DNA of 35,656 bases from a virus: IMG/VR virus record IMGVR_UViG_3300042380_000139, positions 1 to 35,656 of that record; one strand, 5' to 3'. The translations under genes and the position numbers were made by a program. Under the pieces are notes generated by a model that saw only the letters and a program-made list of their open reading frames with translations, did not search any database and was not told the DNA's origin. Below are positions 1 to 35,656 of the stretch, one piece after another (the first letter of the stretch is position 1; every line of letters begins with the position of its first letter).

Positions 1-127
1 GATGTCCCCCATGCTGACTCCTGGAGGAATAACGTATTCTTTTTGGTCTATTGAAGACCTCATAATGTAATTTCCCTTTGGATCTTGCCTAATTTGCAAG
101 TTCGGGAAGTTTGCTTTCATGATCTGC
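1..127. repeat. Exact terminal repeat, left copy
   Basis: These 127 bases are identical to 35530-35656. The repeat lies inside a gene whose reading frame continues unbroken across the join, so it marks one circular molecule of 35,529 bp rather than a biological duplication. A length of exactly 127 is what a de Bruijn assembler with k=127 leaves on a circular contig. Headful-packaging P22-like phages have circularly permuted DNA and assemble this way. Confidence 0.95.
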
Positions 128-465
128 ACTGTTTCAGCAGGATTAGACACAAGTGTTCCCAATGCAGACTTGAATGATGCCATGCTCATTTGATTGAGTT
201 CAGGCATCCCAGTCCACTCAGGCAATGTCTTGCTTTCTTCTGTGGTTCTTCTGGAACCAGTTATGGCTTCCCCAATTGACTCAAAAACCCCCTGCTTTTG
301 GGATGCTGGAGCTTGTGTAGCAGTTGCCGGAGCCTCAAGCGCAGCAGCCCCACCACCTGCACGAATTGCAGCAACTTTTGCCTTTAGTTCTGGAGAGTCA
401 GGAGAGACATCATCAGGAATGTCGCTGATGGTAATACCATCTTTGGTTGTGATCGAGTAGGCCAT
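1..465 (-). CDS. DNA ejection protein, P22 gp16-like (N-terminal part; gene crosses the circular join)
   Basis: The ATG at 465-463 opens a frame starting MAYSITTKDGITI that reaches base 1 and continues at 35529 to a stop at 34000, giving 664 residues. P22 gp16 is 609 residues. This segment encodes residues 1-155, a low-complexity Ala/Pro-rich start (AALEAPATATQAPASQ) leading into the conserved body. The start lies 1 base after the stop of the upstream gp20-like gene. In P22, gp7, gp20 and gp16 are packaged in the head and injected ahead of the genome to form a conduit across the envelope. Position as third gene of the ejection trio, directly before the tailspike, supports the call; sequence identity to P22 gp16 is not obvious by eye. 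Confidence 0.75.
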   Translation of the reverse strand, partial: MAYSITTKDGITISDIPDDVSPDSPELKAKVAAIRAGGGAAALEAPATATQAPASQKQGVFESIGEAITGSRRTTEESKTLPEWTGMPELNQMSMASFKSALGTLVSNPAETVQIMKANFPNLQIRQDPKGNYIMRSSIDQKEYVIPPGVSMGDI

Positions 466-466
466 A

Positions 467-1717
467 TCAGTAGCTCACTTGCACATTGCGTTGAGGATTT
501 GCAGGGGGCTGCGCGTCTTGCGCAGTTGGCGCTTTCTCGGTTGGAGAATAAAAAATATTTTCAGTCTTCAAACCGTAGTCTTTGGAGATGCGCTCCAATC
601 CTGTGCGAACTGTTTTCTCACCTTCAAGCGCGCTGTCATACAGGCCTTTTGCCTGCCCCTTGAATGAATCGCGCTGAGATGGGTTGAGACGTTGACCGCT
701 TATAACTTTGTTGTAGAGATTTGTAATCCTGTCAGGCACGCCTGCTGCGTTTTGCGCCGTCGCAAATTCACCCTCTCGCACAACAGAACCAGGATCTAGC
801 ATCTTCATGTAGCCGAATATCAAAGATATATCACCAACCGCTGTGTTTTGAGAAGACAGCACGCGTCCATAAGCAGACTTTACTTCTTGGTAAGGTTTTG
901 TCTGCGTAAGGTATTCTTTTCGAAGTTTATCTTCTAACTCAAACTTCTTTGTTGGGTCAACTCCGCCAGAGGCTTGAAGAGCCTTCAATTCAAGTGCGAC
1001 TTTTTGGCTTTCAGCTCCAAGCTTATTTGTGGCTGCTAATGCCTGCTTTGTTTGTGCCTGTGTTAGGCCAAGGTCGGCAGCCTTCTTTTTAATATCAGCC
1101 TGAGCAATCTGTTCCGCATACTTTGCCTCAATCTTTGCCTTATCAGCGTTAGCGCGCGCCAGAGCCGTATCAGCAGCCGCTTTTTCTTCTGCATTTCTGG
1201 CGGTAGCTTGTGCTGACTTAGCATCTGCTATGGCTAGGTCTGCTTTTGCACGCGCCTCAACAAGTGCAGAAGGATGCAAAGCAGCTTCTCTTTGTTCTTG
1301 ACCTGCCACCTTAGCAGCGTCAAGCATTTCTTTTCCGCCAGGCGTATTCATCACAAGCCTGTTGATAACTGACGACGCCGATTGAGGATTGAACTTAACA
1401 AGTTGCAACCATGTATCAAGTGCATTTGCCTGTTCCTCGTCTCCAGAATTGCGTGCTGCATCAATCCTGCCTTGCATGAGGTTGACGGCAGCATCTGTAT
1501 TTCCAGAATCAATTGCTGCAAGAGATTGAGCCGCAAGAGTCAAATATCCTTTATTTCTTGCTGCCTCTTGTGCTGCAATCTGTTGCTGTTGAAGTTTTTG
1601 CCTTGCGAGTTCTCGCTGCTGCTGCATCTCTGCCATGCCAGCGCCGACCTTGAACCCGCCAAGCGCAGCCTCAAACGGACTCTGGACGTTGATCCTGTAA
1701 TCAATTGGCTGAACCAT
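467..1717 (-). CDS. DNA ejection protein, P22 gp20-like
   Basis: A 416-residue protein starting MVQPIDYRINVQSPFEAALG, an opening I associate with podovirus internal virion proteins in the P22 gp20 position. After the N-terminus comes a long Gln/Ala-rich helical stretch (about residues 28-55 and 150-250) with strong coiled-coil character, and no membrane segment. It should be carried in the capsid and ejected with gp7- and gp16-like partners. Its start overlaps the last base of the upstream gp7-like stop, so the ejection genes are translationally coupled. The function rests mainly on gene order (tail plug, needle, ejection trio, spike) and composition. Confidence 0.72.
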   Translation of the reverse strand: MVQPIDYRINVQSPFEAALGGFKVGAGMAEMQQQRELARQKLQQQQIAAQEAARNKGYLTLAAQSLAAIDSGNTDAAVNLMQGRIDAARNSGDEEQANALDTWLQLVKFNPQSASSVINRLVMNTPGGKEMLDAAKVAGQEQREAALHPSALVEARAKADLAIADAKSAQATARNAEEKAAADTALARANADKAKIEAKYAEQIAQADIKKKAADLGLTQAQTKQALAATNKLGAESQKVALELKALQASGGVDPTKKFELEDKLRKEYLTQTKPYQEVKSAYGRVLSSQNTAVGDISLIFGYMKMLDPGSVVREGEFATAQNAAGVPDRITNLYNKVISGQRLNPSQRDSFKGQAKGLYDSALEGEKTVRTGLERISKDYGLKTENIFYSPTEKAPTAQDAQPPANPQRNVQVSY

Positions 1718-2364
1718 CAGAAAATTCCCTTCCCGCCCATGGCTTTAGATCCAAAGTGCATCCCTGCAAACTGCATAGGCAAATTAAGTAAGCCAGAGTA
1801 AGCTTGTGCTTTTCCAAGCTCCGCACCAGCCTGGGCCGCGCCCTGTTGTGCCAATAGGCCGGCGATGCTTTCACCAGTACGCATTCCAGCAGTGCCTACA
1901 CCAGCAGCAGATTGCTGCCCCAATGCCGTGAAGCCACCAAGCTTTGAATAACGATCCTCGAGCTGCTGTGCAAGCATCTGCGGCCTGAACTGAGCCAATG
2001 CGCCTTGGATGTCACCACCACGCAATCCGCCAGTGGCCGAGGCCCTCGCTAGCAATGCTTCCTCACCCTGCCTGGTCAATTCCTGGAACATGGGCGAGCC
2101 TTGCACCTGGGCAATTTGAGCGGCCTGTTCTTCAGGAGTAGTGAGTCCTAACATCGCTCGCTGCGCTTGCATTGCTGGAAGACCAGCCTCGACGTATGGT
2201 TTGAGCAGCTCTTGAAGCTTGTCGAATTGGCGCTGCTGTTCTTCAATGCCAGCCATCGAAGCCGCTGATTGAGCCTCAGCTCCTTTTTCCGCTGCCCTAG
2301 CCTGCATCGCTCCGCCAAGCAATGTGCTCCCACCTACTACCAACCCGGATATTGGATCAGGCAT
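1717..2364 (-). CDS. DNA ejection protein, P22 gp7-like
   Basis: A 215-residue Ala/Gly/Gln-rich protein. The N-terminus (ISGLVVGGSTLLGGAMQARA) is followed by an amphipathic coiled region and the motif ARASATGGLRGGDIQGALAQ at about residues 106-125. I recognise this combination as typical of the smallest ejection protein of short-tailed phages. The glycine-rich hydrophobic start could insert in membranes during ejection. It overlaps the upstream gene by 8 bp and the downstream gp20-like gene by 1 bp. P22 gp7 is 229 residues, close in length. Confidence 0.75.
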   Translation of the reverse strand: MPDPISGLVVGGSTLLGGAMQARAAEKGAEAQSAASMAGIEEQQRQFDKLQELLKPYVEAGLPAMQAQRAMLGLTTPEEQAAQIAQVQGSPMFQELTRQGEEALLARASATGGLRGGDIQGALAQFRPQMLAQQLEDRYSKLGGFTALGQQSAAGVGTAGMRTGESIAGLLAQQGAAQAGAELGKAQAYSGLLNLPMQFAGMHFGSKAMGGKGIF

Positions 2365-2806
2365 TTTTAAATTCCCTCATGTAATCTTCGAATTTTTCGC
2401 CGTACAGGTCCATCACGGATGGTGCCATTTTTATAGCAATCTCTGGCCCGTGGAAAATCTGGACGACAGCAAGAACCAAATCATAGTAACCAGCGCGCCA
2501 AACGAAAGACTTTTCATCGGCTTTGCCTGATCGCTCTGCGATGTCTGAAGCCTGCCACTTGAGGACCATCGTAGCCAGCAGTGGGGACAATGCATCCTGA
2601 TTCAGTCGCCAAAACTTGTTCTGGTGCATTGCAACAAGCATATTCCAGATGGTCTTATCAAGCTCATGGCGCGTCACTTCGTCGCCGTCTGCAACGTCAT
2701 CAAAAACCTGGATAGCTTGATAGATCATAAGCAGCCATTCAACGGCAGACGATGGCAACCCAAACGCCTTGGTCAGGTTGTCATGCAGCGATTGAATGGC
2801 GCTCAT
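2357..2806 (-). CDS. All-helical protein of unknown function in the late operon
   Basis: A 149-residue protein predicted from composition to be almost wholly alpha-helical. It carries an acidic motif FDDVADGDEV at about residues 35-44 and a second aromatic/acidic helix (WRAGYYDLVLAVVQIFHG) near residue 105. The Asp-rich motif resembles the DDxxD metal site of isoprenoid synthase folds only superficially; I do not assign that activity. It lies between the Cys-rich 135-residue protein and the gp7-like ejection gene, where P22 has gp14, a head-assembly factor needed for gp7 incorporation. A chaperone role for ejection proteins is possible but is inference from position. Confidence 0.7.
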   Translation of the reverse strand: MSAIQSLHDNLTKAFGLPSSAVEWLLMIYQAIQVFDDVADGDEVTRHELDKTIWNMLVAMHQNKFWRLNQDALSPLLATMVLKWQASDIAERSGKADEKSFVWRAGYYDLVLAVVQIFHGPEIAIKMAPSVMDLYGEKFEDYMREFKNA

Positions 2807-2809
2807 TTA

Positions 2810-3217
2810 TCAATCTTCCTCTTGCTCTCGTTCTTCCCATGCTTGGCATGAGCGCAAATCGTGACATATAAAGTCGAACTTGTCACAGTAGCCACGGAAG
2901 CCCGCATCAACATCCCATTCGTTCCATGGAATGCGATCCATCTTCACCTGGGTCATGACAGAATTATCGTAGTATTCGCAATTCGAACACCTGCGCCGAC
3001 GGGCTTCAGCCTCATCGACCTGCATGGCCTTGGACAGCGCCATCCAATAAGGCTTATTTGCTCCGCGCTCGTTGGTCGGTTTTTCTGGCCCGAGCATCCA
3101 GTCATCAATAACCGTCTTGGTGTTCTTTTTGTTCTCTGCTGCAGTGATGAATGGTTCCTCAACTGGAAGCCCTCCGAAGCGAGAGACAAAAATTTTAGGT
3201 AGCTTTGCGCCTTCCAT
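2810..3217 (-). CDS. Conserved Cys-rich late protein of unknown function
   Basis: The frame is open from 3322, but the ATG at 3217 (MEGAKLPKIFVSRF) is chosen: it follows AAGGGAAG at good distance and starts just after the preceding gene stops at 3228. This gives 135 residues. The C-terminal third has CSNCEYY, then GYCDKFDFICHDLRSCQAW, a spacing that suggests a structural metal site with four or five cysteines and a histidine. There are no membrane segments or coiled coil. It lies among neck and ejection genes in the late operon, so a virion or assembly role is plausible. I do not recognise a named family. Confidence 0.7.
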   Translation of the reverse strand: MEGAKLPKIFVSRFGGLPVEEPFITAAENKKNTKTVIDDWMLGPEKPTNERGANKPYWMALSKAMQVDEAEARRRRCSNCEYYDNSVMTQVKMDRIPWNEWDVDAGFRGYCDKFDFICHDLRSCQAWEEREQEED

Positions 3218-3227
3218 GTTCTTCCCT

Positions 3228-3563
3228 TTAAGTGATCTCGCGCCCAGAAATGCGCAGAGTGAGTGCCGTGGCTGCGCTGGCAATGGTGCTGATGAATGCG
3301 CCAGGATCAAGTTCGTGACCAATCAACTCTGGGCAATTGTACGTCTCGCCAGGCACAACGGTTCGATCATCAATGATAAGGTTTGCATTGGTCGCAGACC
3401 CGCCAGACTGGATGAGGTTGACGCTGAATGAGCGGTTAACTGTGTCAGTGTTGGTCACGGTCGCCTTGTCGATCAGCGCCTTGCAAAGCGTCGCTGTGTA
3501 TTGCGTTGTGTTGGTAGCCTCCATCTGCTTGGGGGCTACTAGAGTTTTAGGTGTGACTGTCAT
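3228..3563 (-). CDS. Small beta-rich late protein, probably structural
   Basis: A 111-residue protein rich in Thr, Ser and Val with alternating hydrophobic strands, for example the segments around ANLIIDDRTVVPGETYNCPE and FISTIASAATALTLRISGRE. This pattern fits a small beta-sandwich. The start ATG overlaps the stop of the needle-like gene by one base (TAATG), so the two are probably translated together and the product may act with the needle or tail tip. No signal sequence or metal motif is seen. The specific role is unknown. Confidence 0.65.
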   Translation of the reverse strand: MTVTPKTLVAPKQMEATNTTQYTATLCKALIDKATVTNTDTVNRSFSVNLIQSGGSATNANLIIDDRTVVPGETYNCPELIGHELDPGAFISTIASAATALTLRISGREIT

Positions 3564-4417
3564 TATTGAATACCTCCGATGTTGTTTGAGACGGTGAGAA
3601 TTATTGATGGTATGCCAGGATGAGGAGCAACAGCTCCAGACGCCAATAACTGAACGCCTAGATTGCTGACAGAAAACATCAATTCCACATAGTCTCCGGC
3701 CTTCAGGTCAAAAAAGTAATTAAGCGCAACAAAGATCTCGGCGTTGTTCCCTTGAACTCGTACCTGACTTGCCGAGTTTGTTACATCAACTCCATTGAGC
3801 CTAAACCACAAATAGAAAATTTCTGCTGTAGCAACTGTTGAATCTAGCTGAATGCTTGTCTGAAAATTGTAGATTCCATCTGTGTCAACATAAACACGCG
3901 AAGTCGGGGATCCAATATAAACCCCTCTACTCAGATCGGTTGTGTTAAATGTGATTGCTTTTGCAGTGTTGATAACCGTAGCCGTCTGAGTCGTTGTGTC
4001 GTAGAAAGATCCATATCTGGATCTTTTGAACTCCCGTGGAGGCGGGATCATCTGCAGGCCCTCAACATCCTTAGAAACCTTGTCAAGCAAAGTTAAAACG
4101 TGATTTGCCTTGTTCTCAATGAATGCTAAATCAATTGATGTTTGTTTCTGTAGGTTATCAATTTGTGATAATGCTTCTTCCGCCTTGATGTCAGCAACAG
4201 CGGCACCTATAGCAGAATCTTGAGCCAACTTCTGAACTAGATCAAGCGCAATATTTGCATTTGCCAAGGCTCCGCCAGCCTCAATAACTGTCCCATCTGT
4301 GATGTCTATTAGCTCATTTGTCGTTCTGAAAAGGTTCTCAAACTGCTTGACCTTCTCATGATCACTGAGAAACGATGCAAGCTGATCGCGAGTGAGACCG
4401 AGCTTTTTCGTTGCCAT
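3563..4417 (-). CDS. Tail needle-like protein with a C-terminal jelly-roll knob
   Basis: A 284-residue protein directly after the gp10-like gene, the position of the tail needle gp26 in P22. The N-terminus (LGLTRDQLASFLSDHEKVKQ) is followed by about 90 residues of heptad-like helix (residues 45-130). A Pro-rich hinge (MIPPPREF) comes next, then a C-terminal beta domain of about 145 residues whose pattern (TAITFNTTD, GIYNFQTSIQL, LWFRLNG, FFDLKAGDYVELMFSVS) matches C1q/TNF-like trimeric jelly rolls. P22 gp26 closes the portal channel. The Sf6 needle carries a TNF-like trimeric knob, so this architecture fits a knobbed needle or receptor-contact tail protein. Start and gp10-like stop overlap as TGATG. 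Confidence 0.65.
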   Translation of the reverse strand: MATKKLGLTRDQLASFLSDHEKVKQFENLFRTTNELIDITDGTVIEAGGALANANIALDLVQKLAQDSAIGAAVADIKAEEALSQIDNLQKQTSIDLAFIENKANHVLTLLDKVSKDVEGLQMIPPPREFKRSRYGSFYDTTTQTATVINTAKAITFNTTDLSRGVYIGSPTSRVYVDTDGIYNFQTSIQLDSTVATAEIFYLWFRLNGVDVTNSASQVRVQGNNAEIFVALNYFFDLKAGDYVELMFSVSNLGVQLLASGAVAPHPGIPSIILTVSNNIGGIQ

Positions 4418-5820
4418 CAGTTCACCAGCCCTTCAATTTGAGCCTCAAGCCTCACGAATGAGACATGCGCTTGACTGTCGCCACGGAACCGCTGAATTCT
4501 CCAGCTCCTCATTGCGCCCTGTTGGAACCACACAAGCCGCTTCTTGGTGTCTCCGATGGTGCCAACTCTGATCTGTCTATCCTGGCTCCAGGATAGCCCA
4601 TCCAACGAATAGCTCGTTGTGATGATTGGATTGGCACCGAGAGCCACACGGCCAGGCAATGAGACAAGTTCGAGGCGGTTAAATATTGCACCGTTGCTCT
4701 CGTTGTATACGATCATGGTACCAAACTCCCACCGCACAATCTGGCCCCAGTGCGTGCTAATGGTGTCGATAAGATAACCAACACTTGATGACTGAGGGTC
4801 ACCTACCAGCCAGCGATCATAGGCCCATACCATGTTTCTGGCCCGATACTGGCTAAACCCATTCGTCGAGGTTGTCAGCGTGAACCACACGGCTTGCTCT
4901 AGCTCTTGCGAGGCAGCTCCATCGTAGACAACCGTTCGATCAGGCAGATGAATATATAGCTGCTGATGAGCTTTGTCGTTGCGAGCCTCTAGTTTCACCC
5001 TGGACAATTGATCCTCAGTGTAGTTCAGCAAAATATCGTCAATCTCTTGAGTGCTGATCTTCTGAGCTTGTGCGTTTGCTCCAAGATAGATGCCGGGAGC
5101 CTCGTTACGCCCACTGCCAAGGAACGCAATCATCTCAAGATAGACACAACACGCATGGGTGCCGATAACGCCCTTGGTGATCTGTGCGCCATCAATCCGA
5201 GAGAATGGAAAGAAGTCACCGCCGACATTGTCGAACACCTCAATGGTGTTACGGTTTAGCGCATAGACCTCATTCCGCAGCTTCAACACGGCCAGCAATG
5301 GATCTGGATCTACTTCAGATGATCCATATTTCAGCGGGTTGACCTGGGTAGGGTCAGTCAGCTCCGTGACAACCAGGCTTGTGCCATCAGTCGTCATGAA
5401 GTAGCCATCGACGAAAACGACATCAAGAACAACGCCGAGGTCTGGGTCAGTAACTTGGGTTAATGCTCCATTCCAATAATACAAACGGCCACCTGATACA
5501 ATGGCCAGTCGGTCGAAGCTGTAATCGAACGTGACTAGGCTATCAACAGGCCCTCCAACGTCGCCGAGTACGGTCACAGCCCCATTGCTGGCTACGGTCA
5601 CAAGCTTGGTGCCCATGACACGATAGCATGTGCCACTCCAATTGATCCCACCTCGATCAACCCCAGGCCCTGTTCCATTGGACACGATGCCATCAGCAGG
5701 CCGCAGGAATCCTGCACCGATGCCGCTATTCTTCGGCACAGGAACAAGGTTCACAGGGTAAGACGTGCGTAGGTCTGGCCCGTTGTCTGAATAGATTCCG
5801 CTAAGGATTGGGATTTGCAT
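4417..5820 (-). CDS. Packaged DNA stabilization protein, P22 gp10-like tail hub
   Basis: A 467-residue protein that I recognise as the P22 gp10 family (P22 gp10 is 472 residues). In P22 a hexamer of gp10 sits below the gp4 ring, closes the filled head and holds the needle and tailspikes. Family features visible are the opening PILSGIYSDNGPDLRTSYPV, a mostly beta protein with repeated blade-like strands (RLAIVSGGRLYYWNG, NEVYALNRNTIEVFD), and the C-terminal SYSLDGLSWSQDRQIRVG segment. It lies after the gp4 region and immediately before the needle gene, with a one-base stop/start overlap. Confidence 0.9.
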   Translation of the reverse strand: MQIPILSGIYSDNGPDLRTSYPVNLVPVPKNSGIGAGFLRPADGIVSNGTGPGVDRGGINWSGTCYRVMGTKLVTVASNGAVTVLGDVGGPVDSLVTFDYSFDRLAIVSGGRLYYWNGALTQVTDPDLGVVLDVVFVDGYFMTTDGTSLVVTELTDPTQVNPLKYGSSEVDPDPLLAVLKLRNEVYALNRNTIEVFDNVGGDFFPFSRIDGAQITKGVIGTHACCVYLEMIAFLGSGRNEAPGIYLGANAQAQKISTQEIDDILLNYTEDQLSRVKLEARNDKAHQQLYIHLPDRTVVYDGAASQELEQAVWFTLTTSTNGFSQYRARNMVWAYDRWLVGDPQSSSVGYLIDTISTHWGQIVRWEFGTMIVYNESNGAIFNRLELVSLPGRVALGANPIITTSYSLDGLSWSQDRQIRVGTIGDTKKRLVWFQQGAMRSWRIQRFRGDSQAHVSFVRLEAQIEGLVN

Positions 5821-5825
5821 TCAGT

Positions 5826-6107
5826 TCACCACTTAACCTTGTTGGCCCAAAAAGCTGCACTCATCTTGCCTTTGGCAATGTTTTCAGAATGTCTGGCTTT
5901 GAATGATTCTCGACGCGCCTTGTCTGCTGCGCTTTCACCCTCACGCTTCGGTGAGCCGCTAACCCCCTGCTGACCAAAGCGAATAGTTTTCACTTGGTCT
6001 CCAGACTTCGCCACAACGACGTGAGACTTCGTTGGGTGATTAGGAGTGCGCTTGGGCTTGTTATAGCCTTCGACGCCAGCACGTTTTAAGCGTGAATCTG
6101 TTTTCAA
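5826..6107 (-). CDS. Small basic phage protein, DUF6321-like
   Basis: I place the start at TTG 6107 (MKTDSRLKRAGVEGYNKPKR) because TTGGAG lies 6 bases upstream; the open frame reaches 6119 but a start there has no ribosome site. The product has 93 residues and is very basic. The central IRFGQQGVSGS and the C-terminal FKARHSENIAKGKMSAA followed by a WANKVKW end are the hallmarks I associate with DUF6321, a family found in many phages. Function is unknown; the charge suggests nucleic acid or virion-DNA contact. It sits just before the gp10-like gene. Confidence 0.75.
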   Translation of the reverse strand: MKTDSRLKRAGVEGYNKPKRTPNHPTKSHVVVAKSGDQVKTIRFGQQGVSGSPKREGESAADKARRESFKARHSENIAKGKMSAAFWANKVKW

Positions 6108-6121
6108 GATTGACTCCAATC

Positions 6122-6141
6122 GCCCGGCACTTAGGCCGGGC
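6122..6141 (-). other. GC-rich intergenic hairpin in the late operon
   Basis: GCCCGGC and GCCGGGC pair over 7 bp around a 6-base loop between the 56-residue ORF and the DUF6321-like gene. No T-tract follows on the minus strand, so it is more likely an mRNA processing or stability element than a terminator. On the plus strand a short TTT follows, too weak to call. Confidence 0.5.
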
Positions 6142-6150
6142 TTTCATCAC

Positions 6151-6321
6151 TCAATGTGGATACATGTCAAGGATCATGTCTTTGATTTGATTGTCTGAAG
6201 CATCCTCAGGCAATGGCAAAGCATATGAACCAATCAATGTACCAATCGCATTTTCTACTGACGCAACAACGTGTAAAACTTCGTCTGAGTAGGTCTTACT
6301 CTGAATTTTTACGAGAATCAT
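6151..6321 (-). CDS. Small late protein, 56 residues, unknown function
   Basis: ATG 6321-6319 overlaps the stop of the large structural gene (ATGA), a coupling typical of this operon. The product starts MILVKIQSKTYSDEVLHVVA and ends in IKDMILDMYPH. It has a short beta opening followed by one or two amphipathic helices, with no cysteines and no membrane helix. I do not recognise a family. Coding support comes from the 4-base overlap and from filling the only gap between two clear genes. Confidence 0.6.
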   Translation of the reverse strand: MILVKIQSKTYSDEVLHVVASVENAIGTLIGSYALPLPEDASDNQIKDMILDMYPH

Positions 6322-8558
6322 GGTGCAGCGTATCCTTGAGCGTTGAAGTAAACAGCACCAGCACCAGAGGCAGTCAGAGTGACCACTTCGAGCAACGTGT
6401 TAGCAGTACCTTTGAGCGGATTTGGGAAGTAAATGGTTGTCGTCGATAGACCTGTTGTCGGGATCTTAGTGCGCCAGATGACAGTACCAGCCGCACCGTC
6501 ACGAATAGCCAGTTCAGTGGCAGTCGTCAGCGTTTCAGCCATCACTTGAATGCTAGTGATGTAGTTCCGAATGCCTGCGCCGCCAACCGCTTTAATCGTC
6601 ACTGCCGTGGTCGTATTCAGAATGCCCGCCGCTGCCGCAGCGTAAGACCATTCGCCTTCAGGGATGCTATATGGCTTTGTAACCGGGACACCAATCAGTG
6701 TGCCAATTGCCTGCTGTTGACGTGCAGTGGTGCCAGCCGCCGGGTTAGCAGAAACACCAACAATCGAGGTCAAAACAGGGTTTGGGACCGTCGTTGCGTT
6801 ATTGGCCGTGGTTCCTGCGACACCTGCTGAAGTGACTGTTGAAACAGTGGTAACGGTACCGCCCTGGATCGCCACAGGAACAGCAGCGCCAAGATCACCA
6901 GAAGGACGGGCCAGCAACTCAACTCGCTCACGCTCATAGTCAAACACGCGAACAAACGAGATCCGCAAGTCTGTGCGCTTGATGACGCCGCCACCGCAGT
7001 TTGTGGCTCCGAAATCAGCAGGCAGCGTCAGGCTTCCTGCGTATGGCAAGACGAGGGTAAGTGAAGTAGTTGCAGAGTTTGCAACCTTCCATGCCCCATC
7101 AACTCCAAGGGTAGCGCCAGTCGTGTTGTCACGAACTCCAACTAGATTTACCAAGTCGCCGATAGACAAGCCTGCCCAGTTGGTGTTACCTGTGACCAGC
7201 AATTGCCGCGTACCATCTGCGAGGGTAGAGAGCGTGACAGCTTGAGCAACAACCGCATTCGCACCCAGCGCCGACATCAAGTTGCCGCCCTGAACCTTCG
7301 CAACATAACCGCCGTAGCTCGTCACGGTGCCAGCCGTACCGATGACAATTGTGAACGTCACCGAGTCAACAACCGAGGCCACTGCCGTTGCAGTCAGCAA
7401 GTTCGGGAATTCAGTGGCACCCTGCGCGCGAATCCCGTACACAACAACGGGATCAGTCGCAACCAAACCGTGAGGACGATCAGTCGTAATCGTTGCAGTC
7501 GTCGTGCCAGTCTTAACTGCCGAGACAATCTGTGCGTTGGGGACAGTCAGCGATTTGTTGTTGGTGCAGCGAATCCGGACTTTGTAGGTCGCGCTAGGGT
7601 CAGGACAGACTTGGGTGCGCAACAAGCGTGACGTGGTTTGCGCCACTGCATCAACAGCTCCATCAGCCCATTGGGTTCTATCAGCCTGGACAAACAACCT
7701 ATATTCGGTCGTTGGGCTGAATGCGTACTGGTAAGCAACGTTTACAAGTTGAACTGATGCAGTGGTTCCAACGGTTACAGAGTGGTTGCCAGCAATCGTT
7801 CCGGACGGCAGTGCATCACCAGCTTCTGAACGGATATACAGGCTGGCCTGCGTAACGGTCGCTTGCTCAAAAATCTGAGCAATTCCGTTCTGTGCGCGAC
7901 CAAGACGCTCACGGAAATATACGAATCCTTTAGCCCCGGCAGGGTTGGTGATCGTCTGTGATGCAATCGTTCCGCCAGGGCCTGCCGTAGCTGTGAACTG
8001 GTTTGGCGTAACGACGGTCGCAACAACTAGCGCCGGGTAATTTGCCAACAGGTTGGAGCAATCACGAACGCCGATACTCTTGCCAACGCTCAACCCGTGG
8101 GGCGTAACAGTATCAATAGTCAGCACCGTGGTGGCTTGACTGATTGCGCTGATTTCAATGTCTGACACGTCTGGCAACGGTGCGCCAGTATCAACCATCT
8201 CAATAGAGAACTCTTGGCCGAGAGTTCGCTGAGACATGCTTGCGCCAATGGCGGCTTCAATTGGCAACGAAACTCGGCCAATTGACGTAATTGCAGTCTC
8301 AGTTCCAGCCGTTAGCGGATCTTTTGAGATGACAAGATATGAAGCAGCAGCCGCGTTGCCGTCAACATAGACAAGATCGCCAGAGGCTTTGCTCTCCGTC
8401 CACTTCCCACCGTTAACGGGGTCGTAAGTCTCGAAAGCCTCACGAAACTTGTTGGTCATATTCTGAGAGATTGAAGTAATAACTTCAGAATAGGTACCGT
8501 CCAACATATCGACATTGCGTCTTGCAACATCGTTATAACTCTTGATGATGTCAGCCAT
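6318..8558 (-). CDS. Large virion structural protein with repeated beta modules
   Basis: The ATG at 8558 is preferred over GTG 8564 because GGGGGAG lies 5 bases upstream of it; this gives 746 residues. A helical N-terminus (MADIIKSYNDVARRNVDMLD) is followed by a long Thr/Ala/Val/Gly-rich beta region. Two modules carry a T/RPHGL turn (TIDTVTPHGLSVGKSIGVRD and ITTDRPHGLVATDPVVVYGI), with a third related unit near WAGLSIGDLVNLVGV. The C-terminal 110 residues (GIRNYITSIQVMAET, LAIRDGAAGTVIW) form a separate beta-sandwich-like domain that I have seen in other phage structural proteins. It has no P22 counterpart and lies between the neck genes, so it may be a fibre or tail-tube accessory. It contains almost no cysteine. 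Confidence 0.8.
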   Translation of the reverse strand: MADIIKSYNDVARRNVDMLDGTYSEVITSISQNMTNKFREAFETYDPVNGGKWTESKASGDLVYVDGNAAAASYLVISKDPLTAGTETAITSIGRVSLPIEAAIGASMSQRTLGQEFSIEMVDTGAPLPDVSDIEISAISQATTVLTIDTVTPHGLSVGKSIGVRDCSNLLANYPALVVATVVTPNQFTATAGPGGTIASQTITNPAGAKGFVYFRERLGRAQNGIAQIFEQATVTQASLYIRSEAGDALPSGTIAGNHSVTVGTTASVQLVNVAYQYAFSPTTEYRLFVQADRTQWADGAVDAVAQTTSRLLRTQVCPDPSATYKVRIRCTNNKSLTVPNAQIVSAVKTGTTTATITTDRPHGLVATDPVVVYGIRAQGATEFPNLLTATAVASVVDSVTFTIVIGTAGTVTSYGGYVAKVQGGNLMSALGANAVVAQAVTLSTLADGTRQLLVTGNTNWAGLSIGDLVNLVGVRDNTTGATLGVDGAWKVANSATTSLTLVLPYAGSLTLPADFGATNCGGGVIKRTDLRISFVRVFDYERERVELLARPSGDLGAAVPVAIQGGTVTTVSTVTSAGVAGTTANNATTVPNPVLTSIVGVSANPAAGTTARQQQAIGTLIGVPVTKPYSIPEGEWSYAAAAAGILNTTTAVTIKAVGGAGIRNYITSIQVMAETLTTATELAIRDGAAGTVIWRTKIPTTGLSTTTIYFPNPLKGTANTLLEVVTLTASGAGAVYFNAQGYAAP

Positions 8559-8582
8559 TCTCACTCCCCCGGAGAATTAAAG

Positions 8583-9035
8583 TTAAGAAATACGGTACCA
8601 CGAATTCGTGGACTGTACGAAGCGCATTCTAAAAAATGCGTTTGCTGCGAGCGTTGTAGGCGCTCCGAATGCTGCAGTTGCGCCATTCAGTGCCAACGTG
8701 AACGTAGTGATGATCTGGGTCGTTGTGACCAGAATTTCAGTGCCGTTGGGCGTTGTCGTGTTCAGTGGCAACGTTACCGTCCCGGCTGCTAGCGTGCCGG
8801 TAGGTTGGATCAGAATCCATTGCGGGCCGGTAGGCGTAGGCACTGCAATGTTGAACCCGGTGCCAGGCGTATAAACGTTCGTGGCTACCGTAGGGCTTGC
8901 AAAAGTCTGCTCAAAGTAATCGAGCAGGGTACCGATAGAAACGCGCCGAGCATCGCCGTTGTTCGGACTGTAGACGGGCAATTGCTCACCCGATGAAATG
9001 CTGGACATCAACGGCAATTGATTGATCTGAGCCAT
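8583..9035 (-). CDS. Virion structural protein sharing a C-terminal module with the 204-residue protein
   Basis: A 150-residue protein. The N-terminus (MAQINQLPLMSSISSGEQLP, then VYSPNNGDARRVSI) is a short adaptor-like motif found at the start of many phage head or tail fibre proteins. The rest is Thr-rich beta strands ending NSWYRIS. The last 80 residues share their layout (FxL-rich strands, GAPxT, FRxRF, ending YRIS) with the protein encoded at 10075-10689, suggesting a common folding module. It follows the gp4-like adaptor gene by 9 bases. Exact location in the virion is unknown. Confidence 0.75.
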   Translation of the reverse strand: MAQINQLPLMSSISSGEQLPVYSPNNGDARRVSIGTLLDYFEQTFASPTVATNVYTPGTGFNIAVPTPTGPQWILIQPTGTLAAGTVTLPLNTTTPNGTEILVTTTQIITTFTLALNGATAAFGAPTTLAANAFFRMRFVQSTNSWYRIS

Positions 9036-9044
9036 ATTTACCCC

Positions 9045-9527
9045 TCAATTGAATTCTAGTGGCCCATCAGGGCCAACGGTAACCGGATCGACTGGTGGCC
9101 GAATGAATGGACCATCGTAAACGCGCCAGGGCTTGTTTCCAGCGCCAGACGGCAATGAACCTGGGAGCTGCTGCTGTGGTGGCACAGTGGCCCGCTGCAG
9201 CAGTACGTCATAACCTTGTTTGGCCGATGCCTTTGTCTCGATTGCGACTTGCTTGCCGTAGCTCGGTGCGAGCCGGATGGCAAGGTTGAGAATCACGGCT
9301 TCATTCGCAGAATCAGGAACGTTTGACTCCTCGTCGAGATCGCTATCTTGAGGGCTGGATGGCAACGGATAGCCGAGGCGAATGCCCTTGCCGTTCCAGT
9401 CAGCCATCAACGCATCAAGACGACGCAGCGCCGATTGGAGCTGCTCAGGCTGCAGGTCAAACACGTATGACGCCAGCCCGATTTCTTCCAGTGCTGCAGT
9501 CACGAACTGGCGTTTTGTGTATCCCAT
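9045..9527 (-). CDS. Head-to-tail adaptor, P22 gp4-like
   Basis: A 160-residue protein starting at ATG 9527 (MGYTKRQFVTAALEEIGLAS), overlapping the previous stop as TGATG. It matches the P22 gp4 tail accessory family (166 residues in P22) in length and landmarks: an N-terminal helical region with LQSALRRLDALMADWNGKGI, then NEAVILNLAIRLAPSYGKQ, then GYDVLLQRA and a Pro-rich tail with GSLPSGAGNKPW. In P22 twelve gp4 subunits bind the portal after packaging and form the site for gp10. The order relative to gp10-like and portal agrees, though two extra structural genes are inserted before gp10. Confidence 0.88.
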   Translation of the reverse strand: MGYTKRQFVTAALEEIGLASYVFDLQPEQLQSALRRLDALMADWNGKGIRLGYPLPSSPQDSDLDEESNVPDSANEAVILNLAIRLAPSYGKQVAIETKASAKQGYDVLLQRATVPPQQQLPGSLPSGAGNKPWRVYDGPFIRPPVDPVTVGPDGPLEFN

Positions 9528-9850
9528 CACTTGCCCCCGATGGCTTCTTCAATACGTTTCAATAACAGCGCGTCAGTAGTGCGCCCATCAAACTTGATCC
9601 CAAGCTCACGGGCTTTCAGTTCCAACTCCTCGCGCGTCACTGGCGAATCATCCACTGATTCTGTGGAATCGTCCACAGATTTTGATGGATTCAGGAGTGC
9701 ATCCACGGCCGTGATCAGGCTTTCACTCCATCCATCGGCCAGCAGATGCTCAAGTTGTTTTGAGTCTTCAGCGACGGCAGAACTATATGTGGTTCCAGTT
9801 GGCCCAAAATTGGCACCTGGGCAACGATAGACAAAAACAGGGAACTCCAT
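9527..9850 (-). CDS. Small protein with C-terminal LEM/SAP-like helix motif
   Basis: Start ATG 9850 ([12 protein letters not shown]) overlaps the preceding stop by one base; a GTG one codon earlier is not needed. The product has 107 residues. The N-terminal half carries an acidic linker (SVDDSTESVDDS). The C-terminal 35 residues (TREELELKARELGIKFDGRT) form the helix-extended-loop-helix pattern common in small phage proteins near the portal and coat genes. Such motifs bind DNA or proteins in other contexts; here a head-completion role is only inference from position. Confidence 0.72.
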   Translation of the reverse strand: MEFPVFVYRCPGANFGPTGTTYSSAVAEDSKQLEHLLADGWSESLITAVDALLNPSKSVDDSTESVDDSPVTREELELKARELGIKFDGRTTDALLLKRIEEAIGGK

Positions 9851-10020
9851 CACTTGCCTTTTTTGGACGGTGCCTTGCTAGGCTTGCCTGCCTTCGTCGC
9901 AGCAGTGCGAGCGGTAGACAGAGCAATCGCCACAGCTTGTTTTTGTGGCTTACCAGCCTTCATTTCCTTAGAAATGTTGGAGCTGATCGTCTTCTGGCTA
10001 TAACCTTTTTTGAGCGGCAT
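9850..10020 (-). CDS. Very basic 56-residue protein, DUF6496-like
   Basis: ATG 10020 encodes [20 protein letters not shown], then [20 protein letters not shown] and a Lys-rich tail ending KKGK. The core [22 protein letters not shown] is the pattern I associate with DUF6496, a small family commonly found beside phage capsid genes. The strong positive charge suggests DNA or capsid-interior contact. Its stop overlaps the next start (TGATG). Confidence 0.8.
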
Positions 10021-10040
10021 TTCACTTGCTCCAGTAAGAA

Positions 10041-10062
10041 GCCCGAGGATCGCTCCCCGGGC
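10041..10062 (-). other. Hairpin between the 204-residue virion gene and the DUF6496-like gene
   Basis: On the minus strand GCCCGGGG and CCTCGGGC form 8 pairs (one G-U) around a 6-base loop, followed by TTCTT. It looks like a weak or partial intrinsic terminator or an mRNA end protector. Confidence 0.5.
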
Positions 10063-10074
10063 CAGGTTTACAGC

Positions 10075-10689
10075 TTAGGAAATACGATAAACAACAAACG
10101 TATCAGCAGCAGTCTTGCGCACGCGGAAGCGAGCTGCAGCGCCGGAGGTGCCAGCGGTAGCAGGTGCGCCAACGATGGTCACGTTAGTGTTAACGGTGAT
10201 CGTAAGAGCAAAAGCAGCCAGGGTCACAACAGAGAAGTCGAAGCTATCACCAATTGCGAACTCGGAAGCCGCATCAAGAGCCGCGCCGGTTGGCAATTGA
10301 ATGTTGCGGCCAGCGGTAGGCGTAGCAGTCACGATGCCGCTCAAAAGAGCGGCAGGAGTGAAGGCCATGGAACCGCCGTCAGCGATGTTGGTAGGATCGC
10401 CTTGGACTTGATTGTTAAGACGGCCTTGCTGCACCTGGGGAGACGTGCCAACTTCGAAATAAACTTGTTGGCTGCCAGTCGATTCAACAACGATGGTTGC
10501 GCCAGAGGCATATGGACCAAAAACGGTTTGGCCATTGCGAACAGTGCCGATCAAGGTAGTTTGGTCGGGGTAGTTCGGAAACCCGATGGTGCGGGAAACC
10601 TGGGCTTCGCCAGGGGTGAACACGGCAATAGATTCATTGGCCGGGATGATAACGGTAGCTTCGCCGTTCACTGCGATGACGTTAGACAT
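10075..10689 (-). CDS. Virion structural protein, probable head decoration or head fibre
   Basis: A 204-residue, cysteine-free, beta-rich protein directly downstream of the coat gene, where decoration or head-fibre genes often lie. The N-terminal half (MSNVIAVNGEATVIIPANES, then IGFPNYPDQTTLIGTVRNGQ) and the C-terminal half (TAGRNIQLPTGAALDAASEF) look like two beta domains. The end, FRVRKTAADTFVVYRIS, resembles the end of the 150-residue protein at 8583-9035. A hairpin separates it from the coat gene. No P22 homologue is known to me in this position. Confidence 0.75.
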   Translation of the reverse strand: MSNVIAVNGEATVIIPANESIAVFTPGEAQVSRTIGFPNYPDQTTLIGTVRNGQTVFGPYASGATIVVESTGSQQVYFEVGTSPQVQQGRLNNQVQGDPTNIADGGSMAFTPAALLSGIVTATPTAGRNIQLPTGAALDAASEFAIGDSFDFSVVTLAAFALTITVNTNVTIVGAPATAGTSGAAARFRVRKTAADTFVVYRIS

Positions 10690-10710
10690 GATTTTCCTTT
10701 CTGAATTTTG

Positions 10711-10732
10711 AAAAGGCCGGGATGACCCGGCC
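10711..10732 (-). terminator. Partial terminator after the coat gene
   Basis: GGCCGGG, loop TCAT, CCCGGCC then TTTT on the minus strand, 10 bases after the coat stop codon. The stem is strong but the T-tract short. This would let most polymerases through while giving extra coat mRNA ends, a common way to raise coat expression within a long late operon. Confidence 0.6.
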
Positions 10733-10741
10733 CGTTATATC

Positions 10742-12016
10742 TTAGGTCTGCGAGAACATGATCACGCCGGACATCTCTGGCTGCTTGTTCACAACGCCGA
10801 ACAGAGTATCCAGACGATACTTGGTCTTCATGGTGTTGATGTCGTATTGCTTCTGCATGACCAGTTCGATACCTTGGTCGGTGGAAGCACGCATCACAGC
10901 AGCGCCAGCGTCAGAAGGAACAGCATAGCGGCCAGGCAGGATCTCGAGCGAATCACGCTGCCAGAACGGGTTCACAAAGTTGCTGACAGTGTTCAGGAAC
11001 ACGATAGCAGCATTGGAAGCCGTGGTGGTTGCAACACAGTTCTGATACTGGACTTCAGCATCGGTGCCACCTTGAGCGGTAATCAGAGGGGGGCTGATGA
11101 CCAGGGTGGTAGAGCTGGGCACAGAGATGACGCGGAAGGTCTTCAACTGGCCGGTATCGCCCTTGGTGATGTGATGCACAGCATTGATGCCAGCAATGGT
11201 GAACGCATCACCAGCGGCGACGTTGGTCGTGCTGGAAATGGTGATCGTCTGGAAACGGTTATCAACGTTCGAGGTTTCACCGGTAGCAGCGACCGAGGTG
11301 GCCTTAGGAACGTAGTAATTGCCAGCAGAAGCGCGAGTATCAACGGTCAGACCTGCACCGCCAGCAGCTGCAGCCTTGCGGTTAGCGTAGTCAAACTTAT
11401 ACGTGCCGAAGCTTGCCATCTCGCCGACGAATGCCTTGCGCAGTGCGCGATCACTGATCTCGTTACCGAAAGAGCGGGAAGCTTTCGAAAGGTCGTTAGC
11501 CATGCCGTTGTAATCACGGGTGGACAGGGCAAGGAAACGATCGTAAGAAGGAACGCCTTGCTCGTTCATGATGGCTTCGCACTGGGCGACGTCATCAAAG
11601 CCGGAAGCAGCAGAAGTGCGCTTCACGAACAGGGTGCCTTGATTGGCGGCCACGTTCATGATTGCCACGTTGATGTCAGAAGCCAGCTTTTGCTTGGCAG
11701 CGTCACCGAGGCGACCCTCTTGCAGGCTGTCACGCAATTCGGTAGCAGTCATGACCCATGGGACAGACTTGCTAAAACCGATGGTGGCAGGCACAGACAG
11801 TTGGGTGAAGTCGTCGAAGTTTGAAGACATGTCGGTGCCACTGTACGAGGTAGCAATGTATGGTTGTGGGCGCCAAATGATGTTATTGGTGCGCTCCATC
11901 ATCGTCTGATCGGTACTATAGACAGCGACGTTTTTGCTCAAAACCAGAGCATCCTGAAAGCCTTCGAGGATGTCCTCAAACGCGACCCGTTCCTCTTTCG
12001 AAAATGAATTAGCCAT
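10742..12016 (-). CDS. Major capsid (coat) protein, P22 gp5 family
   Basis: A 424-residue protein (P22 gp5 is 430). The N-terminal part (FEDILEGFQDALVLSKNVAV, then NNIIWRPQPYIATSY) matches the family pattern. The middle has NVDNRFQTITISSTTNVAAG followed by a GDAFTIAGI segment, close to the P22 segment with NVDNRF, TVTLSATT and GDKISFAG, which belongs to the telokin-like insertion (I) domain of the HK97 fold. The end again fits gp5 (GIELVMQKQYDINTMKTKYR, LFGVVNKQPEMSGV). It lies after scaffold and before small head genes, as expected, and is followed by a partial terminator. The ribosome site TTAAGGAAATATC precedes the ATG. Confidence 0.92.
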   Translation of the reverse strand: MANSFSKEERVAFEDILEGFQDALVLSKNVAVYSTDQTMMERTNNIIWRPQPYIATSYSGTDMSSNFDDFTQLSVPATIGFSKSVPWVMTATELRDSLQEGRLGDAAKQKLASDINVAIMNVAANQGTLFVKRTSAASGFDDVAQCEAIMNEQGVPSYDRFLALSTRDYNGMANDLSKASRSFGNEISDRALRKAFVGEMASFGTYKFDYANRKAAAAGGAGLTVDTRASAGNYYVPKATSVAATGETSNVDNRFQTITISSTTNVAAGDAFTIAGINAVHHITKGDTGQLKTFRVISVPSSTTLVISPPLITAQGGTDAEVQYQNCVATTTASNAAIVFLNTVSNFVNPFWQRDSLEILPGRYAVPSDAGAAVMRASTDQGIELVMQKQYDINTMKTKYRLDTLFGVVNKQPEMSGVIMFSQT

Positions 12017-12031
12017 GATATTTCCTTAAGT

Positions 12032-12910
12032 TTAGTTGCGCTTCTGCCGACGATATTCCATGACCTTTGTATAGTCACCAGTTCGTTCAGCCTCTGCACG
12101 TAGCCTATTGAGTGTTGAATCAACCGACGCCGAAGATACTACACGTCCAGAATTCTGAACGATTTTCTCCGGTGCCGGAGCTGACTTGCGATTGCTTACT
12201 TTCAAATCTTTCTCCAGTCGTGCAACCGCGAAAGCAAATTCCACAGGATCACTGAGTTTTGCAAGTTCTGCGGCCTTTTTTGGGTTCTTCCCAAGAGCGT
12301 AAACAAGCAGAGCAGGATTATTCGCACCGCGAACAATGATGCCTTGCTGTGTCACATTAAAGAGTTCTTGAGCAGTGGCTTCCGCATCTTCGTAATCCTT
12401 TACTTTTAGCTCTGCCTTGTTTCTTGAATAGGCTTCTAACCTATCCTTCCACACCTTATCTTGATCGGCCTGTTGCTGCCGAACCTTCTCAGACTCAAGT
12501 TCGAATTTACGTTTCTGCTCGTGCCATTCCTCCAGCTTTTGCTCGTACAAATCCGCGTCGTAATCAAAGTGTTCTAGTTTCGGCTTCGGCCCTGGTTCAC
12601 CGATTTTTTGCTCAGGTTTTTGGAAACTTTCAAGCCTTGATTGCAGCTCACGGTTTTGACGTTGCAAATCTCTATGCGACTTCCTTAGCTCTCGCACCCA
12701 TTCAGGTGCTTTCGTTTGCTCAACTTCCTGGGGTGGCGATTCCCCATCAATCGAAACAACAACCTCGTCCTCCGCCTCTTGATCGTCTTGAGCTTCAGAT
12801 TCCTCAATAACTTCTGAGGTTTCCTCCGCAACATCTTCAACAATCTCAAGTTCTTCGGACTGGATGTCTTCCGTATCGTCTGCCTGTTTCATTTTTGATC
12901 CCAAACTCAC
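12032..12910 (-). CDS. Scaffolding protein, P22 gp8-like
   Basis: Up to 292 residues (GTG 12910); an in-frame ATG at 12892 gives 286 and neither has a clear ribosome site. P22 gp8 has 303. The first 75 residues are extremely acidic (EDIQSEELEIVEDVAEETSE). A long charged coiled region follows (EWVRELRKSHRDLQRQNREL). The protein ends in a basic helix-turn-helix (LNRLRAEAERTGDYTKVMEY, RRQKRN) like the coat-binding C-terminus of P22 scaffold. It guides procapsid assembly and leaves before DNA packaging. Position between portal and coat genes agrees with P22. Confidence 0.85.
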   Translation of the reverse strand: MSLGSKMKQADDTEDIQSEELEIVEDVAEETSEVIEESEAQDDQEAEDEVVVSIDGESPPQEVEQTKAPEWVRELRKSHRDLQRQNRELQSRLESFQKPEQKIGEPGPKPKLEHFDYDADLYEQKLEEWHEQKRKFELESEKVRQQQADQDKVWKDRLEAYSRNKAELKVKDYEDAEATAQELFNVTQQGIIVRGANNPALLVYALGKNPKKAAELAKLSDPVEFAFAVARLEKDLKVSNRKSAPAPEKIVQNSGRVVSSASVDSTLNRLRAEAERTGDYTKVMEYRRQKRN

Positions 12911-12950
12911 CCAAAATAGGCTGGGTGGATGCCTTTACATAATTCTGAGC

Positions 12951-15014
12951 CTATTGTAACGGATTGACAATAGGCATTCCTTGTGGTTCAGGAATAACGT
13001 TTTGCTGCGATACCTGAGCCGCGTTGATTGCAATATCCTGCTCTGCAATCCCAGCCTTGGCCATCGTTTCAGCCGTCTTAGCCCGCGACAGTTCAGCGTC
13101 TGCAATCGTCTTGACGGTATCCGCCCTAGCCTTGGCAGCCTTCGCCGTTGCTTCTTCTGCTGCGGCCTGCAGGAAGATTGCATTCGGATCTTGACGACCT
13201 TGGGCCTCGGCCTGCATCTCTTGCGCTTCTTGGTCAGTGGGCTTGATAACGCCAGCGCGAACCATCTGCTTGCGGAAATATTCGCGGATGTCGCTGATTC
13301 CCTCGCCTTCCATGTTCATCAGCGCCATGGATTGCAGGATCTGTTTTGTCTGTGGGTCGTCAGTAATCGCCAGCATCCCGGTTAGCGCCTTGACCATAGC
13401 GGCCCGTTTGCTTTGGCTGCTCGGGCCAACATCAACGTCCACATCGAAATTAGCCGAGGTCAAATCGTTTTCAAGCTCGACCGCTCCAGTCTCACCGATA
13501 ATCGGCCGCATCATCTCGATCTGTGACGTCTTGCCTTCAGGAGAGACCGTTTTCATCTTGCGGCCTTCCTCGACGTAGATTTCTTTGGCCATCGAGAGCC
13601 ATATTTCACCGCTACGCCGCTGGCCCTTGGCAAAGTTCGACATGTAGATGTAGGCCTGCATGTCAAGACGCTGCTGGATCATCTCCACGGCTTCGCCGCT
13701 GATGTTCGAGACGACCTTATCAGCACCAGCCTGATTGCCTAGGATCTCCTGCATATCCTGTTCGGTAATCTGTAGCAGTGCGGCCATGGCCGGAGGAACC
13801 TGGGGAGGCTTGGTATATGCCACCGGGCCGCCGATCTGTTGGGAGCCATCTGGACCCGTGATCGGATTTACCAGCAAATACGGATAGTCCTTGAGGTTAT
13901 CCTCGGCCCACATCATTTGATGGCCTGCAACCTGCTCCGGGGTCATGATCGGCTTTTCAACGCTAGACAGTGCGCTGATCTCGCCGAGCTTTGAGAGCTG
14001 CATGTTCTTCAGCCGCTGGGCATCCTTGGCCAGCCTAACGTGACCCATGCATCGTTCGATGTTGTCCACGAACCAGCGCTTGCCATACACGGGAACGATT
14101 GGGATGCAATTGCCTGCAATGTAGCCAGCATCCTCAAGCACTCGGCCACCGCTCATGATGTACTTATGCACACGCTTGCGCTTGATCTTGCGCTGCCTGA
14201 CCTCACGAGTGCCAATGGCTGCAAGTGTGTTCTCTAGCTCTGTATCGTTCTCAAAATCGGCTTCACGGTATTTTTCTTCAGTGCCATCAATAGATTGAAA
14301 GATCCGCAGGGTCTCGGATACTTCCTCAACCTCATAGTATTCGGCCACGTAAACAACATCCGGGGTACACCAGTCAAACTCAAACTGGTGAATGATCTTC
14401 GGCCAATCTGACGGATTGTCATCCCACATGTCTCTGTAGGATTCACGAGTCATCGAGGTGATGACGTAGCAGTGCTTTGCGTCGCCCTTGTCTTGCCGCT
14501 TTGCATTCAGGTCAAAGAACACAGAGCTATCAGCATCAAAGATAGGCTCGATTTTGATCCGCTGACGCTCGTTATCCTCATCCGACTCGTCTTCGTACAC
14601 AGTGCGAAGGCGCCAAGCACCGAAGCCACCGGCAACAGCTTCTTCGAATGCATTGTCGTAGGCCTCCTCGGCCACAGAGTCTTTCTCATCTGCCCTGAAC
14701 AGTCCGTCGCAGACATCGGCTAGGCTCTGCTCCTGGTCGTCCTTGCTGACGTAATCAACCGTAATTCGATTGTTCCGATACTCGTTGATGATGCGAATGA
14801 CGGCCAGGTGAACCTTGTTTACCTCGAACTTAGGTTTGTTCTCGTAGATGTCCTGGAGCGGCCCCTCCCACTGAGCCCCAGCCAGCGAATAGAAACGCCG
14901 ATCCTGCAGGCATTGCAGCCGCTCATCTCGCAGCGCCGATTGAATATCATTAAACTGCCTGAGAGCCCGCTGATGTAATTCAGCAAGCCGCTGTTCTTTT
15001 GACATGCGTGCCAT
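12951..15014 (-). CDS. Portal protein, P22 gp1 family
   Basis: A 687-residue protein (P22 gp1 has 725). Landmarks of the P22 portal family are the N-terminal WEGPLQDIYENKPKFEVNKV segment, IINEYRNNRITVDYV, the central FDADSSVFFDLNAKRQDKGD region, and a C-terminal Ala/Glu/Lys-rich helix from about residue 600 to 680 (AAAEEATAKAAKARADT, then TVKTIADAELSRAKTAETMA) that corresponds to the barrel. A dodecamer forms the DNA channel at one head vertex and binds the terminase and then gp4. It starts 21 bases after TerL stops. Confidence 0.92.
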   Translation of the reverse strand: MARMSKEQRLAELHQRALRQFNDIQSALRDERLQCLQDRRFYSLAGAQWEGPLQDIYENKPKFEVNKVHLAVIRIINEYRNNRITVDYVSKDDQEQSLADVCDGLFRADEKDSVAEEAYDNAFEEAVAGGFGAWRLRTVYEDESDEDNERQRIKIEPIFDADSSVFFDLNAKRQDKGDAKHCYVITSMTRESYRDMWDDNPSDWPKIIHQFEFDWCTPDVVYVAEYYEVEEVSETLRIFQSIDGTEEKYREADFENDTELENTLAAIGTREVRQRKIKRKRVHKYIMSGGRVLEDAGYIAGNCIPIVPVYGKRWFVDNIERCMGHVRLAKDAQRLKNMQLSKLGEISALSSVEKPIMTPEQVAGHQMMWAEDNLKDYPYLLVNPITGPDGSQQIGGPVAYTKPPQVPPAMAALLQITEQDMQEILGNQAGADKVVSNISGEAVEMIQQRLDMQAYIYMSNFAKGQRRSGEIWLSMAKEIYVEEGRKMKTVSPEGKTSQIEMMRPIIGETGAVELENDLTSANFDVDVDVGPSSQSKRAAMVKALTGMLAITDDPQTKQILQSMALMNMEGEGISDIREYFRKQMVRAGVIKPTDQEAQEMQAEAQGRQDPNAIFLQAAAEEATAKAAKARADTVKTIADAELSRAKTAETMAKAGIAEQDIAINAAQVSQQNVIPEPQGMPIVNPLQ

Positions 15015-15035
15015 AAATCGCCCCTTTTGGCAAGT

Positions 15036-16262
15036 TTACCATTTGTTCATGCTCGGGATGGGCACGAAATTAGTTGGTCTCTGAACAACCGCAGCCCGTC
15101 GCACCCCCTCGCAAGCGTACCGCAGCGCGTCGATAACGTGATTCTTTTTATCCTGAAGGATCGGCAGAACCTTCCCCGTCAGCGGATCTGTTTTAAAGCT
15201 GTAAAAAGTCAGCTCGTCGATTGTGTGAGTGCATCGAGGGTGAACAACAATGTCATAGGATTTAAGCCACTCGATACCCTCCTCGACAGACTTGGCTCCT
15301 TTGACTGCAGGCATGATCTTCGGGAAACCGTTTTTACGGAGATGGCTAATCGTCTCGGGCCTCGATGAGTCAGCAACCATCGGCCACCGCTCGGAGTCTG
15401 GTACTGTATGAAATAGGCTCGGTGTGTCGACGATCTCACAGCCTACTTGATACGCCTCATGGTCAATGTAGAGCGTGCGGCCAACGATATGACAGCGCAC
15501 TAGAACGGTCGGATCGGTGGCAAATCCCCAGTCAGCGCCGAGTCGGTGAATCGCATCTGCGGAAGCCTCAAAGTCTTCAATCCGCCAATTCTTGAACACG
15601 CGAGAACTGCTGTTCTGAACGTATCCGCCTCGCCAAACGTGGGCATATTTGTCAGGATCGCGGCCTCTGTCGTATTCCATCTCGGCCCGCAAAACGTCCG
15701 GGAACCACGGGTTGTCCGAGTAGTTGACTTCAATGACCTTGGCGCTCGGTGGTGGATTCTCGCCACGTAGCAGGGAATCAACCGGGTCTGTAGATTGTGA
15801 CGGGTTCCATGTGAACCAGAGTTCAGAGCCGGGCTTGCGGATTGTTGGGCGGAGTAGATCCAGGCTTCGCTGCGACAGGCTTTGAGCTTCCTCTACCCAT
15901 GCGCAGTCGTATCCTTCCAGCGATTTGATAGAGTCAGCCGTGTGATTCTGCATCCCCTGGAAGATGATCGCCCCGTCGCCCTTCTTTGACTTGATGACGG
16001 CTTCCTGCACCTCGAAGTAGGCGCCAGCATTCATAGCTTCAATTTTGTTCTCTAGCAATCGTTTGACCGACTGAGCCAGAGATTTCTGAACCTCACGAAC
16101 GCACACGCTTCGACGTTTCTGATCAAGCAGGTGAGACTCAATCAGCATCTCTGCGAAGAAATGCGACTTGCCCGAGCCTCGTCCTCCGTGTGCGCCTTTG
16201 TATCGAGCGGGATCAAGTAGCGGGACGGCCCAGGCTGGGGTCTGGAGTTGCAGCTTACTCAT
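15036..16262 (-). CDS. Terminase large subunit (packaging ATPase and nuclease)
   Basis: A 408-residue protein of the PBSX-like large terminase type. Walker A is GGRGSGKS at residues 26-33 and Walker B with the catalytic Glu is CAWVEEA near 120-126. The C-terminal RNase H-like nuclease has candidate acidic residues in GADWG (D244), MVADSS (D298) and KNHVIDALRYA (D378). It translocates DNA into the prohead and cuts it when full. The gene overlaps the small subunit gene by 8 bp. The arrangement terS-terL-portal matches headful P22-like phages, consistent with the circularly permuted assembly. Confidence 0.95.
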   Translation of the reverse strand: MSKLQLQTPAWAVPLLDPARYKGAHGGRGSGKSHFFAEMLIESHLLDQKRRSVCVREVQKSLAQSVKRLLENKIEAMNAGAYFEVQEAVIKSKKGDGAIIFQGMQNHTADSIKSLEGYDCAWVEEAQSLSQRSLDLLRPTIRKPGSELWFTWNPSQSTDPVDSLLRGENPPPSAKVIEVNYSDNPWFPDVLRAEMEYDRGRDPDKYAHVWRGGYVQNSSSRVFKNWRIEDFEASADAIHRLGADWGFATDPTVLVRCHIVGRTLYIDHEAYQVGCEIVDTPSLFHTVPDSERWPMVADSSRPETISHLRKNGFPKIMPAVKGAKSVEEGIEWLKSYDIVVHPRCTHTIDELTFYSFKTDPLTGKVLPILQDKKNHVIDALRYACEGVRRAAVVQRPTNFVPIPSMNKW

Positions 16263-16662
16263 TCGGCTTCAGAATGACGCGCTCAATCGTTTTAATCTCC
16301 AGCGGCCCACCGTCTGCCCCAGTGTGCTCAGTGCGATCGGAGTAGACCCGCTTACGATTGCCCTTCAAGATCAGTGCAAGTAGCTGATCGCTGTACATAC
16401 GCTGCTCGCCGACTTTAGCGCCCTGATACCAAACATCCTGCTCGTATCCCTGTACAGCGCGCCTGTAAGCCTCTGCCTCGGCTTTGTCAATGCCTTCCTC
16501 GATTGCATCGTCCCATTCCTCGGAGAATTCCGGGTCGGCCCGTTTATTCCGCCAAGCATTGACGCGGCTGATGCCGGCGGCCTTCGCTGCGTGAGAAATG
16601 ATCGGGCTTTCCCGAAGATGCTCAAGAAAAATTTTCTTCCAGTCGTATTCTTTGCTGGCCAT
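16255..16662 (-). CDS. Terminase small subunit
   Basis: A 135-residue protein with an N-terminal helix-turn-helix (ISHAAKAAGISRVNAWRNKR at about residues 21-40), a central helical oligomerisation region (EEGIDKAEAEAYRRAVQGYE) and a C-terminal tail (IKTIERVILKPNE). Small terminase subunits recognise the packaging site and stimulate the large subunit. It is first in the late operon, so its start region (ATG 16662 after AGGAAATC) directly follows the late promoter. The pac site cannot be located by eye but in P22 lies within this gene. Confidence 0.88.
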   Translation of the reverse strand: MASKEYDWKKIFLEHLRESPIISHAAKAAGISRVNAWRNKRADPEFSEEWDDAIEEGIDKAEAEAYRRAVQGYEQDVWYQGAKVGEQRMYSDQLLALILKGNRKRVYSDRTEHTGADGGPLEIKTIERVILKPNE

Positions 16663-16693
16663 GATTTCCTGCCTCTGTAGTGGCGCAATCTTG

Positions 16694-16720
16694 ATTGTAT
16701 CAACGATCTGTGCTAGTCAA
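16694..16720 (-). promoter_or_regulatory. Candidate late promoter
   Basis: On the minus strand TTGACT (16720-16715) and TACAAT (16699-16694) are 15 bases apart. A TATTGA two bases upstream gives a 17-base spacer with the same -10. It is the only sigma70-like sequence I see upstream of terS and would start the late transcript near 16687. The imperfect spacing suggests it may need an activator. Confidence 0.5.
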
Positions 16721-16726
16721 TAGTTC

Positions 16727-16742
16727 TCACACTCTGTTGTGA
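16727..16742. promoter_or_regulatory. Inverted repeat between divergent late and early promoters
   Basis: TCACA-CTCTGT-TGTGA is a 5+6+5 palindrome. It begins 7 bases from the late -35 and ends 8 bases before the early -35, so one bound regulator could act on both. The protein that binds is unknown; the phage zinc-ribbon protein, the small HTH protein or a host factor are candidates. Confidence 0.5.
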
Positions 16743-16750
16743 AAAAAGTG

Positions 16751-16787
16751 TTGACACAGACGCTAGACATACGCTACATTTACATCA
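16751..16787 (+). promoter_or_regulatory. Early promoter P1 (left operon)
   Basis: TTGACA (16751-16756), an 18-base spacer and TACATT (16775-16780); predicted start A at 16787. The -35 lies in GTGTTGACA, a 9-mer shared by all three plus-strand early promoters here. Confidence 0.75.
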
Positions 16788-16816
16788 CTGCGCGACATGA
16801 CTGACAGACGGCGCAG
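16787..16816 (+). promoter_or_regulatory. 5'-end leader hairpin, copy 1
   Basis: Immediately after the predicted +1 A, CTGCGC (16788-16793) pairs with GCGCAG (16811-16816) around the 17-base loop GACATGACTGACAGACG. The ribosome site AGGAG follows for the gene at 16838. Copies 2 and 3 have different stem sequences with pairing kept and related loops. Confidence 0.65.
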
Positions 16817-16837
16817 CAACCAACCAGGAGATAGAAC

Positions 16838-17131
16838 ATGTTTACCAGCCAATACGACGAACACATCGCCAGCCAGCCAGACGACAGCCGCTGGGACGGA
16901 TTCGATCGTGGTGACACGGATTTTCAAGAGCAACAAGGGTCTTGCGTCATCGGACGCATGACCAGCGAAAGTGGTTCCAAAGTGGTCATCACCGAACATT
17001 GGTTTGATGGCCGCTCAGGAGCATGGTCTAACTACACGGTTTCAATTGACGGAGCCCTAGTGCATGACACCGATGACCGAGCCAACGCCATCACCGTAGC
17101 TCGCTGGTGGATGGCTGGATGCCCAGCCTAA
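16838..17131 (+). CDS. First gene of the left early operon, unknown function
   Basis: A 97-residue acidic protein with ribosome site CCAGGAG 9 bases before ATG. The sequence begins MFTSQYDEHIASQPDDSRWD and has a beta-rich middle (GSKVVITEHWFDGRSGAWSN, then YTVSIDGALVHDT) and a final helix ANAITVARWWMAG. No cysteine pair, membrane segment or known motif is visible. As the first product after early promoter P1 it would be made at once on infection, a slot often used for host takeover or anti-defence proteins. That is inference from position only. Confidence 0.7.
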   Translation: MFTSQYDEHIASQPDDSRWDGFDRGDTDFQEQQGSCVIGRMTSESGSKVVITEHWFDGRSGAWSNYTVSIDGALVHDTDDRANAITVARWWMAGCPA

Positions 17132-17142
17132 CCCACAACCCA

Positions 17143-17156
17143 GGGGCTCCGGCCCC
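17143..17156 (+). other. Intergenic hairpin, first of a pair
   Basis: GGGGC-TCCG-GCCCC, 11 bases after a stop codon and 24 before the next ATG. No T-tract, so not a terminator. It resembles the hairpin at 17402-17415. Confidence 0.6.
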
Positions 17157-17180
17157 AGCAACCTAATATGAGAGAACACC

Positions 17181-17396
17181 ATGAACCGCATTGAAAAAAT
17201 CATCGCCGCACTCACAACCGCTGCTAAAGACCCTGCAGTTACGAATAAACAGGCATGGGACGAATTCATCGACCCAGACGCAACCACCCCATTCGACTCC
17301 ATCAGTGAAGGGGAGCGGATTGTCTACGTCGCCGCAATGTCAGTTGATGAGTGCCTGCTCGATGGAGAGATGGACGAACTGATCCGCAACGTCTAA
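17181..17396 (+). CDS. Small acidic early protein, unknown function
   Basis: A 71-residue protein starting MNRIEKIIAALTTAAKDPAV and ending DECLLDGEMDELIRNV; it looks all-helical and acidic. The ribosome site is GAGAG in a leader ending ACACCATGAA, nearly the same as the leader of the following micro-gene. It is flanked on both sides by GGGGC-type hairpins. I do not recognise a family. Confidence 0.6.
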   Translation: MNRIEKIIAALTTAAKDPAVTNKQAWDEFIDPDATTPFDSISEGERIVYVAAMSVDECLLDGEMDELIRNV

Positions 17397-17401
17397 CCAC
17401 C

Positions 17402-17415
17402 GGGGCTTCGGCCCC
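17402..17415 (+). other. Intergenic hairpin with TTCG tetraloop, second of a pair
   Basis: GGGGC-TTCG-GCCCC, an unusually stable stem with a UUCG loop in RNA, 5 bases after the stop of the preceding gene and 17 bases before the next ATG. No T-tract follows. Confidence 0.65.
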
Positions 17416-17432
17416 TTCAATGAAAGCACACC

Positions 17433-17528
17433 ATGAAACGTCGCACCCCCCGTCAAATCCTCGCCGATCTGGCCTTTGCAATCGTCCTCGGCGCCTCATT
17501 CGGCGTTGTCTTCGGGCTCTACTTCTAA
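17433..17528 (+). CDS. 31-residue single-helix membrane peptide
   Basis: ATG 17433 encodes MKRRTPRQILADLAFAIVLG followed by a hydrophobic run (ASFGVVFGLYF). A basic N-terminus and about 20 hydrophobic residues predict one transmembrane helix with the start inside the cell. It has the same CACACCATGAA leader as the gene before it and is followed at once by a strong terminator. Such micro-proteins occur in many early phage operons; function unknown. It was accepted because leader, membrane pattern and placement all fit, but the ribosome site is weak. Confidence 0.5.
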   Translation: MKRRTPRQILADLAFAIVLGASFGVVFGLYF

Positions 17529-17552
17529 AACGGCCTCAGAGCCGTTTTTTTT
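17529..17552 (+). terminator. Strong intrinsic terminator inside the left early operon
   Basis: AACGGC pairs with GCCGTT around CTCAGA, with eight Ts (17545-17552). It directly follows the stop codon of the 31-residue ORF. Two more genes lie downstream with no evident promoter, so they need read-through or antitermination. Confidence 0.85.
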
Positions 17553-17621
17553 GGTCGGTACATGTCTAGGTAGCAGACTTCCCAAAAAAACGCTCCTATG
17601 GCCCTCTAAACTCGTCAGAAC

Positions 17622-17753
17622 ATGCCTCAAACCAGAACAGCACACCTCCTGGCCCTCCTCAAGGACGGCCACCCCTTCAGGATCGCCGTGATCCTCACAG
17701 GCCACTTTTTTAACGTCCCGGTCCACGTGATCGAGAGGGAGTTTTACCGATGA
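17622..17753 (+). CDS. 43-residue protein, possible helix-turn-helix
   Basis: ATG 17622 encodes MPQTRTAHLLALLKDGHPFR and ends HVIEREFYR. The pattern (helix, HLLALLKDGHPF, helix, NVPVHVIEREF) resembles a minimal DNA-binding helix pair, but it is too short to assign. The stop overlaps the ATG of the zinc-ribbon gene (ATGA), which is the main support for coding. No clear ribosome site precedes it, and it lies 69 bases after the terminator. Confidence 0.5.
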   Translation: MPQTRTAHLLALLKDGHPFRIAVILTGHFFNVPVHVIEREFYR

Positions 17754-18061
17754 ACTTTTGCCCGAAGTGCGAAGCACCCGCCCGAGTTCTAGAAAAACGC
17801 TGGAGCCAAAAAAAAGCCTGCACCCGTCGTCGACTTGGTTGTCCATCTTGCGGTTATAGATTCTCAATATTCGGGGATATTATGATTCCACAAATAGATA
17901 ATCAATTAGATTCAGAAGGAATGCCACGATATACAGAAACCATCCAAACCCTCGAGGCTCTAGTACGATCCGCCGGAGGTTGCGCCACCATCGACCAAGT
18001 CGCCGTCGTCAAGGCATGGCGTTTAATTGACCGTTATAACGCCATTATTAACGGTAAATAA
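17750..18061 (+). CDS. Zinc-ribbon protein, NrdR/Ogr-like, candidate transcription regulator
   Basis: A 103-residue protein starting MNFCPKCEAPARVLEKRWSQ, then RRRLGCPSCGYRFSIFG. The CxxC - about 28 residues - CxxC arrangement with basic residues between resembles the zinc ribbon of NrdR and of the short Ogr/Delta late activators of P2-like phages. The remainder (ETIQTLEALVRSAGG, VVKAWRLIDRYNAII) is helical. Ribosome site GAGAGGGAG. As the last gene of the left early operon, beyond an internal terminator, it would be delayed in expression. This fits a regulator that turns on the adjacent late promoter, but no direct evidence links them. Confidence 0.65.
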   Translation: MNFCPKCEAPARVLEKRWSQKKACTRRRLGCPSCGYRFSIFGDIMIPQIDNQLDSEGMPRYTETIQTLEALVRSAGGCATIDQVAVVKAWRLIDRYNAIINGK

Positions 18062-18231
18062 TAAGGTCTACCATCCTCCACATTCAGCCCGCCGCGTGCG
18101 GGCTTTTCTTTTATTTCCACCACATCCGTCAAAACTGGAACCCGATCCGGGTCAATGTGGCCAGGAAGGCCATCCCACCAGCCTACGCCAACCTCAACCC
18201 CCCCAACCTCAATAAATGTCTTTTTCATCAT
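18034..18231 (-). CDS. Small protein at the end of the primase operon, unknown function
   Basis: ATG 18231 or 18228 follows GAGGTG, a good ribosome site, and gives about 65 residues: MKKTFIEVGGVEVGVGWWDG, then LPGHIDPDRVPVLTDVVEIK and a C-terminal LPLIMAL. It overlaps the plus-strand terminator and the last 28 bases of the zinc-ribbon gene in antisense. It lies downstream of the primase terminator, so it needs read-through or its own promoter. Composition looks protein-like (VEVGVGWWDG, VVEIKEKP). Alternative: a chance frame. Confidence 0.42.
   Translation of the reverse strand: MMKKTFIEVGGVEVGVGWWDGLPGHIDPDRVPVLTDVVEIKEKPARGGLNVEDGRPYYLPLIMAL
18086..18115 (+). terminator. Intrinsic terminator of the left early operon
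   Basis: AGCCCGC and GCGGGCT form 7 pairs around CGCGT, followed by TTTCTTTTATTT. It lies 25 bases after the zinc-ribbon gene stops and ends the plus-strand unit before the convergent primase operon. Confidence 0.88.
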
Positions 18232-18240
18232 CACCTCATC

Positions 18241-18393
18241 AAATTTTCCATGCAACGCAACAGCCCCACAAACATAGCGCAACAACGCAACTACCCTAAA
18301 GGGTAGTAGTTGCGTTTTGTTGCGCTAAAATGTTAGTCTTGTCACAAACGCAACTAAAAAAAAGTTGCGCAACAGTTGCGTTTTGTTGCGCTA
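18241..18393. repeat. TTGCG repeat array with long inverted repeat; candidate origin or operator region
   Basis: The stretch 18232-18408 between the primase gene and the small minus-strand ORF holds about ten TTGCG/CGCAA words. AGTTGCGTTTTGTTGCGCTA occurs exactly twice (18308-18327 and 18374-18393). An inverted version, two bases shorter, lies at 18275-18292 and forms a long imperfect hairpin with the first copy, centred on CTACCCTAAAGGGTAG (18291-18306). Dense short repeats beside a primase-helicase gene are typical of phage origins with iterons, but binding by a regulator is equally possible. One hairpin also serves as a minus-strand terminator. Confidence 0.6.
18356..18391 (-). terminator. 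Intrinsic terminator after the primase-helicase gene
   Basis: On the minus strand GCGCAACA (18391-18384) pairs with TGTTGCGC (18374-18367) across a 9-base loop. After three bases come eight Ts (18363-18356). It lies 17 bases after the primase stop codon and is built from the TTGCG repeats. Confidence 0.75.
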
Positions 18394-18408
18394 CTTTTCC
18401 CCCCACTT

Positions 18409-20409
18409 TTATGCCCTCAAAAGCATGGCGGATGCTTGAACGGTGTCCAAAACGATCCACCCGTGTTCGTAAGAGTCGATGACCTGGGCGATCAAAAGCT
18501 CCCCGATCGGCTTCCCTTTTGACGATGGCCGGACGTAGATCGAAGCTGATGCTTCGGTTAATTCAAGGGTATCCATCAGATATTGGATAAACCCTGCCCT
18601 GCTCAAGTACGGCTGCCCTGCTCTGGTCTCTTTCCCTGCTGATTCCCAAGCATTCTGGAATAGCTTTATATGTTTAGTTAACTTATTATCTCTTTTATCG
18701 GATATTGGTTTATCGACTATTTCAATAATGGCACTGGTGACCTGTTCATCGTCCTCGTCGATCCATCCGTTGATCTCCACGGTGCGAAGCTGGGCGTATA
18801 TGTCTGGCGCAATTTCTGAGTCCTTGGCTTTGCGCTGGACGATCTGCATCGGAGCTTCGTCTTTTGCGGGAATGATGCTTACCTCGATGTCGAGGGCTCC
18901 TCTCCATGCTGATGACCCTCTGGCTCGGTGCTGAGCTTCTTCGCTGACGCCGGTGTGATGGACTAGCAAAACGGAGCAGTTAAATTCCCGCATGAGTTGC
19001 GCACATGCGTCGAGCATTGTTTTAGCGTCCTGGGCGCTGTTTTCGTCGCCGGATAGGAATCGGTGCAGGGTGTCAATGACAATTAGGTCGGGAGGATCGG
19101 GGAGCTGCTTGAGGTGGGTGGAGGTGGACAAATAGCCATCTGGCGTATTGAGGTCACAACCGGAGCGGCTGAGCCACATTGATAGACTGCCTGCGGAGTG
19201 GTGCTGCTTCCATGCTGCTATTCGAGCCCTTAGACCGTGGTGGCCTTCGCCTGCCAGGTAGACTATTTTTGAGGGCTTGACTCGGTGGCCTGCCCACTCT
19301 GTCATACCGCTGGCTAATCTCAGGCACCAGTCTAGGACCACGAACGTCTTACCGCCGCCAGAGGGACCGTGGATCATGATGAGAGCGTCGGATTGCAGCC
19401 AGCCCTTGATCAGCCATTTGATTGGGGCGGGCTTCTGGCAATAATCGTCCGCAGGAATGAGCCAGGACTCTTGAGGGGGGTTGAGCAGTAGGGCCAAATT
19501 GTGTCCAGCCTGGGCGTAGTCGTTTGCGTCGCCTTCGACCGGGGGCATGATGTATGTGACCCCGAATTTGGCGCAGGCTTGTTCAGCGTGACGCTGGCCT
19601 ACCCCGCTCTTATCGTTATCGGCGACTATGACGATCTTCTGGCCTGGGTGCATCTCTACCAAGCTGCCCGTGACGGGGATCAGGTTTGATGCACTGTATG
19701 CAACGACACAGGGGCGACCGGTTGTCTCGTGAATCGTGGCAGCGGTGGCGAAGCCTTCGGCGATGTACAGCACGCCCGGGTGGTCGAGGGTGCCGATGAT
19801 CCAGAAGCGGCCACCGGTCTGTCCGCCGGTGTGGTACAGCTTCCCGCCGTCTTCACTTATGTATTGCAGGCTGGATAGCTCACCATCCTCGCTAAAGAGA
19901 GGCACCATCAAACGACCATCACCTGTCACTCGGGCGCCGTGGGGTTGGACTCCCTTGCGCTTCAGGTAGGGATGATCTGGGCTGGCCTGGGCGCCGTCTC
20001 GCCAAATTGTTTCTACTGTGCTGGCTGCCACGGAACGATCCCGCTCTATTTCCTCGTCTCTCATGCGCTTTGCCGCATTGATCCGGGCAATGTGGGCCAT
20101 CTCTTCGGCGGGGGTCCATCGCTTTTTACCGATGTCAGCTTTGACCGTCTGAGTGAGATTGGCCCGCCAGCACCCAAAAGTCAGGCATGGGATTCCGTCA
20201 AAATGCCCGACGTACCAGCCCGAGCGATCTAGCGTTTTTCGGCTGCTGCCGGAGCGGAATCGATGAATCCGACCGTCGAGGATGAATTCCTCGGGAGCGT
20301 CGAGGCCGGCTTCTTCAATAGCTCTACTAAACTGCACTTCGATCGGGGGCGGGACAACTTCCTGGGGGGGAGACCAAGGGCCTCCAAGAATGTGCGTTAG
20401 ATCAGCCAT
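18409..20409 (-). CDS. Primase-helicase: TOPRIM domain plus RepA-like RecA-fold ATPase
   Basis: A 666-residue replication protein. An N-terminal region (to about residue 200) of the phage TOPRIM-primase type contains RIHRFRSGSSRK and GRLMVPLFSEDGELSSLQYI. The TOPRIM core follows with AEGFATAAT (217-225) and VADNDKSG (262-269), whose acidic residues bind metal. From about 340 comes a hexameric helicase domain of the RepA/AAA_25 type: Walker A GPSGGGKT (348-355), Walker B LIVIDTL (442-448) and a VLLVHHTG sensor-like strand (480-487). It should unwind and prime phage DNA, relying on host polymerase since no polymerase gene is seen. It starts 4 bases after the HTH gene stops, has no ribosome site of its own, and is probably translationally coupled. 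Confidence 0.9.
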   Translation of the reverse strand: MADLTHILGGPWSPPQEVVPPPIEVQFSRAIEEAGLDAPEEFILDGRIHRFRSGSSRKTLDRSGWYVGHFDGIPCLTFGCWRANLTQTVKADIGKKRWTPAEEMAHIARINAAKRMRDEEIERDRSVAASTVETIWRDGAQASPDHPYLKRKGVQPHGARVTGDGRLMVPLFSEDGELSSLQYISEDGGKLYHTGGQTGGRFWIIGTLDHPGVLYIAEGFATAATIHETTGRPCVVAYSASNLIPVTGSLVEMHPGQKIVIVADNDKSGVGQRHAEQACAKFGVTYIMPPVEGDANDYAQAGHNLALLLNPPQESWLIPADDYCQKPAPIKWLIKGWLQSDALIMIHGPSGGGKTFVVLDWCLRLASGMTEWAGHRVKPSKIVYLAGEGHHGLRARIAAWKQHHSAGSLSMWLSRSGCDLNTPDGYLSTSTHLKQLPDPPDLIVIDTLHRFLSGDENSAQDAKTMLDACAQLMREFNCSVLLVHHTGVSEEAQHRARGSSAWRGALDIEVSIIPAKDEAPMQIVQRKAKDSEIAPDIYAQLRTVEINGWIDEDDEQVTSAIIEIVDKPISDKRDNKLTKHIKLFQNAWESAGKETRAGQPYLSRAGFIQYLMDTLELTEASASIYVRPSSKGKPIGELLIAQVIDSYEHGWIVLDTVQASAMLLRA

Positions 20410-20413
20410 TTGG

Positions 20414-20602
20414 TCAGAGGATTGGTTGTGTTTGACGAATCAGATAATCGCTCAGAATCGTGATCGTTCGCAATGATGGGTTCACATTCAACCCCTTTTT
20501 AATGTGATGCAGCGTGTTCGCGTGCAGGCCGGTGGCTTCGGCTACGGCACTGATACGCCGATCGGCCAGGGCCGCTTTGATCTGGTCTAGGCTCAACAAC
20601 AT
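20414..20602 (-). CDS. Small helix-turn-helix regulator (Cro-like position)
   Basis: ATG 20602 is chosen because AGGAG lies 8 bases upstream and the predicted transcript starts at 20627; the open frame extends to 20647 but would begin upstream of the transcript start. The 62-residue product has LSLDQIKAALADRRISAVAE followed by ATGLHANTLHHIKKG, a clear helix-turn-helix, and a short helical tail. No other domain is present, so it resembles Cro-type single-domain regulators. It is divergently transcribed from the right early operon across a shared palindrome, its likely operator, and is co-transcribed with the primase-helicase. Confidence 0.8.
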   Translation of the reverse strand: MLLSLDQIKAALADRRISAVAEATGLHANTLHHIKKGLNVNPSLRTITILSDYLIRQTQPIL

Positions 20603-20626
20603 TTTTCTCACTCCTCTTTGTTTGGG

Positions 20627-20665
20627 TGTTGACATTGTGACGTGCAATCGTTTACATTGTCAACA
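20627..20665. promoter_or_regulatory. Symmetric overlapping divergent promoters P2 (+) and PM (-)
   Basis: Plus strand: TTGACA 20629-20634, 18-base spacer, TACATT 20653-20658, start A at 20665. Minus strand: TTGACA 20663-20658, 18-base spacer, CACAAT 20639-20634, start A at 20627. The arms TGTTGACATTGTGA and, inverted, TGTTGACAATGTAA make a 39-bp palindrome centred on 20646, with both starts at its outer edges. The two promoters cannot be used at once. Confidence 0.8.
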
Positions 20666-20696
20666 CCGCAGCGAACAGAATCGTCTGACAGCGCGG
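20665..20696 (+). promoter_or_regulatory. 5'-end leader hairpin, copy 2
   Basis: After the predicted +1 A of P2, CCGC-A-GC (20666-20672, one bulged A) pairs with GC-GCGG (20691-20696) around the 18-base loop GAACAGAATCGTCTGACA. The ribosome site GAGGAG follows. Its loop is nearly identical to copy 3. Confidence 0.65.
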
Positions 20697-20712
20697 CAAC
20701 GAGGAGAACGAA

Positions 20713-20898
20713 ATGGAAATGATCTACAACAAAGGCTTTTACAAAGTGTGGGCGTGCGAGGTGGGCGATTACGTTCTGATCTGGTCCAGCGACTATCCGA
20801 CTCGCTCTACCCTGATTGGCACATGCGACAGCATGCTAGACGCACTAGAGTGGGCCCGCGACTGGGTGCATTGCAAAATTGAGGATGTACCTTTTTAA
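20713..20898 (+). CDS. First gene of the right early operon, unknown function
   Basis: A 61-residue protein starting MEMIYNKGFYKVWACEVGDY, with a beta-rich first half (YVLIWSSDYPTRSTLIG) and a final helix (CDSMLDALEWARDWVHC). The ribosome site GAGGAG lies 7 bases before ATG. It is alone between P2 and the next promoter P3. No family recognised; an early host-interaction role is a guess from position. Confidence 0.65.
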   Translation: MEMIYNKGFYKVWACEVGDYVLIWSSDYPTRSTLIGTCDSMLDALEWARDWVHCKIEDVPF

Positions 20899-20917
20899 AT
20901 AATTTCACGTTGGGGTG

Positions 20918-20953
20918 TTGACAGGCCCACAGTCAAGCCCCACAATACACACA
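20918..20953 (+). promoter_or_regulatory. Early promoter P3
   Basis: TTGACA 20918-20923, 17-base spacer, CACAAT 20941-20946, predicted start A at 20953. The sequence GGGTGTTGACA is also present at P2. Confidence 0.7.
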
Positions 20954-20982
20954 TCGAGCGAAAAGATTGTCTGAAGGCTCGA
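20953..20982 (+). promoter_or_regulatory. 5'-end leader hairpin, copy 3
   Basis: After the predicted +1 A, TCGAGC (20954-20959) pairs with GCTCGA (20977-20982) around the 17-base loop GAAAAGATTGTCTGAAG. It ends at +30, exactly as in copy 1. The ribosome site AAAGGA follows. Confidence 0.65.
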
Positions 20983-21000
20983 CAAACGAAAGGAAACACC

Positions 21001-21279
21001 ATGAAGAACAACGACCTGATGCTTACCCAAGCCGATCAACTGGGCGCGCTGTTGGCTGAGATTGACGTTCTGACCAAAAAGGCCGAGACCATCAAGGCCG
21101 CTATGAAAGAGATCGGCGGAGTGCACGATGGCGTGCTATTCCGCTCTACGGTGATCGAATCAAACCGGTCCGTAACGGACTGGAAGGCCCTTTGCGCCTC
21201 CCAGGGCATTGGCTCCGATGTGGTGGCCGCCCACACCAAGACCACGGCGGTCTACAGCGTCAAGACCACATCAAAATAA
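21001..21279 (+). CDS. Small conserved phage protein with N-terminal coiled helix
   Basis: A 92-residue protein. Residues 8-38 form an amphipathic helix (QLGALLAEIDVLTKKAETIK). The second half contains GVLFRSTVIESNRSVTDWKA and ends HTKTTAVYSVKTTSK. I recognise this layout from small proteins in early regions of other phages, always without known function. Ribosome site AAAGGA, first gene after P3. Confidence 0.72.
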   Translation: MKNNDLMLTQADQLGALLAEIDVLTKKAETIKAAMKEIGGVHDGVLFRSTVIESNRSVTDWKALCASQGIGSDVVAAHTKTTAVYSVKTTSK

Positions 21280-21280
21280 A

Positions 21281-21301
21281 GGAGGGGGGCTCTCAGCCCC
21301 C
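21281..21301 (+). promoter_or_regulatory. Hairpin placed between a ribosome site and start codon
   Basis: AAAGGAG (21278-21284) is followed by GGGGGCT-CTC-AGCCCCC (21285-21301), then ATGAC and ATG 21307. When folded, the hairpin brings the ribosome site to about 5 bases from ATG 21307. It is not a terminator, since no T-tract follows. Confidence 0.5.
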
Positions 21302-21306
21302 ATGAC

Positions 21307-21426
21307 ATGGAAACCCCTCCCCCTGGATGGCCCTTCCCGACGTACAAAGGGAACCCACTGCCAAAACCCAAACCTTCACCGTTCCGTGAGGAACCTCTAC
21401 CAACTGCGCCACCGGCGCCTTTCTAA
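21307..21426 (+). CDS. Proline-rich 39-residue peptide
   Basis: ATG 21307 encodes METPPPGWPFPTYKGNPLPK followed by PKPSPFREEPLPTAPPAPF. About 40 percent of residues are proline, with no secondary structure expected. The alternative frame from ATG 21302 is open to 21466 but gives an unlikely basic peptide. Coding support is the ribosome site bridged by a hairpin and the coherent composition. Function unknown; it could be a short linear-motif peptide. The rest of the 190-base gap holds the HNH leader, with a GTTAA/TTAAC inverted repeat near 21437-21452. Confidence 0.38.
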   Translation: METPPPGWPFPTYKGNPLPKPKPSPFREEPLPTAPPAPF

Positions 21427-21469
21427 CAAGTGTGTGTTAAAATGTCTTAACTTAGCAAAAGGTTAAAAC

Positions 21470-22129
21470 ATGCCAAACATTAGCAAAAACGTATCTGGCC
21501 AAAAATTTGACATGCTTCTTGCTGTTGAAATTATTGGAAAACGAGGAAAAGCAAATTTATGGAAATGCATATGCGATTGTGGGTCGGAAACATTTGCAAT
21601 AGTTTCTCAATTGACAAGAGGCGACAGAACTTCTTGCGGGTGCAAGAAAAAACAAAAAAAATCACCAAGGCCAGATTTAATTTTAAGGAATAAACAAAAT
21701 GCAAAACATGCAATGTCAAAAAGTCATACATATAAAAGTTGGAAATCAATGAAATCTCGTTGTTACGATAAAAACGATAAAGATTATCCAAGGTGGGGCG
21801 GCAGAGGAATTACAGTTTGTGATTCATGGAAAAATTCATTTATTGAGTTTTATAAAGACATGGGAGACCGCCCAAATGGTCACACGATAGACAGGATAGA
21901 CAACAATGGAAATTATGAACTTAAAAATTGTAGGTGGGCTGTTCCAAAAGTACAAAGCAACAACACAAGAAAAAATTATTACATTGAATACATGGGAAAA
22001 ACTCAAACAGCGAAACAATGGGCAGAAGAATTAAAAACAGTTGAATATAAAACTATTCTTTATCGTTTGCGAAATGGCTGGGAAACTCACGCAGCATTAA
22101 CAACTCCATCAACCATTAAAAGGAAATAA
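21470..22129 (+). CDS. HNH-type homing endonuclease with zinc ribbon and HTH tail
   Basis: A 219-residue protein. An N-terminal Cys cluster (WKCICDCGSETFA, then RTSCGCKKK) forms a probable zinc ribbon. The central nuclease region has YKSWKSMKSRCYDKND, RWGGRGITVCDSW and the catalytic HTIDRIDNNGNYE with NCRWA (residues 138-157). The C-terminal part (TAKQWAEEL, ILYRLRNGWETHAAL) looks like a NUMOD-type DNA-binding helix pair. The gene is markedly AT-rich with many AAA/AAT codons, unlike its neighbours, which indicates recent transfer. It is a free-standing selfish gene upstream of the recombinase gene and does not interrupt it; its end supplies AAAAGGAAAT, the ribosome site of the next gene. Confidence 0.85.
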   Translation: MPNISKNVSGQKFDMLLAVEIIGKRGKANLWKCICDCGSETFAIVSQLTRGDRTSCGCKKKQKKSPRPDLILRNKQNAKHAMSKSHTYKSWKSMKSRCYDKNDKDYPRWGGRGITVCDSWKNSFIEFYKDMGDRPNGHTIDRIDNNGNYELKNCRWAVPKVQSNNTRKNYYIEYMGKTQTAKQWAEELKTVEYKTILYRLRNGWETHAALTTPSTIKRK

Positions 22130-22131
22130 AA

Positions 22132-22803
22132 ATGGCTATCAACCTGAAATCAACGAAAGCTTTGGCAGCATCCGGAGTAAAAATTCTTGTTTATGGGCAA
22201 AGTGGAGCAGGCAAAACCAGCCTGATACCGACCCTGCCCGCCCCCATAGTGCTGAGCGCAGAGGGCGGCTTGCTCTCAATTGCAGGGGCTGACGTGCCCT
22301 ACATAGAGATAAGCGACATGGCCAGTTTGCGGGAGGCTTGGCAATGGATAACAGAATCGTCCGAAGCTAAAGAGTTTCAATCTGTGGCCCTGGACTCAAT
22401 CAGCGAAATAGCCGAGGTCGTCCTGAACGCCGAGAAGAAGGCGACCAAAGACCCCCGCCAAGCCTATGGCGCGATGCAAGAGCAAATGGCAGACATCATA
22501 AGAGCGTTCCGCGATCTGCCTGGCCGCCACGTCTACATGAGCGCGAAATTGGAGAAGACCCAGGACGAAATGGGTCGGGTGTTGTATGCGCCGAGCATGC
22601 CGGGCAATAAGACTGGCCAACAGTTGCCCTATTTCTTTGACGAAGTGCTTGCTTTGCGGGTGGAACGCGACGCCGAGGGCAACACACAACGGGCACTGAT
22701 GTGCGATTCTGACGGGCTATGGCTTGCCAAGGACCGCAGCGGAAAGCTTGAGATGTGGGAAGGCCCTGACTTGGGGGCGATCATCAAAAAAATTGAGACT
22801 TAA
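22132..22803 (+). CDS. Sak4-like single-strand annealing/RecA-fold ATPase
   Basis: A 223-residue RecA-core ATPase of the AAA_24 type. Walker A is GQSGAGKT (residues 22-29) and Walker B SVALDS has its Asp at 88. VYMSAKLEK and the LPYFFDEVLALRV segment follow, both typical of this phage family. Sak4-type proteins act with a phage single-strand binding protein in homologous recombination. Here DUF669 and a Cas4-like nuclease are encoded 1-1.5 kb downstream, the usual partnership. It starts 2 bases after the HNH gene stops. Confidence 0.87.
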   Translation: MAINLKSTKALAASGVKILVYGQSGAGKTSLIPTLPAPIVLSAEGGLLSIAGADVPYIEISDMASLREAWQWITESSEAKEFQSVALDSISEIAEVVLNAEKKATKDPRQAYGAMQEQMADIIRAFRDLPGRHVYMSAKLEKTQDEMGRVLYAPSMPGNKTGQQLPYFFDEVLALRVERDAEGNTQRALMCDSDGLWLAKDRSGKLEMWEGPDLGAIIKKIET

Positions 22804-22811
22804 AAACAATC

Positions 22812-23078
22812 ATGAACCGGCACGACATCTTCGAAATCTGGCAGTACACACAGCTTCAGAATCAGGACCAGGATTGGGGTCTGGTGGCTATTAAATTCGC
22901 TCAGGCAATAGCCCGCATTGAGCGAGAGCAGATAGCTCGAATGTGCGACGACTACGCTATGCAAGAAGACCCGACGGAGTTCCCTCGGGACAACTTTACG
23001 GGCGGAAAAGCGTTTGCTGCTCAGGATCTGGCGGAGAAGATACGTGCCCGGGAAGACTTGGGGGACTGCAATGACTGA
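22812..23078 (+). CDS. Small acidic helical protein, unknown function
   Basis: An 88-residue protein starting MNRHDIFEIWQYTQLQNQDQ, with a helical middle (VAIKFAQAIARIEREQIARM) and an acidic tail (REDLGDCND). Its stop overlaps the next start. It has no motif I recognise. Its place inside the recombination cluster suggests co-expression with those genes, nothing more. Confidence 0.65.
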   Translation: MNRHDIFEIWQYTQLQNQDQDWGLVAIKFAQAIARIEREQIARMCDDYAMQEDPTEFPRDNFTGGKAFAAQDLAEKIRAREDLGDCND

Positions 23079-23412
23079 AGAAACGCTAAAACTGGCTGGG
23101 CGCGCCGTGGGCATGGATGTTTGGTTCAATCATGAAGTGGGCTCATACGGATACGGTGCCCCGACATCGTTCACGAAATGGGATCCGCTACGTGACGACA
23201 GAGATGCATTTAGGCTCATGGTCGCACTGAAATTAAGTGTTCGACACAACTGGAACCTGAACGCGGTTGACGTGTCCGGCAATGTCTATCATCAGCCCGA
23301 CCGAGATGAAAGGATGGCTGAGTTTTATGGGCCAGAGAGTGGCCAAGACCCGTACACAGCAACTCGAACCGCGATTGTCAATGCGGCCGCAACGATAGGG
23401 AGATATTTATGA
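23071..23412 (+). CDS. DUF2591-like phage protein
   Basis: The start ATG 23071 (MTEETLKLAGRAVGMDVWFN) overlaps the previous stop by 8 bases; the longer frame from 23014 is antisense-like noise. The product has 113 residues. WDPLRDDRDAFRLMVALKL and the closing TRTAIVNAAATIGRYL are the signature of the DUF2591 group of small phage proteins, of unknown function. Its stop overlaps the next ATG (ATGA). Confidence 0.75.
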   Translation: MTEETLKLAGRAVGMDVWFNHEVGSYGYGAPTSFTKWDPLRDDRDAFRLMVALKLSVRHNWNLNAVDVSGNVYHQPDRDERMAEFYGPESGQDPYTATRTAIVNAAATIGRYL

Positions 23413-23795
23413 ACGACTTAGAAAAACTGGCGCATGACTGGGAGGAGGCGAAAGCTTTTGAGGCCCAGGCAATAGCGCGACGCCGAGAGATTGAGGATCA
23501 ACTCACCCAGGCGCTTGCGATCCCGAAGGACTTGGAAGGCACTAAAAACGAAGATGCAGGACAATACAAAATAAAGATCGTTGGTCGGCTGGATCGAAAG
23601 GTCAATGCTGATAAACTGCAAGAACTCGCCCAGGAATCCGGTCTAACCGAGCACTTGGGCAGTCTGTTCAGATGGAAGCCAGAGATCAACATGACAGCGT
23701 GGAAAGCTGCCCATGAGTCGATCACTGCTCCCCTTCTGGACGCTATCACCACCACGGCCGGAAGGCCGTCATACGCCATAACTCGAAAGGACTGA
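23409..23795 (+). CDS. Helical phage protein of the recombination cluster, unknown function
   Basis: A 128-residue protein. The N-terminal 40 residues form a charged coiled helix (WEEAKAFEAQAIARRREIED). A beta segment follows (GQYKIKIVGRLDRKVNADKL), then FRWKPEINMTAWKAAHE and a short tail ending YAITRKD. Genes of this layout often lie between Sak4-like and DUF669 genes, which suggests a recombination accessory, but I know of no assigned activity. It overlaps the previous gene by 4 bp and is 3 bp from the next. Confidence 0.72.
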   Translation: MNDLEKLAHDWEEAKAFEAQAIARRREIEDQLTQALAIPKDLEGTKNEDAGQYKIKIVGRLDRKVNADKLQELAQESGLTEHLGSLFRWKPEINMTAWKAAHESITAPLLDAITTTAGRPSYAITRKD

Positions 23796-23798
23796 ACC

Positions 23799-24278
23799 AT
23801 GGCTTTCTTATCACAATCATTCGACATCAACGAATTGCCAGAGGCAACTAACAATTACGGGCCTCTGCCCGCTGGTTGGTACGCCGTGACTATTTCCAAG
23901 GCTGACGTTAAGCCCACAAAAGCGGGTACTGGAGAGTACATCAATCTGATGTACACGGTCACAGGCCCGACCCACCAAGGCCGCACCGTCTGGGGCATCA
24001 TTAACATTCGAAACCCGAACCCGAAAGCCGAGGAGATCGGGCGCCAGCAACTTGGCGAGATTATGCGGGCGACTGGACTGTCTAAAGTCACGAACACAGA
24101 TCAACTGATTGGCAAGGATCTTGTGATTAAGGTCGCAGTTAAAGAGGACGACCGAGGCGGTGAGCGTAACGACGTGAAGGGATTCAAGGCCGTTCAAGGA
24201 GGCTCAATTCCCTCTATGCCTACCGCTGCGCCCGAGGCTCCAGCAGCAAAGGCCGCTCCCCCGTGGGCTAAGAAGTAA
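23799..24278 (+). CDS. Single-strand DNA-binding protein, DUF669 family
   Basis: A 159-residue protein. The OB-like core has LPAGWYAVTISKADVKPTKA, YINLMYTVTGPTHQGRTVWG and IGRQQLGEIMRATGLSKVTN, the recognisable DUF669 pattern. The C-terminal 25 residues are a flexible Ala/Pro tail ending in PPWAKK, in place of the acidic tip of bacterial SSB. Family members bind single-stranded DNA and partner with Sak4-like recombinases, encoded here 1 kb upstream. The stop codon is followed by a hairpin that is a terminator for the opposite strand. Confidence 0.85.
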   Translation: MAFLSQSFDINELPEATNNYGPLPAGWYAVTISKADVKPTKAGTGEYINLMYTVTGPTHQGRTVWGIINIRNPNPKAEEIGRQQLGEIMRATGLSKVTNTDQLIGKDLVIKVAVKEDDRGGERNDVKGFKAVQGGSIPSMPTAAPEAPAAKAAPPWAKK

Positions 24279-24280
24279 TC

Positions 24281-24306
24281 AAAAAAAAGCCCCCTGCAAG
24301 GGGGGC
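24281..24306 (-). terminator. Intrinsic terminator facing against the right early operon
   Basis: On the minus strand a GC-rich stem (GCCCCC / GGGGGC, loop TTGCA) is followed by eight Ts (plus-strand A8 at 24281-24288). On the plus strand the stem has no T-tract, so forward transcripts should pass while antisense transcripts stop. Confidence 0.7.
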
Positions 24307-24337
24307 TTAGCAACTCAAAAGGAGGAGACGGTTAATT

Positions 24338-25297
24338 ATGGCTCAGATTATAGTCAAAGACAAAATCGTTGAGGAAATAGACGCTGCGCACGAGGCTGCG
24401 CAAGAACGCCCCAGGCCGCATATGGGGGCCTCGATGCTGGGTCATCCGTGTGATCGGTGGCTGTGGTTGTCATTCAGGTGGGCGGTGATTGAGAAGTTTG
24501 AGGGTCGGATTCTGAGGTTGTTCCGCAGAGGCCAGATGGAAGAAGCCACAATCATCAGCGACCTAGAGGCTATCGGGATCGTATTCAAAAAGACAGACGG
24601 GCAGGCCAGGGTGGATTTTGGATCTCATGTCTCAGGCTCAGTAGACGGCATCATTGAATCCGGTGTTCCTGATGCGCCGAAGGCGAGACATGTGGCGGAG
24701 TTCAAGACCCATGCACTGAAAAGCTTTGAGGATCTGGTTGCAAAAGGTGTGCAGCAGTCTAAGCCGATGCACTGGGCGCAGATGCAGGTTTACATGCATG
24801 GCCTGGGGATACATCGGGCGCTTTATGTCGCGGTTTGTAAAGATGATGACAGGCTATACACAGAGCGGTTACACTACGATAACAAAGCAGCCGAAAAGCT
24901 GGTTGATCGAGGCAGACGAATTGCGATAGCAGACAGGATGCCGGAGCCGTTGAGCACAAATCCTACGTGGTACGAATGTAAGTTTTGTGCAGCGCATGAG
25001 TTCTGCCACAAGACAAAGCTAACAGAGCAGGTCAATTGTCGGACATGCGCACATTCAACGGCAACAGCAGCAGGAAATTGGGAGTGTGCAAAGTGGGGCA
25101 ATGACATCCCAGAGGATTTTCAGCATAAAGGCTGCTCTTCTCACGTCCTGCACCCGGATCTGGTGCCGTGGAAGATGAAGGGCAGTGATGAGAACGGGTG
25201 GAGAGCGGTTTATCTTGTTGATGGGCGCGAGGTTGTGAATGGTGAACCTGGGCCTGGGGTGACGAGCAGTGAGCGACTAATAAAGGGGGTTATATGA
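24338..25297 (+). CDS. Cas4-like PD-(D/E)XK nuclease with Fe-S cluster motif
   Basis: A 319-residue RecB-type nuclease. Catalytic motifs are GSVDGI (D103), EFKT (E121, K123) and QMQVY (Q148-Y152). Cysteines C38, C214, C217 and C223 have the C-Xn-C-X2-C-X5-C spacing of the iron-sulphur staple in Cas4 and AddB. A second cluster follows (C234-X2-C237, C250, C266) within a segment ending SHVLHPDLVPW, which is a probable zinc site. It should resect DNA ends for recombination with the Sak4-like and DUF669 proteins. The ribosome site AAAGGAGGAG is strong, and the stop overlaps the next start. Confidence 0.85.
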   Translation: MAQIIVKDKIVEEIDAAHEAAQERPRPHMGASMLGHPCDRWLWLSFRWAVIEKFEGRILRLFRRGQMEEATIISDLEAIGIVFKKTDGQARVDFGSHVSGSVDGIIESGVPDAPKARHVAEFKTHALKSFEDLVAKGVQQSKPMHWAQMQVYMHGLGIHRALYVAVCKDDDRLYTERLHYDNKAAEKLVDRGRRIAIADRMPEPLSTNPTWYECKFCAAHEFCHKTKLTEQVNCRTCAHSTATAAGNWECAKWGNDIPEDFQHKGCSSHVLHPDLVPWKMKGSDENGWRAVYLVDGREVVNGEPGPGVTSSERLIKGVI

Positions 25298-25515
25298 CAG
25301 CAGCAGAGACGTACATACCAACGATGGCCGACGCCGTTGAAGCTGGGGATAACGCGTTGATGAACGAGCAAGCAGCCCTTTTGCGGGAGTGCCGAGCTGC
25401 GCTTGACGAGCTTTTGAAAAAGAAACCCATGATGGCGGCAATGCTGTGCGGGTCAACGACGCTCGGAAATCTCAGAGCTTCACTGTATGAGTACCGTCCG
25501 AAGGGGGTGATATGA
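25294..25515 (+). CDS. Small helical protein, unknown function
   Basis: A 73-residue protein starting MTAAETYIPTMADAVEAGDN, with a helical core (LLRECRAALDELLKKKPMMA). It overlaps both neighbours by 4 bp (ATGA). It is the first of a run of small accessory genes where cassette exchange is common. No family recognised. Confidence 0.65.
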   Translation: MTAAETYIPTMADAVEAGDNALMNEQAALLRECRAALDELLKKKPMMAAMLCGSTTLGNLRASLYEYRPKGVI

Positions 25516-25943
25516 GCAAGTTACGAGAAGCAGTTGCGCAGGCGCTTGACGCGCTTACAAAAATTCATCCAGCAAATATGAGCTGGGAAACTGGTGATGC
25601 GTGGATGAATGCTGTGCAGATTTTGCGTGAAACACTAGCGCAGCCTGAACCGGAGCCGGTGGCGTGGAGCTACGAACTGGCGACCACCATGCTGGAACAC
25701 GGATACGACGGCTGGACGCGTTGCATCACGCAGCACAAACCGACAGTGCCAGAAGGCGCAATCAGAAGCCTCACACCCCTCTACACCACTCCACCCCAGC
25801 GCAAGCCGCTGACGGATGCGGAAATATTTGGGCTGTATGAATCGACTTCGTTTGATTGGGTTCAAGGCAAATCAAGTAAATGGATTGAAGTACTTTTCGC
25901 CCGAGCCATCGAGCGTGCACACGGGATAGGGAGTGAGGAATGA
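25512..25943 (+). CDS. Accessory protein of the Ead/Ea22-like kind
   Basis: A 143-residue protein. The N-terminal helix (SKLREAVAQALDALTKIHPA) is followed by EPEPVAWSYELATTMLEHGY. A Pro-rich hinge then carries LTPLYTTPPQRKPLTDAEIF, a tag I have seen in many accessory proteins of phages and prophages of Betaproteobacteria. The C-terminus RAHGIGSEE nearly repeats that of the next protein. It overlaps both neighbours by 4 bp. Function unknown. Confidence 0.7.
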   Translation: MSKLREAVAQALDALTKIHPANMSWETGDAWMNAVQILRETLAQPEPEPVAWSYELATTMLEHGYDGWTRCITQHKPTVPEGAIRSLTPLYTTPPQRKPLTDAEIFGLYESTSFDWVQGKSSKWIEVLFARAIERAHGIGSEE

Positions 25944-26173
25944 AACGAGACGACATCATCAAGCTAATGCAGCAAGCCTGCGACCCCGATAAGAAGCCCG
26001 CGTGGCATAACGGTTTTTGGACGATCACTCAGCTGGAGCTTGATATCTTCGTCGATCTTGTTTTGAAAGCAGAACGAGAAGCATGCGCGGAGGCGCTGCG
26101 CGAATCGAAAGCACTTGGCTTGCTGCGCGATTACCACATCGAGCGCGAACATGGCATCGGGGGTGAAGAATGA
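25940..26173 (+). CDS. Small accessory protein with C-terminus shared with its neighbour
   Basis: A 77-residue helical protein (MKRDDIIKLMQQACDPDKKP, then LVLKAEREACAEALRES) ending EREHGIGGEE, close to ERAHGIGSEE of the preceding protein. The AEREACAE pattern is common in phage accessory proteins. It overlaps neighbours by 4 bp. Function unknown. Confidence 0.68.
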   Translation: MKRDDIIKLMQQACDPDKKPAWHNGFWTITQLELDIFVDLVLKAEREACAEALRESKALGLLRDYHIEREHGIGGEE

Positions 26174-26283
26174 ACTTACTTGATTTCTTGAGCGGGGTTT
26201 TTTTTGGACTTGGAATCGGCTTCAGGTTGGGTACATGGATTTACAGCCTGCACCATCGAGCGAGCAAACAAGCTAAGAGGTGA
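26170..26283 (+). CDS. 37-residue membrane peptide
   Basis: ATG 26170 overlaps the previous stop (ATGA) and encodes MNLLDFLSGVFFGLGIGFRL, then GTWIYSLHHRASKQAKR. One hydrophobic glycine-rich helix (residues 5-25) and a basic tail predict a single-pass membrane peptide with its C-terminus in the cytoplasm. It contains a run of eight Ts in the coding strand. Function unknown. Confidence 0.5.
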   Translation: MNLLDFLSGVFFGLGIGFRLGTWIYSLHHRASKQAKR

Positions 26284-26286
26284 GCA

Positions 26287-26457
26287 ATGAAAGAAGACTC
26301 AATAGATCAACTCGCCTGGGAATGCGGCTTCTTGGATGAAGATTTTGAGAAGCTTAGAAAGTTTGCCCGTCTGATTAGGGCCAGGGCCTTCTTAGATGGA
26401 TTTGATGCAGGCATGAATTATCAGCAGGTTTTGAACGACAAGGAGCCGGATAAATGA
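26287..26457 (+). CDS. 56-residue acidic helical protein, unknown function
   Basis: ATG 26287 is 3 bases after the previous stop, with AGGTGAGC as ribosome site. The product (MKEDSIDQLAWECGFLDEDF, then LRKFARLIRARAFLDGFDAG) is all-helical and acidic, and its stop overlaps the next ATG. It fits the continuous chain of overlapping genes in this region. No family recognised. Confidence 0.6.
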   Translation: MKEDSIDQLAWECGFLDEDFEKLRKFARLIRARAFLDGFDAGMNYQQVLNDKEPDK

Positions 26458-26765
26458 GAACAATGATTGCATTTGCACTGCTGTTTGCCACTCAAGCCCA
26501 GGCTGAATCATGGGGCGGTAAAGACAAGTGGCAACACGCGCTTGTTGGGGCTGGCACTGGTGCCGTGTTCGCCAAGGCCACGAATGATTGGCGCTATGGG
26601 TGCGCCGCCGCTGCGGCTGTAGGACTCGCTAAAGAGCTTTACGACAGTCAGCGACGTGACAGGCACACCCCATCGTTCAAGGATTTTGCCGTTACCGCTG
26701 CGGCTGGATGCGGCTCTAGCATTGTCGTTGCACCAAACTATATCGGCTTCAATATCAAATTCTGA
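26454..26765 (+). CDS. Secreted YfiM/DUF2279-like protein
   Basis: A 103-residue protein with a signal peptide (MRTMIAFALLFATQAQA, cleavage expected before ESWGG). The mature part has DKWQHALVGAGTGAVFA, then AAAVGLAKELYDSQRR and DFAVTAAAGCGSS. The DKWQH and GKELYDS-like pair with hydrophobic helices between is the pattern of YfiM/DUF2279 envelope proteins. It probably sits at the inner or outer membrane facing the periplasm. In an early phage operon an envelope protein suggests superinfection exclusion or envelope modification, which is inference. It overlaps the previous gene by 4 bp. Confidence 0.65.
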   Translation: MRTMIAFALLFATQAQAESWGGKDKWQHALVGAGTGAVFAKATNDWRYGCAAAAAVGLAKELYDSQRRDRHTPSFKDFAVTAAAGCGSSIVVAPNYIGFNIKF

Positions 26766-26772
26766 GGATCAC

Positions 26773-27189
26773 ATGCCAAGACCTGCACCCCCATGCAACA
26801 AGGGCCGCAAAATCATCAAGGTGAATGCACTGATGATGGCCCAGCTAATGAAACATTTGATGGAAGGCGACTATACATGCCAGGAGCTGGCCGAGGAAAC
26901 GGGCCTGCACTACGTGACCGTTCTTCATTACACCCGCGAGATGTACAGAGAAGGAGTGCTGCACATCTGTAAATGGGACAAGCGGCCAGAATCAAAAGAT
27001 CCAATAAGAATTTACAAGTTTGGATCAAAACCTGATGCCAAGAAAAAAATAATGACAGATGTGGAAAAGTCTCAACGGTACCGACAGAAAAAGAAACAAC
27101 TAAGGTTGGTTCAAATGATGGCAGGAGACTCTACGAGGTGCACCCGGAAACCGAAAGCACAGCAGACACAACAAAAGGAAGCAGCATGA
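26773..27189 (+). CDS. Winged-helix DNA-binding protein
   Basis: ATG 26773 (MPRPAPPCNKGRKIIKVNAL) follows GAGG, and the longer frame from 26656 overlaps the previous gene and is rejected. The product has 138 residues. A helix-turn-helix, LMEGDYTCQELAEETGLHYV, and TVLHYTREMYREGVLHICKW form a winged-helix domain at about residues 22-75, followed by RIYKFGSKPDAKKK. The C-terminal 50 residues are basic and probably disordered. It is a candidate regulator of this operon or of host genes. Its stop overlaps the next start. Confidence 0.7.
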   Translation: MPRPAPPCNKGRKIIKVNALMMAQLMKHLMEGDYTCQELAEETGLHYVTVLHYTREMYREGVLHICKWDKRPESKDPIRIYKFGSKPDAKKKIMTDVEKSQRYRQKKKQLRLVQMMAGDSTRCTRKPKAQQTQQKEAA

Positions 27190-27377
27190 AGATAAAACTA
27201 GCACCCCCAAAAATGGATGCATTTGATGAGGATGACATCGCCGTTTTTACGATGGAACTAGTAGATGAGTCTGCCGCCAGCATTGAGATTAGGGCTTGGA
27301 TTGATAGAGACAATTGGCCGGTGATTCAACAGGCTGTGGCTGATGCTTTGGAAATGATGTTTCCGGGGGGAGGGTAA
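27186..27377 (+). CDS. Small acidic protein before the helicase gene
   Basis: The start ATG 27186 overlaps the previous stop (ATGA) and gives 63 residues: MKIKLAPPKMDAFDEDDIAV, then ESAASIEIRAWIDRDNWPVI and a short end GGG. It has a beta-strand core and acidic patches. The stop overlaps the helicase ATG (TAATG). Unknown function; tight coupling suggests it may act with the helicase. Confidence 0.65.
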   Translation: MKIKLAPPKMDAFDEDDIAVFTMELVDESAASIEIRAWIDRDNWPVIQQAVADALEMMFPGGG

Positions 27378-28969
27378 TGCTCCGTGACTACCAGCAACGC
27401 ACAATCGACCATCTGTACCAATGGTTCAGAAACGGCAACGAGGGGAATCCTTGTTTAGTGCTTCCGACTGGCTCAGGTAAGAGCCACATCGTTGCGGCAT
27501 TGTGCAAGGATGCCTTGCAGAACTGGCCAGAAACCCGGGTTCTGATGCTCACTCATGTGAAAGAGCTGATTGAGCAAAACGCGGAGAAAATGAGACTCCA
27601 CTGGCCGGGAGCGCCAATGGGTATTTATAGCGCAAGCATTGGACGGAGGCAACTCGGGGAGCCTATCACTTTTGCAGGCATTCAGTCGGTGAGGGACAAA
27701 GCTCATCTGATTGGTCACGTTGATCTGGTCATCATTGATGAGTGCCACCTTGTCGGACACAAGGACGAAGGAGGTTATAGGCGGCTGTTGGCCGACCTGA
27801 AGGACATCAATTCCAATCTTCGTGTGGTGGGCCTTACCGCTACTCCCTGGAGGCTAGGACACGGTTTAATCACTGATGCGCCCGCGATCTTTTCCGATCT
27901 AATCGAGCCGGTGAGCATTGATGAACTGGTCAAACGCAAGTTTCTTGCTCCGTTGCGATCAAAGGTAACCGCTGAGCGACTGGACGTATCAGGCGTTCGC
28001 AAGCGTGGCGGGGAGTACATTGAGGCCGAGCTGCAAGCCGCCGTTGACAACGAGGCACAAAACAGAGCGATCGTGCAGGAGGTCATCACTAGGGCCGATG
28101 ATCGTAAAGCTTGGCTGTTCTTCTGTGCCGGTGTCCGTCATGCTGAGAACGTGCGAGACGTGCTGCAAAGCCTCGGAATCGTTGCGGAGTGCGTGACAGG
28201 GGATACGCCGAAAGCGGAGCGTGAACGCATTTTGACGCTCTACAAAGCCGGGCAAATCAGGGCATTGACGAACGCGAATGTGCTAACGACAGGGTTTGAT
28301 TACCCTGATATTGATCTGGTTGCCATGCTGCGCCCGACGATGTCACCTAGCCTGTATGTGCAGATGGCAGGCCGAGGAATGCGCCCAAAGAGCCACACCG
28401 ACCATTGCCTAGTGCTAGATTTTGCTGGTGTAGTGGCGACACATGGCCCGATAACGGCAGTGCAGCCTCCGAAGAAGGCAGGATCAGGCAATGGCGAGAC
28501 CCCAGTAAAGCTGTGCGAGGCTTGCAACGAGCTGTGCCCGATCTCCGCCAGAAAATGCCCAGCTTGTGGCGCTCCGTTCCCTGAACCAGAAAAAAAGCCC
28601 CTGACGCTGCACGTTGACGATATCATGGGCATCGAGGGCACAGAGATGCTCGTACGGTCCTGGATCTGGCGTAAGCACACAAGCAGGGCATCAGGTAAAG
28701 AAATGTTCGCGGTCACTTATTACGGTGCCCTGAGTGATCCTCCGGTTACCGAGTATCTGACAATCACGCATGATGGGTATCCGGGTGAAAAGGCAATTAG
28801 GACGTTCATGGACATGGCCAAAAAAGCCGGTGCGCCCATCGGGTCTCACGAGGATCTAGACGAATGCGCCAAGATCATGACGAAGGCCACGCCGCCGAGC
28901 TTGGTGGAGTACCGCAAAGAAGGGAAGTTTGTTCGAGTTATCAACCGAGAATGGGGGATCAATGAGTGA
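27377..28969 (+). CDS. Superfamily 2 DNA helicase with zinc-ribbon insert
   Basis: A 530-residue helicase of the SSL2/UvrB-like SF2 group. Motif I is LPTGSGKS (29-36), motif II DECH (121-124) and motif III TAT (154-156). Motif V is TTGFDYPDID (304-313) and motif VI QMAGRGMRP (329-337). After the helicase core a four-cysteine zinc ribbon, CEAC and CPAC (C380, C383, C394, C397), is followed by a C-terminal domain of about 130 residues with YYGALSDPPVTEYLTI. It should remodel replication or recombination intermediates. It overlaps both neighbours. Confidence 0.9.
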   Translation: MLRDYQQRTIDHLYQWFRNGNEGNPCLVLPTGSGKSHIVAALCKDALQNWPETRVLMLTHVKELIEQNAEKMRLHWPGAPMGIYSASIGRRQLGEPITFAGIQSVRDKAHLIGHVDLVIIDECHLVGHKDEGGYRRLLADLKDINSNLRVVGLTATPWRLGHGLITDAPAIFSDLIEPVSIDELVKRKFLAPLRSKVTAERLDVSGVRKRGGEYIEAELQAAVDNEAQNRAIVQEVITRADDRKAWLFFCAGVRHAENVRDVLQSLGIVAECVTGDTPKAERERILTLYKAGQIRALTNANVLTTGFDYPDIDLVAMLRPTMSPSLYVQMAGRGMRPKSHTDHCLVLDFAGVVATHGPITAVQPPKKAGSGNGETPVKLCEACNELCPISARKCPACGAPFPEPEKKPLTLHVDDIMGIEGTEMLVRSWIWRKHTSRASGKEMFAVTYYGALSDPPVTEYLTITHDGYPGEKAIRTFMDMAKKAGAPIGSHEDLDECAKIMTKATPPSLVEYRKEGKFVRVINREWGINE

Positions 28970-29162
28970 GCCACACGTTGTCCAGGTGTACCGAGAGAAA
29001 CTGAGAGAGGCAAAGAAGGGTTTGTACCCGCCGAAGTGCTGTTACACATGCGACCATTTTGCAGACCATGACTACTGCACGATGTTCGATGAGAAAGTGC
29101 CGAAAAATTTTGCCGGGTCAATAGATCAATGCCCGAGTTGGTTTGAGGAGATCCCATTTTGA
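28962..29162 (+). CDS. Small Cys-rich protein, probable zinc finger
   Basis: The start ATG 28962 (MSEPHVVQVYREKLREAKKG) overlaps the helicase stop by 8 bp. The product has 66 residues, with CCYTCDHFADHDYC and, further on, DQCPSWFEEIPF. Cysteines with nearby histidines could hold one zinc. The CxxC-H-C-C pattern is common in small phage proteins beside helicases, without known role. Confidence 0.65.
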   Translation: MSEPHVVQVYREKLREAKKGLYPPKCCYTCDHFADHDYCTMFDEKVPKNFAGSIDQCPSWFEEIPF

Positions 29163-29332
29163 TGAACAAACAAGAACGACATCAGTTTGATCGTTTAACC
29201 CGTTTGCTTGAGGTTGAGAGAGAACGCGCCGAAAAAGCATGGGTCGGATACCGTGAGATTTTGTATGAAGTGGTGGATCTCAGGATGAAGCTAGAAAGAA
29301 TTGAGAAAGCACTTAATGAAAACTTTGACTGA
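29162..29332 (+). CDS. 56-residue coiled-coil protein
   Basis: ATG 29162 overlaps the previous stop (TGATG) and encodes MNKQERHQFDRLTRLLEVER, then ERAEKAWVGYREILYEVVDL and RMKLERIEKALNENFD. Nearly the whole length is a charged amphipathic helix with heptad spacing, so a coiled-coil dimer is likely. It overlaps the start of the VRR-NUC gene by 17 bp. Function unknown. Confidence 0.6.
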   Translation: MNKQERHQFDRLTRLLEVERERAEKAWVGYREILYEVVDLRMKLERIEKALNENFD

Positions 29333-29699
29333 CGTTGTACCCACCGAACACTTTGAGCAACGTGAGTTTGTGAAGTGGTTCAGACAGACATATCACGGGG
29401 TCAGAATCTTCGCCATCCCAAACGGAGGAGCCAGAACAATCACCACGGCAACGCGCCTGAAGTCTGAGGGCGTGTGCAGAGGGGTGCCCGATCTTTTCAT
29501 TCCATCCTGGGGCCTGTGGGTGGAGATGAAGCGGAAGAAGGGTGGCGTTGTTAGCGCCGATCAAAAAGACTGGATTGATTACCTGGAGGCCAATCAATAC
29601 CATTGCATCGTTGCCAAGGGGTGTGACGACGCAAAGCAACAAATTGGGGAGTTTATCCTAGAACACATTGACATTGAATGTCAGCGCATTCACAATTGA
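29316..29699 (+). CDS. VRR-NUC domain nuclease
   Basis: ATG 29316 (MKTLTDVVPTEHFEQREFVK) is preferred over TTG 29301. The 127-residue product is a stand-alone VRR-NUC domain: IPNGGAR (34-40), GVPDLF with D59, VEMKRKKGG with E70 and K72, then Q83 and a closing DDAKQQIGEFI helix. VRR-NUC enzymes are PD-(D/E)XK nucleases found in FAN1 and many phages, with likely structure-specific cutting of branched DNA. It fits as a junction or flap nuclease in the recombination set. Confidence 0.87.
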   Translation: MKTLTDVVPTEHFEQREFVKWFRQTYHGVRIFAIPNGGARTITTATRLKSEGVCRGVPDLFIPSWGLWVEMKRKKGGVVSADQKDWIDYLEANQYHCIVAKGCDDAKQQIGEFILEHIDIECQRIHN

Positions 29700-29732
29700 A
29701 CCCATCGCAACACACAACCCGGAGCTTCCGAA

Positions 29733-29981
29733 ATGTGCTACATCACCAGCCAAACCAACAAGTACCTCGATCAAATGGAACAAGACGAAAAGGAATATGA
29801 AGAGGAATTTCAGTTCATTGCTGAATTTCGTATTGATGATGTTTCATACGAGATGGAGAACGACACCATCACGTTTGTTGAGGCGTGCAACAAGGTTGAG
29901 AAGGGTCTCATGAGCCTTGAGCAATTGGGCCGATTGGTGATGACTGCACGAAACGACATTATTGACTCTATGATCGACTAA
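29733..29981 (+). CDS. Small acidic protein, unknown function
   Basis: An 82-residue protein starting MCYITSQTNKYLDQMEQDEK, strongly acidic in its first half, with ITFVEACNKVEKGLMSLEQL and a helical end (LVMTARNDIIDSMID). There is a weak GGAG ribosome site. The 33-base gap before it holds nothing notable. No family recognised. Confidence 0.62.
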   Translation: MCYITSQTNKYLDQMEQDEKEYEEEFQFIAEFRIDDVSYEMENDTITFVEACNKVEKGLMSLEQLGRLVMTARNDIIDSMID

Positions 29982-29988
29982 CAAATAT

Positions 29989-30029
29989 GGGGGTCTGAAA
30001 AGGTAAGTTCGGGTGAGCCCGACACCCCC
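29989..30029 (+). other. Nested hairpin upstream of a small basic gene, resembling a tRNA acceptor/T-arm
   Basis: GGGGGT (29989-29994) pairs with ACCCCC (30024-30029). Nested and directly stacked on its 3' side is G-T-TCGGG/CCCGAC (30007-30023, one bulged T, loop TGAG). A 12-base single strand CTGAAAAGGTAA fills the 5' side, and GCCA follows the outer stem. It is too short for a tRNA and lacks D and anticodon arms. It may be a leader element of the gene at 30038. Confidence 0.5.
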
Positions 30030-30037
30030 GCCAAATC

Positions 30038-30286
30038 ATGAATACAAAAGCCCTGAAATTGGTAAGAAAGCTGTGGAATAACAGTTCGGTTTCACGGAAT
30101 GTAAACCGGCACAATCAGCGCGAGTGGGTTCGTGCTGTTCGTAAACTAGGCAAGCGGTGGCTGCTTGCGGAGACTCAATCAAAAGGAAACGTATGTCAGA
30201 CGTGGAAGGAACATTGCAGGAACGTGGCAAGAAATACGGCAAGTTTTCGGGACATGCAGAAGTCTCACAGGACCTCAAGCTTGTAA
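30038..30286 (+). CDS. Small basic phage protein
   Basis: An 82-residue Arg/Lys-rich protein: MNTKALKLVRKLWNNSSVSR, then NRHNQREWVRAVRKLGKRWL. The N-terminal 50 residues match a small basic type I recognise from phage early regions. The last 31 residues lie in a different frame over the start of the next gene, a 94-bp overlap that is unusual here. The conserved part may end near residue 50, so a frame error or recent loss of the original stop is possible. Confidence 0.62.
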   Translation: MNTKALKLVRKLWNNSSVSRNVNRHNQREWVRAVRKLGKRWLLAETQSKGNVCQTWKEHCRNVARNTASFRDMQKSHRTSSL

Positions 30287-30471
30287 TTCGGACACACCTC
30301 AAGCATCGAGGCAAGATTCTTGCCTTGGACCAGCAAGAGGCCCTAGATATGATCTGTCACAAGATCGCCAGGATCATCAACGGGGACGCCGACTACGCCG
30401 ATAGTTGGCACGACATCGCAGGCTACTCAACTTTGATTGTTCAACGACTGAAAGGAGATGATGATGTGTAA
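30193..30471 (+). CDS. DUF6378-like phage protein
   Basis: ATG 30193 (MSDVEGTLQERGKKYGKFSG) follows AAAAGGAAACGT; the longer frame from 30157 lacks a ribosome site. The product has 92 residues. TLQERGKKYGKF, ALDMICHKIARIINGDADYA and DSWHDIAGYSTLIVQRL are the pattern of DUF6378, a small helical family found in many phages and structurally likened to MazG-like folds in layout. No activity is established. It ends inside the start region of the following micro-gene. Confidence 0.78.
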   Translation: MSDVEGTLQERGKKYGKFSGHAEVSQDLKLVIRTHLKHRGKILALDQQEALDMICHKIARIINGDADYADSWHDIAGYSTLIVQRLKGDDDV

Positions 30472-30634
30472 CGGTAACTGTGGTCAAGGTCGTCAATGCG
30501 ATTGCGTTACAGATTTTGAATTCGAATGGTACGAAAAAACAGAATTCGAGAGTTTTGCCTCGAAAGCTGCGACAATTTTACTGGTTTTATTGATCGTCAT
30601 AAGCCTCGCCGGCTTGGCGATGCTTCATATATAA
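30464..30634 (+). CDS. Cys-rich N-terminus plus transmembrane helix, 56 residues
   Basis: Three consecutive in-frame ATGs (30458, 30461, 30464) follow AAAGGAG; the third is best spaced. The product starts MCNGNCGQGRQCDCVTDFEF with four cysteines in 13 residues and has one hydrophobic helix (ATILLVLLIVISLAGLAML) at its end. CNxNCxQGRxCxC tags are frequent in tiny phage proteins of unknown role. It is the last gene of the right early operon, and its final 48 bases overlap the endolysin gene on the other strand. An N-in/C-out or anchored metal-binding peptide is possible. Confidence 0.6.
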   Translation: MCNGNCGQGRQCDCVTDFEFEWYEKTEFESFASKAATILLVLLIVISLAGLAMLHI

Positions 30635-31096
30635 GATTCGTTCAGCAATACGACGCCGTTGTAACCCGGGCAGGACTTTCCCGCCTGCTCGGACAAACTT
30701 CAGAAACTCGCTGGCTGCTCCAGCGTAGTCTTTTCTGAGGTGCTTTCTTCTGAGCGTTGACCGCTGAAGGGCACCGAGCCCCAAGTTGAAAGCGAAGCTA
30801 ACCAAAGCATCAAATTGACATTGCGAGATGTTTGTTCCGCACAGTCTCTCAACACCCCGCTCAAACCGACGAAGATCATTTCTGAGTAGATCATTGACTT
30901 CCTCTTGTGTGAATGTCCGATTGTGAGCTGGAGCGAGTTGGAAGTGCATACGCTCCTCGAGCGTTAGGTGATGCTGCCTTGGGTACAAAACATGCCCGAC
31001 GCCGACAGTCCAGAGCAAAGCAGGGCACCTGTATGGCTTGAGCCTGACACCCTCAAAGTGTTTGATAAGGCTGATGCCGACTTCTGAAGTCTTCAT
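30587..31096 (-). CDS. Endolysin, GH24 (T4-type) muramidase
   Basis: ATG 31096 (MKTSEVGISLIKHFEGVRLK) overlaps the holin-like stop (ATGA), so the upstream in-frame Met at 31168 is rejected. The product has 169 residues. The catalytic signature E-X8-C-X5-T is visible: E15 in HFEG, C24 and T30 (RCPALLWTVGVGH). Cys takes the place of the usual Asp, as in several lambdoid enzymes. FDALVSFAFNLGLGAL and GLQRRRIAE are further family landmarks. No signal anchor is present, so it needs the holin to reach the cell wall. Confidence 0.92.
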   Translation of the reverse strand: MKTSEVGISLIKHFEGVRLKPYRCPALLWTVGVGHVLYPRQHHLTLEERMHFQLAPAHNRTFTQEEVNDLLRNDLRRFERGVERLCGTNISQCQFDALVSFAFNLGLGALQRSTLRRKHLRKDYAGAASEFLKFVRAGGKVLPGLQRRRIAERILYMKHRQAGEAYDDQ

Positions 31097-31608
31097 TTGC
31101 CGAAGGCTCTGCCGCCGAAGTGGAACGCTATCACGGAGGCAAATAGCGCCTGGGTGTTCTCGTCCCAAAGCTGCGCAGCCACATCAACGAACGATGCGCC
31201 AGCAGCCACACCGTAAAAGAAAATCCCGATGTCAATCAGCACCAAGAGGATAAAGAACCCATAGGTAACCACAGGCCGCACTGATGCTCGAAGGTTAATC
31301 ACCCACTGGCTAGCACCCTCGCCGATGGCAGCATCATGGGTGTAGATCGCCTTCATTTCGTCGCTCTGTGCGCCAATTCTGGCCTGGATCTCTCGGCTTG
31401 CAATCTCCATCTCCAGCTGAGCGGAGCGGATCTCCTCTAGTTTGGCCTCAGCATCAAAGCCAATCTTTCGGAGTTCCAACTCCCTCTGAATCTGCATCCC
31501 TAACAGCTCAATCTCTTGTCGCTTGTCGCTGCGATCCTTCATGAACTCCAAGAACCTGGGCAATCCGCCAGCCAGAAACGAAACGATTGTGCTGAGTAGG
31601 GTAAGCAT
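31093..31608 (-). CDS. Holin-like membrane protein with long coiled coil
   Basis: A 171-residue protein. A hydrophobic N-terminus (LTLLSTIVSFLAGGLPRFLE) is followed by a charged coiled coil (residues 23-90). A strong transmembrane helix comes next (VTYGFFILLVLIDIGIFFYG, about 113-134), and then a second C-terminal hydrophobic stretch (LFASVIAFHFGG). This layout is the one usually annotated as a holin in P22-like and related phages and it is directly coupled to the endolysin gene. Start and previous stop overlap (TAATG). The coiled coil is longer than in classic holins. Confidence 0.75.
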   Translation of the reverse strand: MLTLLSTIVSFLAGGLPRFLEFMKDRSDKRQEIELLGMQIQRELELRKIGFDAEAKLEEIRSAQLEMEIASREIQARIGAQSDEMKAIYTHDAAIGEGASQWVINLRASVRPVVTYGFFILLVLIDIGIFFYGVAAGASFVDVAAQLWDENTQALFASVIAFHFGGRAFGK

Positions 31609-31832
31609 TATTTTTTATCCTCTTTATTGTCTAATTTGTCACTGATTTTGCCGAGTAACGTTTTGACCTCGCTCATATCTTCTCGATAATCATCACGTCG
31701 AACGTACTTTGCCGGGGAGGTTCTGGCCTCATCTTCCAGCCGCTCAATGGCCTTGTAAATGTTGTTCAGAACCCAGCCACCAAGGAAACCGGCAAGGCTT
31801 ACGGCTGCGTTAAAGATCATCTGATTGTCCAA
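31608..31832 (-). CDS. Small membrane protein, antiholin- or holin-like
   Basis: The start is TTG 31832 (MDNQMIFNAAVSLAGFLGGW), which has AGGTGA 4 bases upstream; the next ATG at 31820 is too far from it. The product has 74 residues: one N-terminal transmembrane helix (NAAVSLAGFLGGWVLNNIY), then a charged helical tail (DMSEVKTLLGKISDKLDNKE). Such single-helix proteins are common beside holins and are annotated as DUF2730-like or antiholins; the role here is inferred. It lies between the tailspike and holin-like genes. Confidence 0.68.
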   Translation of the reverse strand: MDNQMIFNAAVSLAGFLGGWVLNNIYKAIERLEDEARTSPAKYVRRDDYREDMSEVKTLLGKISDKLDNKEDKK

Positions 31833-31851
31833 TTTATCACCTAATTAAATT

Positions 31852-33966
31852 TTAAGTAAACAAATACCAACCATTAGGGGTTGATGTAAGGATTGCAGTC
31901 CATCCAGACCCAGTCAATGTGACATTCGCTCCGGTGGACGTTACTATTCTTGATGTGGTCGTTTCGCCAGCACTGTTGTGAACAAATGTAATATTTGCTC
32001 CAACGCTTTCTGATGTTAGCTTAATAGTAGTATTTAACGCTCCATTCAAAACGCCTGTAATTGATTTGGTTAGAGCCCCCAACGTGTACAGGGTGCGCTT
32101 ATCGGCATCTAGTTGCGTTCCGGAAACGCTAGACAAATCTACAATCAAAGTTTGAGGCTCACCTGAAATTCCATAGTATGCGTAACCAGTTCGCACAAGA
32201 CCTTGATCTGGTGATATGTTGTTATAGCCAAGCGTTACACCACTTAAGTCAAGAGGAGGAGTGGACCCAGTATCTGCAAAAATACAATTTTCGATTTTGT
32301 TTAGAACGCATCCAGAATCAATGACGACATATGCAATGTCGGTTGCCAATCCATAAAACAGACAGCTATTGAACTTATTTGAAATGGAGCTTGCTTCAAG
32401 TTTGACAGGAATTAGTGTTCCATCTTGGAATACAAACTTACAGTGATCGAAAACCACTCCACGAATAGTAGAAAGCCGAACATCACGAGAATTGTTCTTA
32501 AATACGCAATCGTTAAACCTCAGTGAATACAATGATGTATAGCTAGGATTAACAGACGGGCCCGCTCTAACTCCGAAGTAAGAATCTTGGAATATACAGG
32601 AGTTAAATACCGTACTACCTTGAGAACCATAAAAACGGAAGCAGGCACTATCTGTTTCCTTGTTGTTTTGGAACTGGCAGTTGTTGAAAGTGAATAGGTG
32701 ATATTGATTTGTCCATGCTGGAAGCGGGTCACCGGTAGAACCGTCTTTGTCAGGAGACAAAACCTGGACAATATAATTTATAACGCCGTTTAAGAAATTC
32801 GCTCCAGCATAGTGCGAGCAATTCTCAAAAATCACGTTTTCAGAAACTCGCTGAATGCTACGGTCACCAGTCCACGCATATATGAAACTCTTGACGTTTT
32901 CTCCATAACAGTTCAAGAACTTGATATTATAAGCAGCGGCAACACGCAAAAATCCAACTGATGTAGCATTGTTGTACCCGTTGAAGTTCTCAACAATCAC
33001 ATTGTAAGGATACATGCCATAGTTATCGGGCGGGGTTGGGCCTGTTGCAGCTTCACCGTACTCGATATTAATGCCATAGTCGCAGTCGCCGGTTATGTCT
33101 ACGTTTTTGACGATCAGGTTATAGGCATTGCCGACTATAGCCACAAACAAGGTGTAGTTTGCACAGTTACTTGCAGTAATATTTGAAATTTCAATGTCGT
33201 GAGTCGGACCATTACCAGTTGTGCTGTTGTCGCCAATCCAAATAATCCCAGTTGGAACAACTGTGCTAAGTGTTGCCCTTGTAATGGTTGATTCATATAC
33301 AAAGTTTTTGATTTTTATGTTATTTACACCGTATATATAAAATAACGGCTTGGCTCGGTTCGCTTGATTTGCTGGCCTATAAGTCTGCACATCATCAATG
33401 ATTGTTGCGCCTTGCCAGTCAATCGTAACGTTCGATGGAATTACGATCTCATCACGGATCAAATAAGATTCGCCATCCACACCAATAAGAGTTTTGCCCT
33501 GAGCAGCATTCACAGCGTTTTGAATTGCAACAGTGTCATTTGCAATCCCATTGCCAACCGCGCCAAAATCTTTGACGCTGACAGATTCGCGGAGCTTTGC
33601 TTGAACGGTAGTAGCAACAGCGCCAACACCTGCAGGGTCATATTGAACGCCAGCCGCATTAGGACTGATCCCGCTCCCGTCCGGAAAGCTGTAAACCAGG
33701 TTCGCCTTGCTATCAAGCACCTTGATGGAGAAGTTGACACCGTTCACATAAAGTTGTGCAGGGGTGCCAGCATTCGACACGTAACCGTTAATGGTGCGCA
33801 GTGGTTGAGCTGCAAGAATCGTCAGCGCATCGTCAAAATAGACCTGCACAGGGTTGGTTTGAGGATCAAGATATGGCGTTCCAATGTAGACGTAGCCATT
33901 GTCCAACGGCTGACCATCACGGTCTTGGAACACTGGGAAAGGTACGTTGATTGATAGTGCTGGCAT
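31852..33966 (-). CDS. Tailspike with P22-type head-binding domain and beta-helix
   Basis: A 704-residue receptor-binding protein. Residues 1-105 match the head-binding domain of the P22 tailspike: NVPFPVFQDRDGQPLDNGYV, then VYIGTPYLDPQTNPVQVYF and LRTINGYVSNAG. SVKDFGAVGNGIANDTVAIQ at about 129-148 starts a pectate-lyase-like right-handed beta-helix with many Asn-ladder repeats (ENVIFENCSHYAG, TVFNSCIFQDSYFG). The last 100 residues form a beta domain ending NGWYLFT. Spikes bind and usually cleave surface polysaccharide; the active-site acids cannot be identified by eye. It is the last virion gene before lysis. Confidence 0.9.
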   Translation of the reverse strand: MPALSINVPFPVFQDRDGQPLDNGYVYIGTPYLDPQTNPVQVYFDDALTILAAQPLRTINGYVSNAGTPAQLYVNGVNFSIKVLDSKANLVYSFPDGSGISPNAAGVQYDPAGVGAVATTVQAKLRESVSVKDFGAVGNGIANDTVAIQNAVNAAQGKTLIGVDGESYLIRDEIVIPSNVTIDWQGATIIDDVQTYRPANQANRAKPLFYIYGVNNIKIKNFVYESTITRATLSTVVPTGIIWIGDNSTTGNGPTHDIEISNITASNCANYTLFVAIVGNAYNLIVKNVDITGDCDYGINIEYGEAATGPTPPDNYGMYPYNVIVENFNGYNNATSVGFLRVAAAYNIKFLNCYGENVKSFIYAWTGDRSIQRVSENVIFENCSHYAGANFLNGVINYIVQVLSPDKDGSTGDPLPAWTNQYHLFTFNNCQFQNNKETDSACFRFYGSQGSTVFNSCIFQDSYFGVRAGPSVNPSYTSLYSLRFNDCVFKNNSRDVRLSTIRGVVFDHCKFVFQDGTLIPVKLEASSISNKFNSCLFYGLATDIAYVVIDSGCVLNKIENCIFADTGSTPPLDLSGVTLGYNNISPDQGLVRTGYAYYGISGEPQTLIVDLSSVSGTQLDADKRTLYTLGALTKSITGVLNGALNTTIKLTSESVGANITFVHNSAGETTTSRIVTSTGANVTLTGSGWTAILTSTPNGWYLFT

Positions 33967-33999
33967 GGGTCACCCGTGGGTTGATGGTGTGAGTTTACG

Positions 34000-35656
34000 T
34001 TATTCTTGAGGCTGTTTTTCTTTTTCCATCTGCTGGATGGTAAGAGCCAATTTGTTTAGCAATTTGACTTCTTCTGGTGTGTTCCTTGGTGACTGAGCCA
34101 GTTTAATCAGAATATTTCTGATTGGTGCAGATTCATAGATTCTCGCAGCTCCGCCAATTGTCCCAGCCGTTGCGGTTGATGCCATGATGCTACCCAATAT
34201 CCCTAGATCAGAGAACGCTTGACCAAGACCAGTCGCAGCAACAAACGGAATAGCCTGTGCGCCAGTAGCTGGGCTTACTCCTGCCTGTGATGCTCTTTGC
34301 GTCAATGTGATAGCCTTCGAGAGGCCTTCCAGTTGCTTAAGATCGTCTCCTTTGAAGAACGACTTCACAGATGGACCAAGCCTCTCAAGTTCATTTCTGA
34401 ACGCTTCTGGGCTGTATGTTTTCCCACCGACAACGGTTGCATCAGGAACGCCAGATTTGTTCGCAATCTGATTGATAATCGCAGCCTTTGCGAAATTCCT
34501 ACCATTTGGAGTAAGCGACTTATATAGCATCGCTGAATCGCTTGGCTTTTTGCTCAACAGCATATTCATGACAAGTTCTGGTGTTACGTCTGCCTTGTCT
34601 ATTGCTGACTTCAATGCTGTTTTTTCCAGATCACCAATTGAATCTGCAAGATTTTTATTTGCAATCTTCCACTTTGCTAAGTCTCGTGGCTGTCCATTTG
34701 CAGAAATAAAATCACTCATATCATCTTGCAAAGGTCCATAGATTTTCTTTGCAACTTTTTGAGCTTCAGTCTTGATTGATGCAAGGCTGTCATCTTTCAG
34801 CCAGTCACCAATGACTTTTCTGTTTGATTCAACAGCTTTAATGCTTGGATTATTCTGTAATTTAATCTTTAGCTCTTGAAGGCGATTGATTAGAGGATCT
34901 GCTCCAGTAACATCCCTAAGCCTAATCATCTCGTCGTCAATCTGCTGAACTGTTTTATTTACAGGAACAGTACCTGCAGCATCAAGCCTATTAAATACGT
35001 CATTCTTCATTGACGTATATTTTGCAACGATGTCGGATCTTTTCTTTACAACATCTTGTATGATGTCATCTGAAAGGTTCTCTGAACCTGTTACTCCGTA
35101 TTGAGAAAACAAGTTCTTGACAGCATCCATCCGTTCAGCCTGTTGAGCTGCTCGAACAGGACCAGTTCCAGCGATTGGAATACGCTCTCCAATCTGTTGG
35201 CCTGTCTTTCCAATGAATGTTTGTGGCTTAAGAACGTCTGACGTTAAAACACGAACGCCGAATTTTTCTGCTGCCTCAAGTGCTCCTTTGATTGGCTCAA
35301 CAATTGGTTGAGCTAATGATTTGATTGCGCCTGGTGTCCTAGCAATAACAGGAACAATTGGAGCAGTCGCTCCAGCAATAACAACTTCTTCAGGATTAAA
35401 TTCCCCACCTGTAGCTGATTGTGAAGTCTCAATCGCTGCTTGAGTTGCTGCAGATCCGATAGCCATTCTTGGAATAGTTGTTGCCCTTCCTGCAGGGGTA
35501 AAAGAAAGAACGCCACCAAGAATCCTTGGGATGTCCCCCATGCTGACTCCTGGAGGAATAACGTATTCTTTTTGGTCTATTGAAGACCTCATAATGTAAT
35601 TTCCCTTTGGATCTTGCCTAATTTGCAAGTTCGGGAAGTTTGCTTTCATGATCTGC
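34000..35656 (-). CDS. DNA ejection protein, P22 gp16-like (C-terminal part; continues from base 465)
   Basis: This segment encodes residues 114-664 of the protein that starts at 465; bases 35530-35656 duplicate 1-127. It contains Gly/Ala hydrophobic stretches (SAATQAAIETSQSATGG, VVIAGATAPIVPVIA), a central charged helical region (about 200-450), and a late hydrophobic segment (IPFVAATGLGQAFSDLGILG, then SIMASTATAGTIGGAA). The product ends in a charged tail, MEKEKQPQE. Such alternation suits a protein that partially unfolds for ejection and inserts into the inner membrane. An ATG inside the repeat (35649) is not the true start. Confidence 0.75.
   Translation of the reverse strand, partial: QIMKANFPNLQIRQDPKGNYIMRSSIDQKEYVIPPGVSMGDIPRILGGVLSFTPAGRATTIPRMAIGSAATQAAIETSQSATGGEFNPEEVVIAGATAPIVPVIARTPGAIKSLAQPIVEPIKGALEAAEKFGVRVLTSDVLKPQTFIGKTGQQIGERIPIAGTGPVRAAQQAERMDAVKNLFSQYGVTGSENLSDDIIQDVVKKRSDIVAKYTSMKNDVFNRLDAAGTVPVNKTVQQIDDEMIRLRDVTGADPLINRLQELKIKLQNNPSIKAVESNRKVIGDWLKDDSLASIKTEAQKVAKKIYGPLQDDMSDFISANGQPRDLAKWKIANKNLADSIGDLEKTALKSAIDKADVTPELVMNMLLSKKPSDSAMLYKSLTPNGRNFAKAAIINQIANKSGVPDATVVGGKTYSPEAFRNELERLGPSVKSFFKGDDLKQLEGLSKAITLTQRASQAGVSPATGAQAIPFVAATGLGQAFSDLGILGSIMASTATAGTIGGAARIYESAPIRNILIKLAQSPRNTPEEVKLLNKLALTIQQMEKEKQPQE
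35530..35656. repeat. Exact terminal repeat, right copy
   Basis: Second copy of bases 1-127. Joining the two copies restores the 664-codon ejection-protein gene that starts at 465 and ends at 34000. Confidence 0.95.

Follow-up and report, generated by a model that had tools for sequence, protein, structure and literature searches.

A small hairpin with a covarying stem at the predicted 5' ends of early phage transcripts

Hairpin copies and neighbouring genes in the window

The window, meaning the whole stretch of DNA that was analysed, is a viral record of 35,656 bases in which a small hairpin was found in three plus-strand leaders. A search of the annotated phage collection gave no near match to its central 16 kb. 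Copy 1 (16788-16816, plus strand) has the outer stem CTGCGC (16788-16793)/GCGCAG (16811-16816) closing the inner region GACATGACTGACAGACG. The outer stem of copy 2 (20666-20696, plus strand), CCGC(A)GC (20666-20672)/GCGCGG (20691-20696), carries a bulged A at 20670 and encloses the inner helix CAGA/TCTG, while that of copy 3 (20954-20982, plus strand), TCGAGC (20954-20959)/GCTCGA (20977-20982), encloses AGA/TCT. An earlier sequence-only reading had placed three folding hairpins at these positions, and this was confirmed with predicted folding energies of -10 to -12 kcal/mol and a promoter 7 nt before each. The same reading described a 17-nt loop; such a region does lie between the strands of the outer stem but it is not a plain loop, as it holds an inner helix of about 3 bp between A-containing internal strands.

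Each copy in the window starts about 7 nt past a sigma70-type -10 box, with TTGACA located 17-18 nt further upstream. The promoters, which are predictions only, lie on the plus strand at 16751-16780 for copy 1 and 20629-20658 for copy 2 (both TTGACA-18 nt-TACATT) and at 20918-20946 for copy 3 (TTGACA-17 nt-CACAAT), and the transcripts are predicted to start at 16787, 20665 and 20953. All three hairpins end 17-22 nt 5' of a start codon (ATG at 16838, 20713 and 21001) with a ribosome site in between. The copy-2 promoter overlaps the predicted divergent promoter of an HTH-primase operon and is spanned by an inverted repeat, GTGTTGACA (20626-20634)/TGTCAACAC (20658-20666), which supplies the -35 of that divergent promoter. 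A similar repeat was observed in locus L084, and it is possibly an operator of the HTH protein. A palindrome resembling ACGCTA-N4-TAGCGT was noticed between the -35 and -10 of the copy-1 promoters in four relatives (L006, L012, L020 and L021) and, in degenerate form, near 16760-16775 of the window; it is possibly a repressor site.

The first genes after copies 1, 2 and 3 (16838-17131, 97 aa; 20713-20898, 61 aa; 21001-21279, 92 aa; all plus strand) have no family match, and in close relatives the first of them is replaced by unrelated genes. An HNH endonuclease gene (21470-22129) lies between the copy-3 gene and the gene for a Sak4-like ssDNA annealing protein (22132-22803, plus strand), which directly follows the hairpin in most relatives. 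Further downstream, the product of 23799-24278 (plus strand) matches a single-strand DNA binding family (phrog_6015, E 5.7e-31), although its best hit, phrog_2300, is of unknown function; this SSB-like protein is a candidate trans-acting factor. On the minus strand, a small HTH transcriptional regulator (20414-20647) diverges from copy 2 and belongs with a primase-helicase (18409-20409), in whose own operon leader a model search of the window found no hairpin match. On the 3' side of the primase gene, past its end, there is a cluster of GCGCAAC/GTTGCGC repeats (18255-18400), possibly iterons or an origin.

Occurrence among related phages

Two covariance models were used, R1, which was built from 20 copies including window copies 1 and 3, and R2, whose training included window copy 1. 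R1 scored 36.9, 31.6 and 21.1 bits in the window, as listed for copies 1, 2 and 3, against 11.4 for the next best match, and R2 gave the three copies 33.3, 32.1 and 22.2 bits, with 16.4 for the next. This last match (27133-27167) is weak, sits in a stretch that is apparently coding-conserved with locus L016 and was judged to be due to chance. The window scores are partly self-trained, but the weight of the evidence is borne by the relatives.

The primase-helicase was used to gather 80 viral loci, of which 66 contained an R1 match of at least 20 bits. The sequence-only reading had proposed such a search; the stems were found to be maintained, also in contigs fetched with Sak4. R1 listed 121 matches, a number of which are weak and probably due to chance, and every one of them is on the strand that runs away from the primase. 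In the second set, fetched with Sak4, all 72 listed matches from the 65 loci searched are on the Sak4 sense strand. A third set was fetched with the 50-residue N-terminus of Sak4, and here 42 of 43 listed R2 matches from 48 loci searched are on the sense strand. All 18 leaders inspected in this set show a foldable hairpin of the same shape, with weak or ordinary matches and loci lacking a match (L217, L222, L236, L247, L260, L264, L275, L277 and L278) being included. The counts are not independent events, because the contigs share ancestry and both models were built from relatives in the searched sets, with R2 training copies coming from the earlier ones. About 16 model matches, regarded as chance or truncated, were left out by hand from the later counts, including those of spacing and first genes, and for some of these, L043:8343 and L015/L016/L018:972 among them, the exclusion was a judgement call.

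Homologues of copy 1 are present in L002 to L021. The claim of three early plus-strand leaders holds for the window but does not carry over to most relatives, which have a single copy; L069 has three, and L002, L008 and L014 have an extra divergent copy. The latter forms a divergent unit of promoter, hairpin and small ORF (near 5287, 8139 and 10206 respectively) between copy 1 and the terminase side, a unit that is absent from the window.

The hairpin was also found directly 5' of a Sak4-like gene in four isolated phages. Idiomarinaceae phage 1N2-2 scored 28.6 bits with R2, which had its copy among the training rows, and 23.2 bits with R1, which did not. The corresponding values for CGphi29 are 16.7 bits (E 0.11, copy among the R2 training rows) and 11.9 bits (not in R1 training). 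R2 found no match in Alteromonas phage PB15 and in XX1924, and the hairpins of these two were read from the leader by eye. A strict descriptor applied to the 62 nt upstream of Sak4 matched 81 of 148 distinct regions. Among the controls it matched none of 148 shuffled sequences, 2 of 148 reverse-complemented regions and 57 of 2288 62-mers taken at random. Among the 67 regions missed, the hairpin is visible by eye in about 25, and in many others, as in the window, another gene separates the hairpin from Sak4. In contrast, single-copy descriptor scans of the loci returned many chance hairpins, so the covariance models were used instead. A broad pattern that allowed one more N matched three viral contigs, probably by chance. 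When phages were searched by blastn with the 30-nt consensus, the hits were of low significance, and the one in Burkholderia phage KL1 falls inside an annotated structural-region gene.

R1 was not significant in seven phages carrying Sak4 relatives (Septimatrevirus Ab26, Pseudomonas Baskent_P4_1, Rhodobacter RcSpartan, Moraxella Mcat25, VogelGryff, Variovorax VCLv21 and R7M), and when P4_1 and Ab26 were searched over their full genomes with R2, the best match reached 17.4 bits (E 0.077). The primase-helicase and the genes at 23409-23795, coding for a phrog_2480 protein, and 28929-29162 are common to four carriers of the hairpin and weak or absent in two element-free Sak4 phages, and these three make up a short list of partner candidates and no more. 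A scan of bacterial genomes gave one relative in a MAG, and 369 genomes of the class of this MAG gave two genomes with Sak4 matches. In one bacterial MAG (G001) the Sak4 matches are in two pieces (L204 and L205), as if the gene were broken or frameshifted.

Covariation and leader geometry

Across 38 diverse copies, all nine pairs were observed to have double changes, in which both sides differ, and 88.6% of the cells pair. The covariation score was 0.621, compared with 0.158 for shuffles and 0.063-0.129 for slid structures. Alignments A1, A2 and A3 agree with this result, where A2 and A3 lean towards the covariance model because they were fitted to it. The architecture consists of an outer stem, 5-7 bp long and free to vary in its bases, A-containing internal strands of 2-4 nt, an inner helix of about 3 bp and an apical loop of 3-6 nt which usually has A in the first position. 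Of the unpaired positions, A23 never varies, while A10 and A15 are each conserved in at least 90% of the copies. These fixed unpaired bases, located beside stems that covary freely, point to either recognition or a specific fold. In interior cells G-U was found eight times and A-C three times, a small test which only mildly favours RNA on the hairpin-bearing strand. Selection on RNA structure had been proposed from the stems of the three window copies, and with double changes at every pair across many phages, an RNA structure under selection at the predicted transcript 5' ends is strongly supported.

The distance from the -10 box to the first paired base is 7 nt in 69 and 8 nt in 24 of 124 scored leaders (93 of 124 at 7-8 nt), with the promoters being consensus predictions and best fits, since the script took the best-scoring one in each leader. 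Such a choice favours tidy spacing, and random positions were therefore used as a control: a promoter score of at least 8 at a distance of 5-9 nt was obtained for 82% of 90 distinct hairpins and for 1% of random positions. Relative to the predicted transcript start, the first paired base falls between about +1 and +3. Judged by the predicted promoters only, whose gap to the hairpin peaks at 7 nt, the 5' end is paired or has very few free nucleotides. A start codon follows 11-23 nt past the hairpin in all leaders but two. The hairpin itself is stable (mean -10.9 kcal/mol, z -2.6), whereas the 60 nt after it are no more structured than shuffles (mean z -0.3).

The first genes downstream fall into at least 23 clusters with no similarity detectable at E 1e-3. 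For example, copy 1 lies upstream of differing genes in L002, L006, L008, L009, L012, L014 and L015. Since it precedes so many unrelated first genes, the hairpin belongs to the promoter and the 5' end and not to the gene, and this gene-independent placement suggests that the element serves the transcript and not one protein.

Relation to known RNA elements and possible roles

Rfam 15 returned nothing at gathering scores for the whole window. At E up to 5, the sole overlap with a hairpin was an antisense match to a eukaryotic microRNA model (12.6 bits, where the cut-off is 500), and four relatives had no Rfam match at E up to 1. Literature searches did not turn up the hairpin, most subscription papers lying outside their reach. 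It appears to be an RNA control element that has not yet been described and that is tied to transcript starts rather than to one gene. Binding by a CsrA-type protein was set aside because the window hairpins have no GGA.

The best explanation, to which we give about an even chance, is that the hairpin is a cis-acting 5'-terminal RNA element of early mRNAs, read by a factor and tuning decay and/or translation. The hairpin would form the 5' terminus of the phage early mRNAs, where its blunt paired end may limit the entry of 5'-end-dependent decay enzymes. The fixed unpaired bases would provide a putative recognition site for a phage or host factor, and this factor may tune the decay and/or the first-cistron translation of these transcripts together. 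The conserved unpaired bases could, however, serve a non-canonical fold without any partner.

The main rival is a passive stabiliser, in which the terminal stem-loop leaves RppH and RNase E no free 5' end to act on and the fixed bases are needed only for a compact fold. Stabilising stem-loops of this kind are found at the 5' ends of the ompA and papA mRNAs (Emory, Bouvet and Belasco 1992, as cited in PMC3997798). They start no more than about 2 nt from the 5' end and are followed by a short leader to the ribosome site, as is predicted for the present hairpin, and the pairing that begins close to the predicted +1, the stability of the fold and the placement independent of the gene all suit such a role. 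Unlike in ompA and papA, the unpaired bases and the two-helix shape are conserved here in a large number of phages and ahead of many first genes that are unrelated to each other. A generic clamp needs neither the same internal-loop A's nor the same two-helix architecture in divergent phages, and we regard passive stabilisation as somewhat unlikely. Another possibility is that a replication or recombination protein encoded in these operons, Sak4 or the SSB-like protein, uses the hairpin as a translational operator. Precedents are the autocontrol of T4 genes 43 and 32 (PMC3014915), where a structured phage RNA similarly precedes the ribosome site of a gene for DNA metabolism. The hairpin is near the first ribosome site, the first gene is usually Sak4 and the operon includes an SSB-like gene, but the T4 operators are gene-specific whereas hairpins in the clade of the window precede small unrelated ORFs and not Sak4. 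No tie to a repressor gene was seen across the many unrelated first genes, and we consider this explanation improbable.

The sequence-only reading had drawn an analogy with the put sites of HK022, and this has been weakened. Both are early-operon phage RNAs at the start of a transcript, and antitermination, by a nascent hairpin that modifies RNA polymerase or recruits a phage antiterminator, would account for the gene-independent position. Two of the operons, that of copy 1 (17529) and that of 1N2-2 (30379), also contain sense terminators. However, put RNA is about 70 nt long with two stem-loops (PMC9378689), while here there is one hairpin of about 30 nt followed by an unstructured leader with no second structure. 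A scan for intrinsic terminators found none in the sense direction in the 10-kb Sak4 operon of the window or in the CGphi29 operon. The best R2 match in HK022 (26.0-40.7 kb, in a record where put is not annotated) is 9 bits with E 2.4. Antitermination therefore has little probability in our view, and a 5' stabiliser or a protein-binding control site, which the same reading had named as alternatives, would fit the predicted geometry better. A feature of the DNA, such as a repressor operator or a replication or priming site on the same bases, might be suspected from the inverted repeats flanking the copy-2 promoter and from the adjoining primase gene. This is highly improbable, as a DNA-binding protein would not tolerate an outer stem whose sequence is free to change, the internal A's are not dyad-symmetric and the hairpin is strictly coupled to a promoter and a start codon.

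Returning to the factor-read 5' element, we tentatively extend it to a modular early unit made up of promoter, hairpin, ribosome site and an exchangeable first gene. If read by one dedicated factor, such units may represent a new family of phage regulatory RNAs that places all early operons under shared post-transcriptional control, although we think this broader proposal is more probably wrong than right. If the interpretation is correct, many phage contigs would share a post-transcriptional control element which is missing from Rfam. Because it is located at transcript starts before many unrelated genes, the element would be a marker of early transcription units in phages that otherwise lack annotation, and it would offer a small and tractable system in which to study how bacterial mRNA is controlled from its 5' end.
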